A program made the translations under genes and the position numbers. The notes under the pieces are model-generated. The model was not told where the DNA came from. It saw nothing but the letters and a program-made list of their open reading frames with translations, and searched no databases. Of a stretch of 51,561 nt of DNA, positions 1 through 51,561 are shown piece after piece. Numbering within the stretch: position 1 is the first letter of the stretch; each line of letters opens with the position of its first letter. The stretch comes from a bacterium (GTDB lineage Bacteria > Patescibacteriota > Saccharimonadia > CAILAD01 > GCA-016700035), in assembly GCA_020854115.1 (NCBI GenBank), contig JADZGC010000006.1, forward strand, positions 1 through 51,561. Direction: 5' to 3'.

Positions 1-1
1 A

Positions 2-235
2 ATCGCCGGCAAAACCGGTACCGCACAGGTGCCGCGTGCCGACGGGAAGGGCTATGAAGAAAATAAAAACGTCGGAAGCTTCGTTGGTTTTGCGCCGGTG
101 GGTGATCCAAAGTTTATTATTATGGTGCGCATCGACTATCCGCAAACCAATACGTTCGCGGAGCGCAGTGCCGTACCTGCCTTTGCTGAAATTACAAAAG
201 AACTCTTCAAATACTACAACCTCCCGCCAAGCTAG
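2..235 (+). CDS. Penicillin-binding protein (FtsI/PBP2-type transpeptidase), C-terminal fragment
   Basis: Only the 3' end is inside the window. The frame is open from base 2 and carries KTGT at residues 4-7 of the visible part, the third active-site motif of class B penicillin-binding transpeptidases. The rest (GSFVGFAP followed by a VRIDYPQ strand) matches the end of that domain. The protein would cross-link peptidoglycan outside the membrane. Lying directly before mraY, ftsW and murG, it is most likely the division transpeptidase FtsI. PBP2/SpoVD-type proteins have the same C-terminus, so no symbol is given. It stops with TAG at 233-235, and 28 bases separate it from mraY. Confidence 0.85.
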   Translation: MAGKTGTAQVPRADGKGYEENKNVGSFVGFAPVGDPKFIIMVRIDYPQTNTFAERSAVPAFAEITKELFKYYNLPPS

Positions 236-242
236 AGCGTGA

Positions 243-248
243 TATAAT
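243..248 (+). promoter_or_regulatory. Possible internal promoter (extended -10) before mraY
   Basis: TATAAT preceded by TGA (extended -10 form TGN-TATAAT) lies 15 bases before the mraY ATG. No matching -35 hexamer is seen. It sits just after the stop of the transpeptidase gene and could drive mraY-ftsW-murG-ftsQ separately. An AAGGAA Shine-Dalgarno-like stretch lies between it and the start codon. Confidence 0.4.
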
Positions 249-263
249 ACTCAAGGAAACCGT

Positions 264-1319
264 ATGCAATCAGCAATCAATTTTGACCCAATCACCACCG
301 CCGTTATGCCTGTACTTATTGTGGCATTTTTTAGCTTTCTGCTAGCCATGCTCGGTACCCCAATCTATACGTATTTTGCTTTTAAACATAAGGCTTGGAA
401 AGTAGCACGCACCAATGCAGTTACGGGTGAGGCTGCACCTATCTATCAAAAACTCCACGCCGCCAAGCATCGCAGGAACATCCCCACCATGGCCGGTATT
501 GTCATGATCGTCGTAGTCGGCTTAGTGATCGGCGCACTACGTTGGTATCTCGATCCAGCTATCTATCGCAAAGAATTGCTGCTGCCACTCTTCGGATTCG
601 TCGGTGCGGGCTGTATGGGCTTACTCGATGACTACCTGAATATCCGTGGTCAAGATAAGCGAGTAGCTGGGCTGCGCGCGCCCCTCAAACTTGCCCTTAC
701 GCTCATGATAGCCCTGATCGGAGCATTGTATTTTTATTACAAACTTGGCTACAGCTTGATTCATATCCCCGCAGTTGGAGATTTTGAACTGGGTGTTTTC
801 TACATTCCGCTCTTCATGCTGGTCATCGTGTCCACAGCAAATGCTGTAAACATTAGTGACGGGCTCGATGGGCTTTCCGGCGGGCTAACAGCCTTAGCCT
901 ACAGTGCCTTCGCTATCATTGCGTTTTTCCAGGGGCTGACATGGCTGGCGGCATTCTGCGCTTCAGTCGTTGGAGTCGTACTGGCATACACCTGGTTTAA
1001 TATCCACCCAGCACGATTCTTCATGGGGGACAGCGGATCATTTGCACTAGGGACGGGTCTCGGCATGGTCGCCATGCTAACTAATAGCGTGTTCGTCCTG
1101 CCGATCATTGGCCTAGTATTTGTGATCGAGGCAGGCTCCAGTGTTATTCAGATCGTTTCAAAGCGAATCTTCAAACGAAAGGTATTTCTCTCGGCGCCGA
1201 TCCATCATCATCTTGAAGCTATTGGCTGGCCTGAGACCAAGATCACTATGCGCTTTTGGGTAATCGGGGCCGTTTCAGCAACACTAGGTCTGATTATCGG
1301 CTTAATAGCCAAAGGCTAA
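264..1319 (+). CDS. mraY: Phospho-N-acetylmuramoyl-pentapeptide transferase MraY
   Basis: Transfers phospho-MurNAc-pentapeptide from UDP to undecaprenyl phosphate, giving lipid I at the inner face of the membrane. The 351-residue length is normal for the family. Recognisable motifs in order are DDYLNIRG (Asp-Asp pair that binds the carrier/Mg2+), NAVNISDGLDGLSGG, FMGDSGSFALG and the C-terminal APIHHHLEAIGWPE histidine motif. About ten hydrophobic segments are visible. It lies between the transpeptidase and ftsW with 3 bases to ftsW, so it is almost certainly in one transcript with ftsW, murG and the ftsQ-like gene. The start is the ATG 6-8 bases after AAGGAA. Confidence 0.97.
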   Translation: MQSAINFDPITTAVMPVLIVAFFSFLLAMLGTPIYTYFAFKHKAWKVARTNAVTGEAAPIYQKLHAAKHRRNIPTMAGIVMIVVVGLVIGALRWYLDPAIYRKELLLPLFGFVGAGCMGLLDDYLNIRGQDKRVAGLRAPLKLALTLMIALIGALYFYYKLGYSLIHIPAVGDFELGVFYIPLFMLVIVSTANAVNISDGLDGLSGGLTALAYSAFAIIAFFQGLTWLAAFCASVVGVVLAYTWFNIHPARFFMGDSGSFALGTGLGMVAMLTNSVFVLPIIGLVFVIEAGSSVIQIVSKRIFKRKVFLSAPIHHHLEAIGWPETKITMRFWVIGAVSATLGLIIGLIAKG

Positions 1320-1322
1320 CCC

Positions 1323-2543
1323 ATGCTGTCTGACTTTCGCCTCCGGCAATCACATCGGCCTGACTATTTTCTTGGTCTTCTCGTCATACTCCTCGTGGCG
1401 ATTGGCATGATTGTCATTTATTCCACGGGGGCTATAGTTAACTTCAATATCTCGGGTGGTACCAGTGATCGCAACAGCTTCTTCACCAACCAAGCAATCA
1501 GCTTTTCTGTTGGTATTGTTGGCTGGCTCATAGCATCGCGTTTCAATTACACTGCCTGGCGCAGCTGGGCTCCCTGGATGCTACTCGCTTCCGGTTTACT
1601 CATGCTTTTGGTCTTTGTGCCAGGTATATCGGGATCCTCACGAGGTGCTAGTCGCTGGATTCGACTCGGTCCAGCCAGCTTTCAGCCAGCTGAGTTCTTA
1701 AAACTATCGCTCATCCTATACGTCGCATCGTGGGCCGACACCCACCGAGAACAGTTACGAACCATCAGACAAGGGCTTGTGCCGATTATGGCATTATTTG
1801 CTGTCGCTACGGTACTGACAATAGTCATGCAACGAGACATGGGGACGGGTATTGTACTTATATCGGCAGGGCTCGCTGTATACTTCATGTCAGAAGTGCC
1901 GATCTGGATATTTAGCGCCCTCGTGAGCAGCGTTATTGCTGGAGCATTACTGATGGTAGTTATCTTCCCATACCGATTAGCTCGAGTGGCTACATTCTTT
2001 AACCATAAAGATGACCTGACTGGCGCTGACTACCACATCAATCAAGCCTTGATCACACTTGGGAGCGGGGGATTACTTGGCCGCGGTCTAGGCAATAGCC
2101 TACAGTCATATGGATACCTCCCAGAATCGACTAATGACTCTATTTTCGCCATCATAGGCGAGCAATTCGGATTATGGGGGACCCTATCGGTCGTGGTGCT
2201 ATTCACGCTTTTACTTTGGCGCTGTACTCGTATCGTCTTACGAGCACCTGATCACTTCGCACGTATGGTGGCGGCCGGCATTACCACTTGGATCACGATA
2301 CAGGCATTCATCAATATTGCGGCCATGCTCAATATCATCCCCCTGACAGGCATCCCATTACCGTTTATCAGCTTTGGAGGTACCAGCCTGCTAGCCAGCA
2401 TGATCGCGGTCGGAATCATGCAAAATATTTCACGACACACCGAAAGGGAGGCTGCCGATGCGAATCGTACTCTCAGGCGGCGGAACCGGCGGACACGCTA
2501 CGCCGCTCCTAGCCTTGAGCACAGCGCTCAAGCATCTGAATAA
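1323..2543 (+). CDS. ftsW: FtsW/RodA-family lipid II polymerase (SEDS protein)
   Basis: SEDS-family integral membrane glycosyltransferase that polymerises lipid II together with a class B PBP. At 406 residues it has about ten membrane segments and the family hallmark near the C-terminus (PLTGIPLPFISFGGTSLL). SRWIRLGPASFQPAEFLKL in the middle is also typical. Location between mraY and murG favours FtsW over RodA. Its last 86 bases overlap the start of murG in another frame, an unusually long overlap that suggests translational coupling. The basic tail (about residues 380-406), which lies in the overlap, is rich in Arg. Confidence 0.93.
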   Translation: MLSDFRLRQSHRPDYFLGLLVILLVAIGMIVIYSTGAIVNFNISGGTSDRNSFFTNQAISFSVGIVGWLIASRFNYTAWRSWAPWMLLASGLLMLLVFVPGISGSSRGASRWIRLGPASFQPAEFLKLSLILYVASWADTHREQLRTIRQGLVPIMALFAVATVLTIVMQRDMGTGIVLISAGLAVYFMSEVPIWIFSALVSSVIAGALLMVVIFPYRLARVATFFNHKDDLTGADYHINQALITLGSGGLLGRGLGNSLQSYGYLPESTNDSIFAIIGEQFGLWGTLSVVVLFTLLLWRCTRIVLRAPDHFARMVAAGITTWITIQAFINIAAMLNIIPLTGIPLPFISFGGTSLLASMIAVGIMQNISRHTEREAADANRTLRRRNRRTRYAAPSLEHSAQASE

Positions 2544-3585
2544 ATCACCACACCTAGAACTGCACTATATCGGCTCGGGCTCCAGTCTCGAGCAAACGAT
2601 AGCCGATCAGGCTCATATGACGTACCATAGTATCCTCAGCGGTAAGTACCGCCGCTATGGACGAGGGGTACGAGAGCTATTTGACGTGCGAACGATCCAC
2701 AAGAACATGCAAGATAGCACTCGTTTCTTACGTGGCGTGCAGCAAGCCAAAGTCATCCTCCGTCAAATTCAACCCGATGTCGTGTTTGTAAATGGTGGCT
2801 ACGTCGGCCTACCGGTTGGACTCGCGGCCTCACTTTTACGAATTCCGCTTATTATTCATGAGTCAGATACTGTAATGGGTCTCACTAATCGCATCCTCGC
2901 CCGACGCGCTAGCATCGTGGCTACCGGCTTTCCAGTTTCAGTCTACCCCAAGAAGTTGCAAGGAAAACTTGTCCATGTCGGGAACCTTGTCTCGGAAGTA
3001 TTTTCGTCCAAAACACCATACACCCGCTCGAAAAAAGACCCAGTCCTGCTTGTCATGGGGGGATCAACTGGTGCGAGAATTATCAATGAAACCATATGGC
3101 ATAGCCTGACCACACTCGCCACACATGTACAGATCATTCACCAAACTGGCGAGCATAGCATCACTGAAGCCAACGCCATACGATCCCAGCTACCTAAACA
3201 CCTACGTACACGCTACGCGCCCTTCGCATTTACTGAGTCACACAAACTGGCTGAATATATGTGTACTGCCGATATTGTCATCTCACGTGCCGGCGCAAAT
3301 AGTATCTTCGAGTTAGCAGCCGCCGGAAAACCAGCAATCATTATCCCGCTTGCTACGGCAGCAAATAATCATCAGGTGCGTAACGCAACGCATCTACGCC
3401 AACATCAGGCTGCAGAGGTTCTGACTGAAAGCGAACTAACACCTGAGCGCTTACAAGAAGTCATTCTGCACCTCATAAAGCATACTACCATTCGCACCGC
3501 GCTAGGAAGAAACCTTCTCAAGCTCGCCACCCCTCGAGCAGCCAGCAACTTAGCGCAGATCATCCTTAAGAAAGGAAAACACTAA
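2458..3585 (+). CDS. murG: UDP-GlcNAc:lipid I GlcNAc transferase MurG
   Basis: Adds GlcNAc to lipid I to make lipid II, as a peripheral enzyme on the cytoplasmic face. 375 residues, normal length. The N-terminal GGGTGGHATPLLAL motif binds the acceptor. VMGGSTGARIINE and SRAGANSIFELAAAGKPAI in the C-terminal half form the UDP-GlcNAc site of the GT28 fold. The ATG is inside ftsW, just after AAAGGGAGG, a strong Shine-Dalgarno that supports this start despite the long overlap. The stop overlaps the ATG of the following gene (TAATG), so the two are translationally coupled. Confidence 0.96.
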   Translation: MRIVLSGGGTGGHATPLLALSTALKHLNKSPHLELHYIGSGSSLEQTIADQAHMTYHSILSGKYRRYGRGVRELFDVRTIHKNMQDSTRFLRGVQQAKVILRQIQPDVVFVNGGYVGLPVGLAASLLRIPLIIHESDTVMGLTNRILARRASIVATGFPVSVYPKKLQGKLVHVGNLVSEVFSSKTPYTRSKKDPVLLVMGGSTGARIINETIWHSLTTLATHVQIIHQTGEHSITEANAIRSQLPKHLRTRYAPFAFTESHKLAEYMCTADIVISRAGANSIFELAAAGKPAIIIPLATAANNHQVRNATHLRQHQAAEVLTESELTPERLQEVILHLIKHTTIRTALGRNLLKLATPRAASNLAQIILKKGKH

Positions 3586-4424
3586 TGCAAGAACGGCGCG
3601 TGCGTCGACAACGAGGCACCGCCCCAGCCCTTCCCAGCGAAGTCGGGCGAGCTCGTCGGCCAATCTTTCAGGCTCACGGCGAAGCACCCAAACGCCCCAA
3701 ACTATGGCGCAAATGGTTCGTGAGAGCCGGTAGTATCGCTGCTATCTTGAGTCTCGTATGGATGCTATTCTTATCGAGCTGGTTCGACGTACGAGGGTTC
3801 GAAGTCAAAGGCAGTACCTCAATCTCTGCTGAAGACGTACAAAAAACCTTTGATCAATACGTCCGCCAACACCCAACTGAACGCAATATTTTCTTCTTCA
3901 ATAGTCAGCGCTTTAAGGAGGCATTGCAAAAATCATACCCCACTATCACCCAACTGAACATAAACCGAACACTGTTTTTGAAAGTCACCGTGTCTCTGAG
4001 AGAGTCAAATGCCGCGCTCATTTGGCAAGTCGGGAATACGAACTGGATATTAGGGGACGATGGCCGTATTCTCGAGAGAGCGTCAGGGGCAGAGCAGCAG
4101 CTTGGGGTCGTGCAAGATACAGCCCAGCTACCCGTAAAAACAGGGGACAAAGTAGTAGACCGAAACTTTGTGAGTTTTGTGCGTCAGCTGAATGCCCTTG
4201 CCCCACAAAACAATATCTTCATCTCTAGCGTAGTAGTACGCAATACAACAATCGAGATTGATCTTCGAATACAAAATAATATTTTGGTGAAATGCGATAG
4301 CACTAGGGGAGTACGAGAACAACTTGATGCAATTCGCAAGACACTCGATACTGCCGATCGAACGCGAACGCCGATTACACAATACATCGATGTGCGCATA
4401 CCGGGCAGAGCCTTCTACAAATAA
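3585..4424 (+). CDS. ftsQ: FtsQ/DivIB-like division protein with POTRA domain
   Basis: Bitopic membrane protein of the divisome. Residues 1-45 are a basic, Arg/Pro-rich cytoplasmic tail. About 46-66 is a single hydrophobic segment. A POTRA-like fold begins at WFDVRGFEVKGSTSISAEDV, and a beta-rich domain of FtsQ/DivIB type follows. Sequence conservation in this family is low, so the call rests on architecture plus position after murG, which is canonical for dcw clusters. It shares one base with the murG stop. ftsA and ftsZ do not follow. The gene is the last on this strand before a convergent unit. Confidence 0.85.
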   Translation: MQERRVRRQRGTAPALPSEVGRARRPIFQAHGEAPKRPKLWRKWFVRAGSIAAILSLVWMLFLSSWFDVRGFEVKGSTSISAEDVQKTFDQYVRQHPTERNIFFFNSQRFKEALQKSYPTITQLNINRTLFLKVTVSLRESNAALIWQVGNTNWILGDDGRILERASGAEQQLGVVQDTAQLPVKTGDKVVDRNFVSFVRQLNALAPQNNIFISSVVVRNTTIEIDLRIQNNILVKCDSTRGVREQLDAIRKTLDTADRTRTPITQYIDVRIPGRAFYK

Positions 4425-4876
4425 ATCAATGTGAAATGTGATCGTTTCACAAGTATATGAGGGGGCGCGAGCATGCGCCATGAATACTAACTACTAGTTG
4501 GATGCAAGCAAGAAAAAAAAGGGGGGCACAGACGTAGTCGTCGAGTCAGCCCACGCAAAAGCCTAGTTAGAATTAATGAATATTTCACGCGCGCCGATAA
4601 ACATTTCACAGACAATAACAAATCGTATCTAACTAGCTATGTATAAATCCACGCTACAGATCACCGCATACTTAAGAACAAATACATGCAACCCACACAC
4701 CCATGCAAGTACTACATACCCGCCCGCACATTTATAGACGCAACATAGAAACTTGAGCACAACAACGCTCAGAGCTAGAATGTCGTAAAATATACATTGT
4801 GCGACATTTGAATTTATTTACATTCTTGACGTTATGGTATCGTGGACTACATCATGAATTGACTCAAATATGCGCG
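4425..4876. other. Convergent intergenic region without a recognisable gene
   Basis: A 452-base gap between two converging genes, AT-rich and without a credible ORF or a T-tailed terminator. Visible structure: TGTGAAA/TTTCACA dyad (4430-4436 with 4445-4451), GGCGC/GCGCC stem (4464-4468 with 4475-4479), a purine run at 4511-4526, a 9-base perfect inverted repeat CTAGTTAGA/TCTAACTAG (4563-4571 with 4628-4636), and AATGTCG/CGACATT (4779-4785 with 4802-4808). None is followed by a clear T-run. I cannot assign a function. Confidence 0.5.
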
Positions 4877-7627
4877 TTAGCGTCGAGAACTCGTATTGTG
4901 CCGCCGGCTATTACGGTTACGGTTACGGTTGCGGTTCCTATTTGCGCCACCGTCACGACTATTGCCGTGTTGAGCGTCCCGCTTCCGGTCTGACGTACCG
5001 TTCTTATCGTGAGCAGCCCTAATGAGCTCAGAGTAGTTGCGAGGCTGAGCATCTGCCACTTCGAGGCGTGGGCGAGTAGGCTGCTGAGCTTGAGCCATAC
5101 GTGCAAACTGGTCTTGCTGGCCGCCAGCGCTAGAGTGCGAACGAGACTGATCATCGCCCGACTTAGCTGCATCCTCGTGAAACCCACTCCACATCGCGAT
5201 TTCAGCCTCCACCTGCTCTCTTGGACGATTGTACATCGAGCGAGAATAGTCAGAAATTTCACGCGTGAAATCATGTGTTGGTTCTGGCAGGCGCAAGGTC
5301 TTTGCAGAGAATGGTACGCTCGTCTCCCCGTCTATCGACATGGTTACGTAGATGTTCTGAATCGAGAGATTCTGCAAATCAGTTGGCTCGAAGCTTGGCT
5401 CAAAATACCGCGACAAAGCAGCTGCATCATCAGCCCCTACTCGGAAGGTCACCATACTTCCGACGTTACCAAAAACCGCATCACGCACCTCTGGCGCCAT
5501 CTGCGCAACGTACTGGTTTGCAACCGTCAGATAGAGTCCATACTTACGTGCTTCAGAGAGAATAACTGCAAACGACTCTGTCGCAAAGTTTTGAAACTCG
5601 TCAACATACAGATAAAACGGACGTCGCTCAGTAAGCCCAATATTCGCACGACTCATGGCAGCCAACTGAATCTTTGTAATCAAGAGGGCTCCGAGAGTGC
5701 TGGCATTGTCCTCCCCTAACCGACCGCGCGAGAGATCACACACCAAAATCTTCCCTTCATCCATAATCTTACGGATATCAAAGCCGGACTTAGTTTGACC
5801 GATAATGTTTCTGATTAACGGGTTAGCCGTGAAGGCCCCTACTTTGTTGAGGATTGGTGCAACCGCTTCTGTCGCAAACTTGTCGTTCCATGAAGCAAAC
5901 TCATTTACCCAGAAGGCCTTAACCTGCAAGTCTTTGACTTGGGCAACGACTTCATTGCGATACTTCTTATCGGTCAACATGCGAGTGATACCGAGCAAGT
6001 TCGGATTATCGGTCTCGAGCAGTGCCAGCAGTGTGAAGCGCAAGATGTGCTCGAGTCGAGGACCCCAAGAGTCTGCGAACATCTTCTTCAAGACGCCGAT
6101 GATTTCTGAGGCGATTGCCCCACGCATATTTGGGTCATCATTCTCCATTGGGTTGAAGGCTATCGGGTTGTCGATGTCATGTGGATTGAAGTACACCACA
6201 TCCTTAATGCGATGCTCCGGGATGAATTTGATAGCATCTTGCGCAAAGTCTCCGTGCGGGTCGACGATGGCAAAACCTTGATTATGATAGATATCACTCA
6301 ACGTAAGCAGCAAGAGCAAGAATGACTTACCAACACCGGATTTACCAATGATATACAAGTGACGCACACGGTCCTTACGCTTGAACCCAAACTTCAAGTT
6401 ACCCTGACGGAAGGTCGTGGTACCAATGAGACTCAATTCTTCCTGTGGTGTATTTGCCAACGTAGGCACATTTGTCGGTGGCTCACCAACCTTCGTCGTC
6501 GTCCAGGCAATGCTAGGCGTCTCGACGCTGGTATGCGGTAAGTGATAGAGACTCGCCAGCTCCTCAACATTGAGAATCATATTCGTCGAATCGAGGTATC
6601 GAGCTCGATAATCTTGCATTGCTTCGGCAGTAGTGTCATAGCCGCCACCGACTAAGCTATTGAGATTGATGGTATTAAATTGCTTGAACCCGCCGAATAA
6701 GGCCTGGAGGCGCTGCTTGGCATGATCTGCACTGTCGCCGATGTACGCCACACGCACCTTGACTTCATACCCAATCTTCTCAGCCTTGGTTTCGATCGCT
6801 GCATTGACGGTCGTTTGTCCTGGTGAAAGCTCCTTCTTGTCATCTTTTGAAGGAGCCCGATCTCCCCACTCAGGTGGCATAAAGAGTGCGCGTAAGACGT
6901 TCATAGCCAACTCAAACGGCAGAAAAATGATGCGCTGTTCCCAGTTATGAAACCAGCCGGTAGGCTTCCCTTCCTTGGACTCTTTGATGTATTGCAGGCT
7001 CTTAGCGTGCCACGAGTCATCAACCGGGCGAATCAAGAACTGTACCCAGAGCTGTTCATTATCCTCGAGTGTAGCAAGTACTGTCGTAATGCCAGCCAGT
7101 GGATCAACTTCAAAAGTCTGAAACGTACGCAAGGGATAAATAAAATCTTTAGTCGTCTTCACTTCTGAGACAACGGTAAGCCTATCATCGATCGGTTGCG
7201 CGGCATAATCCTCAACATCTTTGAGGATCTGCACAGTCGGGTATTGGGCGTAGATCTGGCTCTCGACGTAGTCGCTGAGGTGTTTCGGTACCCAGATGTA
7301 GAAGTTGATTACATGATCAACCGACACAATCTCGAAGCTCAGATGCTCCTGGATCGACCCCTCTGCATCAAGCTCGGTCTTTGGTCGCAAAATCCCATGC
7401 AGCGAAGCGAAGAGTGATTCGGCGGAGAGTTCTTTTTTATCATTATTCTTCGGTACAATGATCTGCAAAAGCGTATGTTCTACTTGCGACACATACTCAG
7501 TGCGTCGTCGATTCTGCCAGATTTGCCAAATCAGATATCCAGCTATCAGGGTCCAGCCCCAATACTGAAACAAAGCGATGCCGAGTATAGAGAAGACGGC
7601 TCCAAATATTTGTACGAGAAAATCCAT
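4877..7627 (-). CDS. TraG/VirD4-type (DUF87-like) membrane-anchored DNA-translocation ATPase
   Basis: A 916-residue ATPase of the type IV secretion coupling protein/DUF87 class. Residues 5-36 are hydrophobic (membrane anchor). About 40-400 is a family-specific region. Walker A is GKSGVGKS at 428-435, followed by FAIVDPHGD. Walker B is FYLYVDEFQNFAT with Asp676-Glu677, followed by the SEARKYGLYLTVANQY segment typical of TraD/TraG C-terminal domains. The last ~110 residues are hydrophilic and end in Asn-Arg repeats. Such proteins move DNA or protein through membranes. No other secretion gene is nearby, so its partner system is unknown. The -10 TACAAT ends 7 bases before ATG, suggesting a leaderless mRNA. 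Confidence 0.85.
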   Translation of the reverse strand: MDFLVQIFGAVFSILGIALFQYWGWTLIAGYLIWQIWQNRRRTEYVSQVEHTLLQIIVPKNNDKKELSAESLFASLHGILRPKTELDAEGSIQEHLSFEIVSVDHVINFYIWVPKHLSDYVESQIYAQYPTVQILKDVEDYAAQPIDDRLTVVSEVKTTKDFIYPLRTFQTFEVDPLAGITTVLATLEDNEQLWVQFLIRPVDDSWHAKSLQYIKESKEGKPTGWFHNWEQRIIFLPFELAMNVLRALFMPPEWGDRAPSKDDKKELSPGQTTVNAAIETKAEKIGYEVKVRVAYIGDSADHAKQRLQALFGGFKQFNTINLNSLVGGGYDTTAEAMQDYRARYLDSTNMILNVEELASLYHLPHTSVETPSIAWTTTKVGEPPTNVPTLANTPQEELSLIGTTTFRQGNLKFGFKRKDRVRHLYIIGKSGVGKSFLLLLLTLSDIYHNQGFAIVDPHGDFAQDAIKFIPEHRIKDVVYFNPHDIDNPIAFNPMENDDPNMRGAIASEIIGVLKKMFADSWGPRLEHILRFTLLALLETDNPNLLGITRMLTDKKYRNEVVAQVKDLQVKAFWVNEFASWNDKFATEAVAPILNKVGAFTANPLIRNIIGQTKSGFDIRKIMDEGKILVCDLSRGRLGEDNASTLGALLITKIQLAAMSRANIGLTERRPFYLYVDEFQNFATESFAVILSEARKYGLYLTVANQYVAQMAPEVRDAVFGNVGSMVTFRVGADDAAALSRYFEPSFEPTDLQNLSIQNIYVTMSIDGETSVPFSAKTLRLPEPTHDFTREISDYSRSMYNRPREQVEAEIAMWSGFHEDAAKSGDDQSRSHSSAGGQQDQFARMAQAQQPTRPRLEVADAQPRNYSELIRAAHDKNGTSDRKRDAQHGNSRDGGANRNRNRNRNRNSRRHNTSSRR
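4911..4934. repeat. Hexanucleotide tandem repeat (TTACGG-type, 4 units)
   Basis: Three exact TTACGG units and one TTGCGG variant lie in the 3' end of the ATPase gene. Read on the minus strand they encode alternating Asn-Arg in the basic tail. Slippage would add or remove NR pairs without breaking the frame. Confidence 0.85.
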
Positions 7628-7634
7628 TATGCTT

Positions 7635-7640
7635 ATTGTA
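7635..7640 (-). promoter_or_regulatory. -10 element of the TraG-like ATPase gene (leaderless)
   Basis: TACAAT on the minus strand ends 7 bases before the ATG. No Shine-Dalgarno fits in the space, so the transcript should begin at or next to the start codon. No convincing -35. Confidence 0.55.
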
Positions 7641-7706
7641 CCCTACTTCGAGTCAATCTCGAGTAGATTAGGTGGTTTTGATAGTGTCTTTGTCTGCCAG
7701 CAATGA

Positions 7707-8795
7707 TTAGTCTTGCTTGGCAGGACGACCACGGCGCTTGCGTGGCTCCGGCACATAATCTGCCTTCAGGGCATACATGCCCTTCGCCACTCGTTCGAAC
7801 TGTGGCTTTTCCTGCAGATTGAGAGCGATTGTTGCGACCTTCACCTGACGGCGTGAGAGCACGCGCTTGATGATCTCTTCACGACTCAATGGTGACTCTT
7901 CCTTGAGAATTTGCGCGATGATATCGGCGACGGTACCAGCCTGATAGCCCCATTCGGCAAGTGCGTAAATACCACGACCGATCAAGACAAATCGGCTATC
8001 TTTTATGAGTTCGTTGTGTACCGCCTGAGTCGTAACTGACTTAGGATTCGCCTGAAGCTTCGAGATCTTTTCGGCAATATCGGTAAAGTGCATCGGGCGT
8101 CCAGCTTTCTTCAGCACCAAGTAGGTTTTATCACGAATACTCCTTGGATTTACCTCAGGCCAGTTGATCATCCCCCAGCTGCCGTCGAGGCTCACGATAC
8201 GCCTGGATGCACCAGCGAGCTCCTGCAAGGCGGTGGCAGCGTGAGGCCCATCAATAGCACCATGTAACTTATCAAACTTCACAGGCTTCGCGAGCCCTTT
8301 AAGCGCCAGTAAGAGCTGCTGATGGAGCTTTACGACCATATCATAATCATACATATCCGAGGCTGCGACCAGCGGGCTAATCTCATCAGTTTGCTCCACA
8401 AGAATCACTTCTGGCGTAATGCGCACTAGATAAGCCAGGTTTGAAAGATCAGCATCTGCCAAGTGCATAGCCGATGCGGCTGTCGTCAACTGACTCATTC
8501 CGCCCTGTACCTGAATATGTTTTACTAATGCCGCGCGTGCTTCGTTTTGAGCTGCAAATTGGTCACGAATCTTCGCAACGGCAGCCTTTTCTATCTGACG
8601 TACACGCTCGCGTGTAATGCCAAGCTCGGTACCAATCTGTTCGAGCGTGTGCTGATCGTGAGCCTTGATGCCATGACGCTTTGCCACGACCAATCGGTCA
8701 CGGTCTTTTTTCAATAACAACAAACTCTCGTCGATCAATTGCTCTACGAGCTCGCGAAATATAGCTTCATTGGTTGGATTTACAGATTGAGACAT
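7707..8795 (-). CDS. Sigma-70 region 4-like / HARE-HTH DNA-binding protein
   Basis: A 362-residue regulator. Residues ~45-75 (HTLEQIGTELGITRERVRQI) are a clear sigma-70 region 4 helix-turn-helix of the -35-binding type. No region 2 for -10 recognition is present. The second half contains a HARE-HTH-like winged helix (SIRDKTYLVLKKAGRPMHF through FVLIGRGIYALAEWG) and a second, related unit ending in FERVAKGMYALKADY. The C-terminus is RKRRGRPAK, an AT-hook-like GRP core in basic context. HARE-HTH modules are known from RpoE/delta of Firmicutes and from eukaryotic chromatin proteins. The role is probably transcriptional, but whether it acts as a sigma factor, delta-like subunit or nucleoid protein cannot be told. 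A strong promoter lies 49 bases upstream. Confidence 0.8.
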   Translation of the reverse strand: MSQSVNPTNEAIFRELVEQLIDESLLLLKKDRDRLVVAKRHGIKAHDQHTLEQIGTELGITRERVRQIEKAAVAKIRDQFAAQNEARAALVKHIQVQGGMSQLTTAASAMHLADADLSNLAYLVRITPEVILVEQTDEISPLVAASDMYDYDMVVKLHQQLLLALKGLAKPVKFDKLHGAIDGPHAATALQELAGASRRIVSLDGSWGMINWPEVNPRSIRDKTYLVLKKAGRPMHFTDIAEKISKLQANPKSVTTQAVHNELIKDSRFVLIGRGIYALAEWGYQAGTVADIIAQILKEESPLSREEIIKRVLSRRQVKVATIALNLQEKPQFERVAKGMYALKADYVPEPRKRRGRPAKQD

Positions 8796-8843
8796 AATAA
8801 AAATATTCCACCCACTTGTTGTTTCGATTGAAACTCAAGCACT

Positions 8844-8872
8844 ATTATATCATCTTGGATTTAGTTGGTCAA
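8844..8872 (-). promoter_or_regulatory. Consensus-type promoter of the sigma4/HARE regulator gene
   Basis: On the minus strand: TTGACC (8872-8867), 17-base spacer, TATAAT (8849-8844) preceded by TGA (extended -10). One of the best promoters in the window. The predicted transcript starts near 8837, giving a leader of about 40 bases. Confidence 0.75.
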
Positions 8873-8902
8873 CTATTCTGACTGACTTTTTACTCTGGTT
8901 TA

Positions 8903-10912
8903 CTATGAATCACTCTCATTTGCGTCAGATTTAGGCTTCGTCCAGGTAGTATATTCACAGTCCGGATATCGGCTGCAGCCCCAGAAGCGTCGCCCCTTCT
9001 TAGTCTTGCGCTCCACGAGCTCGCCTTCACGGCAATCTGGGCAGTCAATACCAGTTTTCTTGAGGATTGGTTTCGCATTCTTGCAGTCCGGCCAGCCCGA
9101 GCAGGCCAAGAACTGTCCAAAGCGACCCTGCTTAATGACCATCATTTTGCCACACAGATCACATTTCTCATCGGTTTCGATAACAGGCAACTGGGCCCGC
9201 GGGATACTCTCCTGCTTCTCCTCGATGAGCTTGTGCATCGGCTCATAATATTCTTTGATCACCGGTTTCCAAGCCCGCTTCCCTTCCGCTACATCATCGA
9301 GATGATCTTCCATCTCGGCAGTGAATTCAGGATCAGTCACAAAATCAAAGTGCTCACTCAAGAGCTCGCTCACCACCATGCCAGTAGGCTGCGGCACCAA
9401 ACGCTTATCTTCACTGAGAACATAGCCCCGCGAAATAATCGTCGCAATTGTCGGCGCGTAGGTACTTGGACGCCCGATACCAGCCTCTTCGAGCTTCTTC
9501 ACGAGTGTCGCCTCAGAGTATCGGGCCGGCGGCTGCGTGAAATGCTGATCGCCACGCACATCCTTCAAGGCGAGCGTTTCACCGTCTTTGATATCCGGTA
9601 GGATTGGCGCATCTTCTTTCGACTGCATCGGATAGACCTTCATAAAGCCATCAAATTTCATGACTCGCCCACTGGCACGCACACCATATTCTCGGTCGCC
9701 CTTTGCGGTAATTTTGATACTAGTCTGCTCAAACTCGGCTTCTGGCATTTGGCTCGCCAAGGCACGCTGCCAGATCAAGCGATAGAGCTTGGTCTCATCA
9801 GTATTCTGACGCTGTACCCGATCGGGATTCAGCTCTGGATTTGTAGGACGAATCGCCTCGTGAGCTTCTTGCGCACCACGCGACTTAGTTTTGAATGGTC
9901 GTGGCTTCTCGAGCGCGTATTGCTTACCATAACTATCGACAAGTGTATTGCGAATCGCCGAAAGCGCCTGCACCGACAAAGACACTGAGTCCGTACGCAT
10001 GTAGGAGATCAGACCAGCCTCATAGAGCCCTTGAGCAGCCCGCATAGTGCGTCTGGCGGCAAAGCCGAGCCTACGATACGCATCCTGCTGCAAAGTCGAG
10101 GTCGTAAATGGCGCCAGTGGATGCTTCTTCATTGGCTTCTTCTCGACTACATCAACTACATAGGTTGCGCCCTTGAGATCAGTCACCACAGCCATACTGT
10201 CCTTCTCATTCTTGAGATCAGCTTTCTCCCCTGCAATTTCAGCAAGACGAGCCACGAAGTCGCCTTGAGCTGCTGATAGATCGATATCAACTGTCCAATA
10301 CTCTTCAGCTTGGAAAGCCTCGATCTCTTTTTCGCGGTCAGTAATAAACTTCAAAGCCACACTCTGTACACGGCCTGCCGAAAGACCATAGCGGACTTTC
10401 TTCCACAAGACTGGCGAGAGTGAATACCCCACCAGTCGATCGAGCACACGCCTGGCCTGCTGTGCATCTACCAAGTCCTGATTAATATCACGTGGATGCG
10501 CGACGGCATCCTGCAAGGCTGGCTTCGTTATCTCCGAGAACGTGATGCGCTTCACTTGCTGTTCTGGCTTGAGATCAAGTGTTTGCGCGAGGTGCCAGGC
10601 GATCGCCTCCCCCTCGCGGTCAAGGTCGGTTGCGAGATACACGATATCCGCACCTTGCGTAGCCTTATTGAGAGCCTTGATCTTACTCGCCTGTCCGCGC
10701 GGCACCATATATTGCGGCTCAAAGTCATGCTCTACATCAATGCCAAGTTTTGACTTCGGCAAGTCGCGCACGTGTCCATAGCTTGCAACTACCTTATACC
10801 CCTTACCGAGATATCCCTCGATAGTCTTGCCCTTCGCTGGACTCTCTACGATAAGAACCGACTTCGTTGCCTTGGTTGCTTTGCTTGGTTTTGTTACTGC
10901 TTTCTTTGCCAT
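8903..10912 (-). CDS. topA: DNA topoisomerase I (type IA)
   Basis: Relaxes negative supercoils by transient cleavage of one strand. The Toprim domain starts at SVLIVESPAKGKTIEGYLG (about residues 18-36), with the acidic DLDREGEAIAWHL motif further on. The catalytic Tyr lies in GLISYMRTDSVSLS, near residue 305. Two C-terminal four-cysteine zinc ribbons are visible (CDLCGK...CSGWPDC and CPDC...CSRYPDC). At 669 residues it is shorter than the E. coli enzyme (865) but typical of reduced genomes. The N-terminus begins with a Lys/Thr/Ala-rich tail. The TACAAT -10 with TGA extension ends 7 bases before ATG, so the mRNA is probably leaderless. Confidence 0.97.
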   Translation of the reverse strand: MAKKAVTKPSKATKATKSVLIVESPAKGKTIEGYLGKGYKVVASYGHVRDLPKSKLGIDVEHDFEPQYMVPRGQASKIKALNKATQGADIVYLATDLDREGEAIAWHLAQTLDLKPEQQVKRITFSEITKPALQDAVAHPRDINQDLVDAQQARRVLDRLVGYSLSPVLWKKVRYGLSAGRVQSVALKFITDREKEIEAFQAEEYWTVDIDLSAAQGDFVARLAEIAGEKADLKNEKDSMAVVTDLKGATYVVDVVEKKPMKKHPLAPFTTSTLQQDAYRRLGFAARRTMRAAQGLYEAGLISYMRTDSVSLSVQALSAIRNTLVDSYGKQYALEKPRPFKTKSRGAQEAHEAIRPTNPELNPDRVQRQNTDETKLYRLIWQRALASQMPEAEFEQTSIKITAKGDREYGVRASGRVMKFDGFMKVYPMQSKEDAPILPDIKDGETLALKDVRGDQHFTQPPARYSEATLVKKLEEAGIGRPSTYAPTIATIISRGYVLSEDKRLVPQPTGMVVSELLSEHFDFVTDPEFTAEMEDHLDDVAEGKRAWKPVIKEYYEPMHKLIEEKQESIPRAQLPVIETDEKCDLCGKMMVIKQGRFGQFLACSGWPDCKNAKPILKKTGIDCPDCREGELVERKTKKGRRFWGCSRYPDCEYTTWTKPKSDANESDS

Positions 10913-10919
10913 GCTGGGT

Positions 10920-10925
10920 ATTGTA
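10920..10925 (-). promoter_or_regulatory. Extended -10 of topA (leaderless)
   Basis: TGA-TACAAT on the minus strand, 7 bases before the topA ATG. There is no room for a Shine-Dalgarno after the predicted start point. Confidence 0.6.
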
Positions 10926-11015
10926 TCAAATAATCCTTATGCTTTGCTGATATATAAAACTTGCCGAGTGTACATGTTTGGGGCACTGGCTGTCAAATAT
11001 TCAAATATAGAGATT

Positions 11016-11912
11016 TTATGACGACCGAGCGATCCACTGTCCCCCGCCCATTGCAACCACTTCGCCCGTCAGCTCAAGTAAGCTCAAGATCTCGAGTATC
11101 TGCTGAACTGGTCGCTGAGCCTTCACCGCAAGGCTTTCAGCCGACTGCGCCCGCTCGGCAAGAGCTGATAATAATGTGTGCTCAAGGGTACCGACGGCGT
11201 ACCTTTGCGTAACTTGGGTTTTCTCTTGTGGTCGCATAAGACCAAGTGCCGTCCATATGTCAGCAGCACCCAGGATTGGCACCGCCCCAGCCCGAATAAG
11301 ATTGTTTGGTCCTTCAGACCGTGGGTTTGTGATAGCGCCCGGCACCGCCATGACAATTCGATTTTCATCAAGCGCCAGGTGTGCTGTGATAAGCGAACCG
11401 GATCGCGCATCTGCTTCAGTGACCAATACCCCTCGACTTAAGCCGGCAATAATGCGATTACGAGCCGGGAAATGATGCTTCAAAGGCGGTGTACCATCAC
11501 TGTATTCCGACACGATTGCCCCACCTGATTGGATGATTTGCTCAGCCAAACGACGATTTGCCGCTGGATAGCACACATCAAGACCACAACCCAAGACCGC
11601 CACTGTCTTCCCGCCCGCCGCTACTGCTGCACGATGTGCTATAGTGTCGATACCATACGCTAGCCCACTGACGATCGTGATACCCGACTGAGCCAACTCA
11701 AAAGCCAAACGGTACGTCACCTCCTCGCCGTACTGTGTAGGCCGGCGCGTCCCAACGATGGCCACCGCTGGCCCATCAGGCATCTCGCCTCGGACATACA
11801 GACTACTTGGCGCGTCATGAATCTCACGGAGGTCCCCCGTAAATTTATTGCGCTTAAGCATTGTATATTGTGTAGTTGTTATGCTTGTATCATCTTGTTT
11901 ATTTCTATACAC
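11016..11912 (-). CDS. dprA: DNA processing protein DprA
   Basis: Binds incoming single-stranded DNA and loads RecA during natural transformation. The Rossmann-like DprA core is clear: VAIVGTRRPTQYG, VSGLAYGIDTIAHRAA, TVAVLGCGLDVCYP, HHFPARNRIIAGLSRGVLVTEA and SGSLITAHLALDENRIVMAVPG. The last ~65 residues form the usual winged-helix domain. At 298 residues it lacks an N-terminal SAM domain, as in many small-genome homologues. The start is GTG at 11912, supported by AAGGAG 10 bases upstream. A later ATG at 11861 would remove a poorly conserved 17-residue head. Prepilin genes elsewhere in the window fit a DNA-uptake ability. Confidence 0.95.
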   Translation of the reverse strand: MYRNKQDDTSITTTQYTMLKRNKFTGDLREIHDAPSSLYVRGEMPDGPAVAIVGTRRPTQYGEEVTYRLAFELAQSGITIVSGLAYGIDTIAHRAAVAAGGKTVAVLGCGLDVCYPAANRRLAEQIIQSGGAIVSEYSDGTPPLKHHFPARNRIIAGLSRGVLVTEADARSGSLITAHLALDENRIVMAVPGAITNPRSEGPNNLIRAGAVPILGAADIWTALGLMRPQEKTQVTQRYAVGTLEHTLLSALAERAQSAESLAVKAQRPVQQILEILSLLELTGEVVAMGGGQWIARSS

Positions 11913-11935
11913 TCAATAATCTCCTTGAAAATGTA

Positions 11936-11964
11936 TTGACATATAAGCTCAACTATGTTAGTAT
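11936..11964 (+). promoter_or_regulatory. Strong plus-strand promoter for a putative structured RNA
   Basis: TTGACA at 11936-11941, 17-base spacer, TAGTAT at 11959-11964 with TG one base before it (extended -10). It faces away from dprA, and no protein gene lies downstream on this strand. The same layout, ending in TGTTAGTATAC, recurs on the minus strand at 34631-34659. Confidence 0.7.
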
Positions 11965-11970
11965 ACATCG

Positions 11971-12222
11971 CGTACCTAAAAACTTTTTGAAAACCCGCTC
12001 TCTTCTTCAGGTAATACCCTGAAAGGGAGCGATCTGCTACTGCGGGGCCATATCCTAAAACTCACCCTCCTTTAGGTATACCGCAATAGCAGATCGCTCC
12101 CTTTCATGACCACGATCGTATAGAATACTTATTGACGATCGAAAAACCCCTCATACGGTGGCTTGGAAGGGATTAATGAAAAGTCCACATCGGTTCCGAC
12201 TGGTGTGGTCTTTTCATTTATA
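11971..12222 (+). ncRNA. Putative structured non-coding RNA (unknown family)
   Basis: A non-coding stretch with its own promoter and a terminator-like end. Elements in order: hairpin TTCAGG/CCTGAA (12006-12011, 12018-12023); a long hairpin in which 12021-12039 pairs perfectly over 19 bases with the segment ending at 12105, then a C/A mismatch, five more pairs (TGCGG/CCGCA), and an apical CCTAAA/TTTAGG stem with an 11-base loop; CGATCGT/ACGATCG (12113-12119, 12135-12141); and a terminal hairpin at about 12174-12218. The first two share bases 12021-12023, so they could be alternative folds. I see no tmRNA, RNase P RNA or SRP RNA signature. 6S RNA is possible from the rod-like shape and strong promoter, but unproven. 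Confidence 0.5.
12174..12222 (+). terminator. Terminator hairpin ending the putative RNA (possibly bidirectional)
   Basis: AATGAAAAG and CTTTTCATT pair over 9 bases. After a T/T mismatch, CCACA pairs with TGTGG. The 3' arm itself supplies the T-run (TCTTTTCATTTAT). The symmetrical arms could stop transcription on either strand. Confidence 0.6.
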
Positions 12223-12281
12223 CCGATATATTGAGTCTAGTAGAAATACGAACAAAAAGCGAGCATGAGGGGTATAAAGAC

Positions 12282-12310
12282 AGCTGAGGACATGACTATC
12301 ATCCTCAGCT
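12282..12310 (-). terminator. Terminator-like hairpin at the end of the scpA-to-glycosyltransferase operon
   Basis: AGCTGAGGA/TCCTCAGCT, a 9-base perfect stem with an 11-base loop, includes the stop codon of the glycosyltransferase gene. On the minus strand it is followed by GTCTTTAT, a weak T-rich tail. Confidence 0.5.
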
Positions 12311-12979
12311 AAGCCAGGGCTTGAAGCGCACCGGCAAGATGAACCGAGCGGTTCCAAGCAGCCATTCCTTGAAGACTGCGCGCTTGGCTATGTAGGCAGA
12401 TCGACGTGTCGGGTACTTATCGAGCTTATCAATAGATCTCACGCCGCGCATCAAGACTTTTGCGATTTGCCGCTTATTACGCAGTAGGCTCCAGCGACAA
12501 ATGGCATTCAGCGCCGCCTCTAAGGCCCAGCCTTGGTAATCAATCTCGCACACCTCCCAAAGCAAAGAGGCTCGAAAAGCACGTTCGCCAGAGAGACCGA
12601 CATGCCAGCGCCAGTGGAGCCGCTTGAACGTTGTGTCGCAAACCCCAGCTGCTTGTACATACCCTCCATGAACTACAGGGGCAAGCAAGGCTACGATGTG
12701 CTCCTCGCACAAACCCACCAGATCTGCGTCGAGCAGCAGAACTACGTCGTCACTTGCAACTCGCTGCGCCATTACGTATGTAATGGCATTTCCCTTGCCG
12801 CGCTCGGGGCAATCAATCACTTCAACCCCAAAGCACTCAGCACGCTCGCGCGTGTCGTCAGTAGAGCCGTTATTTGCAACCAGTACGAGATCGATCATGG
12901 TACAGCGCGTAGCAACTGCCAATACTCGCTCAATGCGTCCTGCCTCGTTGAAGGCAGGGATAATACAAATGGTACGCAC
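12305..12979 (-). CDS. Family 2 glycosyltransferase
   Basis: A 224-residue GT-A fold enzyme transferring sugar from an activated nucleotide donor. The start IIPAFNEAGRIERVL, the NNGSTDDT nucleotide-binding motif and the VVLLLDADLVGL metal-binding DxD are all GT2 features. No C-terminal membrane helices are present, so it resembles the short dolichol-phosphate-mannose-synthase-like or cytosolic GT2 proteins. The acceptor is unknown. The start is GTG, backed by a near-perfect AAAGGAGG four bases upstream. It is the last gene of the scp/dacA/der/pth run and may act in envelope glycan synthesis. Confidence 0.85.
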   Translation of the reverse strand: MRTICIIPAFNEAGRIERVLAVATRCTMIDLVLVANNGSTDDTRERAECFGVEVIDCPERGKGNAITYVMAQRVASDDVVLLLDADLVGLCEEHIVALLAPVVHGGYVQAAGVCDTTFKRLHWRWHVGLSGERAFRASLLWEVCEIDYQGWALEAALNAICRWSLLRNKRQIAKVLMRGVRSIDKLDKYPTRRSAYIAKRAVFKEWLLGTARFILPVRFKPWLS

Positions 12980-13063
12980 CCGTCCTCCTTTGGTATCGAA
13001 CTGGGTTTACTTCTCAGTCTGAAGAAATAGACGCATTCAGTAAAGCGTAAGACTAATACATTA

Positions 13064-13600
13064 TTACGCCGTCATGGCAATATGATACTGGCCCCGCAAT
13101 TCCTTGATCGCCCGACCAATAATCGCCTTCATTTGAGCTCGTTCTTCGTGCGAGAACCTGCCGAGTACAAACTCCTGTAGATCAACATGGCGCAAGAGAT
13201 CGTTGCCGATGCCGATTCGCAGTCGATTCACCTGATGACTATAATCTTTTGCGACCGAGCGCAGACCATTATGATGCGCTCCTGTCACAATCCCCCGTCG
13301 AAATCGCATATCACCAAAGTCTAGATCGCGATCATCAACCACGATACACACCTGTTCTGGGTCTACCTTATAATAATCAGCCACCGCTCGGACAGCCCGT
13401 CCGGAGTCATTCATATAAGTCTGTGGCTTTACGAGCAAGGTATCAGAAATGGCCGCAACCTGTGCACACCAAGCTGGCTTATCTTGCCAGGCAACGTGGG
13501 CTTGTTCAGCCAGCTCGTCGACGACCGCAAACCCGACATTATGACGCATACCGTCATATTGTCGACCCGGATTACCTAATCCTACAATAATCTGCTTCAT
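13064..13600 (-). CDS. pth: Peptidyl-tRNA hydrolase
   Basis: Recycles peptidyl-tRNA released by stalled ribosomes. At 178 residues it carries IIVGLGNPGRQYDGMRHNVGF with the catalytic His, then KPQTYMNDSGRAV, and later GAHHNGLRSV (family usual GGHNGLRS). The VVDDRDLDFG segment, with DDRD for the common DDLD, is in the right place. The der stop codon is directly adjacent (TAA-ATG), with AAGGGA just upstream as Shine-Dalgarno, so translation is probably coupled to der. Confidence 0.96.
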   Translation of the reverse strand: MKQIIVGLGNPGRQYDGMRHNVGFAVVDELAEQAHVAWQDKPAWCAQVAAISDTLLVKPQTYMNDSGRAVRAVADYYKVDPEQVCIVVDDRDLDFGDMRFRRGIVTGAHHNGLRSVAKDYSHQVNRLRIGIGNDLLRHVDLQEFVLGRFSHEERAQMKAIIGRAIKELRGQYHIAMTA

Positions 13601-14962
13601 TTATTCCCTTGCTGCTTCGCGATCCTGCTTATATTTACTCTCAAATATAATCTTAAGCGGGATGCCAGCCAAATCATAGTGGGCTCGCAGACTATTCTCG
13701 ATATAGCGCTTGTATGAGAAGTGGATCTGATCAGGCTTGGTACCAAAGATCGTCAGTGTCAGAGGCAGGCTAGCTGTTTGCACGACATAATTCAAACGAG
13801 CATGTTGATTCGAGCCTGTTGAGGGTGGCTGTTTCGCAACTACCTTTTGCAAAAATGCATTAAGTTCTTTTGTAGGAATCTTTGTATCCAGTCGGCTGGC
13901 GATCGAAGCGATCTGAGCTTCAAGCTGCTTGATGTGCAGACCCGTTTCAGCCGATATCAAAACATATGGTGCCCACGGAATAAACTCAAATTCATGGCGT
14001 AACACACGATCAATGCGCTTCAGCTCTGCTTCCGTGCGTTCGAGCAAGTCGATTTTATTTACAGCCAATATCAGTCCTCTGCCTGCCTCTTGAATAAGTC
14101 CAGCTAAGCGTTGATCTTGCCCGGTTACCAACTCCTCAACGTCGAGTAGTAAGAGGCAGATATCCGCCTGATCTATGGCTTGCTCAGCTCGCTTCAGAGA
14201 ATATTTCTCGACCCCCTTTGCGACCTTGCCTGGACGTCGAATACCAGCTGTATCCACAAACCGCCACATCTGATCACCGACCTTACGCGTGATCTCAAGA
14301 CTATCGCGCGTTGTACCGGCCTGCTCGCTTACGATAGCAGCCTGACGACCAGCCAGCTGATTCAACAGACTTGATTTGCCTACATTCGGGCGACCAATGA
14401 TTGCAATCGACACACTCGGCTGATCACTTAATGCCATCTCTCTCGAACGCGGCAGCACTGAGCGAAGATAATCCGATACCGCATCAAAACCGATATTATG
14501 AATCGCAGACACTGCAAACACTTGCTTAATACCGAGCGCTTGATAGGTGTCTAAGTTTGCGGACTGCTTGTCGATCTGATTCGCAAGGAGAATTAGTGGC
14601 TTCTGGAGCTTATGGGCGCGAGCTGCCAACCTGCGCTCTTCATCAGATACGGGCTGGCTCGCATCCACCACCATGGCGATCACCGAAGCCGACTCGAGAG
14701 CTACATCGAGCTGAGTCATAGCAGCAGTTTGGATACTATCATCTCCCTTGGCGACATGCCCAGCGCTATCGCGCAACATAAAACGCACCCCATCAAGATC
14801 CACCTCGTGTGCCGAAGTATCTCGAGTAGTGTGAGCTTGATCGTGGACGATTGCTTGGCGGCGACCGAGCAATCGATTGACGATGCTCGACTTGCCAACA
14901 TTTGGCAGCCCGATCAACACAAGTTCTGGGAGTGAAGTTGTTTTCATATACTTTAGTATCAT
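13601..14962 (-). CDS. der: Ribosome-assembly GTPase Der (EngA)
   Basis: Double-GTPase needed for 50S subunit maturation. Domain 1: GLPNVGKSS (P-loop), TTRDT, DSAG, NQID. Domain 2: GRPNVGKSS, TTRDS, DTAG followed by IRRPGK, NKID. A KH-like C-terminal domain follows. 453 residues, normal length. The first G3 motif is DSAG rather than DTPG. The annotated start gives MILKYM. The internal ATG at 14947 would give a more usual N-terminus, and neither has a good Shine-Dalgarno. It lies 11 bases after dacA and abuts pth. Confidence 0.96.
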   Translation of the reverse strand: MILKYMKTTSLPELVLIGLPNVGKSSIVNRLLGRRQAIVHDQAHTTRDTSAHEVDLDGVRFMLRDSAGHVAKGDDSIQTAAMTQLDVALESASVIAMVVDASQPVSDEERRLAARAHKLQKPLILLANQIDKQSANLDTYQALGIKQVFAVSAIHNIGFDAVSDYLRSVLPRSREMALSDQPSVSIAIIGRPNVGKSSLLNQLAGRQAAIVSEQAGTTRDSLEITRKVGDQMWRFVDTAGIRRPGKVAKGVEKYSLKRAEQAIDQADICLLLLDVEELVTGQDQRLAGLIQEAGRGLILAVNKIDLLERTEAELKRIDRVLRHEFEFIPWAPYVLISAETGLHIKQLEAQIASIASRLDTKIPTKELNAFLQKVVAKQPPSTGSNQHARLNYVVQTASLPLTLTIFGTKPDQIHFSYKRYIENSLRAHYDLAGIPLKIIFESKYKQDREAARE

Positions 14963-14973
14963 TCGAGTTTTTG

Positions 14974-15852
14974 TTACTCTAACCTATCGAGTGCTAAGTG
15001 TATCAGAGAATCGCTCTCTTGAAAACGGTCAGGGCTACCTAGGACAACTGAGAGTGCTCGTCGCTGACCTTTTACCGCATAGGTAATCAAGCATTCTCCA
15101 GCCTTCAAGGTATAGCCCGTCTTGAGCCCCTGCACCTCGCTATTTTGAGTCAATAGTTGATTGGTAGTAGTCATAGCATATGTTTTACCCAAGGTAGTGT
15201 GCATTACAGCACTCGCCTGCTTCACGGTGGCGCGCACAATTTCACTCTCCAGCATGATGCGCGCAATAATCGATAGATCATAAGCGCTCGAAACATGCCC
15301 TTCAGCGTCGAGGCCCGTGGCATTCGCGAACTGCGTTTTATCCATACCAAGCTCTTTGGCGGTCGCATTCATCTTATCTACAAAAGCCTGCTCGGTTCCC
15401 GCATCCCAGCTCGCAAGTGTCACGGCAACATCATTCGCTGAATAAATTAACAGACCCTTCATCATCTCGCGCAATGTAAACTGTTCGCCCTCTTTGATAT
15501 TCAGACGCTGGCTATCCCCGTCAATCGTCGACACGGCCGGACCGACCGTCACCACATCATCAAGACTGTGATGTTTCAGGATAACGTAGCCTGTCATAAG
15601 CTTGGTCAAGCTCGCCATCGGCAATGCTGCGTCACTATTCTTGCTATAGAGCTGCTTGCCCGAATTCAAGTCCATCAGAAGAGCTGCTTTCGCGCCAACC
15701 GCAAAAGAATCCGGTGCGAGCGACTGCACCGCCAGTAATGGCTTCTGGGCCACTTCCGCCTGAGGCTGCACGTCGGGCATAGACGCTGGTAACCCAAAGG
15801 AAGGCGCCGCTAGCATGACGCTCAGTGCTACGCGCGCCAGCCATTCAAACAT
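14974..15852 (-). CDS. dacA: D-alanyl-D-alanine carboxypeptidase (PBP5/DacA family)
   Basis: Removes the terminal D-Ala from peptidoglycan stem peptides outside the membrane. The three penicillin-binding motifs are present: SLTK (residues ~82-85), SAN (~139-141) and KTG (~245-247). Residues 1-25 form a signal peptide. At 292 residues it ends soon after the KTG domain and lacks the C-terminal domain and amphipathic anchor of E. coli PBP5. The start overlaps the rluB stop by 8 bases with GAGGAG seven bases upstream. It lies in an operon with scpAB, rluB, der and pth, a mixed housekeeping set. Confidence 0.94.
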   Translation of the reverse strand: MFEWLARVALSVMLAAPSFGLPASMPDVQPQAEVAQKPLLAVQSLAPDSFAVGAKAALLMDLNSGKQLYSKNSDAALPMASLTKLMTGYVILKHHSLDDVVTVGPAVSTIDGDSQRLNIKEGEQFTLREMMKGLLIYSANDVAVTLASWDAGTEQAFVDKMNATAKELGMDKTQFANATGLDAEGHVSSAYDLSIIARIMLESEIVRATVKQASAVMHTTLGKTYAMTTTNQLLTQNSEVQGLKTGYTLKAGECLITYAVKGQRRALSVVLGSPDRFQESDSLIHLALDRLE

Positions 15853-16519
15853 TGATACGCTCCTCGCGCCAGACGCCAGGCTTCAAATCCTTGAGTGAAT
15901 ATTCCGCAATGCGTGTTCGCTTCAGCTCGAGCACTTCTATACCAAGTGATGCAAAACAACGGCGTATTTGACGGTTTTTGCCTTCATGCAGGACAACAAT
16001 ATAATCATTGGTCTGCCGATGAGTAACTTCCGGTAATCGCCACAGCGCCCCCGCTACATCAACCCCTCGTTTTAGCCGCTGAAGTTCAGCGGCAGTCAAC
16101 TGACGACTCAATGTTACTTCATAGCGTTTAGCTTTGACCTGACTCGGGTGTGTATACTGCTGAGCTAGGCCACCATCATTGGTAAGCAATATCAGTCCTT
16201 GACTGTCTTTGTCGAGGCGGCCAATAATCTTAAACCCCGCGTACTCCTCAGGGAGCGTATCAAATATTGTCCTCGACTGACCTTGATGAGCATGACTACA
16301 GATCTCACCGACTGGCTTATGATATGCGATTAGGCGCCTCGTCCGTGTGCCGCCTACTATCTCTATCCCGTCGAGCAAAACCGTACTCGACTCCCGGACT
16401 TGATCACCGAGCTTGACCTTCACTCCGTCAATACTCACGCGGCCTGCAATGATCAGTTCGTCTGCCTTACGACGAGCCGGTGCGACCCCCCGCTGCACCA
16501 ACCACTTATTGATCCGCAC
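15845..16519 (-). CDS. rluB: 23S rRNA pseudouridine synthase, RsuA/RluB family
   Basis: Isomerises uridine in ribosomal RNA. The N-terminal S4 RNA-binding domain starts MRINKWLVQRGVAPARRKAD. The catalytic Asp lies in GRLDKDSQGLILLTNDG, and the C-terminal part carries GKNRQIRRC(F), typical of RluB/E/F and RsuA. 224 residues. The start is GTG with GAAGGG eight bases upstream. It overlaps scpB by 14 bases. Linkage to scpAB is common for rluB in Gram-positive bacteria, which supports rluB over rsuA. The exact target uridine is inferred only. Confidence 0.93.
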   Translation of the reverse strand: MRINKWLVQRGVAPARRKADELIIAGRVSIDGVKVKLGDQVRESSTVLLDGIEIVGGTRTRRLIAYHKPVGEICSHAHQGQSRTIFDTLPEEYAGFKIIGRLDKDSQGLILLTNDGGLAQQYTHPSQVKAKRYEVTLSRQLTAAELQRLKRGVDVAGALWRLPEVTHRQTNDYIVVLHEGKNRQIRRCFASLGIEVLELKRTRIAEYSLKDLKPGVWREERINV

Positions 16520-17024
16520 GTTTCAAACCCTTCACTTTTGGCAATGCTTTCAAGTCCCTAATCCCGACCAGCGCAAGAAACTGTGGCGTGGTCACATATT
16601 TGGGCTCAACAGACTTTGCATCCTGTGCACGAATGAGGCTTCGGCTCAACAGCGCCTTAATCGACGCCTCGCTCGACACACCGCGAGCTTGATCAATGCT
16701 CGCCTTCGTAACCGGCTGATGATACGCAATGATGGTCAAAACTTCCAGGGCAGCGGAGGATAATGGCTGCGCATGACGAGCGAAATACTTTTGGATAGCA
16801 GGTCGCACTGTGTCGTCTACGGCGAGCATATATCCGCCATCGTCATGCACGAGCATAAGGCCAAGTGGCGCAATCTGCTTCTCGATAACAGTGAGTATCC
16901 CCCTCAGCTGATCCTGCTCGATCCCCGCGATCTCGCACAATTGTGCGTCCGTAAGGGGCTGCGAGGTTACAAACAAGCTGGCAGACACCTGAGCGACATT
17001 GCTAGCTGGCTTTTGGCTGGACAT
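16506..17024 (-). CDS. scpB: Segregation and condensation protein ScpB
   Basis: Winged-helix (kite) subunit that binds ScpA in the SMC condensin complex. The tandem winged helices are visible, with SSAALEVLTIIAYHQPVTKASIDQARG as the most typical stretch (about residues 85-115). The longer reading frame begins at 17063, but ATG at 17024 has an excellent AAAGGAG six bases upstream and gives a normal 172-residue protein, so it was chosen. It overlaps scpA by 23 bases and rluB by 14. Confidence 0.94.
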   Translation of the reverse strand: MSSQKPASNVAQVSASLFVTSQPLTDAQLCEIAGIEQDQLRGILTVIEKQIAPLGLMLVHDDGGYMLAVDDTVRPAIQKYFARHAQPLSSAALEVLTIIAYHQPVTKASIDQARGVSSEASIKALLSRSLIRAQDAKSVEPKYVTTPQFLALVGIRDLKALPKVKGLKRADQ

Positions 17025-17697
17025 GTGCTTCTCCTTTGATATCGATGAGCTCCCACACATCACGCCGCACTAGCTCCAAGAGAGCCAGCACGTGTGCCAC
17101 CGTTTGGCGTTTGCTCGAATGACGCACCGCCTGTAGTACACCAGACCGAGCGGATATACGCTGGATCATTCCCTTGATCGTGTGATTGATATCGATGCGT
17201 GTGATTTTAACTGTGTGCTTCGAGACTGGCTTTGGCTGTTGCCGCCCCCGTACTGCTTCGTGCATGCGCACCAAGTCCTGCAAACTAACATTATCCGGCG
17301 GCAGGCTGCGCCAGAAGGAATGAGATTCTGGGCGCTCAATATACCGATTACTACGCGCTCCCACCCACCGAGCTGCCCGCCTCATAATTTGCAGCTGTCG
17401 CAGCTGTTCGGTTAAGCCTTCGAGTGAATCGGCTGCATCGTCTTCTTCGCCATCCTCTGCCACCATACCAAGTGCTTTGGTCTTATGCGACAGCAAGCGA
17501 GTACCAAGGTCGAGAAACCAACTCAACTCACGCGTATCAGCCTTCTCGAGCGCCGATACGTACGCAATATAATCACCTGTCACCTGACTAATCGACACGT
17601 CGGTGACGGGCAACTCTCGTCGCTCTATCAAATGAAGCAAGAGGTCAAGCGGCCCTTCGAAATTATCGAGCGCTACAGTATAAGAAACAGTCTGCAT
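17002..17697 (-). CDS. scpA: Segregation and condensation protein ScpA (kleisin)
   Basis: Kleisin that bridges the SMC heads in chromosome condensation. The start YTVALDNFEGPLDLLLHLIERRELPVTDV is the family signature, and the C-terminal winged helix that contacts SMC is in the last ~70 residues. 231 residues. It is the first gene of the operon. TATACT preceded by TGA ends 9 bases before the ATG, so the operon mRNA is probably leaderless or nearly so. An AAGGG next to the start is too close to be a normal Shine-Dalgarno. Confidence 0.95.
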   Translation of the reverse strand: MQTVSYTVALDNFEGPLDLLLHLIERRELPVTDVSISQVTGDYIAYVSALEKADTRELSWFLDLGTRLLSHKTKALGMVAEDGEEDDAADSLEGLTEQLRQLQIMRRAARWVGARSNRYIERPESHSFWRSLPPDNVSLQDLVRMHEAVRGRQQPKPVSKHTVKITRIDINHTIKGMIQRISARSGVLQAVRHSSKRQTVAHVLALLELVRRDVWELIDIKGEAHVQPKAS

Positions 17698-17706
17698 CTA
17701 CCCTTA

Positions 17707-17712
17707 AGTATA
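17707..17712 (-). promoter_or_regulatory. Extended -10 of the scpA operon
   Basis: TGA-TATACT on the minus strand, nine bases before the scpA ATG. It probably drives scpA through the GT2 gene. Confidence 0.5.
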
Positions 17713-17730
17713 TCATTTTGGGATGCATAC

Positions 17731-18168
17731 TTACGCTGCTGGTGGTTGAGTGGGTGGAGCAGGTTGTGCTGGCGCTGCTGCCGGGGCTGCCGGCGTAGCA
17801 GTCTCACCAAGAAAGCGCTTCACAGTGGCAACCACATCTTCGAGCGTAACTTGGCTTTTGACGAGGTATTCGTCGACGCCTAGCTTCTTGCCACGCTCTT
17901 TGTCGACCTGCTCAGACAGTGCGGTCATCATCACGACCTTGGTATGCGCCGTCTCTGGAGTTGAGCGCAAAATGTCGAGCACATCAAAGCCCGAGATACG
18001 CGGCATCATGACATCAAGCAAGATAAGATCTGGCTTTTCTTTGACTGCCATAGCCAGCGCCTCTTCACCGTTTGAAGCCACTGCGAGCTGATAGTTCTCC
18101 GACTGAAAGCGCGCGAAGTAAATGTCGCGCAGATTGACGTCATCTTCTACTAATAAAATCTTCGACAT
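17731..18168 (-). CDS. Single-domain response regulator (receiver only) with Pro/Ala tail
   Basis: CheY-like receiver of 145 residues. KILLVEDD provides the acidic pocket, the phospho-acceptor Asp is in LILLDVMMPRISGFD (about residue 52), and MMTALS and YLVKSQ give the Thr/Ser and Lys switch residues. No output domain follows, only a ~25-residue Ala/Pro tail that may be a linker or docking tail. It lies 77 bases after the sensor kinase gene on the same strand and is its likely partner. The start is ATG 18168 (MSKILLVEDD, AAGGAG 11 bases upstream). The GTG at 18177 would put that Shine-Dalgarno too close. Confidence 0.92.
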   Translation of the reverse strand: MSKILLVEDDVNLRDIYFARFQSENYQLAVASNGEEALAMAVKEKPDLILLDVMMPRISGFDVLDILRSTPETAHTKVVMMTALSEQVDKERGKKLGVDEYLVKSQVTLEDVVATVKRFLGETATPAAPAAAPAQPAPPTQPPAA

Positions 18169-18245
18169 GGAATGCACCGCTCCTTCATGGATTCAAAAAT
18201 ATCTTACGCTCATTCTATCGAGCTTGAGAGGTATGCGCAAGCACG

Positions 18246-19949
18246 CTACTGCTTGACGAGTGGCAGACTAAACTTAAAAGTACTCCCATACCCAAGCCGT
18301 GACTCCACCCAGATCCGCCCCCCGAAGCGTTCGATCAGACTGCGCGCCAAATACAAACCGAGGCCGGTGCCGCCGATCTCACGCGTATAGGAGTTATTGA
18401 CGCGATAGAATTTCTGGAAGAGATGCTTCTGCTCTTCGGGCGCGATGCCGATACCCTGGTCTTGCACAGCAAACTCTACATTTTCACCGACAGTCTTCAC
18501 GCTCACCGCTATCGTACCGGCCTGTGAATATTTGATCGCATTGTCGATCAAGTTCGTTATGACCTCACGCAAACGATCAGGGTCAGCCTCGACGGAATAA
18601 ATCGGTGCAACCACATGCTCCTTGCCGACTCCTGTCCCAATGTGCGTTACCAGCACCAGACCCTTATTCTTAGCAATGATCTCCATCTCAGAGATCACCG
18701 CCTTCACGAGCTCAGAAAAATTAAACACCCGCGACATGATTTCCATGCGATTATCTTCAATCTTGGTTACAGACAAGAGATCACGAAATAGTGTCCCAAG
18801 GTGGATGCTCGCGTCATGCGCTTTATCGATAAATCCCTTGGCGCGAGCATCAACCTTCGCGAGGTTTGGATTGCGCGCCATCGACAAATAGCCTTCGATC
18901 GCTGCAACCGGCGTGCGCATCTCGTGGCTAGCCGTCGAAATAAATTCGTTGCGCTCTCGAGCCAGCTGTTTCTGATCCGAGATGTCATGGAAGATCGCAA
19001 TCGCACCACTGATTTGTCCACGACCATCGAAGGTTGGGGCGATCGAGATCGAAAACGAAATCTTTTGATTCTTTTTATCAAGCATCGAGAAGCAGTCGGT
19101 CTTGAGTGGCTTGCCAGTCTTGAGTACATACAGAAATGGGTCGGTTTCGTCGGTCATACCTACGTCCCCAGTATCCTTAAGCTTAAATATTAAGTTATAT
19201 TCGACGCCCATCGCACTCTTCGCGTCCCAGCCGGTGATTGTTTGTGCAGCTTCGTTAAAGATCACGACTTTGCGCTCAGTGTCGACAGCCACAACCGCGT
19301 CAGCAATGGCGCCCATCATGAGTTGCTGCTTCATCTCTGCGCTATCGAGTTGCTTGATGAGTCCCTCTGAAAGTTGCATTGTCTTGAGCGCGCGCTCGGA
19401 GTTTTTGCCGACGAAGTATGCTATCAACCCCGCAAACAGCGTTGCAGCGAGTTCAAATCGGGTCGGACCAGTTATGTTCATCTGCAGATATCGCGGCGCG
19501 AGCCAAGTAAAGAGCAAGAATGTAGTCGTTATCCCCCACGTCACATAGACCGACAATAACCCCGCTATCCCTGTGCACACCATCATCAGGAGATACAAGT
19601 TGTACCAATTTGACTCAATTCCACCGCGAGCCAAAACTATACTAATCAAAGCAAGGACCAAGGGTAAAAGCGAGAACTGGAGCGCCAACTGCGGTCGCTT
19701 CTTGTGTACGCGCGACCAGAGGACGATATTATAAATCGCACCCAGACTCAAAATAATCTCAGCTACAATCAGGTATAATGCAGCTATCGACACAATCAGA
19801 TTAAGCAGTTGCGATGCTGCCAGCGCCACCAATACGGCTATTTGAATTAGCGCACTTAAGCGCACCAACGATCGATATGCCACGACATCAATGGCAGATT
19901 GTGCGGGCTTCTGAGATTTCTGGGAGGCTGGTGGGGTGTCAGACTGCAT
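18246..19949 (-). CDS. Membrane sensor histidine kinase with PAS domain
   Basis: 567 residues from ATG 19949. Residues ~25-185 contain about six hydrophobic segments. A PAS domain follows (AIADAVVAVDTERKVVIFNEAAQTITGWD). HisKA carries the phospho-His in FISTASHEMRTPVAAIEGY, and HATPase_c carries NLIDNAIKYS, DQGIGIAPEE and GGTGLGLYLAR. It signals to the downstream receiver protein. The stimulus is unknown, and the multi-span N-terminus suggests membrane or small-molecule sensing. A longer frame to 20006 would run into the divergent CobW gene, and the TGC-TACAAT -10 at 19963-19968 lies before the chosen ATG. Confidence 0.93.
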   Translation of the reverse strand: MQSDTPPASQKSQKPAQSAIDVVAYRSLVRLSALIQIAVLVALAASQLLNLIVSIAALYLIVAEIILSLGAIYNIVLWSRVHKKRPQLALQFSLLPLVLALISIVLARGGIESNWYNLYLLMMVCTGIAGLLSVYVTWGITTTFLLFTWLAPRYLQMNITGPTRFELAATLFAGLIAYFVGKNSERALKTMQLSEGLIKQLDSAEMKQQLMMGAIADAVVAVDTERKVVIFNEAAQTITGWDAKSAMGVEYNLIFKLKDTGDVGMTDETDPFLYVLKTGKPLKTDCFSMLDKKNQKISFSISIAPTFDGRGQISGAIAIFHDISDQKQLARERNEFISTASHEMRTPVAAIEGYLSMARNPNLAKVDARAKGFIDKAHDASIHLGTLFRDLLSVTKIEDNRMEIMSRVFNFSELVKAVISEMEIIAKNKGLVLVTHIGTGVGKEHVVAPIYSVEADPDRLREVITNLIDNAIKYSQAGTIAVSVKTVGENVEFAVQDQGIGIAPEEQKHLFQKFYRVNNSYTREIGGTGLGLYLARSLIERFGGRIWVESRLGYGSTFKFSLPLVKQ

Positions 19950-19962
19950 ACGTATCAGATAT

Positions 19963-19968
19963 ATTGTA
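19963..19968 (-). promoter_or_regulatory. Extended -10 for the histidine kinase gene
   Basis: TGC-TACAAT on the minus strand ends 13 bases before the ATG, leaving only about six bases of leader and no Shine-Dalgarno. It supports the 19949 start. Confidence 0.5.
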
Positions 19969-19990
19969 GCATAAGAGGAATCAGCAATAG

Positions 19991-21028
19991 ATGTCCAAAC
20001 ACCCAATCACCACCTCTCACAAAATACCCATTCTCGCCGTCACCGGCTTCCTTGGCAGTGGTAAAACAACCTTCGTCAATCACCTGCTCCGCGAGCCACA
20101 TGGCCTGAAGATCGGTGTGGTCGTCAATGACTTTGGGAGTATCAATATCGATGCTGAGCTCGTCGCCGGTAAGACCGATAAACAGCTCGAACTATCGAAT
20201 GGCTGCATCTGCTGCTCGCTCGAGACGCTTGACCTCCAGGAAGCAATTGCGCAGTTTGCGTATGTCGGCTCCGACATCGACCTCATCGTCATCGAAGCCA
20301 GCGGCCTCGCCGAGCCGCGCGATCTGGCGCTAAACCTTCGCGACATGAAGGGCATCGGCGTGCGCCTCGATGCCATAATCACAGTCATTGATGCCGAGCA
20401 CGTTATAGAGAATGCCAAAGAGCATGCAAATGCTGCAGATCAGCTTGAGTTTACTGACTTCATCATTATCAATAAGACTGATCTCGTCGATGAAGCGCGT
20501 ATTGATGAGATCAAGCAACTCATCGACATGACAAATCCCCGCGCGCGAGTCTTTGAAACTGTCAAAGCGGACGTCGACATTCGATTACTCACCGACCCCG
20601 ATCGGGTCTGGGGCTCCGCCGAACCACACAGCCATGACGACCATGGTCATAACCACGACCATCACAAGCATCTCCACGAGAAGTTTACACACCTCTCTAT
20701 CGAACTCTCAGAACCGATTCACCCCATGAAATTTCAAGAATTTGTGAATAACAAGATTCCGAAGGGCGTGTATCGAGCAAAAGGTTTTATCAATCTAGGC
20801 AGCAAGGGCCATAATCGCAAATACATCTTTCAGCTCGTCGGTACTCGTTCCGAGCTGTATTGGGACAACTGGAATAAAGAGGGAAAGCCTGGCACACGGA
20901 TCGTGTTTATCGGATCGGACTTCGATAAGAAGCAGCTTGAAACCGACCTGCGCGCCTGCATCGACCCTGAACCGGATGCCCCACTCGAAGGTATCGAACT
21001 TCGCCTTCCACAAAAGTGGGAGGGGTAG
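19991..21028 (+). CDS. CobW/COG0523-family GTPase (metal chaperone)
   Basis: G3E GTPase thought to deliver metal to client enzymes. Walker A GFLGSGKTT, VNDFG, the metal-binding GCICC motif (CxCC), ESSGLAEP-like EASGLAEP, and NKTD are in order. Between the GTPase and C-terminal CobW_C domain lies a histidine-rich loop HSHDDHGHNHDHHKHLH (about residues 214-230), as in zinc-linked members. 345 residues. Divergent from the sensor kinase with only 41 bases between the start codons. AGAGGA 12 bases upstream is a weak Shine-Dalgarno. Zinc is the likely metal by analogy; nothing nearby proves it. Confidence 0.93.
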   Translation: MSKHPITTSHKIPILAVTGFLGSGKTTFVNHLLREPHGLKIGVVVNDFGSINIDAELVAGKTDKQLELSNGCICCSLETLDLQEAIAQFAYVGSDIDLIVIEASGLAEPRDLALNLRDMKGIGVRLDAIITVIDAEHVIENAKEHANAADQLEFTDFIIINKTDLVDEARIDEIKQLIDMTNPRARVFETVKADVDIRLLTDPDRVWGSAEPHSHDDHGHNHDHHKHLHEKFTHLSIELSEPIHPMKFQEFVNNKIPKGVYRAKGFINLGSKGHNRKYIFQLVGTRSELYWDNWNKEGKPGTRIVFIGSDFDKKQLETDLRACIDPEPDAPLEGIELRLPQKWEG

Positions 21029-21033
21029 AAATA

Positions 21034-21062
21034 TTGACTTTTTGAGTGTCTTGTGATATATT
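21034..21062 (+). promoter_or_regulatory. Strong promoter of the unknown gene at 21135
   Basis: TTGACT (21034-21039), 17-base spacer, TATATT (21057-21062). The predicted start is near 21069. The leader contains a perfect 7-base hairpin CGAGGGG-CTA-CCCCTCG at 21090-21106, not followed by a T-run, so it is a leader stem rather than a terminator. Confidence 0.75.
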
Positions 21063-21134
21063 GAGCTAATCATTCGATAGCCGATTGATCGAGGGGCTAC
21101 CCCTCGTACGCACCCCAAAAAAAGGAGCGACACA

Positions 21135-21569
21135 ATGCCCCTCATCACCCTCACCACCAAGCCCGAATGGCATCCCACCTCGGGAGTCAAGTACGTGGAT
21201 CTCGAACTCAAGCCACGTGAGATTGTCGATTTCGGATGTGAACTCCCGCTTCAGCTAATGAAGCTCCGGGGGCAACTCCAACTGGAGCCATCCACTACGC
21301 CGGTCACGATCCAGGTCAGCCATCGTGCAGCCAACACACACGACGTCAACGTGCCCGACCTCTGGATCGAGATGCACTTCAACGAAGACACCCTCGATGA
21401 AGAGGCGCGAACGCTGGCCACGTCCGAGATCAAAAAGCTAGTGTGCAGCTGGTTCTGGTACTACATGCCTCGCGAAATCGACACGCTCTCTCGTCTACTA
21501 GAGAGGTTTGATGTCGCTTGCGACATCTATTGGCCAAACGGTCACCACGGGTTCCTCGTGATCCGGTGA
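21135..21569 (+). CDS. Hypothetical protein, isolated transcription unit
   Basis: 144 residues that I do not recognise. No signal peptide and no membrane segment. The sequence is rich in beta-type stretches in the first half (ITLTTKPEW, VKYVDLELKPREIVDF) and acidic/helical in the second (FNEDTLDEEARTLATSEI), with two Trp-Tyr clusters (SWFWYYMPREID and IYWPNGHHGF). Expression signals are unusually complete: consensus promoter, leader hairpin, AAAGGAG seven bases before the ATG, and a strong terminator, which suggests high expression. Codon use looks richer in GC than its neighbours. Function unknown. Confidence 0.8.
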   Translation: MPLITLTTKPEWHPTSGVKYVDLELKPREIVDFGCELPLQLMKLRGQLQLEPSTTPVTIQVSHRAANTHDVNVPDLWIEMHFNEDTLDEEARTLATSEIKKLVCSWFWYYMPREIDTLSRLLERFDVACDIYWPNGHHGFLVIR

Positions 21570-21591
21570 CACCGAGATCGACTGGTGAGAC

Positions 21592-21652
21592 CGCCCTCAC
21601 GGACACCCACCCGCAACCACTACAGCGTGGGTGTCCCTCTGGGGGCTTTTTT
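21592..21652 (+). terminator. Rho-independent terminator after the unknown gene
   Basis: GGACACCCAC (21601-21610) pairs with GTGGGTGTCC (21627-21636). An outer GCCC/GGGGGC stem extends it, and six T follow at once (21647-21652). The T-run touches the 3' end of the convergent tgt gene. Confidence 0.8.
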
Positions 21653-22715
21653 ATTTCTGAAGTAGCTCCATCAGCTTGGCATAGAAGCGCAAATTATGAA
21701 TGCTCGCCATGCGCTCAGCAACCGATAAATTAGCGCGAAACATCGCGTGGACATAACTTGCCGAATAATGCTGACACGTCTCGCAATCACAATGCGAGTC
21801 AATTGGTCCTTGCACATCTCGCAAGCTGAGATTCTTCATTGTCACCGTGTCATAAAATGGCTTATCAAGATCAAGTTCTTCTGGCCTATCATTCCATACA
21901 TACAGTTTACGATGGCGCGCTTCTCGAGTCGGGATCACAACATCGAATAAGTCATAGCCCATACGCACACAGGCCACGATCTGCTCAGGCGTGCCCACAC
22001 CCATTGCATATTTGATGGCGTCTGCTGGCGTATCATCTACAACTGCTTGCAAGGTCTCGACTTGCAGCTCATTTTTGTCATTAATCGGAAATCCGCCATA
22101 GCCATAGCCATCGAAGTTGAGCTTGACGAGCTCAGTAGCGCACTTGCGGCGAAGTTCACGATCTCCTCCACCCTGTACAATACCAAAAAGCAGTGGTTTC
22201 TGTTTCATACCTTTCGTAACTTTGTCAAAATGCGTGCGTGCTCGCTTCGCCCACTTGATCGTGCGCTCCACACTTTTAAGCTGCTCCGAGAGTGGCATAT
22301 CGGGCTTCGTGCAATCATCCAGGATCATAATTATGTCACTACCGAGTTTCAACTGATAATCAATGCAGCTCTCGGGCGTCAACATCAGCTTATTACCAGC
22401 CGCATCCTGAAAACTCACGCCATCATCTGTCAATCTGCCCCCAGTATTAAACTCGCGCACCAAGCTCATCGCCTGAAAACCTCCTGAGTCAGTAATAATC
22501 GGCCGATCCCATCCCGTGAAGTTGTGCAATCCACCCTGCTCAGCAATCACATCGACCAGGCCCATATTCGCCAGATGGTAGGTATTCATCACCATCCCAG
22601 GGGTGCCGGTCGTCTTCACGCCTTCAGTATCGACGGATTTAATGGTCGCGCGTGTGGCATCTGGAAAGAATGCGGGGAGCCGCACGTCGCCATGGTTTGT
22701 CTGAAGCATTTTCAT
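21651..22715 (-). CDS. tgt: tRNA-guanine transglycosylase (TGT)
   Basis: Exchanges guanine 34 for a queuosine precursor in tRNAs. FITDSGGFQ-type motif (IITDSGGFQAMSL), FGIVQGG, and the zinc site CDCETCQHY followed by the later His in SYVHAMF are present. 354 residues. The RNA-binding/catalytic Asp motif reads DLFDVVIPTREARH, whereas typical bacterial enzymes have MPTRNARNG, so the substrate loop may differ. No other queuosine gene is in the window, so salvage of queuine or preQ1 is likely (inference). TAGAAT at 22725-22730 is nine bases before the ATG. Confidence 0.92.
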   Translation of the reverse strand: MKMLQTNHGDVRLPAFFPDATRATIKSVDTEGVKTTGTPGMVMNTYHLANMGLVDVIAEQGGLHNFTGWDRPIITDSGGFQAMSLVREFNTGGRLTDDGVSFQDAAGNKLMLTPESCIDYQLKLGSDIIMILDDCTKPDMPLSEQLKSVERTIKWAKRARTHFDKVTKGMKQKPLLFGIVQGGGDRELRRKCATELVKLNFDGYGYGGFPINDKNELQVETLQAVVDDTPADAIKYAMGVGTPEQIVACVRMGYDLFDVVIPTREARHRKLYVWNDRPEELDLDKPFYDTVTMKNLSLRDVQGPIDSHCDCETCQHYSASYVHAMFRANLSVAERMASIHNLRFYAKLMELLQK

Positions 22716-22732
22716 ATCTGCAACATTCTAGC

Positions 22733-22774
22733 GCAAAAACACCCTGTCTACCAGAAGGCGCAGGGTGTTTTTGC
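22733..22774 (-). terminator. Terminator of the membrane protein gene
   Basis: A 14-base perfect stem GCAAAAACACCCTG/CAGGGTGTTTTTGC with a 14-base loop. The 3' arm ends in a T-run on both strands, but it lies immediately after the 22789 gene on the minus strand. Confidence 0.8.
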
Positions 22775-22788
22775 TTGTTGCGAATAAT

Positions 22789-23274
22789 CTACTTATAGTA
22801 GCTCTTGATCTGGAAGAGAAGATACAGACCAATAACGAGCCCCAATAGACCGCCGAGGATGTTGCCAAAAAGTGCAGAAGGATAGCCAAACCCGTAAAGC
22901 AAATTATAGACGAATGAGAGGATATCAGCCCAAAATAGTAGTTTCCAGGCGCTCAGCTTCTTCGCCTGCAAGCCAGGAAAAGCAATGAATTGAATGACGA
23001 CTTGTGCGACGAGTGCAAAGAATGGTACCCACAAAAACGGTCCAGCTACGGCGGTCACGAGACCAGCAGTCGCAACATTAGCAATCCCCAGGAGCGTCAG
23101 CAACGACAATGCTGCAAGCGCACCAAAGATTGCTACGACGATATTAATCCACGGCAACCACTGGACCAGCGTCTTGCGTGCATTCTCTGGCAGCTGAAAA
23201 GGAGCCTGTTTTGTAAAATAGGGCTCGAGTACTGTGATGAGATCCCCCGTAGATTTGCTTTTGGCTTCTGCCAT
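22789..23274 (-). CDS. Small hydrophobic membrane protein, function unknown
   Basis: 161 residues. A short hydrophilic head (about 1-38) is followed by roughly four transmembrane segments: WLPWINIVVAIFGALAALSL, LVTAVAGPFLWVPFFALVAQV, a segment around LLFWADILSFVYNLLYG, and GNILGGLLGLVIGLYLLFQI. Gly-rich helices near the end could pack or oligomerise. I do not recognise the family. AAGGAG lies eight bases before the ATG, and a TGA-TACAAT -10 sits at 23313-23318. It is monocistronic, ended by a strong terminator. Confidence 0.75.
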   Translation of the reverse strand: MAEAKSKSTGDLITVLEPYFTKQAPFQLPENARKTLVQWLPWINIVVAIFGALAALSLLTLLGIANVATAGLVTAVAGPFLWVPFFALVAQVVIQFIAFPGLQAKKLSAWKLLFWADILSFVYNLLYGFGYPSALFGNILGGLLGLVIGLYLLFQIKSYYK

Positions 23275-23312
23275 GATAATAACTCCTTGATTAATATATA
23301 TGTACTACTGAC

Positions 23313-23318
23313 ATTGTA
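23313..23318 (-). promoter_or_regulatory. Extended -10 of the 23274 membrane protein gene
   Basis: TGA-TACAAT on the minus strand, about 39 bases before the ATG, giving a leader of ~30 bases that contains the AAGGAG Shine-Dalgarno. This contrasts with the leaderless genes nearby. Confidence 0.5.
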
Positions 23319-23476
23319 TCAGAATATGGAATTATTCCGCACGATCTTTCGTTAGGCTAGCAAATTATCGATCCACTGTGCCGACGAGCATACATAGCTA
23401 TCAATAATTACACCTTGAAATAAACACGACATAAGTATCTACATACCGAATATAAAAAAGAAGATCGTTGACTAAA

Positions 23477-25264
23477 TTATGCAGCGATATCAAATTTCTG
23501 TAGTTTTTTCTTGACGCTCTCCGTACTTGCTGTTTGGAGTCTTAGCAGCTCAGCATAAATACCATCACGCTTACGTGCCAGCTCGGTTGGTGCGCCCTGT
23601 TCGGCGATCTTGCCACCCTTCAAGCCAATGATCATGTCTACGCCCGCAATGGTGCTTAATCGGTGAGCAATAATGATCGTGGTGCGCCCCTTCATAAGAC
23701 GTTCCAGCGCCTCCTGCACTTGATACTCGGCCTTTGCGTCAAGTGAGCTAGTTGCCTCATCGAGAATGAGGATCGGTGGATTCTTGAGTAATGCGCGAGC
23801 AATAATAATACGTTGCTTTTGTCCGCCCGACAACCTGATACCGCGTTCACCCACCTCAGTCTTATACCCTTTCGGCAGTTCTTGTATAAAACCATCAGCA
23901 TTTGCCATCTTCGCCGCCGCCTGCAATTCTGAGCGCGTGTAGTGACGCCCTAGACCATAGGCAATATTCTCTTCAATCGTGCCTGAAAACAGTGACGGGT
24001 CTTGGAATACAATTCCCACCTGCTTACGTAAGCTCTCCTGCGATACGCTCTGGATTGGCGTACCGTCGATCAGGATCTGACCCGACTGCGCTTCATAAAA
24101 TCGCACAATCAGATTTGCGATCGTTGATTTGCCTTCACCACTCTCACCAACCAACGCGACCTTGCTATGTGCCGGGATAGCAAAGCTGGCATTGCGCAAT
24201 ACGGTGCCGCCCTTTTCATACGCAAATGTCACATTATCAAAACGAATTTCCCCACCCGATACCTTCAGAGACTGCGCCTTATCCACATCAGTAATCGCTG
24301 GTTCAGTACTCATCACCTCGAAATAATCGCGACTATCAGCCTGAGCACGCTGTATACCCTCGATCATAAAGCTCGCACCAAAAAGCGGAAACTGGGCTTG
24401 GTTCGATAGCGTAATCAAGAGCACGGCCGTACCAACCGAATATGCGCCGCCGAGCGCCTGCCAGGTGATGACAACAAAAATCAGGAAGAATATAACACCA
24501 AGAGCCAAGCGTCGATACATATCGTATCGATGCCACTCAATTGACTGATCACGAGCAATGTCCTCGATCTTACGCCGCTTACTCGCGAAGAAAGCCAGCT
24601 CCCCGGCCTCACGTACGAAGCTCTTGACGACACGTACTTGGCCTATTGATTCAACGAAGCGACCATTTGCCACATCAAGGCTCTGATTGATTCGCATCTG
24701 CTTCTTTTGATAGGCATTGCTCGATAAGTGCGTAATGTAAATGTAGCTCGGGAAGATGACGGTCAGTAGTAGTGCGATCGGCCACGAGTAAAGGGCAATC
24801 GCCACCAATGTCACAAAGGCCGTCAGAAAGAACTGTATAAAGTTATTTGCCAGAGCGTTCATAAGCTGCGATAAGCTAGCGATACTGCGCTCCAAACGGG
24901 CCGTGATCTTGCCGGTTTGCTCAGAGTCATAGTACTGAACCGGTAATCGCATCAAGTGATCGTAATACCGCTGCGAAAGCAGCGAATTAAGCTTCACTGC
25001 CATACGATCACCCAAATAACCATTCAGATTTGATAAAAACGCTACGAGAATCCCACTGACCAACATCAGCCCAAGCGGCACAATCGCATCACGAATAGTA
25101 ATCGCCTCGCCTTGCATATAGCTCGTCATGAGATCTACCAACCACTTCGTCAGAAACGGCTGGACTAGATTGAGAGCAGCCAGCACGACCACAAATAAGG
25201 CAATAGCTATGTAGTATTTTTTCAAGCTCGAACTGTATTTGAGAATTCTAATGATGTCCTGCAT
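23477..25264 (-). CDS. ABC exporter half-transporter (permease fused to ATPase)
   Basis: 595 residues. An N-terminal exporter membrane domain with about six helices (residues ~15-315) is followed by the nucleotide-binding domain: Walker A GESGEGKST, Q-loop VFQDPSLFSGT, signature LSGGQKQRI, Walker B ILILDEATSSLD and H-loop AHRLSTI. The architecture is that of MsbA/lipid or multidrug exporters and works as a homo- or heterodimer. The substrate is unknown. It is divergent from a Crp-family regulator gene with 62 bases between start codons, so regulation by that protein is plausible. TACAAT ends eight bases before the ATG, so the mRNA is probably leaderless. Confidence 0.93.
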   Translation of the reverse strand: MQDIIRILKYSSSLKKYYIAIALFVVVLAALNLVQPFLTKWLVDLMTSYMQGEAITIRDAIVPLGLMLVSGILVAFLSNLNGYLGDRMAVKLNSLLSQRYYDHLMRLPVQYYDSEQTGKITARLERSIASLSQLMNALANNFIQFFLTAFVTLVAIALYSWPIALLLTVIFPSYIYITHLSSNAYQKKQMRINQSLDVANGRFVESIGQVRVVKSFVREAGELAFFASKRRKIEDIARDQSIEWHRYDMYRRLALGVIFFLIFVVITWQALGGAYSVGTAVLLITLSNQAQFPLFGASFMIEGIQRAQADSRDYFEVMSTEPAITDVDKAQSLKVSGGEIRFDNVTFAYEKGGTVLRNASFAIPAHSKVALVGESGEGKSTIANLIVRFYEAQSGQILIDGTPIQSVSQESLRKQVGIVFQDPSLFSGTIEENIAYGLGRHYTRSELQAAAKMANADGFIQELPKGYKTEVGERGIRLSGGQKQRIIIARALLKNPPILILDEATSSLDAKAEYQVQEALERLMKGRTTIIIAHRLSTIAGVDMIIGLKGGKIAEQGAPTELARKRDGIYAELLRLQTASTESVKKKLQKFDIAA

Positions 25265-25272
25265 AACTTCTT

Positions 25273-25278
25273 ATTGTA
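25273..25278 (-). promoter_or_regulatory. -10 element of the ABC exporter gene (leaderless)
   Basis: TACAAT on the minus strand, eight bases before the ATG. It is part of a 62-base divergent promoter region shared with the Crp-family gene. Confidence 0.5.
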
Positions 25279-25314
25279 CGGTATAGCTTCCGTTTTTTAC
25301 CACACCAAAGCTGC

Positions 25315-25320
25315 TACAAT
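25315..25320 (+). promoter_or_regulatory. Extended -10 of the Crp-family gene (leaderless)
   Basis: TGC-TACAAT ends six bases before the ATG, so the transcript should begin essentially at the start codon. Confidence 0.6.
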
Positions 25321-25326
25321 AGCGGC

Positions 25327-25986
25327 ATGAAGCATTTGAAGACATACTTCGAAAAACTCCAGAAGCGCACCTTTCAAAAGGGCGATGTGCTATTGCATCA
25401 GGATGAGTCTGGCGAAGAAGTATACTTTGTGACCGATGGCTACCTCAAGGCCTACACCATCGCTGATGATGGTGATGAGAAACTCATTAGCATCCTCGGA
25501 CCGGGCGACGTCATAAATCTTGAGTCTGTATTCTTCAAGGGGTATGCTCATCGGTATTATTTCGAAGCTCTCACCAGTGGCGTCATCAAGATAAAGGACA
25601 CCAAATCCCTCGAGCAGGAGCTCACCAAGGACCCCGACGTACTCATGGGGCTCGTGCGTTACGTCATGGCACGCAATGATGAGCTTGCTCAAACCCTCGA
25701 CAATATCTTGCAAGCCAAATCTGACACCAAGCTCGTGAATTATCTCGCGCTGCTCGTGCAACGCTTTGGTACCGAAGTACGTGATGGCATCATCACACTT
25801 CCATTCCCCCTGTCTCACGCTCAGCTCGCCAGCATGGTCGGTACGACGCGCGAGACGATGACCGTGCAGCTTCGTCAGCTTACTAAGGCTGGTGTCATCA
25901 AGCCCGCCAAGTCTGGACTTTTCCGCAATCGTCTCTCGGGCTTCGAGATTAATCTCGAAAAACTCCGCGAATTTACTGAGGTATAA
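25327..25986 (+). CDS. Crp/Fnr-family transcription regulator
   Basis: 219 residues. The cyclic-nucleotide-binding-type beta-roll occupies about 1-115 (KGDVLLHQDESGEEVYFVTDGYLKAY, ILGPGDVINLESVF). A long dimer helix follows, then the HTH_Crp winged helix LSHAQLASMVGTTRETMTVQLRQL (about 168-190). No Fnr-type cysteine cluster is seen, so it does not look like an Fe-S oxygen sensor. The Arg of the cAMP-binding cassette is not evident, so the ligand is unknown. It lies divergent from the ABC exporter and 57 bases before galU, which may share its transcript. Confidence 0.9.
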   Translation: MKHLKTYFEKLQKRTFQKGDVLLHQDESGEEVYFVTDGYLKAYTIADDGDEKLISILGPGDVINLESVFFKGYAHRYYFEALTSGVIKIKDTKSLEQELTKDPDVLMGLVRYVMARNDELAQTLDNILQAKSDTKLVNYLALLVQRFGTEVRDGIITLPFPLSHAQLASMVGTTRETMTVQLRQLTKAGVIKPAKSGLFRNRLSGFEINLEKLREFTEV

Positions 25987-26043
25987 ATCACGTTCTCTAC
26001 GCGCCGCGCTTAAGTGTATGACATGCTAAAATAACAACTATCT

Positions 26044-26910
26044 ATGAAGCTTCCACGCAAAGCAATCATCGCCGCTGCTGGTATGGGCACTCGATTTCTC
26101 CCCCAGACAAAAGCCATGCCGAAGGAGATGCTGCCTATAATCGATAAGCCCGTCATTCAGTGGGTAGTCGAGGAAGCTGTCGCGGCAGGTGTCACTGACA
26201 TCATTATCGTCACCGGCTCAACCAAACGAGCCATCGAGGATCATTTTGATCGAGCTATCGAGCTTGAAGAAGACCTCATCGCTAAAGGCAAAACCAAACA
26301 GGCTGAGCAGATCAAGCATATCGCCGAGATGGCAAACTTTATCTACGTACGTCAGAAAGGCCTCCCAGTCGGGAATGCACGTCCGATTCTCAATGCCGCC
26401 CATTTGATTGACGACGAACCGTTCTTTGTGTTTTTCGCCGACGATTTCTTCACTGGACAAACGCCACGCGCCGTCCAATTGCTTGAGCACTATAAGCGTA
26501 CCCCAAAAAGCGTAATCGCACTCTACGAAGTGCCTCGCGAGGACACCAATAAGTACGGCATAGCCTCAGCCTCCCTAGATCATGACAATCTCTATGCCAT
26601 TGACGCCCTAATCGAAAAACCAGGGCCCGACAAAGCACCATCAAACTTTGCCTCTATTGGAGGCTATCTTCTCACCCCTGAGATTCTGCCTCTTCTCCAA
26701 GCGCTTGAGCCTGCTCATGACGGCGAGATTCGCATTCCAGATGCCCTCAACACTCTCGCACGGCAAGGCGGGCTGTATGGCTGCCTCATCGAAGGGCAAT
26801 TCCACGACACCGGATCACCAGAAGTCTATATCAAGACGATTATCGACGTAGCCTTAACTCATCCCGAGCTCTCCGACGACATTCGTTCTTACCTGCGTCA
26901 TAAGCTGTAA
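26044..26910 (+). CDS. galU: UTP-glucose-1-phosphate uridylyltransferase
   Basis: Makes UDP-glucose for surface polysaccharides and glycolipids. AAAGMGTRFLPQTKAMPKEMLPI is the nucleotidyltransferase signature, and ADDFF and EKPGPDKAPSNFASIGGY mark the active site. 288 residues, normal length. It follows the Crp-family gene. A link to the sugar-polymer genes of this window (GT2 synthase, GT4, WecG) is likely, since UDP-glucose is the donor for beta-glucans. No Shine-Dalgarno is evident. TAAAAT at about 26024 is a possible -10. Confidence 0.95.
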   Translation: MKLPRKAIIAAAGMGTRFLPQTKAMPKEMLPIIDKPVIQWVVEEAVAAGVTDIIIVTGSTKRAIEDHFDRAIELEEDLIAKGKTKQAEQIKHIAEMANFIYVRQKGLPVGNARPILNAAHLIDDEPFFVFFADDFFTGQTPRAVQLLEHYKRTPKSVIALYEVPREDTNKYGIASASLDHDNLYAIDALIEKPGPDKAPSNFASIGGYLLTPEILPLLQALEPAHDGEIRIPDALNTLARQGGLYGCLIEGQFHDTGSPEVYIKTIIDVALTHPELSDDIRSYLRHKL

Positions 26911-26950
26911 ATAAAAATCCCGGCAGCCTCCACGAAGGAAGACTGCCGGG
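26909..26950 (-). terminator. Terminator of the broken surface-protein gene
   Basis: CCCGGCAG (26919-26926) pairs with CTGCCGGG (26943-26950). On the minus strand ATTTTTATTT follows. On the plus strand there is no T-run, so it serves the minus-strand gene. Confidence 0.75.
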
Positions 26951-26970
26951 TACGAACAGCTGAGATAGGC

Positions 26971-27684
26971 TCAGATTCGCCGCAATGGCCGCGGATTCAA
27001 CAGAATCGCGCCAACACCCACAAGGATGGCACCAATCACTATCACAATCAGAGCAACCTGACCGGTGCTCGCGCCAGTGTAGACCAGCATCTCCGTCGAT
27101 GATGCGCCGGGCTCAGCATCACTCTGTAGCTCGTCCGACTTAGACTGGACCACAGCATCTATGATGCCCAGCGCCACTGTAGTGGTGGCCGCAGGCGTAG
27201 AAGTGTTCGTCTCGGGCACGGACGTGCTCGCGGTGATCACCTCCTCGGACTCACTGGGGGGCAATGTCGTCGTCGAAGTACCGCAGATAGCTGCGGGCCA
27301 ATCGACACCGATCGGCATTGTCTCGCCCTCATCATCTGGGTCCAGCAGATACACACTAACACCCCCGTGACGACTGGGCGACGAAATCCTGCTGCGTGAG
27401 TACGAATTGCAAGCGCTGGCTCTGGCCAGGCGACAACTCGTTGGTTGGCTGCATTTCTTCACCGAGCACGACATCGTAATACGCGACGTGATCGACGAAG
27501 GTTTTGACCAGATCGACAGTCGCCACTACGCCAGTGTCAGTACATGTCGTACTGCCTGCAATAGTCATGACCATGTTCTCCGCAGCCTGAGCGCCTGCTG
27601 GATGGAATCCTAGCAGCGCTCCGGTCGCGCTATCAGCAGCAGTCCTGCCAGCGAGATGATTCTGATGATTTTCTGAAGGTACAT
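26971..27684 (-). pseudogene. LPXTG-like surface protein gene broken by two frameshifts
   Basis: Three pieces join into one secreted protein. From ATG 27684 the frame encodes MYLQKIIRIISLAGLLLIA, a good signal peptide, then hits TAG. The next frame continues it with TGALLGFHPAGAQAAENMVM, giving a cleavage site (AQA-A), and runs through FVDHVAYYDVVLGEEMQPTN to a stop just past a five-G run (C-run at 27362-27366 on the plus strand). The first frame then resumes (GVSVYLLDPDDEGETMPIG), a Ser/Thr-rich stalk follows, and the C-terminus has LVYTGA, a hydrophobic helix and RPLRRI, a sortase-type anchor. Shift points are near the GCGCG at 27624-27630 and at the G-run. Either a decayed gene or assembly errors. 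An IS lies immediately upstream. Confidence 0.75.
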
Positions 27685-27787
27685 GTATCCTCACTTCGGG
27701 AGTATCGAGGGGTGTTTGGGAGATTGGCGCCATGAAACCTAAACTTAACTTTGAAGTGCGAAATACTGAGCTGTTTGTAATACTTGT

Positions 27788-28524
27788 GGTTCAAGACTAG
27801 TTTAGAAGCCCTGTAGTATGCTTCTAACAGATGGAGAACAAGTATCTCAAGCATTCACATACTTCTGAGGCTCAATTCAGACGAATTATCCGGTTGTTTT
27901 GCGAAGATATGACAGCCGTTCAAGTGGCATCCTTGACTGGCTTGAATCGTAATACAGTGAACCGTTTACTAACACACATCCGCCAGATGATTGCCCGCCA
28001 TTGTGAAGCTACCTCCCCACTGTCTGGTGAGGTAGGGATAGATGAAAGCTACTTTGGCCCCAGGCGAATTCGGGGCAGACGTGGTCATGGTGCCGGCAAG
28101 AAGGTCGTTGTGTTTGGTTTGCTAAAGCGTCAGGGCAAAGTCTACACTCAAATTGTCCCCAATGTCAGTAGAGATACCTTAAAACAGATTGTACAAGCAA
28201 AAGTTGAGCCAGATAGCACCATCTACTCTGATGGCTGGAAGAGCTATGACGGGTTGGTGGATTGGAGCTATAAACGACACTACCGTGTCAATCACGGCGC
28301 CAATGAGTTTGTCAGAGGCAACAGTCACATTAACGGCATTGAAAACTTCTTGGGTATTGCCAAGGTGCGTCTAGCAAAGCTAAGAGGACTCAGACAAGAT
28401 CATTTTAACCTCCATCTCAAGGAGTGTGAGTTCAGGTATAATATGCGTCATGAAGACATGTATCGCGAGCTACTTAAAATCTTACGAAAGGACGCTTCAG
28501 GCTAGGCTAAACTAGTCTTGAACC
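27788..28524 (+). mobile_element. IS1595-like (ISXO2-type) insertion sequence, 737 bp
   Basis: Perfect 17-base terminal inverted repeats GGTTCAAGACTAGTTTA (27788-27804) and its complement (28508-28524) flank a single transposase gene. No 8-base target duplication is visible: the left flank reads ATACTTGT and the right TAAGCTCA. It lies 60 bases from a tRNA-Glu gene and about 100 bases upstream of the frameshifted surface-protein gene. Confidence 0.9.
27831..28505 (+). CDS. IS1595-family (ISXO2-like DDE) transposase
   Basis: 224 residues. An N-terminal helix-turn-helix (MTAVQVASLTGLNRNTVNRLL, about 28-48) is followed by the ISXO2-like DDE domain: first Asp in VGIDESYFGPRRI, second in TIYSDGWKSYDGL, then NSHINGIENFLGIAK with the third acidic residue. 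C-terminal FNLHLKECEFRYNMR is typical. No zinc-ribbon is present at the N-terminus, so this is a short member. The frame is intact, so the element may be active. No Shine-Dalgarno is evident before the ATG. Confidence 0.92.
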   Translation: MENKYLKHSHTSEAQFRRIIRLFCEDMTAVQVASLTGLNRNTVNRLLTHIRQMIARHCEATSPLSGEVGIDESYFGPRRIRGRRGHGAGKKVVVFGLLKRQGKVYTQIVPNVSRDTLKQIVQAKVEPDSTIYSDGWKSYDGLVDWSYKRHYRVNHGANEFVRGNSHINGIENFLGIAKVRLAKLRGLRQDHFNLHLKECEFRYNMRHEDMYRELLKILRKDASG

Positions 28525-28584
28525 TAAGCTCACTACCAGAGGTAAATGAGCTATTCCTTGTCCGGACTGCTTATAGTCCACGTA

Positions 28585-28659
28585 TGGTGATCCCACGGGG
28601 AGTCGAACCCCGGTTACCAGGATGAGAACCTGGCGTCCTAACCACTAGACGATGGGACC
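28585..28659 (-). tRNA. tRNA-Glu (anticodon CTC)
   Basis: On the minus strand GGTCCCA pairs with TGGGATC (one G-U) as acceptor stem. The anticodon arm CCAGG-TTCTCAT-CCTGG gives CTC. The T arm is CCGGGGTTCGACTCCCCG-like, and the discriminator is A with CCA encoded in the DNA. Reads GAG codons. A possible -10 TATACT lies about 30 bases upstream, without a clear -35. Confidence 0.96.
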
Positions 28660-29099
28660 GAGAGATGAGCGAAGTGGCAAAAATTATTAGTATAATGACG
28701 CTTCCGAGGCTTGAGGCCCCATACTGCTAGTATGAGACCGAATTTTGAACTTTCATTTAAGAACCATATGAATATACCAGGTTTTACTAGATATTTCTAG
28801 ACTTTACCCACCCATTTGTAGACCGTATGATAGGAGTTAAGCTTGGGGTGAGAGAAAGACATGGGGGTTGACGCAGAACACTGTACATTCGTATAATGTT
28901 CGCAGTAGTGATGTGTGCATCGAGTGGCACTGGCAGACAAGAAAAAGGTAGGCCTAGGGGCTTTACAGTCAGCCACTACGCTATATATAGTGTTATTAGC
29001 GAATTATTAAACGCTACATACACACAAAAATTCTTACGGGAGCAGTCTGTGAGGGGCTGAATACCGAATACTGTTCGTATAAATATGAGGAGGGTGACG
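28660..29099. promoter_or_regulatory. Regulatory region between tRNA-Glu and nrdA
   Basis: No gene. It holds the tRNA promoter side, then a strong plus-strand promoter TTGACG (28868-28873), 18-base spacer, TATAAT (28892-28897). Further on, the two NrdR-like boxes overlap a second, weaker promoter (TTTACA near 28962, TATAGT at about 28986). The nrdA start has AGGAGG six bases before ATG 29100. Two promoters, one under NrdR-type control, is the simplest reading. Confidence 0.6.
28978..29026 (+). promoter_or_regulatory. Pair of NrdR-box-like sites upstream of nrdAB
   Basis: ACGCTATATATAGTGT (28978-28993) closely fits the NrdR box consensus acaCwAtATaTwGtgt. ACGCTACATACACACA (29011-29026) is a weaker copy sharing the left half. 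The start-to-start distance is 33 bases, about three helical turns, as in known NrdR box pairs. Box 1 overlaps a putative -10. NrdR itself is not in the window. Confidence 0.65.
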
Positions 29100-32009
29100 A
29101 TGCCATTTGAGCAAATAAAAAAGCGTAATGGGTCTGTTGTACCATTTGATAAGCAACGTATCGCCGATGCCATTCTGCGCGCTAGCCTATCTGTAGACGG
29201 CGAGATCGATGTCGAGCAGACACTTGCCCTAGCAGACACGGTAACCGAAAACCTGGCGGCAATTTTTGATGATCGTATGCCCGATGTCGAGACGATTCAG
29301 GATCTCGTCGAGCGCGAGCTGATGCGTCAGAGCTTCTTTCAGACCGCTCGTAGTTACATCCTCTATCGTGAAGCACACAAGCACCAACGAGAGGTAAGTC
29401 AGTCAGTGCAGGCTGCCAAGCTCGAGAAGTCTGCGCTTAAAGTTGCGCAGAAAGATGGCTCGACAGAAAACTTCAATGCCGAGAAGCTTCGCAAGACTAT
29501 CACCCGTTTCACCGATGGACTCAACGTCGATATCGACGACATCACCGAAGCCGTGAAGACCAACCTGTATGACGGCATCACTGTCGAAGAGCTGTTTGAC
29601 GCCATTGTGATGGTTGCGCGTAGCTTCATCGAGCGTGACACCGACTACACCAAACTAGCGGCACGTCTTCTCCTTCACAAGCTCCATCAGCATGTACTCG
29701 GCGAATCCGATGCTGACAAGATCCCGGCTGCCTACCGCAAAATGTTTGTCAAAAACATGAAGCGCGCTGTCAAAGAAAATCGCCTCCAGAAAGAAGTGCT
29801 CGACTTCGATCTCGAAACGCTTGCTGAGTATATGGATCTTGAGCGCGATCTACTCTTTGACTTCATGGGGCTACAAGTCCTCTATGACCGATATTTCTTG
29901 CGTGCAGCTGGAAGCGAGGACATCATCCTCGAGACACCTCAAGCCTTCTGGATGCGTGTCGCTATTGGAATGAGCCTCAACGAAGGTAGGGACAAGAACG
30001 AATGGGCCAAGAAATTCTATGACGTCATGTCCACCCATCGATATGTACCTTCGACCCCTACCCTCTTCCACTCAGGCACCACCTACCCACAACTCTCGTC
30101 GTGTTACCTCAATACCGTACAGGATGACCTCAACGACATCTTTAAGACCTTCTCCGACAATGCTCAGTTGTCGAAATACTCTGGCGGTATTGGCACCGAC
30201 TGGACAAACATCCGTGCAACTGGCGCACTTATTAAAACTACAAATGTAAGCTCTCAGGGCGTTATCCCATTTCTCAAGATCTCTAACGATGTGACTGTCG
30301 CAATCAATCGCTCGGGCAAACGTCGCGGCGCCACCTGCGCTTACCTCGAAACCTGGCATCTTGATATCGAGGAATTTCTCGAGCTTCGTAAGAACACCGG
30401 CGACGAGCGTCGACGTACCCATGACATGGATACTGCAAACTGGATCCCCGATCTCTTCATGAAACGCGTACACGAAGGTGGCATGTGGACACTCTTCTCG
30501 CCAGATGAAGTACCGGATCTCCACCATATCTACGGTAAGAAGTTTGAAGAAGCTTACGAGCAATATGAGCGCATGGCCGACGAAGGTAAAGTCGAGGTAT
30601 TCAAGCGAATCCCCGCAACTGATCTGTGGCGCAAGATGCTTACCATGCTCTTCGAGACCGGTCACCCATGGATCACATTCAAGGACCCATCCAATGTACG
30701 CTCCCCACAAGACCACGTCGGTGTCGTACACAACTCGAACCTCTGCACAGAAATAACGCTCAACAACTCAAGCGACGAGACGGCCGTTTGTAATCTCGGC
30801 TCAGTTAACCTCGGCCTGCATATCAAGGGCGAAGTCCTAGATCACGACAAAATCAAAGAAACTGTTACCTTAGCGATGCGCATGCTCGATAATGTCGTAG
30901 ACCTCAACTTCTACCCAACCAAAGAGACCAAGAACAGCAACATGAAGCACCGTCCCGTTGGGCTTGGTATCATGGGGTTCCAGGACGCACTCTACCGATT
31001 CGACATCGATTTCGCATCCGAAGCAGCCGTTGAATTTGCAGACATCTCGATGGAGCTTGTATCATACTACGCGATTTCTGCCTCCTCTGATCTTGCCGCA
31101 GAACGTGGCGCCTACGAAAGCTTCAAGGGGAGCAAGTGGGATCGTGGTATCTTCCCTGTTGACACACTCGACCTACTCGAAGAAGAGCGCGGTCAGGAGA
31201 TCGATGTCTCACGTGTCGGACGCCTCAACTGGGCACCGATCAAGGAGAAGGTTAAAAAGCAAGGGATGCGCAATTCCAACACCATGGCGATTGCTCCAAC
31301 CGCAACCATCTCAAATATCGTCGGCTGCTACCCATGTATCGAGCCAATCTTCAAGAACCTCTATGTCAAGGCCAATATGTCCGGCGACTTCACTGTCATT
31401 AACCCCTACCTTGTCGAGGACCTCAAAGCTCTTGATCTCTGGAACGATGAGATGATCAAGAAGCTCAAATTCTACGATGGCTCAGTGCAGCAAATCTCAG
31501 AGATCCCAGTTAACCTCCGTGATAAGTACAAGGAAGTATTTGAGATTCCAGTAGAGTGGCTTATTCGCACCGCCGCCTATCGCGGTAAGTGGATCGATCA
31601 AAGTCAGTCACTCAATATCTTCTTGCGGGGCACCAGCGGCAAGATGCTCAACGATGCCTACACGCTAGCCTGGAAAATGGGGCTTAAGACAACCTACTAC
31701 CTACGCTCGCTCGCAGCTAGTCAGGTCGAGAAGTCTACTATCAATACGTCTGAGTTCGGAGACACTCACAATCGTGACTTCAGCCCAAGCTCGCCAACCG
31801 AGACCATGAGTACTACAGCTATCATCAAAACAACCAGCGACAACGCTGCCGCAACCGCCATGGTGACAACAGCTACGAATGTTGCCACCGCAGTAACATC
31901 CGACATACCTACTTCCGGCATCATGTCGGATGCCTTGTTGGTAGCAAGTAACCAGGAAGCGCTCAAAGTCTGCTCGATTCTCGACCCAGACTGCGAAGCC
32001 TGCCAGTAA
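29100..32009 (+). CDS. nrdA: Ribonucleoside-diphosphate reductase class I, alpha subunit
   Basis: Reduces NDPs to dNDPs with the beta subunit encoded next. 969 residues. Two ATP-cone regulatory domains lie in tandem (about 1-95, starting FEQIKKRNGSVVPFDKQR, and about 105-200, QKDGSTENFNAEKLRKTI). The catalytic barrel has SSCYLN, NSNLCTEITL and AVCNLGSVNLG (the active-site Cys set), APTATISNIVGCYPCIEP and KTTYYLRS. After a ~60-residue Thr/Ala-rich linker the tail ends VCSILDPDCEACQ, with the shuttle cysteines. ATG 29100 was chosen over 29085 because AGGAGG sits six bases before it. Ten bases separate it from nrdB. Confidence 0.96.
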   Translation: MPFEQIKKRNGSVVPFDKQRIADAILRASLSVDGEIDVEQTLALADTVTENLAAIFDDRMPDVETIQDLVERELMRQSFFQTARSYILYREAHKHQREVSQSVQAAKLEKSALKVAQKDGSTENFNAEKLRKTITRFTDGLNVDIDDITEAVKTNLYDGITVEELFDAIVMVARSFIERDTDYTKLAARLLLHKLHQHVLGESDADKIPAAYRKMFVKNMKRAVKENRLQKEVLDFDLETLAEYMDLERDLLFDFMGLQVLYDRYFLRAAGSEDIILETPQAFWMRVAIGMSLNEGRDKNEWAKKFYDVMSTHRYVPSTPTLFHSGTTYPQLSSCYLNTVQDDLNDIFKTFSDNAQLSKYSGGIGTDWTNIRATGALIKTTNVSSQGVIPFLKISNDVTVAINRSGKRRGATCAYLETWHLDIEEFLELRKNTGDERRRTHDMDTANWIPDLFMKRVHEGGMWTLFSPDEVPDLHHIYGKKFEEAYEQYERMADEGKVEVFKRIPATDLWRKMLTMLFETGHPWITFKDPSNVRSPQDHVGVVHNSNLCTEITLNNSSDETAVCNLGSVNLGLHIKGEVLDHDKIKETVTLAMRMLDNVVDLNFYPTKETKNSNMKHRPVGLGIMGFQDALYRFDIDFASEAAVEFADISMELVSYYAISASSDLAAERGAYESFKGSKWDRGIFPVDTLDLLEEERGQEIDVSRVGRLNWAPIKEKVKKQGMRNSNTMAIAPTATISNIVGCYPCIEPIFKNLYVKANMSGDFTVINPYLVEDLKALDLWNDEMIKKLKFYDGSVQQISEIPVNLRDKYKEVFEIPVEWLIRTAAYRGKWIDQSQSLNIFLRGTSGKMLNDAYTLAWKMGLKTTYYLRSLAASQVEKSTINTSEFGDTHNRDFSPSSPTETMSTTAIIKTTSDNAAATAMVTTATNVATAVTSDIPTSGIMSDALLVASNQEALKVCSILDPDCEACQ

Positions 32010-32019
32010 GGGATAATCC

Positions 32020-33054
32020 ATGAGTATCATAAAGACCACCACCCGTCCGGACATTAACCAGCGCCGTATCATCAATGGATCTGATGCCGATGTCATCCAG
32101 CTACACCCGATGAAACACACATTTGCCTGGGAGGCCTACAACGCCGGCAACGCGAACCACTGGCTCCCAACAGAGATCACGATGATAAGCGATATTGAGC
32201 AACTCCGTGCTGGTCGCTTAACCGAAGATGAGCTCAAAGCCCTCAAGACAGTACTGGGCTTCTTTACAACGGCTGATTCGATCGCAGCAAACAATATTGT
32301 ACTTGCACTCTACAAGCATATATCGAGCCCCGAATGTCGTATGTACCTCTTGCGACAAGGCTACGAGGAGGCCATTCACACACATGCCTACCAATACATC
32401 GTCGAGTCTCTCGGGCTCGACGGCGGCGAGATCTTTAACATGTATCGTGAAGTAGACGCCATCTACTCAAAGGCTGAGTTTATTCTCGGCTTCAATGAAG
32501 GTATTTTTGACCCGGAATTTAAAACTGGGACTTTTGAAAACGATCAAAAATTTCTCGAAAATCTCTGTGTCTTCTCGTTAATCCTTGAGGGCATATTCTT
32601 CTACAGCTCTTTTGCGGTCATGTTTGGTTTCCAGCGTCAAAATAAAATGATAGGTGCAGCCGAGCAAATCCAGTACATCATGCGCGATGAGACTCAGCAC
32701 CTCAACTTCGGTATCAAGATGATCAATACCATCAAGGAAGAGCAGCCCGAGCTATGGACGCCAGAGTTCCAGCAACGCATCATTGACTTAGTGCGCAAGG
32801 CAACCGAGCTCGAATACACCTTCGCGACCGAGGTCTTTCCTCGCGGTATCTTTGGCATGAATGCAGACGGCTTCAAGCAATATATCGAGCACATCGCCGA
32901 CCGTCGACTTCAGCGTGTGGGACTCCCGATTCAGTTCAAGTCAGAAAATCCCTTCCCATGGATGAGTGAAGCAATCGACCTAACAAAAGAAAAGAACTTC
33001 TTTGAAACACGTGTCACCGAGTACCAAACTGGCGGTACACTCAACTGGGATTAG
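32020..33054 (+). CDS. nrdB: Ribonucleoside-diphosphate reductase class I, beta subunit
   Basis: Di-metal radical subunit. 344 residues. Metal ligands and radical site are all visible: Asp in TTADSIAANN, then EEAIHTHAY with Glu, His and the radical Tyr in normal spacing, LILEGIFFYS with Glu, and RDETQHLNFG with Glu and His. The Tyr is kept, so it is not a Phe-type (class Ic) protein. The C-terminal TGGTLNWD tail would dock to the alpha subunit. It follows nrdA with a ten-base gap containing AAGGGA. Controlled from the same NrdR-box region. Confidence 0.96.
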   Translation: MSIIKTTTRPDINQRRIINGSDADVIQLHPMKHTFAWEAYNAGNANHWLPTEITMISDIEQLRAGRLTEDELKALKTVLGFFTTADSIAANNIVLALYKHISSPECRMYLLRQGYEEAIHTHAYQYIVESLGLDGGEIFNMYREVDAIYSKAEFILGFNEGIFDPEFKTGTFENDQKFLENLCVFSLILEGIFFYSSFAVMFGFQRQNKMIGAAEQIQYIMRDETQHLNFGIKMINTIKEEQPELWTPEFQQRIIDLVRKATELEYTFATEVFPRGIFGMNADGFKQYIEHIADRRLQRVGLPIQFKSENPFPWMSEAIDLTKEKNFFETRVTEYQTGGTLNWD

Positions 33055-33090
33055 TCAAACTTGCACCCACAGTGTTCATAACGGTCATGC

Positions 33091-33096
33091 TATACT
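33091..33096 (+). promoter_or_regulatory. Extended -10 of the DUF3048 gene
   Basis: TGC-TATACT ends 14 bases before the ATG, leaving a leader of about seven bases without a Shine-Dalgarno. Confidence 0.5.
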
Positions 33097-33110
33097 ATGA
33101 GTAACTAGTT

Positions 33111-34289
33111 ATGGCAAGACAAAAATTTCACACCAAACACCAAGTACATCTCGATACCGCATCGAACGAGACTGCTTCAAGGGTGCCCAACCCAATGAAG
33201 ATATCGGCTACCTATGCAAAACCTTGGTACAAGACTCGACGAGGCATTATCGGCATTATCAGTGCCACCGTTATTCTACTCGGCGGTGGCGTTGGTGCTT
33301 GGTATGTTTTAGCGCAAAAAAAACCAACCGACATTACGACCAGCCAACCAACCGCTTCGCCATCCCCTGAGCCAACCCCAATCCTCAAAGAGGCTCCACT
33401 TACTGGCACGCTCATCGATCCAGCTTTGATTACCAGGCCGGTCATAGGAGTCGTTATCGAAAATCTTGACCCAAATGCTCGGCCACAATCGGGCTTAAGC
33501 CAAGCCGGAGTGGTGTATGAGGCGCTTGCGGAGGGGGGCATTACGCGATATGTGGCATTCTACCAGACAGATCTACCGACCGATATTGGACCCGTTCGAA
33601 GCCTCCGCCCCGTGTTTTATCAGATGGGGATGGAATATGGTGCTCCTGTCGCACACGTAGGCGGCAGCACTGACGGCCTCGCACTAGCACGTAGCGGAAG
33701 CGGATTCAAAGACCTCGATCAGTTCTTCAATGCAAATTATTTCCGTCGTATCAACACGCGTTACGCACCACATAACGTCTATATATATGGCGAATCGCTC
33801 ACCAAGCTCGTAGCTGACAAGGGCTGGGCTACACCGCCGACATTCACCCCCTGGAAACGCAAGGATGATGCCCCCTCCAACCAAGCAAATGCCACCAAGA
33901 TTGTGGCCGACTTCTCAAGCCCGGGGTACATCGCAACGTTCCAATATGATTCCAGCTCAAATAGCTATGTGCGCTCAATAGGCGGCGTACCAGACCTAGA
34001 TGCTGCAAACAGCAAAAAACAGATAAACCCCAAAACTGTAATCATTATCTATGCCCAAACTAGCTATGGCACACAACCCAATGGTAAGCCAAAAACTGAC
34101 ATCGACCTCATTGGTACTGGTAAAGCTGTCCTCTTCCAGGACGGAACAGCCACCGAATGTCGTTGGCAAAAAACATCTGATGCCGGTCGCTTAACACTCC
34201 TCGATACAAGCGGCCAAGAGCTCAGCCTCAATCGTGGTCAAAGTTGGGTCAGCATCCTCCCCACTGGGCGGGCAGCTAGCTGGCAATAA
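33111..34289 (+). CDS. DUF3048-family (YerB-like) membrane-anchored protein
   Basis: 392 residues. A basic cytoplasmic head (1-44), one transmembrane helix (about 46-68, GIIGIISATVILLGGGVGAWYVL), a Pro/Thr/Ser linker, then the DUF3048 domain: RPVIGVVIENLDPNARPQSG, GVVYEALAEGGITRYVAFYQ, DIGPVRSLRPVFYQM. The C-terminal unit, including GKAVLFQDGTATECRWQK, is the second part of YerB-like proteins. It faces the outside. The molecular role of the family is not established, and links to the envelope are presumed. A bidirectional terminator follows. Confidence 0.88.
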   Translation: MARQKFHTKHQVHLDTASNETASRVPNPMKISATYAKPWYKTRRGIIGIISATVILLGGGVGAWYVLAQKKPTDITTSQPTASPSPEPTPILKEAPLTGTLIDPALITRPVIGVVIENLDPNARPQSGLSQAGVVYEALAEGGITRYVAFYQTDLPTDIGPVRSLRPVFYQMGMEYGAPVAHVGGSTDGLALARSGSGFKDLDQFFNANYFRRINTRYAPHNVYIYGESLTKLVADKGWATPPTFTPWKRKDDAPSNQANATKIVADFSSPGYIATFQYDSSSNSYVRSIGGVPDLDAANSKKQINPKTVIIIYAQTSYGTQPNGKPKTDIDLIGTGKAVLFQDGTATECRWQKTSDAGRLTLLDTSGQELSLNRGQSWVSILPTGRAASWQ

Positions 34290-34294
34290 AAATA

Positions 34295-34330
34295 AGAAAA
34301 TACCCACTCAAATCGAGACGGGTATTTTCT
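34295..34330 (+). terminator. Bidirectional terminator between DUF3048 and the LPXTG peptide gene
   Basis: AGAAAATACCC (34295-34305) pairs perfectly with GGGTATTTTCT (34320-34330). The A- and T-rich outer arms suit both converging genes. Confidence 0.75.
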
Positions 34331-34358
34331 CTTCGGCCAGATCTAGTGACGTGAAGTT

Positions 34359-34523
34359 TTAGCGTGAGCGATGAGTAATCGCGTAGCCAACGCCCCAAGC
34401 TACCAGAGCAGCTACCAACGCAACAGCAATCGTTACGATGACGTTACCGGTAGGACCGGTTACAGGGAGGGTAGCACCAGCTACAACAGCTGGGATGCTT
34501 CCACCTTTACCTGGAGTATACAT
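34359..34523 (-). CDS. Very small LPXTG-anchored surface peptide (54 aa)
   Basis: Start ATG 34523 has AAGGAG seven bases upstream, which excludes the longer frame that begins further out. The 54 residues read as a Gly/Pro head (MYTPGKGGSIPAVVAGA), LPVTG at about 18-22, a 20-odd residue hydrophobic helix (VIVTIAVALVAALVAWGVGY) and the tail THRSR. This is a complete sortase sorting signal but with almost no protein in front of it and no N-terminal signal peptide. It could be cut or simply sit in the membrane. It has a strong promoter and a 100-base leader with a terminator-like hairpin, so it is probably expressed and regulated. No sortase gene is in the window. Confidence 0.75.
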   Translation of the reverse strand: MYTPGKGGSIPAVVAGATLPVTGPTGNVIVTIAVALVAALVAWGVGYAITHRSR

Positions 34524-34579
34524 AGAGTTTCTCCTTACGTACTTTATAAAGGCATTTAGTGTTGTTGTTCGAACATACA

Positions 34580-34619
34580 AAACGAGGGCGGCTGAGATAT
34601 TTCTCAGACTCACCCTCGT
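34580..34619 (-). promoter_or_regulatory. Terminator-like leader hairpin before the LPXTG peptide gene
   Basis: On the minus strand AACGAGGG pairs with CCCTCGTT, enclosing CTGAG/CTCAG, and TTGT follows the 3' arm. It begins about five bases after the predicted transcript start, so it could act as an attenuator, an mRNA-stabilising 5' stem, or the end of a very short RNA. Confidence 0.5.
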
Positions 34620-34630
34620 TGTACTACTGT

Positions 34631-34659
34631 ATACTAACAAATTTTGTACTATTTGTCAA
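34631..34659 (-). promoter_or_regulatory. Promoter of the LPXTG peptide gene
   Basis: On the minus strand TTGACA (34659-34654), 17-base spacer, TAGTAT (34636-34631) with TG extension. The spacer holds the near-palindrome ACAAAATTTGT. It resembles the GT2 operon promoter at 38456-38484 closely and lies back-to-back with the GH6 promoter. Confidence 0.75.
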
Positions 34660-34667
34660 CTATTTTC

Positions 34668-34697
34668 TTGACAGATTATTATCACCTGCCATACACT
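34668..34697 (+). promoter_or_regulatory. Promoter of the GH6 gene
   Basis: TTGACA (34668-34673), 18-base spacer, TACACT (34692-34697). The spacer contains TATTATCACCT (34677-34687), also found at the -10 of the GT2/deacetylase promoter. Confidence 0.55.
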
Positions 34698-34727
34698 AGA
34701 AAGCACAACTATTTTAGGGGGGTGGAG

Positions 34728-35861
34728 ATGCAATACAGCCGTTACAAATTACCTGTTATTACACTAACTGCTATATTTGTCTATATATCTGGAGCGTTAC
34801 TGGCTCCTTTTTCTATTCCCGCCCAGCTCGTATCGAGGATTAGCGCCAGGCCAGATAACAACACCCCTCAGCAAAATCAACCCCGGGCAGATCAGGCTAC
34901 CCCGCCACTTTCCCCACAGGCATCTTCCTCTGCTAGCCCCACGGCTTCTTCCACTGCAGCCCAAGCTTCAGGCCTACCAAAATCTGGCAATCCATTCATA
35001 GGGGAAAAACTGTACGTCAGCCCGTACAGTCCAGCTGCACGACAGCGGCAAGCCTGGGCTGGCTCTAGGCCAAGCGATGCAGCGCTTATGAACAAAATAG
35101 CAAGCAACCCTGTCGCGATCTGGCTCGGCGACTGGACGACGAACCCAAATGGCACCACGCGCTCGTTCATTAATGAAATACGCTCCGGAGGTGCCCTGCC
35201 CGTCTTTGTGTTATACAACATCCCAATCAGAGATTGCGGCAGCTATTCTGCCGGTGGTGCCTCCTCGGCGCAATCATATCAACAGTGGATACACGATATT
35301 CAAGCCGCCAGCGCTAATACAAAATCGATCTTTCTCCTTGAGCCAGATGCTCTGGCAGGGTGGGATTGCCTATCACCAGCCCAAAAAACAGAGCGAATCA
35401 ATCTCTTACGATATGCCGTAGATACCCTCACAAGCAGCCCCAATCACTACGTGTACCTGGATGCAGGAAATGCCCGATGGCACACGGCAGCCGAAGTAGC
35501 CAATCGCTTAAAACAGGTCGGCACGCAACGACTAAGCGGCATCAGCATCAACATTTCCAACTTCCTCACTACTGAAGAAAGTCGCTCGTACGGACAACAA
35601 ATCAGTCAGCTCAGTGGTGGGCTTGGTTTTGTCATCGATACGAGCCGCAATGGTCGTGGTCCTACCGCCGACCTAGACTGGTGCAATCCGCCCGACCGCG
35701 GACTCGGTGAAACACCAAAGGCCATGACCACAGACAGCCTCCATGCTCTCTTGTGGATCAAATACCCCGGAGAGTCAGATGGGTCGTGCAAAGGTGCTCC
35801 TACCGCTGGTGAGTGGTGGCCCGAATATGCTCTTGGGCTGGCAGCTCGAGCGAGCTTCTAA
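34728..35861 (+). CDS. Secreted glycoside hydrolase family 6 (endoglucanase/cellobiohydrolase type)
   Basis: 377 residues from ATG 34728, which AGGGGG six bases upstream supports over the earlier ATG. Residues 8-30 are a signal/anchor helix, and 40-85 a Ser/Ala/Pro/Thr linker. The GH6 domain shows IPIRDCGSYSAGG (Asp169), LLEPDALAGWDC (Asp207, the likely acid), FVIDTSRNG, DWCNPPDRGLG and LLWIKYPGESDGSC (Asp351, the family's putative base). It would cut beta-1,4-glucan by inversion outside the cell. It converges on the NodB deacetylase and GT2 synthase genes, so it may edit or release a polymer made by them instead of feeding on external cellulose. Confidence 0.9.
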   Translation: MQYSRYKLPVITLTAIFVYISGALLAPFSIPAQLVSRISARPDNNTPQQNQPRADQATPPLSPQASSSASPTASSTAAQASGLPKSGNPFIGEKLYVSPYSPAARQRQAWAGSRPSDAALMNKIASNPVAIWLGDWTTNPNGTTRSFINEIRSGGALPVFVLYNIPIRDCGSYSAGGASSAQSYQQWIHDIQAASANTKSIFLLEPDALAGWDCLSPAQKTERINLLRYAVDTLTSSPNHYVYLDAGNARWHTAAEVANRLKQVGTQRLSGISINISNFLTTEESRSYGQQISQLSGGLGFVIDTSRNGRGPTADLDWCNPPDRGLGETPKAMTTDSLHALLWIKYPGESDGSCKGAPTAGEWWPEYALGLAARASF

Positions 35862-35878
35862 GCTCATCCCGCTATAAT

Positions 35879-37267
35879 CTAGCGCTTTGTAAACTGGGCT
35901 TCAACCTGCGGCATTGTTTCACGAAGACCTTCTGAAATCGTTACAACCGGAATCTGCTCTTCATTAAGGATCTGCAATGTACGCTCCAGATCCTTAAGAT
36001 TAGCAGCATAAGCACTTTCGCTTTGATCACTCACTTCGTGATATACCAGAATAAGCCATAGCTTGTTTTCCTTGGCAAATCGCACGGCTGCAGCTATCTC
36101 TTCCGGCTTCGTAGTGAGCTCCACATTCATAACCTTGAGATTGTATCGATCAAATTGCGCTGTATTATACCCCGTATCAGTACCTCGATGACTGCGATAA
36201 CAGCTCTTTATGAGGGCCTCAGACCGTGCGTTTGTCCGTCCATATGGAGCAGCAAAATCGAACACACTCATGCCATAATAATCATTGAGGACGTCACGAC
36301 TTGACGCGAGAGAGCTTCTCACTCCATCTTCGCCTATCGTCGACAGATCTTCATGCTGCGCACTATGTGAACCAATATCATGTCCGGCTTCAGCAAATTT
36401 CTTCAGTTGATCCGACTTGAGATAGGCCTTATCTCCGATCGCACCACTCACGACATACTGAGTAGTTTTCACGTTGTACTTAGAGAATAACGGCAGACCG
36501 TTTGTATATATTGACTCCCAACCGTCATCGAAGGTCAGGCTCACTAACCCACGCTCCAGCTGTGGCAGTTCAGTCTTTACGAGCCTCCAATTATCCACGT
36601 CAAGCGTGCCATTCTCGGTCAATGCGTGGCCTACCGCGATTTGCTCAGCATGTATGGGGATTACAATTTCATATCGCAATTTGAGCCACTTCCCATTTGT
36701 AGGCTCACCTTTACCTAGCTGGATGTACACATGGCCGCCATCGCTCTGCGTGATATCGGCAATTACATCACTATATGTGTCACTCTTATACCAGTGCTCA
36801 ACGATGACCCGTTCGGCAGGCTTCACAGCCACAGCATTGCTAAGCCACTTCCCGTCACCACTCTTGCGGTTCCACATTATTATGCGTGCAGCATAGGCAT
36901 CATCATATCCTCCAACAATTTCGAATTGTGCATTGTTTTCTCCGAAAGTATTTTTTTGCCATGATACACCACGAGTTGCGAATGACGGATCAGTGATAAG
37001 ATTTTCTCCCTCGAGGGGCTGCGTGGCTGGATCTACATAGCTGATTTCTCGGTACAGTGGCTGCAATGGGCTCGCTTCGGTGAGCACGAGATACTGCGAA
37101 TCGGCTGGAGTACAGATAGCATTATCAGCAATCTCTTGCTGCTTCTTATTTGAAGCAAGCAGTTGCGCTACTTGACCGCGAGCAAACGAGAATACAGGCA
37201 TCAGGTGATACCCAAGAAATATTGCCGCCACCACATACATAAATATCTGGCCAAGCGTACGTTTCAT
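35879..37267 (-). CDS. Membrane-anchored polysaccharide deacetylase (NodB domain)
   Basis: 462 residues. N-terminal anchor at about 8-30. A beta-sandwich, carbohydrate-binding-like region spans about 90-230 (ITDPSFATRGVSWQKN to GTLDVDNWRLV). The NodB domain starts LVSLTFDDGW (metal-binding Asp-Asp at 247-248), then GSHSAQHEDL (His301, His305), FDFAAPYGR and a C-terminal LVYHEV. It should remove N- or O-acetyl groups from an extracellular polysaccharide in a metal-dependent way. Its ATG overlaps the GT2 stop by one base, so synthase and deacetylase are coupled, like PgaC/PgaB. Stop is 17 bases from the convergent GH6 stop. Confidence 0.92.
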   Translation of the reverse strand: MKRTLGQIFMYVVAAIFLGYHLMPVFSFARGQVAQLLASNKKQQEIADNAICTPADSQYLVLTEASPLQPLYREISYVDPATQPLEGENLITDPSFATRGVSWQKNTFGENNAQFEIVGGYDDAYAARIIMWNRKSGDGKWLSNAVAVKPAERVIVEHWYKSDTYSDVIADITQSDGGHVYIQLGKGEPTNGKWLKLRYEIVIPIHAEQIAVGHALTENGTLDVDNWRLVKTELPQLERGLVSLTFDDGWESIYTNGLPLFSKYNVKTTQYVVSGAIGDKAYLKSDQLKKFAEAGHDIGSHSAQHEDLSTIGEDGVRSSLASSRDVLNDYYGMSVFDFAAPYGRTNARSEALIKSCYRSHRGTDTGYNTAQFDRYNLKVMNVELTTKPEEIAAAVRFAKENKLWLILVYHEVSDQSESAYAANLKDLERTLQILNEEQIPVVTISEGLRETMPQVEAQFTKR

Positions 37268-38412
37268 TACGCGGCCTCCGCGATTTTATATCGGCGACCA
37301 GAGACACTCCATCCCTTAGAGTGCCCACGATGACGACGGAGAATGACTACTTCAACAAACGCTTTCAGATATACAAACATATTCGTAACTCTCAAGATAT
37401 AGAAGAGTGGGAATGCAGTAAGTACCTTGAAACGCTTATGCACAACTGCGCCCATCACGGTACTTGCGAAGAACAGACCAGCGTCTATCAGAAATGTCAG
37501 CGCAATCGCCTGAGCAGCGCCACCACGGATCAGTAATAATGGCAGCAAGACGAGAACATTGAAGTAATACAGAAACATCTCAAGTATCTGATAGCCAAGA
37601 TAAAAATCGATTCTTTGGGCACGCAAACCAACCTTACGATCGATAATGCCTCGCCAAAATCCACGATACCACCGTGTAATTTGCTTTACGTAATCACGGT
37701 AGTTCTTTGGATCTTGAGTTAGAGCGCGAGCCGTTGAGATATAGGCGATCTTACCAAGCCTATTTCGATGAATCTGCAAAGTAATATCAAAGTCTTCAGT
37801 GATGTTACCAGTCGTAAAATCAAGATGCTTTAAGATATCGGTACGAAAACAGCTCGTCGGACCTGGTATCACCGGAATAACTCCGAGCATATGCTGCACG
37901 CGACGCATAATCTCTTGCCCAAATGCATACTCATAGGCGCGATATCGTGATATCCAACCCCCATCTAACGACTTCACATAGCCTGCTGCAGCGACATATT
38001 TATCGCTATCGAGATTCTTACGAAAATCATCGAAGTAATTATTTTCAAACGTCGAATCAGCATCGGCGATATGGAGCCACTGATATGTACGCTCAATCTT
38101 AAAAGCCTTGATCGCCTTGAGAATAGCACCAGCTTTTCCTGAACGCTTGACGGTCAATACATTCTTTTTACCAATAAGTTCTTCTGCAAGCTTGACGGTG
38201 TTGTCAGTCGAGGCATCGTTGACAACATATATGTGCTTAGCGGGCATACCTGATTGTATAGCGGATTTGATGGTATGCTGAATCACCAGCTCCTCGTTGT
38301 GACCTGGGATCAATAATGCCAGCACCTGCTTCGGCTTATATGTAATAGGCAGGGTTAGCTCTGTGCCGTCAATCGGCGTTATAGTCTGGGCTACAAAAAT
38401 CTGTTTCATCAT
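37267..38412 (-). CDS. Processive family 2 glycosyltransferase (PgaC/hyaluronan/cellulose synthase type)
   Basis: 381 residues from ATG 38412 (AGGTGA seven bases upstream; the frame's TTG at 38484 is the -35 box). All processive GT2 motifs are present: LIPGHNEE, VVNDAST (Asp66), HIADADS (117-119), NITEDFD (205-207) and QITRW (244-248). Three hydrophobic segments follow, about 275-365, which would form the membrane part. It polymerises a beta-linked glycan at the membrane, UDP-GlcNAc or UDP-glucose being the likely donor. The coupled deacetylase favours poly-GlcNAc, the neighbouring GH6 favours a glucan. It could not be decided from sequence alone. Confidence 0.9.
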   Translation of the reverse strand: MMKQIFVAQTITPIDGTELTLPITYKPKQVLALLIPGHNEELVIQHTIKSAIQSGMPAKHIYVVNDASTDNTVKLAEELIGKKNVLTVKRSGKAGAILKAIKAFKIERTYQWLHIADADSTFENNYFDDFRKNLDSDKYVAAAGYVKSLDGGWISRYRAYEYAFGQEIMRRVQHMLGVIPVIPGPTSCFRTDILKHLDFTTGNITEDFDITLQIHRNRLGKIAYISTARALTQDPKNYRDYVKQITRWYRGFWRGIIDRKVGLRAQRIDFYLGYQILEMFLYYFNVLVLLPLLLIRGGAAQAIALTFLIDAGLFFASTVMGAVVHKRFKVLTAFPLFYILRVTNMFVYLKAFVEVVILRRHRGHSKGWSVSGRRYKIAEAA

Positions 38413-38450
38413 AAGAAAATCACCTCTCCTTTTACTCTCTAGCGGTGAAT

Positions 38451-38484
38451 AGGTGATAATACCAAATTTTTGTCTATTTGTCAA
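38451..38484 (-). promoter_or_regulatory. Promoter of the GT2-deacetylase operon
   Basis: On the minus strand TTGACA (38484-38479), 17-base spacer, TATTAT (38461-38456). TATTATCACCT spans the -10, and ATCACCT recurs inverted at 38419-38425 next to the Shine-Dalgarno. The spacer AATAGACAAAAATTTGG is nearly that of the LPXTG peptide promoter. Confidence 0.75.
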
Positions 38485-38508
38485 TAGTCTTTATGCTTAC
38501 GCTTGGCG

Positions 38509-38514
38509 TATAAT
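38509..38514 (+). promoter_or_regulatory. -10 of the prepilin operon (leaderless)
   Basis: Perfect TATAAT, eight bases before ATG 38523, with no Shine-Dalgarno. No clear -35. It drives the three overlapping prepilin-like genes. Confidence 0.6.
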
Positions 38515-38522
38515 AGTTGAAT

Positions 38523-39878
38523 ATGGCAACCCGTGCGCGCCACTCTGCTGGCTACACCATCATTGAAGCCTTGATAGGAATCACAATTCTGACCATGGTG
38601 ACCCTTGCTCTATTTGCAGTCATGACCGCAAATCTCACCACCTTGTTTCAAAGTCGCGCGCGCGGTATCGCGCTCGCCATCGCTCAGGAAAAGCTTGAAA
38701 ATCTAAAAAATCTTCCATACGATTCGCTCGCCACGCAATCCGGCACGATCTATCCAGCCGGAACTATCCCTGACAACGAAACGATTATTCGCAACGGACT
38801 GACATTTAAGGTACATACGGATATTCGTTACGTCGATAACAGCTACGATGGAAATGTCACCGGTACAGTTCAAGGCAAGCCTACCGATCTTTATTCATAC
38901 GACTATAAAAAAGTGACTATCCAGGTCAGCACACCCACTGGCTCTGCGCAACTTGCAGAATTATCTTCGGATATCGCCGCCAAGGCTGCAGAAACTGCTG
39001 GGAATACTGGGGTTTTATTAATTAAGGCAATCAATGCGTCCGGTAATCCAGTAGAAGGAGCCACGGTACAGATCACCAATACCAACCCTAATCCAGATGT
39101 CGCAATTACTACCACTACCGATATCCAAGGCCAGGTCATCATCCCAAAGCTACCACCAGACACAAACCCCGGCTATCACGTCACGGTATCAAAGGCAGGT
39201 TATAGTAGCGACCAAACATTCGCCATCGACGCCCAGCACCCTACTCCCGCAAACCCTGACTTTGCTATGCTCGCACAGCAAATCACAACCAAAACGTTTA
39301 CCATAGACCAGTTAGCTAACCTTTCTCTCAATATAATCGATCAAGCAGGCAATCCGCTCATTAGTCAAAGCGTATCAACCCACGGCCAGAAAATAACCAA
39401 TAATACGCCGGTTGTATACAAAATTTCGCAAACCATCAGTACCGATTCACAAGGAGTGGTCCAGTTTAATCTGATTGACTGGGACAGTTACACCCTATCG
39501 ATCCCGGGATACACGATCTTGAGTACAAGCCCTTTGGCTCCAATTACAGTAGCTCCCAACACTCTCGTCACCGCCTCGGTCATAGCTGCGACATCACCGA
39601 CACTATTCCCCATCATTACTTCTGTCACGCCGGCGAACAGCGCACCAAGCGCCAATGTAACGATCGACGTAACAGGTTCAAATTTTAACGACTCATCAAC
39701 AATAATTCTGAGAAAATCAGGTGAGCCAGATCGGTCGGCCACAAGCGTGACATATACCGGTCCCGACACGCTGAGCGGAATCTTTGACCTTTCATCTGCC
39801 AATGGAAGTTACGACCTACTGATTACTACCAGTGGTCGGACAACGACACAAAAAAATGCCGTGGTGGTTTCACCATGA
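38523..39878 (+). CDS. Large type IV prepilin-like protein with Ig-like domains
   Basis: 451 residues. SAGYTIIEALIGITILTMVTLAL at about 8-30 is a type III prepilin signal: cleavage after Gly, Glu at +5, then the hydrophobic helix. A pseudopilin-like part follows to ~140. Then come repeated beta domains: one carboxypeptidase-regulatory-like (VLLIKAINASGNPVEGATVQ), one of similar kind (LSLNIIDQAGNPLISQSV) and a TIG/IPT-like domain (PIITSVTPANSAPSANVTI...GSNF). Such a layout suggests a tip or minor pilin with adhesive modules. It overlaps the next gene (ATGA), so the trio is co-translated. No Shine-Dalgarno; the start follows a TATAAT. Confidence 0.88.
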   Translation: MATRARHSAGYTIIEALIGITILTMVTLALFAVMTANLTTLFQSRARGIALAIAQEKLENLKNLPYDSLATQSGTIYPAGTIPDNETIIRNGLTFKVHTDIRYVDNSYDGNVTGTVQGKPTDLYSYDYKKVTIQVSTPTGSAQLAELSSDIAAKAAETAGNTGVLLIKAINASGNPVEGATVQITNTNPNPDVAITTTTDIQGQVIIPKLPPDTNPGYHVTVSKAGYSSDQTFAIDAQHPTPANPDFAMLAQQITTKTFTIDQLANLSLNIIDQAGNPLISQSVSTHGQKITNNTPVVYKISQTISTDSQGVVQFNLIDWDSYTLSIPGYTILSTSPLAPITVAPNTLVTASVIAATSPTLFPIITSVTPANSAPSANVTIDVTGSNFNDSSTIILRKSGEPDRSATSVTYTGPDTLSGIFDLSSANGSYDLLITTSGRTTTQKNAVVVSP

Positions 39879-40450
39879 AAAAACGTGGCTATACGCTTAT
39901 CGAATTGCTTGTCGTTACGCCAATACTGGTCATTGCCAGCTTTATTGCATTTATTATCATCTTGCGTGGCTGGCAAGCCTACCAACTGAGCGTAGCGCAA
40001 GCTGATGCAAGTTATATTTTAACGAATTCTCTAGACCGCGTTAGTCGTGTCCTCAGATCTACCAATACCATTATCGCCGCCACCGATAATGATCTCACCG
40101 TCGAATCATATTTTAGTCCGCGTGATAGCGTTCCTGATCACGCTCGATACTATCTACAGAATGGCAAGCTACTAGTTGATGTTACTCCAGCCAGTGGTAC
40201 GGCCCCAAATTTCACATATAATCCTGCTGACACCCGTACGATCACCATTACCAGTACCACAAACATCGACGGACAACCACTCTTTAAGTATTATGACCAA
40301 AATGGCGCGTCGCTTTCATCCCCATACACCCTCACTGCAATTACCAAAATCGAGATTACTCTATCGGTCAACCCTAAGCCGTCAGTCCTGAAGACTAATC
40401 AAGTAACGAGCACACAGGTGCAGCTTCGAAACAGAAAGACTAACTTATGA
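39875..40450 (+). CDS. Type IV minor prepilin / pseudopilin
   Basis: 191 residues. KKRGYTLIELLVVTPILVIASFI is a canonical prepilin leader, with cleavage after Gly5 and Glu at +5. An alpha-helical stalk follows and then a short beta domain. PilJ/PilW-like by size and by position between the other two. Starts in an ATGA overlap with the upstream gene and ends in another with the downstream gene. Confidence 0.9.
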   Translation: MKKRGYTLIELLVVTPILVIASFIAFIIILRGWQAYQLSVAQADASYILTNSLDRVSRVLRSTNTIIAATDNDLTVESYFSPRDSVPDHARYYLQNGKLLVDVTPASGTAPNFTYNPADTRTITITSTTNIDGQPLFKYYDQNGASLSSPYTLTAITKIEITLSVNPKPSVLKTNQVTSTQVQLRNRKTNL

Positions 40451-41865
40451 GCAAGTACCCTCTCGCAAACGCCAAAGGTATGTCCTTATACCAGGTCATT
40501 ATCACGTCAACCATAATGCTCGCAATCTGCGTGGCGGTTGCAACCTTAGTATTTGCAGCATTACGTTTTAGTCGCACCACGGCACGTGCTGTTTCGGCTA
40601 CCTACATCGCTGAAGCTGGAATCAATTATTACCTCTGGCATTTGAGCCATAACGTCACTGATTATTGTGACGGCAATCCATGTGGTACCCTAGGTTCATC
40701 CGGGTATGGTCCATTCACATACGACTATACAAATGATAATGGTCAAAAACTCGGTTCTTATAGTATCTATGTCAAGCCTCCGTCTGGCTCAACGGGCTAT
40801 GTAACCATTACCTCCGTGGGGACGGCAATCGGCGGCACCCAAAAGCGTACGCTACAAGCAGCTATCGCAATCCCCTCCTTTGCTCAATATTCCATACTCA
40901 CAAACACAGAAATTTGGATAGGCCCAAATGAAACCGTAGACGGCGCATTGCACAGCAATATAGGCGTCCACTTCGACGGCATCGGCAATGATACGATTTC
41001 TTCTGCCCAGGCAAGCTATAACCCAAGCAGTCAATTCGGCGGGAATGGATCCACTCAGAACGGCGTCTGGGGTAATGGGACACCAAACAATCTGTGGAAG
41101 TACCCCGTACCCCCGGTCGACTTTCAGTCTGTCACTACCGATCTCGTAAAATTTAAAGCTGACGCTCAGTCTGGCGGTGCATACCTATCCCCCACAAGCC
41201 CAAGTAATCCAACAAGTAAGCTAGGGTATTATCTTGAACTCCGTGGTGATGGCGGGATTGATGTTTATCGACTCACCCGTGAACAATGTACAAGTACAAA
41301 TCGAACATTCGTACAAACCTTAGCTCACCCTGCAAACAATCAGCTATTTGTCGAAGATAATGTCTGGATTAGATCTAAACCTGGAGAGACGATGCCCGGC
41401 CGTCTCACTATTGCCGCAGCTTACTTGCCCGCAAACGCGAGTACGTACAAAACCATTACCATTATGGGAGATATCAAATACACAGCAAAAGATGGATCGG
41501 CTGCATTAGGACTCATCGCACAGAAAGATGTAAAGGTATCTCGTCAAGCACCGTCCACACTTGAAATAAATGGCGCCCTACTCGCCCAAAATGGCCATGT
41601 CTGGTACCAAAAAAACACCCTCAGTGGCACCTCCTGTAATCAGTCGGTCAAAACCAGTATCTCTCTATATGGTGCGATCGCGACAAATCAATATTGGACT
41701 TGGACGTACGTAACGGGATCAAATGGTAACTACATTACAATCGATGGCTACAATACGACGACGAACAGCTACGACAAGAACCTACGCCTAACCCCGCCAC
41801 CATCATTTCCGCTTACTGGTAGCTTCTCGATTCTCAATTATCGTGAACTTCTCCAGGGTCCGTAA
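40447..41865 (+). CDS. PilX/DUF4900-like pilus-associated protein
   Basis: 472 residues. AKGMSLYQVIITSTIMLAICVAV (about 9-31) resembles a prepilin leader, but position +5 after the Gly is Gln instead of the usual Glu. The mature part is large, with a repeated, Gly/Asn/Ser-rich beta architecture (LQAAIAIPSFAQYSILTNTEIWIGPNETVDGALHSN), like DUF4900/PilX-type proteins. Three cysteine pairs are possible (CDGNPC, C279/C384 region). It closes the prepilin operon and is 13 bases from the convergent gltX stop. Probably a minor pilin or assembly-initiation protein. Confidence 0.78.
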   Translation: MSKYPLANAKGMSLYQVIITSTIMLAICVAVATLVFAALRFSRTTARAVSATYIAEAGINYYLWHLSHNVTDYCDGNPCGTLGSSGYGPFTYDYTNDNGQKLGSYSIYVKPPSGSTGYVTITSVGTAIGGTQKRTLQAAIAIPSFAQYSILTNTEIWIGPNETVDGALHSNIGVHFDGIGNDTISSAQASYNPSSQFGGNGSTQNGVWGNGTPNNLWKYPVPPVDFQSVTTDLVKFKADAQSGGAYLSPTSPSNPTSKLGYYLELRGDGGIDVYRLTREQCTSTNRTFVQTLAHPANNQLFVEDNVWIRSKPGETMPGRLTIAAAYLPANASTYKTITIMGDIKYTAKDGSAALGLIAQKDVKVSRQAPSTLEINGALLAQNGHVWYQKNTLSGTSCNQSVKTSISLYGAIATNQYWTWTYVTGSNGNYITIDGYNTTTNSYDKNLRLTPPPSFPLTGSFSILNYRELLQGP

Positions 41866-41878
41866 GGAGCTAGAACAC

Positions 41879-43336
41879 TTAAAGTACAGCGTTGAGTTTA
41901 CGCAGACGAACAAGTGACTCCTTAATCGTCAACGTATGAATAGTTTCAAATAAGCCCGGCGCAGCTGTTCTACCGGTAATCCCAATACGAATCGTCGAGA
42001 AGAAATCACCGACTTTAATACCCTCACGCCCAACCACATCACGCAAGGCCTGCTCTATCGCTAATTCAGTATCATCACACTCTGCTAACGCAGCAATCGC
42101 AAGCTCGATATAACTTTTGACCGTATCTACTGCCAGCTTCTTGGTCGCCAACTCTGCTGACTGCTTCGGTCTTGGCTGACTGAAGAAAAAGCCAACTACA
42201 TCGGGTAGCTCCGCAAAAGACTTGATACGATCCCGCTCAAGGAGCACAACCTCGCGCAAATTATCCCCCACCTTGACCCCCGCCGCATGCAATTCTCTCT
42301 CAGCTCTTTTTACATATTCATCCTCCGTAAGTTTCTCACGGATATACACGCCATTCAGCCAATTCAAGCGCTCCATATCAAACTTCGCCGGGCTCTTCTG
42401 GATTCTATCCAATGAGAACTTCTCGATCATTTCTTCGAGCGTGAATACCTCTTGCTCAGTACCATCATTCCATCCGAGCAACGCGAGAAAATTCAATAAT
42501 GCCTCGGGAAGATAGCCCTTCTCGCGATATTGAAGAGCATCAGTATCACCATGACGCTTAGACAACTTTGACCCATCATTTCCAAGAATAACCGGCAGAT
42601 GCGCCCAAACAGGTCGATCGTAACCCAAGGCATCATAGAGCAAGGCATGCTTGGGCATCGAACTAATAAATTCATCGCCGCGCATGACATGGGAGATCTG
42701 CATATGATGATCATCAACAATATTTGCAAAATTGTACGTCGGAAACCCATCAGCCTTCATAAGAATAAAGTCATCAACAACCGACAGTGCAGCCGATCCC
42801 TGACCCCGCACCTCGTCCTGCCATGATACCTCATGAATACCCAAGTGCTTCCCAACCGCCTCAATATCCAAACGAATTGGTAGCGCACCCGAATCTCCTG
42901 CCCGACCGTTCGCTGGTTCCATAGAGCGTCGATAGACAAAAGGTCGTTTCTCGGCGATTGCCGCATCACGCAAGACGATAAATTCATCAGGTGCAATTAT
43001 GCTTTTGTATGCCAGGCCAGCATCGACTAGCTGTTGCACAACCTCACCATACTTTGGCAATCGTTCTGACTGGATATAGGGACCGACGTCACCAGTGTGC
43101 TCCCCGGCCCAATAGCCTTCATCAGGCCGCAGTCCAAGCCAATCGAGAACCTCGACTATCTGCCCGACGCCAGCTTCCACGAACCGCTCTCGATCAGTAT
43201 CTTCGAGCCGCAAGATAAATGTACCATTGTGTCGCTTCGCAAAAAGAAAATTAAATAATGCGGTACGCACTCCACCAATATGCAAAAACCCCGTCGGTGA
43301 CGGGCAAAAACGGACACGTACTGGATGCTTACTCAT
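41879..43336 (-). CDS. gltX: Glutamyl-tRNA synthetase
   Basis: Charges tRNA-Glu. 485 residues, class I aminoacyl-tRNA synthetase. The HIGH-type motif is PTGFLHIGGVRTALFNFLFA, and KMSKS reads GSKLSKRHGD. The C-terminal anticodon-binding helical domain is present. The enzyme may be non-discriminating and also load tRNA-Gln, as in most bacteria without GlnRS, but that cannot be seen here. TGA-TATAAT ends six bases before ATG, so the mRNA is leaderless and independent of the genes upstream. Confidence 0.97.
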   Translation of the reverse strand: MSKHPVRVRFCPSPTGFLHIGGVRTALFNFLFAKRHNGTFILRLEDTDRERFVEAGVGQIVEVLDWLGLRPDEGYWAGEHTGDVGPYIQSERLPKYGEVVQQLVDAGLAYKSIIAPDEFIVLRDAAIAEKRPFVYRRSMEPANGRAGDSGALPIRLDIEAVGKHLGIHEVSWQDEVRGQGSAALSVVDDFILMKADGFPTYNFANIVDDHHMQISHVMRGDEFISSMPKHALLYDALGYDRPVWAHLPVILGNDGSKLSKRHGDTDALQYREKGYLPEALLNFLALLGWNDGTEQEVFTLEEMIEKFSLDRIQKSPAKFDMERLNWLNGVYIREKLTEDEYVKRAERELHAAGVKVGDNLREVVLLERDRIKSFAELPDVVGFFFSQPRPKQSAELATKKLAVDTVKSYIELAIAALAECDDTELAIEQALRDVVGREGIKVGDFFSTIRIGITGRTAAPGLFETIHTLTIKESLVRLRKLNAVL

Positions 43337-43342
43337 ACCGGC

Positions 43343-43348
43343 ATTATA
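43343..43348 (-). promoter_or_regulatory. Extended -10 of gltX (leaderless)
   Basis: TGA-TATAAT on the minus strand, six bases before the gltX ATG; the clearest leaderless signal in the window. Confidence 0.65.
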
Positions 43349-43358
43349 TCAGATCAGA

Positions 43359-43694
43359 TTAGCCCAATAGGCCTTCTGGGCTGGTTTCAACCCAACCACT
43401 CCCTGTCACCTGCTTATAGAAAACAACCTTACTAACCATCTCCTCCGGATCGTAAGTATGCTCAATGCGCGACGCCGCACCACGATGTGCGTAATGTGTC
43501 TTCGTACCAGATACCGCCGGGTGAGTTATGCGATCGATCTTATATGACTCACCAGCCTTATCAAACCATATCGTGTCTCTAGTTTGTTCGAGACGAGGAT
43601 TGTCGGGAAGTGGTTCACTGATTTTCTTATGCTGCGAAAGTGTGTATTTTTGATCAATTAAGTCAACGAGGTCTTCCCACCCACGCTGATTCAT
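43359..43694 (-). CDS. Hypothetical protein (111 aa), coupled to the zinc-ribbon gene
   Basis: I do not recognise the family. 111 soluble, charged residues. It begins RGWEDLVDLIDQKYTLSQHKK (helical) and then has several beta-type stretches (DTIWFDKAGESYKIDRITHP, SKVVFYKQVTGSGWVE). No signal peptide and no cysteines. It overlaps the upstream zinc-ribbon gene by four bases (ATGA), so the two are translated together and may interact. The last gene before gltX on this strand. Confidence 0.75.
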   Translation of the reverse strand: MNQRGWEDLVDLIDQKYTLSQHKKISEPLPDNPRLEQTRDTIWFDKAGESYKIDRITHPAVSGTKTHYAHRGAASRIEHTYDPEEMVSKVVFYKQVTGSGWVETSPEGLLG

Positions 43695-45259
43695 AAGCTT
43701 GTCGCAACACGAATTATTTGATCTTGATCCAAGCCATGGTCCCCCTCTATCTTGTACATAATGCCATGATTCACCCAGGCCGCCTGATTATTACCGTAGA
43801 TATAAATGGTCAGCCCTTGCGCCTGCAAAGCGAGATAATCTTGTGACTTCACAAGGATATACTGCTCGAGCAACGCTTGAGAATCCCATTCCGTCTTCTG
43901 TTGACTCACAATCATTGCCTTATCTTGATTCTGAAGCTTGTAGATAAGTGAGCCATCACCAGAAGTTACATCACGCGTCACTACCCAGCCACTCGGTAAG
44001 TATGCGGGGGCCGCTGCCTCAACACCCGATCGTACGCTGGCAAGCTTGAGAGCGAAGGCGGGATAATTTGATTGCCACAAATACGCACCAAGCATCACGA
44101 AGGCCATTACACTCATCACGAGCGCCAAAGGGCGGGCCACACCAGGTGTAGCTGCGGGTTGAGCAATGGCCGGAGCCGTATCACCTAACGCGAGCTTAAG
44201 GGCGTCATCTCTGCTCATCACCGGCGTTATTTTTGGTGCCTCAGGAGCGACTGAAGCAGGAGCTGCTGTTGCTGCCGGCTGTACTGATGGCTGAGGCGCT
44301 GTAGCAATTGGAGCTGGAGAGGTTGCTACGGGTGAGGTTGGTAATGCCGTTGGGGCCGCTATAGTATCCACCTGTAGAACAGCGCGAGGCGCGATATCTA
44401 CCATTGACTTGCCTTGCTGTGTCGGGAGTACAGTTGGTACAGATACAGGTTCGACAACTGGTGCCGTTGTTTGCGACATGGCTTGCAGCTGACTGTCCGA
44501 CAAAACTGCTTCATCCTTACTATCTAATGATGGAATTTCAGATGCAACTTGCTCTTTGTATTCAGCTGGTGCTACGGATGCTGGCATAGATACAGGTGGA
44601 GTCGGCGTTGATGCAAGGGGTTGCGCAGGGCTTGTCGGAGCTTGAGCTACCACAGGCATTGGAGCTTGGACTGTAGGAGCCGGTGACGGCGTGGGCTGTG
44701 GCGGTAATGCAGGAGCAGCATTCGAAGCTGACACCGGAGCTGCACTAGGCATAGATACAGGGACCGTTGCGGATGGCGCGCCGGGCTGTACAGGACTCTC
44801 TACTGGCGCTACTGGAGTGGTGACCACAGACGCCGGCACTTGCATGGGTGCAGGCGGTAGGGTTTGTGCTATTTGCGGGTCCGAAACTACACCCGAAGCA
44901 GCTGACTGCTGCGAGACAGGATTTGGCGGTGGGGTCTGATTAACGGAGGGCGAGGGTGTGGGTGTGGGTGTGGGTGTGGGTGTGGGTGTGGGTGTGGGTG
45001 TGGGTGTGGGCACGGAGCTAACGGACTGTGGTGGCGCCCCAGCTGCTTGATTAGGAGGTGCGGGCATGTTAGCGGGAGTAGCAGGAGCCGGAGCAACCGG
45101 TGCTTCCTCCTTCGGCGGCTCTGCTAATCCAACCTTCTGCAGGTAGGCATCACTCTCTTGCTTGTCAGCGGTCTCCCAAGGCGTACCGCAATTAGCACAG
45201 AACACCTTACCGGCTATGACGACGCGATCTTTTTCCTCACAGTCTGGACACTGCCTCAT
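43691..45259 (-). CDS. Zinc-ribbon, Pro/Thr-repeat, membrane-anchored protein
   Basis: 522 residues. A four-Cys zinc ribbon at the N-terminus (CPDC and CANC) is followed by ~330 residues rich in Pro, Ala, Thr and Val, including a (PT)n run of about ten units. A single hydrophobic helix lies at about 375-393 (LALVMSVMAFVMLGAYLW), and a ~130-residue domain after it (YLPSGWVVTRDVTSGDGSLIYKLQN, ILVKSQDYLALQAQGLTIYIYGNNQAAWVNHG) resembles DUF4367-type sensor domains of anti-sigma-like proteins. The zinc ribbon is inside and the last domain outside the membrane. Possibly a signalling or scaffold protein. AGGAG is four bases before the ATG. Confidence 0.75.
   Translation of the reverse strand: MRQCPDCEEKDRVVIAGKVFCANCGTPWETADKQESDAYLQKVGLAEPPKEEAPVAPAPATPANMPAPPNQAAGAPPQSVSSVPTPTPTPTPTPTPTPTPTPSPSVNQTPPPNPVSQQSAASGVVSDPQIAQTLPPAPMQVPASVVTTPVAPVESPVQPGAPSATVPVSMPSAAPVSASNAAPALPPQPTPSPAPTVQAPMPVVAQAPTSPAQPLASTPTPPVSMPASVAPAEYKEQVASEIPSLDSKDEAVLSDSQLQAMSQTTAPVVEPVSVPTVLPTQQGKSMVDIAPRAVLQVDTIAAPTALPTSPVATSPAPIATAPQPSVQPAATAAPASVAPEAPKITPVMSRDDALKLALGDTAPAIAQPAATPGVARPLALVMSVMAFVMLGAYLWQSNYPAFALKLASVRSGVEAAAPAYLPSGWVVTRDVTSGDGSLIYKLQNQDKAMIVSQQKTEWDSQALLEQYILVKSQDYLALQAQGLTIYIYGNNQAAWVNHGIMYKIEGDHGLDQDQIIRVATSL
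44954..45010. repeat. Hexanucleotide tandem repeat (GGGTGT, 9.5 copies)
   Basis: 57 bases of exact GGGTGT repeats encode the Pro-Thr run of the zinc-ribbon protein on the minus strand. Copy changes are in frame, so they would vary the stalk length without inactivating the gene. Confidence 0.95.
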
Positions 45260-45322
45260 ACCACTCCTGTACCACTTATGTTAATCACATTATGCCAGGA
45301 GTGACCATAAGCGTAAAGTAGT

Positions 45323-46141
45323 TTAGCGGAGCTTTTTTGACTTGCCAGCTAGATAAACCCACCAAATGAAGGGAATTATCATCAAGCTTTTCCGTATGTC
45401 TGTCGGGCGCATCAGTACACGCCAGAACCACTCAAGGCCAGTATGGCGCATCCAGTGCGGTGCCCGCTTAATACTTCCGCCCATTTCGTCGTAATCAAAC
45501 GTTCCGCCCTCCCCAATCAAGACTCGTGCCAAATGATCTGATTTGTGAGTAGCCATAAAGAGCTCTTGCTTCGGATGCCCAAGCGCTACAAACAATATGT
45601 CTAATTTGGTAGTCTGAATACGCTCGACAAGCTTTACCTCTGCCTTAGGGGAGAAGAATCCCCGCCAAACACCCCCGATTTGCAATAACGGATATCGCTC
45701 GGTTAAGGAAGATTCTATGCGCTTCGGATCACGCCCGCCGAGCACGCCAATCCTCCAGCCATTCTGAGCTGCCTGCACCAATAGCCTATGAGTCGTATCA
45801 ACTCCCGAACCACGCTCCGGAATAACTGACGAAATCCATGAGGAATTTTGGATATTTTGCAACAAGCTCTTAACCCACTGCCACAGCGAATGTTTGGACA
45901 TATACAAATAGCTCGCTGCCCACTGCACACCAATCCCATCGGCAATCACTAAGTCTGCCTCATTTATCGCCTGTCTTACTTGTTCATCACGCCGAGCACT
46001 CGCAAAAAATGTCACATATGGCTTCACGTAGCGATAACTCTGCCCTCTCCGTACCTGCACTGCTCGCTCGATTCGCCCCAAGATTTCTGGCTCGGTCAGC
46101 GGGTCAAATTCAAGATCAAGTATCGATATACGTTGGCTCAT
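45323..46141 (-). CDS. WecG/TagA/CpsF-family glycosyltransferase (GT26)
   Basis: Adds the second sugar (ManNAc-type) to a lipid-linked GlcNAc-PP-polyprenol in wall teichoic acid or enterobacterial common antigen pathways. 272 residues. The pattern TFFASARRDEQVRQAINEADLVIADGIGV, RIGVLGG, LDILFVALGHPKQELF, GEGGTFDYDEMGG, APHWMRHTGLEWFWRVL is diagnostic for the family. A C-terminal hydrophobic/basic tail suits membrane association. It overlaps the GT4 gene (ATGA). Together with the GT4, the ligase-like protein and mreB it suggests surface glycopolymer synthesis tied to cell elongation. Confidence 0.93.
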   Translation of the reverse strand: MSQRISILDLEFDPLTEPEILGRIERAVQVRRGQSYRYVKPYVTFFASARRDEQVRQAINEADLVIADGIGVQWAASYLYMSKHSLWQWVKSLLQNIQNSSWISSVIPERGSGVDTTHRLLVQAAQNGWRIGVLGGRDPKRIESSLTERYPLLQIGGVWRGFFSPKAEVKLVERIQTTKLDILFVALGHPKQELFMATHKSDHLARVLIGEGGTFDYDEMGGSIKRAPHWMRHTGLEWFWRVLMRPTDIRKSLMIIPFIWWVYLAGKSKKLR

Positions 46142-47256
46142 TGTCCGTGCACCTCATGGATCACGGCCGACAACCGAGTACGGAATAGCTCTGGACGATA
46201 CTGCCGAGCTGCTTTACGCAACGCATGGGCATTCCATTGCTTCTTTTTGCAGACCGCCATTGCTTGACTCAGAGATTCGACAGTTGGTTCATCGTACAGA
46301 ATACCGCTCTTCCCATCAGTAATAGTTTCAGCAACGCCACCCGCCCGCAAAGCAACAACTGGTGTACCGCAACCAAGTGCCTCAACTGGCGCAATACCGA
46401 AGTCTTCAATCGAGCAAAATAAAAATCCGCGCGCAGCCGACATCACGCGCCATTTTTCTTGATCATCAACTCGACCGCGAAACTCGATATTCTTTAGTCC
46501 GGCCGCGAGCTGCATCAAGCGCTCTTTATCAGGGCCATCCCCCACGATTACAAGTCTCTCACCACTTTTGCGACATGCCTCAATTGCTAAGTTTATATTT
46601 TTATATACGCTCAAGACTGAGACAATCACCCAATAGTCTTCCCGATCAACCGCGATCGTCGGAGGCTGTTCGACAGGCGGCATGATGACCTCCGCCTGTC
46701 GATGATAAAATTTCTTGATTCGCCGAGCAATCGTTTCACTGATTGCTACAAAGTCCCGCTGCGACGACTGAGCAGAATAATAATCCCAAAGTCGCAAGGC
46801 GCTCACGATACGAGTAACATATAGCTTTACGAACGGATTTGATGTCCTCTGATTCATAGCCTGTGGCCAACTATCCCAGAGCATTCGAGCCGGTGAGTAG
46901 CAATATACCACGCAGCGCTGTCGTGGCTGCAAGCGCACATTCTTCACCCACGCCGATGAGGCTGCCAAAACGATATCATAGCCTCGTGTATCAATCCGCT
47001 CGACAGCACGACGCACCCACGGAAGTAGTAAGTAGGGGTGTCGTTTCAAGAAGCCAGGAAAATACTGTAAAAAACTAACCTTCACTCGACGCCCGCGCAA
47101 TCGTGACCCAAACATCCGCCTGTTATAAATCAAGGTCGCCACATCAGCCTCTGGGTACATCTTCAAAAGCTCATACAACACCAATTCGGCGCCGCCGTTT
47201 TTGACATTGAGCCAATCATGCAGTATCAGCATTTTTGTTGAATTACGCGCCATCAT
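46138..47256 (-). CDS. Family 4 glycosyltransferase
   Basis: 372 residues. GT-B fold. Start MLILHDWLNVKNGGAELVL (acceptor domain), then the donor domain: VIVSVLSVYKNINLAIEACRKSGERLVIVGDG, ARGFLFCSIEDFGIAPVEALGCGTPVVALRAGG with the EX7E-type motif. Such proteins add hexoses from nucleotide sugars to a lipid-linked glycan. ATG 47256 lies 14 bases inside the upstream ligase gene, with GAGCGGGGG before it as a weak Shine-Dalgarno. The longer frame start at 47280 lies deeper in that gene. It is in the middle of the mreB-ligase-GT4-wecG operon. Confidence 0.9.
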   Translation of the reverse strand: MMARNSTKMLILHDWLNVKNGGAELVLYELLKMYPEADVATLIYNRRMFGSRLRGRRVKVSFLQYFPGFLKRHPYLLLPWVRRAVERIDTRGYDIVLAASSAWVKNVRLQPRQRCVVYCYSPARMLWDSWPQAMNQRTSNPFVKLYVTRIVSALRLWDYYSAQSSQRDFVAISETIARRIKKFYHRQAEVIMPPVEQPPTIAVDREDYWVIVSVLSVYKNINLAIEACRKSGERLVIVGDGPDKERLMQLAAGLKNIEFRGRVDDQEKWRVMSAARGFLFCSIEDFGIAPVEALGCGTPVVALRAGGVAETITDGKSGILYDEPTVESLSQAMAVCKKKQWNAHALRKAARQYRPELFRTRLSAVIHEVHGQ

Positions 47257-48589
47257 GCCCCCGCTCACGCCCAGCACCATAGCTCAAGCCGGCGAGGGCC
47301 CACCAAATAATCGCTAGCGTTGAATCAGCCCAGGTGTGTAGGAATAGATTTGCGATCAAAATACCAACCAGACTTGCAAATAATACTTTTGAAACGCGGT
47401 CGCTCGCAAGCCACCACGTCCGCCATAGCTCGACAACCAGCATCGCATAGGTAGCAGCTCCAAACCAACCAACTTCGAGAAGCAGCTGCACAAACCAATT
47501 CTCAGTTACGACAAAATTACCACCATACTTACTCGCCGGTCCGGCAGAGCCAAACCCTTGCCCGAAAGGACTCTGAGCGACCAGTTGCATCCCCTGCTGC
47601 CACGCATACACGTGCCCCTCATCTGAACCAATGATTACCCCCCCCTGATTAACCTCGCCGCGGCTAAAGTAGCGCTGAATAAACGACCCCGGCACGCGCA
47701 CGAGCTCTTGTACCCAAGTCCAGACTGCCATAGTTGATATCACACCCATCAGTACATACCATGGTTGATATTTACGAGGAACGTACAGCCCCAGAAGAAC
47801 CAGACATGCGATCAAGAGACCAATCATGGCACTACGCGAGAAGGTCACAGCTAATGCCGCCGCTGCGATCACCGCGCCACTCGCAGCGGTTAAGCGTTTC
47901 TGGCGTTGTTCTGCGGTCAGTGCGATTGCTAGTAGCCATAATGTCGGTAATATGAGATAGGCACCCAGCTGATTCGGACCCCCCAATGTAGCAAATGTGC
48001 GACCGAATTCACCCCCAAAGTTCACACTCTGATAGGCATTAATAGTGTCTGATGAATACCCAACTGATTGCAGCCACGCGGTTGGAACAATGAAAAACTG
48101 AATCAAGGCCAAAACCGATACCACGAGCGCTACACCAAGCACCAAGGCACGCACCCGACGCCACCGTACAATCGAAGCAAATGGCTGTACCGCTAGAAAC
48201 AGAACCCACGGCAAGACTGTTGTCTTAACTCCTGCAAAGAACGCGATGGAAAGATCCAAGCCTGCATGAGTGAATGCGCCGACAACACCAAACAGTATCG
48301 TGGCTAGCACGAGCCAGTTGGCCGGCCGATATACCCATTGCCAGCCATCATAGACACTCTTTATGAGCGCCAGGAAGCACAAAGCAATAATCAAAACTTC
48401 TTTCCAGCTAGCAAATATAAGCTGTGAGCCGATAAAATATCCCAGTACCACCACTACAAAAGCATGAAATGGCATGCCGATCAAAAGCGCATACACAATA
48501 CCACGCGCTATAGCCTGCAGGGATGCCCCAGAAATGAGACGATTACTTTGACTCTGAGAGGGGTGCTTTTTGGTCGTTCGGCGTGGCAT
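47243..48589 (-). CDS. O-antigen ligase/Wzy-type membrane protein
   Basis: 448 residues with about ten to twelve membrane segments. A Wzy_C-type stretch is visible: FGRTFATLGGPNQLGAYLILPTLW before ALAVTFSRSAMIGLLIACLV, and later the periplasmic-side loop with QGFGSAGPASKYGGN. Members ligate or polymerise lipid-linked glycans on the outer face of the membrane. In a monoderm host it would attach a glycopolymer to peptidoglycan or another acceptor, or polymerise it. The gene starts 11 bases after mreB without a visible Shine-Dalgarno. Confidence 0.88.
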   Translation of the reverse strand: MPRRTTKKHPSQSQSNRLISGASLQAIARGIVYALLIGMPFHAFVVVVLGYFIGSQLIFASWKEVLIIALCFLALIKSVYDGWQWVYRPANWLVLATILFGVVGAFTHAGLDLSIAFFAGVKTTVLPWVLFLAVQPFASIVRWRRVRALVLGVALVVSVLALIQFFIVPTAWLQSVGYSSDTINAYQSVNFGGEFGRTFATLGGPNQLGAYLILPTLWLLAIALTAEQRQKRLTAASGAVIAAAALAVTFSRSAMIGLLIACLVLLGLYVPRKYQPWYVLMGVISTMAVWTWVQELVRVPGSFIQRYFSRGEVNQGGVIIGSDEGHVYAWQQGMQLVAQSPFGQGFGSAGPASKYGGNFVVTENWFVQLLLEVGWFGAATYAMLVVELWRTWWLASDRVSKVLFASLVGILIANLFLHTWADSTLAIIWWALAGLSYGAGRERGHDGA

Positions 48590-48600
48590 ACGTAGCTAGC

Positions 48601-49608
48601 CTATCGATTACTCATCACACTACGAATGTAGTCATCAAGATTTTCGAGCGCAATGCCAGTACCGCGTGCGACGGCCAGCATGGGCTCGTCTGCTACATAC
48701 GCCGGTACACCAGTTACTTTTGTCATCAACTTGTCGATATTGCGCAAGAGCGAACCCCCACCAGTCATCACCATACCTCGATCGATGATGTCAGAACTCA
48801 GCTCCGGTGGCGTTTGCTCGAGTACAGCCTTGACTGCGGCAATAATGCCGTCCAGCTCATCACTCATTGCCTGAGTGACTTCATCGCTATCGAGCTTAAT
48901 CGTCTTTGGAAGCCCGGCAATCATATCTCTCCCCCGGATTTGCATCGTCAGCGGCACTTCAAGCGGCAGGGCGGACCCTATCTGCTTCTTGATGTCTTCG
49001 GCGGTTTGATCACCAATTATCAGGCCATATTTTCGACGGATATAGTCCGCAATCGCCATATCAATCTTATTGCCACCAATGCGTACTGAGTTTTGAGCAA
49101 CAATGCCACCGAGCGACAAGATCGCTACCTCGGTCGTACCGCCACCAATATCAACAATCAGATTCCCGGCCGGCGCGGCAATTGGCACGCCTGCGCCAAT
49201 TGCCGCCGCAACTGGCTCGCGAATAATGTGGGCTTTTTTAGCCCCCGCCGCTAAAGCTGCATCTATCACAGCTCGCCGCTCAGTCGAAGTAACCCCGGCT
49301 GGCACTGAAATCATGAGCTCGGGACGCGCCAAGCGAATGCTGCCCGACACTTTATCGATGAAAAATTTCAGCATTGCTTGCGTTATTCGATAGTCCGCGA
49401 TCACACCTTCGCGCAGTGGACGACTGGCCGTAATGATGTCTGGCGTGCGACCAAGCATTTCCTTGGCCTCGTTCCCAATCGCCACGATGCGATTATCATC
49501 AACCGAAACCGCCACCACACTTGGCTCGTTGGCAACAATTCCCTTCTTAGGCACGTACACAAGCACATTTGCCGTACCTAGATCTATCGCTATTCGCTTT
49601 CGATGCAT
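48601..49608 (-). CDS. mreB: Rod-shape actin homologue MreB
   Basis: Polymerises along the membrane and organises lateral wall synthesis. 335 residues. RIAIDLGTANVLVYV (phosphate 1), the NLIVDIGGGTTEVAILSLGG phosphate 2 loop and VMTGGGSLLRNIDKLM adenosine loop are all normal. It leads an operon with the ligase-like protein, GT4 and WecG, and is divergent from the PEGA gene. TACAAT on the minus strand ends seven bases before the ATG, so the mRNA is probably leaderless. mreC, mreD and rodA are not present here. Confidence 0.96.
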   Translation of the reverse strand: MHRKRIAIDLGTANVLVYVPKKGIVANEPSVVAVSVDDNRIVAIGNEAKEMLGRTPDIITASRPLREGVIADYRITQAMLKFFIDKVSGSIRLARPELMISVPAGVTSTERRAVIDAALAAGAKKAHIIREPVAAAIGAGVPIAAPAGNLIVDIGGGTTEVAILSLGGIVAQNSVRIGGNKIDMAIADYIRRKYGLIIGDQTAEDIKKQIGSALPLEVPLTMQIRGRDMIAGLPKTIKLDSDEVTQAMSDELDGIIAAVKAVLEQTPPELSSDIIDRGMVMTGGGSLLRNIDKLMTKVTGVPAYVADEPMLAVARGTGIALENLDDYIRSVMSNR

Positions 49609-49615
49609 ATATACT

Positions 49616-49621
49616 ATTGTA
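49616..49621 (-). promoter_or_regulatory. -10 of the mreB operon (leaderless)
   Basis: TACAAT on the minus strand, seven bases before the mreB ATG, without a good -35 or Shine-Dalgarno. Confidence 0.5.
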
Positions 49622-49681
49622 CCTGATTTCCTGTCTCACTACAGCTCGAGAAGAAAGTAAGATAATCACAAGAAATGATTG

Positions 49682-49687
49682 TATAAT
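49682..49687 (+). promoter_or_regulatory. -10 of the PEGA-protein gene
   Basis: TATAAT overlapping an in-frame ATG (49686). The transcript would start near 49694, so ATG 49704 is the first usable start. Confidence 0.5.
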
Positions 49688-49703
49688 GAAGCGTAACCAC
49701 ACT

Positions 49704-51179
49704 ATGGTGATCTCACAAACTACCCGAAACTTCTTGATCTACCTCTTCGGAGGTGTAATTGTCGTATTTGGTACTATTTTACTCGGCGCCCTTGCTACTG
49801 GCTGGCAATATGACTTCGCGACAGGAGAACTGCGCGAAACTGGCCTCATTATCATGAATAGCGAGCCCTCTGGTGCCAATATCTCTCTCAATGACACTTC
49901 AATAAAGCAACAAACTCCCTATAGAGCCACCAATGTGTTGCCCGGTAATTATACCGTCAAGTATGAGGAGGCAGGCTATCGGCCTTGGGTTAAGAAAACC
50001 TCGGTCGAGGCTGAGCGGGTAAGCTTTGCCGACTATGCTTGGCTCATCCCCGAGCAAGTACCAACACGACTCCGCTACCCAGATAATAAAATTGTTTCGG
50101 CTACCCAGAGTATTGATCGCAAGCGCTTTGCCTTTGTAGAGCCCACATCCAAAACTGATGAGTCAGGAGCGACCATCCCTACAGCCCCGCGGATCTTGTA
50201 CGCGCCTGACCTCGCACGAGATCCCGAGATCCTATACACACCGCCCACCCCTACTAGTGAGGAGCCGGGGGCTATCGTCATCGATTCGCTCAGTATCAAT
50301 ACCGACGCTACATGGCTACTAGCCCGTCAAACCACATCGGATACAAATATAACCTGGCTACTTATTCCCACCAATCCAAATGATGTGCGTGAAAAAACTA
50401 TAAACCTCACTCAGCTCACCCCCATTCAACCAACTTGGGTGGGTTGGTCTGATGGTGAGGCAAATGAATTGTATCTCATTCTGAACGGTTCCCTGCGTCG
50501 CCTTACTTTAAACGACAAGCGATTGAGCGACTCGATCGCAGACGGCGTACAAGCTGCCAAATGGGACAATACACACCTCCTAACCGTGGAAGTATTGGCC
50601 GACGGACTACGTTGGCTCCGGGTGCGCAGCAAAGACCAGCTCAACAGTCCCGAGACTATCCACCAGGTTGCTACGAGCTCCAGCTACACAATGCAATACT
50701 TCAAACTTCTCGGCGATGACTATACCGCCATCCTGCCTGATAGCACTAAGCAACTACTAGTGACTCGTCACATATTTAATAACCCAAGCGAACGGGTTAC
50801 GAGCATTAGCGGTAAAGACATAGCGTCATTTACCGTCAATCGCAGCGGTCGATATATAGTCATGAATGAAAAGAATCGTATGTTTACTATCGATCTGGAA
50901 CGCAATCAGCGTTTCCGCTACGGGACCAGCCTATTGGGGCTGGCATCTTGGCAATGGATGAATGATCAGCACTTAGCGATCATCACAAATAATCAGCTGC
51001 GACTGATCGATTATGATGGACAAAACAATGAACTCCTCAGCACAATTATCAATCAACAATCACCGATTCTTTTCTGGGACAATAAGTCAATTTTGAGCTT
51101 CGTGCGACCAGGCGGCAATGAGTCAGCTAGACCACGCCTGACGCACTTTTTCTTACTGCCCGACAAGATCCTAGAATAA
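49704..51179 (+). CDS. Membrane-anchored PEGA-domain protein with beta-propeller-like region
   Basis: 491 residues from ATG 49704. The frame is open to 49569, but ATG 49686 lies within a TATAAT and no other start has a Shine-Dalgarno, so the later one was chosen. One transmembrane helix lies at about 10-33 (FLIYLFGGVIVVFGTILLGAL). A PEGA domain follows (GLIIMNSEPSGANISLNDTSIKQQTPYRATNVLPGNYTVKYEE, about 48-95). The rest, to the end, is a repeated beta-strand pattern resembling a WD40/TolB-like propeller (DRKRFAFVEP, TWLLARQTT, RYIVMNEKNR). The domain is outside the membrane and could bind glycans or proteins. Divergent from mreB. Confidence 0.85.
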   Translation: MVISQTTRNFLIYLFGGVIVVFGTILLGALATGWQYDFATGELRETGLIIMNSEPSGANISLNDTSIKQQTPYRATNVLPGNYTVKYEEAGYRPWVKKTSVEAERVSFADYAWLIPEQVPTRLRYPDNKIVSATQSIDRKRFAFVEPTSKTDESGATIPTAPRILYAPDLARDPEILYTPPTPTSEEPGAIVIDSLSINTDATWLLARQTTSDTNITWLLIPTNPNDVREKTINLTQLTPIQPTWVGWSDGEANELYLILNGSLRRLTLNDKRLSDSIADGVQAAKWDNTHLLTVEVLADGLRWLRVRSKDQLNSPETIHQVATSSSYTMQYFKLLGDDYTAILPDSTKQLLVTRHIFNNPSERVTSISGKDIASFTVNRSGRYIVMNEKNRMFTIDLERNQRFRYGTSLLGLASWQWMNDQHLAIITNNQLRLIDYDGQNNELLSTIINQQSPILFWDNKSILSFVRPGGNESARPRLTHFFLLPDKILE

Positions 51180-51210
51180 GAAAAACCTCGTACTATGTAC
51201 GAAGTTTTTC
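51180..51210 (+). terminator. Rho-independent terminator of the PEGA gene
   Basis: GAAAAACCTCGTAC and GTACGAAGTTTTTC pair with one mismatch around a TAT loop, right after the stop codon. The 3' arm carries the T-run. Confidence 0.8.
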
Positions 51211-51261
51211 TGGTGTATTTATTGTACCAAGTTAGAACCTATTTCCAAAATCGTTGAGCGA

Positions 51262-51540
51262 ATGAATCAGCCCCACCACCGCTCGCTTCGCTCGCGTGTC
51301 CCGCAGAAAAAAATGTTCCTTGCATTCTCGATTTGGCGGGGGGTGAATTTCTTCCTAAAAAAGAAAGGACATTTTTTCTGCGGGACTCTGCCCTCAATGA
51401 ATCGGGCAGGTGGTGGGGCTTCAATGCGGACTCGGTTTTGCCAAACTATTTTTCTGGGGATTTGGATTTGGCAAAACCGAGACTGAATTTCCCGCGCGGA
51501 GGAGGGGTCTGGGGAGGAATCCGCGCGGGGTTTCGGAATC
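51262..51540. repeat. Block of nested inverted repeats, no gene
   Basis: The end of the window has no credible protein gene but dense dyads. AGCCCCACCACC (51269-51280) pairs with 51409-51420, 12 of 12. Inside it TCCCGCAGAAAAAA and on (51299-51319) pairs with 51367-51385 apart from two bulges, and CTGCCC/GGGCAG (51388-51393, 51404-51409) forms a side hairpin. Next, CTCGGTTTTGCCAAA (51431-51445) pairs with 51467-51481, 15 of 15. Then CCCGCGCGGA (51491-51500) pairs with 51520-51529, 10 of 10. GGAATCCG occurs twice (51516, 51535). This is either a structured RNA or a repeat element; it runs to the window's edge. Confidence 0.7.
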
Positions 51541-51561
51541 CGTTTTGGGTAGGGCGGGCTA

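Follow-up and report, generated by a model that had tools for sequence, protein, structure and literature searches.

The window (the whole stretch of DNA that was analysed, 51,561 nucleotides) carries an RNA of about 250 nt on its plus strand, between dprA and pth. The features of the locus and the candidate target of the RNA are as follows.

11016..11912, minus strand: dprA, the divergent neighbour, a constant marker in the synteny comparison
11936..11964, plus strand: promoter TTGACA-17-TAGTAT with an extended -10 element (TG), 10 of 12 consensus positions
11971..12019, plus strand: 5' leader, variable in the alignment, with the non-conserved hairpin half TTCAGG
12021..12039, plus strand: 5' arm of P1, 19 nt, GAAAGGGAGCGATCTGCTA, covarying pairs
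12054..12076, plus strand: apical hairpin CCTAAA[ACTCACCCTCC]TTTAGG, with the near-invariant loop core ACCCTCC at 12064-12070
12087..12105, plus strand: 3' arm of P1, TAGCAGATCGCTCCCTTTC, covarying pairs
12099..12111, plus strand: 5' strand of helix B, CCCTTTCATGACC, overlapping the 3' arm of P1
12113..12141, plus strand: P2 hairpin CGATCG...CGATCG, 98% of cells paired, covarying
12157..12171, plus strand: G-rich strand GGTGGC, able to pair with the loop, and the 3' strand of helix B, TTGGAAGGG
12175..12220, plus strand: intrinsic terminator hairpin, present also in the homologues inspected
13064..13600, minus strand: pth, in the synteny comparison the usual neighbour on the far side of the RNA, then der
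29089..29095, plus strand: GGAGGGT within the nrdA ribosome-binding site (nrdA start codon at 29100), a candidate site for pairing with the loop

An earlier note, made from the sequence alone, had proposed an unannotated structured RNA at this position, and this claim held. The elements it had named, i.e. the TTGACA-17-TAGTAT extended promoter at 11936-11964, about 250 bases without an ORF, a perfect 19-base stem with 5 and 6 further pairs (12021-12105), and a terminator-type hairpin, held as well. There was no ORF of at least 50 amino acids on the plus strand in 11971-12230, and no conserved small ORF was found among seven transcripts of the RNA family. From the position of the promoter, transcription is predicted to start at approximately 11971. 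Shuffled sequence contained a mean of 1.4 such promoters, showing that the promoter of the RNA gene is not rare on its own; it is kept in nearly all relatives, and a TTGAC promoter heads 51 of the 53 homologues. In other orders (L079, L080, L082, L098-L102), the motif ATTTGCATAA recurs at least ~10 nt upstream of the -35 box; it may be a regulator site or belong to the dprA promoter. In the window, a family 2 glycosyltransferase gene (12305-12979) is located between the RNA and pth, unlike most same-order relatives, where pth lies within ~300 bp after the RNA. Elsewhere in the window, at 34644-35861, this bacterium with an ultrasmall genome encodes a protein of glycosyl hydrolase family 6 (PF01341), a cellulase-type family; the best start of the gene is preceded by the G-rich leader TTAGGGGGGTGGAG.

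The region 11971-12220 folded at -96.9 kcal/mol (z -8.8), and none of 200 shuffles was as good. The perfect 19-bp stem P1 is extended by TGCGG/CCGCA and then by the CCTAAA/TTTAGG pairs. When P1, the apical hairpin, helix B, and P2 were analyzed together in 21 sequences, 94.1% of the cells were paired and double-sided changes were seen in 20 of the 34 pairs, above all 500 shuffles; slid controls were paired in 32-49%. Helix B alone (33 distinct strand pairs) was 96% paired, with double changes in 7 of 9 pairs. The strands of helix B were chosen by eye, so that the register leans toward the helix; slid versions dropped to 27-70%. The alignment from the first covariance model was excluded, because opposite-strand palindrome matches were mixed in. 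A lack of compensatory base changes in relatives would have refuted the earlier note; many were found.

The same note had also inferred two alternative folds from a TTCAGG/CCTGAA hairpin (12006-12011/12018-12023) and a CGCTC/GAGCG pairing. These are present in the window but not conserved in the order, and the claim held only in part, as the conserved alternative is a different one. In the window's order, CCCTTT (12099-12104) has two mutually exclusive partners, the 5' AAAGGG (12022-12027, lower P1) and the downstream GGAAGGG strand (helix B), and both pairings of CCCUUU are more than 90% kept. The locus L014 has lost the P1 extension and retained helix B via compensating changes, and orders outside the window's are also without the extension of P1 by AAAGGG, which makes helix B look like the older element. 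At L195, a locus outside the class, inspection showed that CUCUCUAUUAC is able to pair with GUAGUAGUGGG upstream and GUAAUGGAGGG downstream; this competition is of the same kind as the CCCUUU exchange. Long forms of the RNA, found in orders other than the window's, reach ~450 nt. The terminator loop GCCCACCC of most long forms is complementary to GGGUGGGU, located immediately ahead of the helix B 3' strand, and this complementarity likely represents a pseudoknot (GGGUGGG/CCCACCC), clear in the long forms and absent in the window's order.

The RNA is present as a single copy in the 790-kb genome, the sole other match being its own palindrome on the opposite strand, and is not a scattered repeat, another outcome that would have spoken against the earlier note. 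BLAST searches recovered the RNA from 17 genomes of the order, including its own, and the covariance model found it in 17/17. The alignments within the order showed an invariant TCACCCTCCTTT and a 5' leader that varies, with promoter and terminator both retained. The database records bearing the loop pattern belonged to Candidatus Saccharibacteria or Patescibacteria, several of them labelled UBA4664. A second covariance model, built with four more distant matches added, detected the RNA in 28 of the 393 class genomes, the strict filters losing weak matches. These matches fell into families f6, f8, f11, f13, f14, and f16, and weakly into f25.

Synteny extended this distribution. A DprA search of 30 further class genomes gave 21 loci, and the RNA was found upstream of dprA in 20 of them, each with a promoter, a terminator, ACCCUCC or something very similar in a hairpin loop, and a CCCUUUAACC-like strand whose partner farther downstream resembles GGUUGAAGGG. 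The one exception, G070 (L146), may reflect loss or relocation of the RNA; G074 (L144), of the same family, has it. At nearly all model-matched loci, the order was dprA (divergent), RNA, pth, and der, as far as could be seen where a contig end cut the locus before one neighbour. L131 had other genes downstream, and no dprA match was seen at L127 and L132. The RNA does occur at the dprA/pth-der locus of relatives in the order, where the earlier note had suggested looking, and is more widespread than that note had implied. In the wider phylum, an RNA of the same plan was found at L171, L177, L178, L184, and L194, where the gap between dprA and pth exceeds 200 bp, and beside dprA at L195 with another downstream neighbour. 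At wider-phylum loci with pth directly adjoining dprA, or with no pth in the vicinity, no RNA was seen beside dprA. The covariance model scored 32 bits at L178, 25 at L171, and 23 at L195, whereas the assignment of L177, L184, and L194 rests on inspection. The genomes are mostly draft assemblies, and only part of the class genomes were inspected by synteny. Taken together, it is very likely that the locus is a conserved, stand-alone structured RNA gene of Saccharimonadia, with more diverged forms in other Patescibacteria.

The identity of the RNA was examined against known families. A search with Rfam 15 gave no match at the window locus at gathering scores and nothing credible at E values up to 10, and a gathering-score search of 20 homologous loci gave no family match. 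The earlier note had seen no hallmark of tmRNA, RNase P RNA, or SRP RNA, which held; of the two options it had left, a 6S-like RNA or a new class, the latter is supported, since 6S RNA did not match at the window locus even at E 10, nor at the 20 homologous loci at gathering scores. RNase P RNA was rejected because it lies elsewhere in the genome (G000:C4:44856-45246), and tmRNA because matches over the family cut-off lie at G000:C4:56438-56831 and G000:C12:52100-52442. One tmRNA match is usual, and the window's genome thus has two over the cut-off. The likeness to a riboswitch or attenuator, also proposed from the first reading, is not supported, as the RNA is transcribed from a promoter of its own, ends at its own terminator, and has no gene downstream on the same strand, the neighbours being on the opposite one.

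The most constant part of the RNA is the apical loop. Its core, ACCCUCC, was found in 46 of 53 homologues and the anti-Shine-Dalgarno core that it includes, CCUCC, in 52 of 53, in the hairpin loop, while the stems vary. Since ACCCUCC is near-invariant, a fixed pairing partner would be expected. No exact site for the full 12-nt loop complement was found in the genome except on the RNA's own opposite strand, and the 7-nt core was therefore used for the target search. GGAGGGT precedes nrdA-type ribonucleotide reductase genes in all four same-order genomes examined, the leaders otherwise differing. In the leader of what we take, from our own reading of the sequence, to be a CHAP-type hydrolase, GGAGGG was present in 3/3 genomes, as AAAGGAGGGTGA in two and as AAAAGGAGGGG in the window's own. 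Within the order, GGAGG precedes the start codon of only 41 of 452 genes, so strong Shine-Dalgarno sequences are few, and GGAGGGT is the commonest GGAGGNN among them (10/41, or 8 distinct sites of 39, as two lay in overlapping stretches and had been counted twice). In other orders, GGAGGGT was not enriched (1/26) although the loop is identical. The start codons in this survey were picked partly by Shine-Dalgarno strength, and the target evidence consists of a 7-nt seed. GGAGGGT is also located before the start codons of lexA (L228 5816-6464) and pyrG (L220 6801-8487) in the window's genome; pyrG was rejected as a target, as GGAGGGT is absent in two relatives.

GGAGGGU could be merely a favoured Shine-Dalgarno sequence, because a search of ~300 kb of the genome and of the window did not reveal the clade's 16S tail. 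A 16S 3' end of CACCCUCC would mean that the loop directly copies this tail, and would weaken the nrdA argument. We also compared the loop with the adjacent G-rich strand. The two paired better than shuffles in 44 of 49 cases; in f8-type genomes, the pairing was no better than in shuffles. The internal partner varies (GGUGGC, GGGGGC, GGUGAGG, GGGUGGGU), and the loop is constant.

Several known RNAs share features with the dprA-adjacent RNA. Yfr1/Yfr10 of cyanobacteria is a stand-alone RNA, nearly universal in one phylum, with many reported mRNA partners (PMC6778093), and likewise has a fixed, C/U-rich unpaired motif, which in Yfr10 lies in a hairpin loop (PMC6778093). Yfr1 (RF01116) differs in its length of ~60 nt by the Rfam model and in its unrelated synteny and hosts, and it gave no covariance match to the RNA; the only weak match, at L178, lay beyond the RNA and on the opposite strand. 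Neither a helix B nor a comparable pseudoknot is known to us from Yfr1/Yfr10. B11, the 6C sRNA of mycobacteria, acts as a repressor on a leader containing a G tract, and the 6C RNA of M. tuberculosis is cited as binding mRNAs via C-rich loops without RNA chaperones (PMC10470900). The likeness to 6C/B11 lies in the C-rich hairpin loops, which in 6C act on G-rich leaders. However, 6C is actinobacterial and its loops are runs of six or more C, whereas the dprA-adjacent RNA is larger, has the loop ACCCUCC and a helix B domain, and has no Rfam 6C match. Like 6S RNA (RF00013), it is stand-alone and widespread, with a rod-like long stem; unlike 6S RNA, it has no large central bubble, its C-rich hairpin loop is nearly invariant, and helix B closes off a second domain. 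By analogy, it may be likened to OLE and other large structured classes (PMC10898510) as a large, conserved non-coding RNA of complex structure; it differs in its hosts, the lack of an Rfam match, and the absence of a recognised partner protein gene alongside. By the mechanism proposed below, its mode of working would, by analogy, be most like that of Yfr1/Yfr10 and 6C/B11, although it belongs to neither family.

In the proposed mechanism, the ACCCUCC loop would base-pair in trans with GGAGGGU-type ribosome-binding sites, nrdA being the best candidate, and would compete with the 16S anti-Shine-Dalgarno sequence, so that translation of the target is lowered. The G-rich strand beside helix B could mask the loop, and the state of the RNA may, in the window's order, be set by which of its two partners CCCUUU pairs with. 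We favour such a trans-acting anti-Shine-Dalgarno regulatory RNA with a masked state because of the near-invariant loop, the nrdA and CHAP leaders, and the pairing with the G-rich strand, but only tentatively and with the balance tipped slightly against it, as it is inferred from sequence and no transcript or target has been shown. It also speaks against this mechanism that the long forms, with ~450 nt and a pseudoknot, exceed the needs of a simple antisense RNA. A bolder reading, which we consider unlikely as a whole, is that of an ancestral Patescibacteria RNA for broad translation control, with a loop mimicking the 16S anti-Shine-Dalgarno sequence and an internal masking switch, which might control how cells pass from the host-attached to the swarmer state and back.

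The main rival, which we rate only slightly below the trans-acting mechanism, is a housekeeping ribonucleoprotein RNA, a scaffold or a ribosome- or polymerase-binding RNA like 6S or OLE. Its C-rich loop would then serve for tertiary docking or protein binding instead of acting as an antisense seed. In line with this, the gene is present once per genome, keeps its synteny, and has a strong promoter, the RNA reaches ~450 nt, the long forms have a pseudoknot, and the loop is complementary to the RNA's own G-rich strand. Against it, the internal partner of the loop varies and the loop does not, the pairing in f8-type genomes is at shuffle level, and no protein gene travels with the RNA except dprA, pth, and der, all ordinary. 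It is unlikely that the RNA is a cis element serving only its neighbours, either by separating dprA and pth transcription or by regulating dprA via a shared promoter region. The constant position beside dprA supports this; however, the conserved parts are RNA-level pairs and the loop, not DNA sites, the L195-type locus has a different downstream neighbour, and pth of the window is separated by another gene.

A highly diverged SRP RNA of Patescibacteria is very unlikely. RF00169 (small) and RF01854 (large bacterial) had no match in eight Saccharimonadia genomes (G000, G003, G017, G019, G025, G044, G077, and G087), but this absence is weak, as the same searches missed Bacillus subtilis among the controls. 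Furthermore, the helix-8 core is missing, a loose SRP-like string occurred in 6 of 54 transcripts and was never conserved, and the conserved loop, ACCCUCC, is not of the GNRA type. The eight genomes may have a diverged SRP RNA instead of none. The long, near-perfect palindrome, typical of repeat elements, would suggest a palindromic repeat, mobile or dispersed, or else a hairpin formed by chance, but this is all but excluded by the single copy, the conserved promoter and terminator, the strong covariation, and the class-wide synteny.

We found no earlier description of the RNA in Rfam 15 or the openly licensed literature searched and, judged against these sources only, it was previously uncatalogued. 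It provides a new RNA family for annotation, with dprA-RNA-pth as a synteny handle for locating members. Transformation and transposon sequencing are now feasible in Saccharibacteria, where dprA made no significant fitness contribution (PMC10633639), and an RNA located beside dprA is therefore testable. Patescibacteria are a vast and little-understood group of bacteria, and Saccharimonadia are ultrasmall epibionts. According to a 2024 review, the mechanisms governing cell differentiation in Patescibacteria are completely unknown, and regulation of translation is likely key (PMC11665869). The fixed CCUCC loop suggests that the RNA may control how other genes are translated, in bacteria about whose regulation almost nothing is known; this is an inference, with neither transcript nor target shown. 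A class-wide, covarying, single-copy RNA with an anti-Shine-Dalgarno-like loop is a concrete candidate for such a translation regulator.
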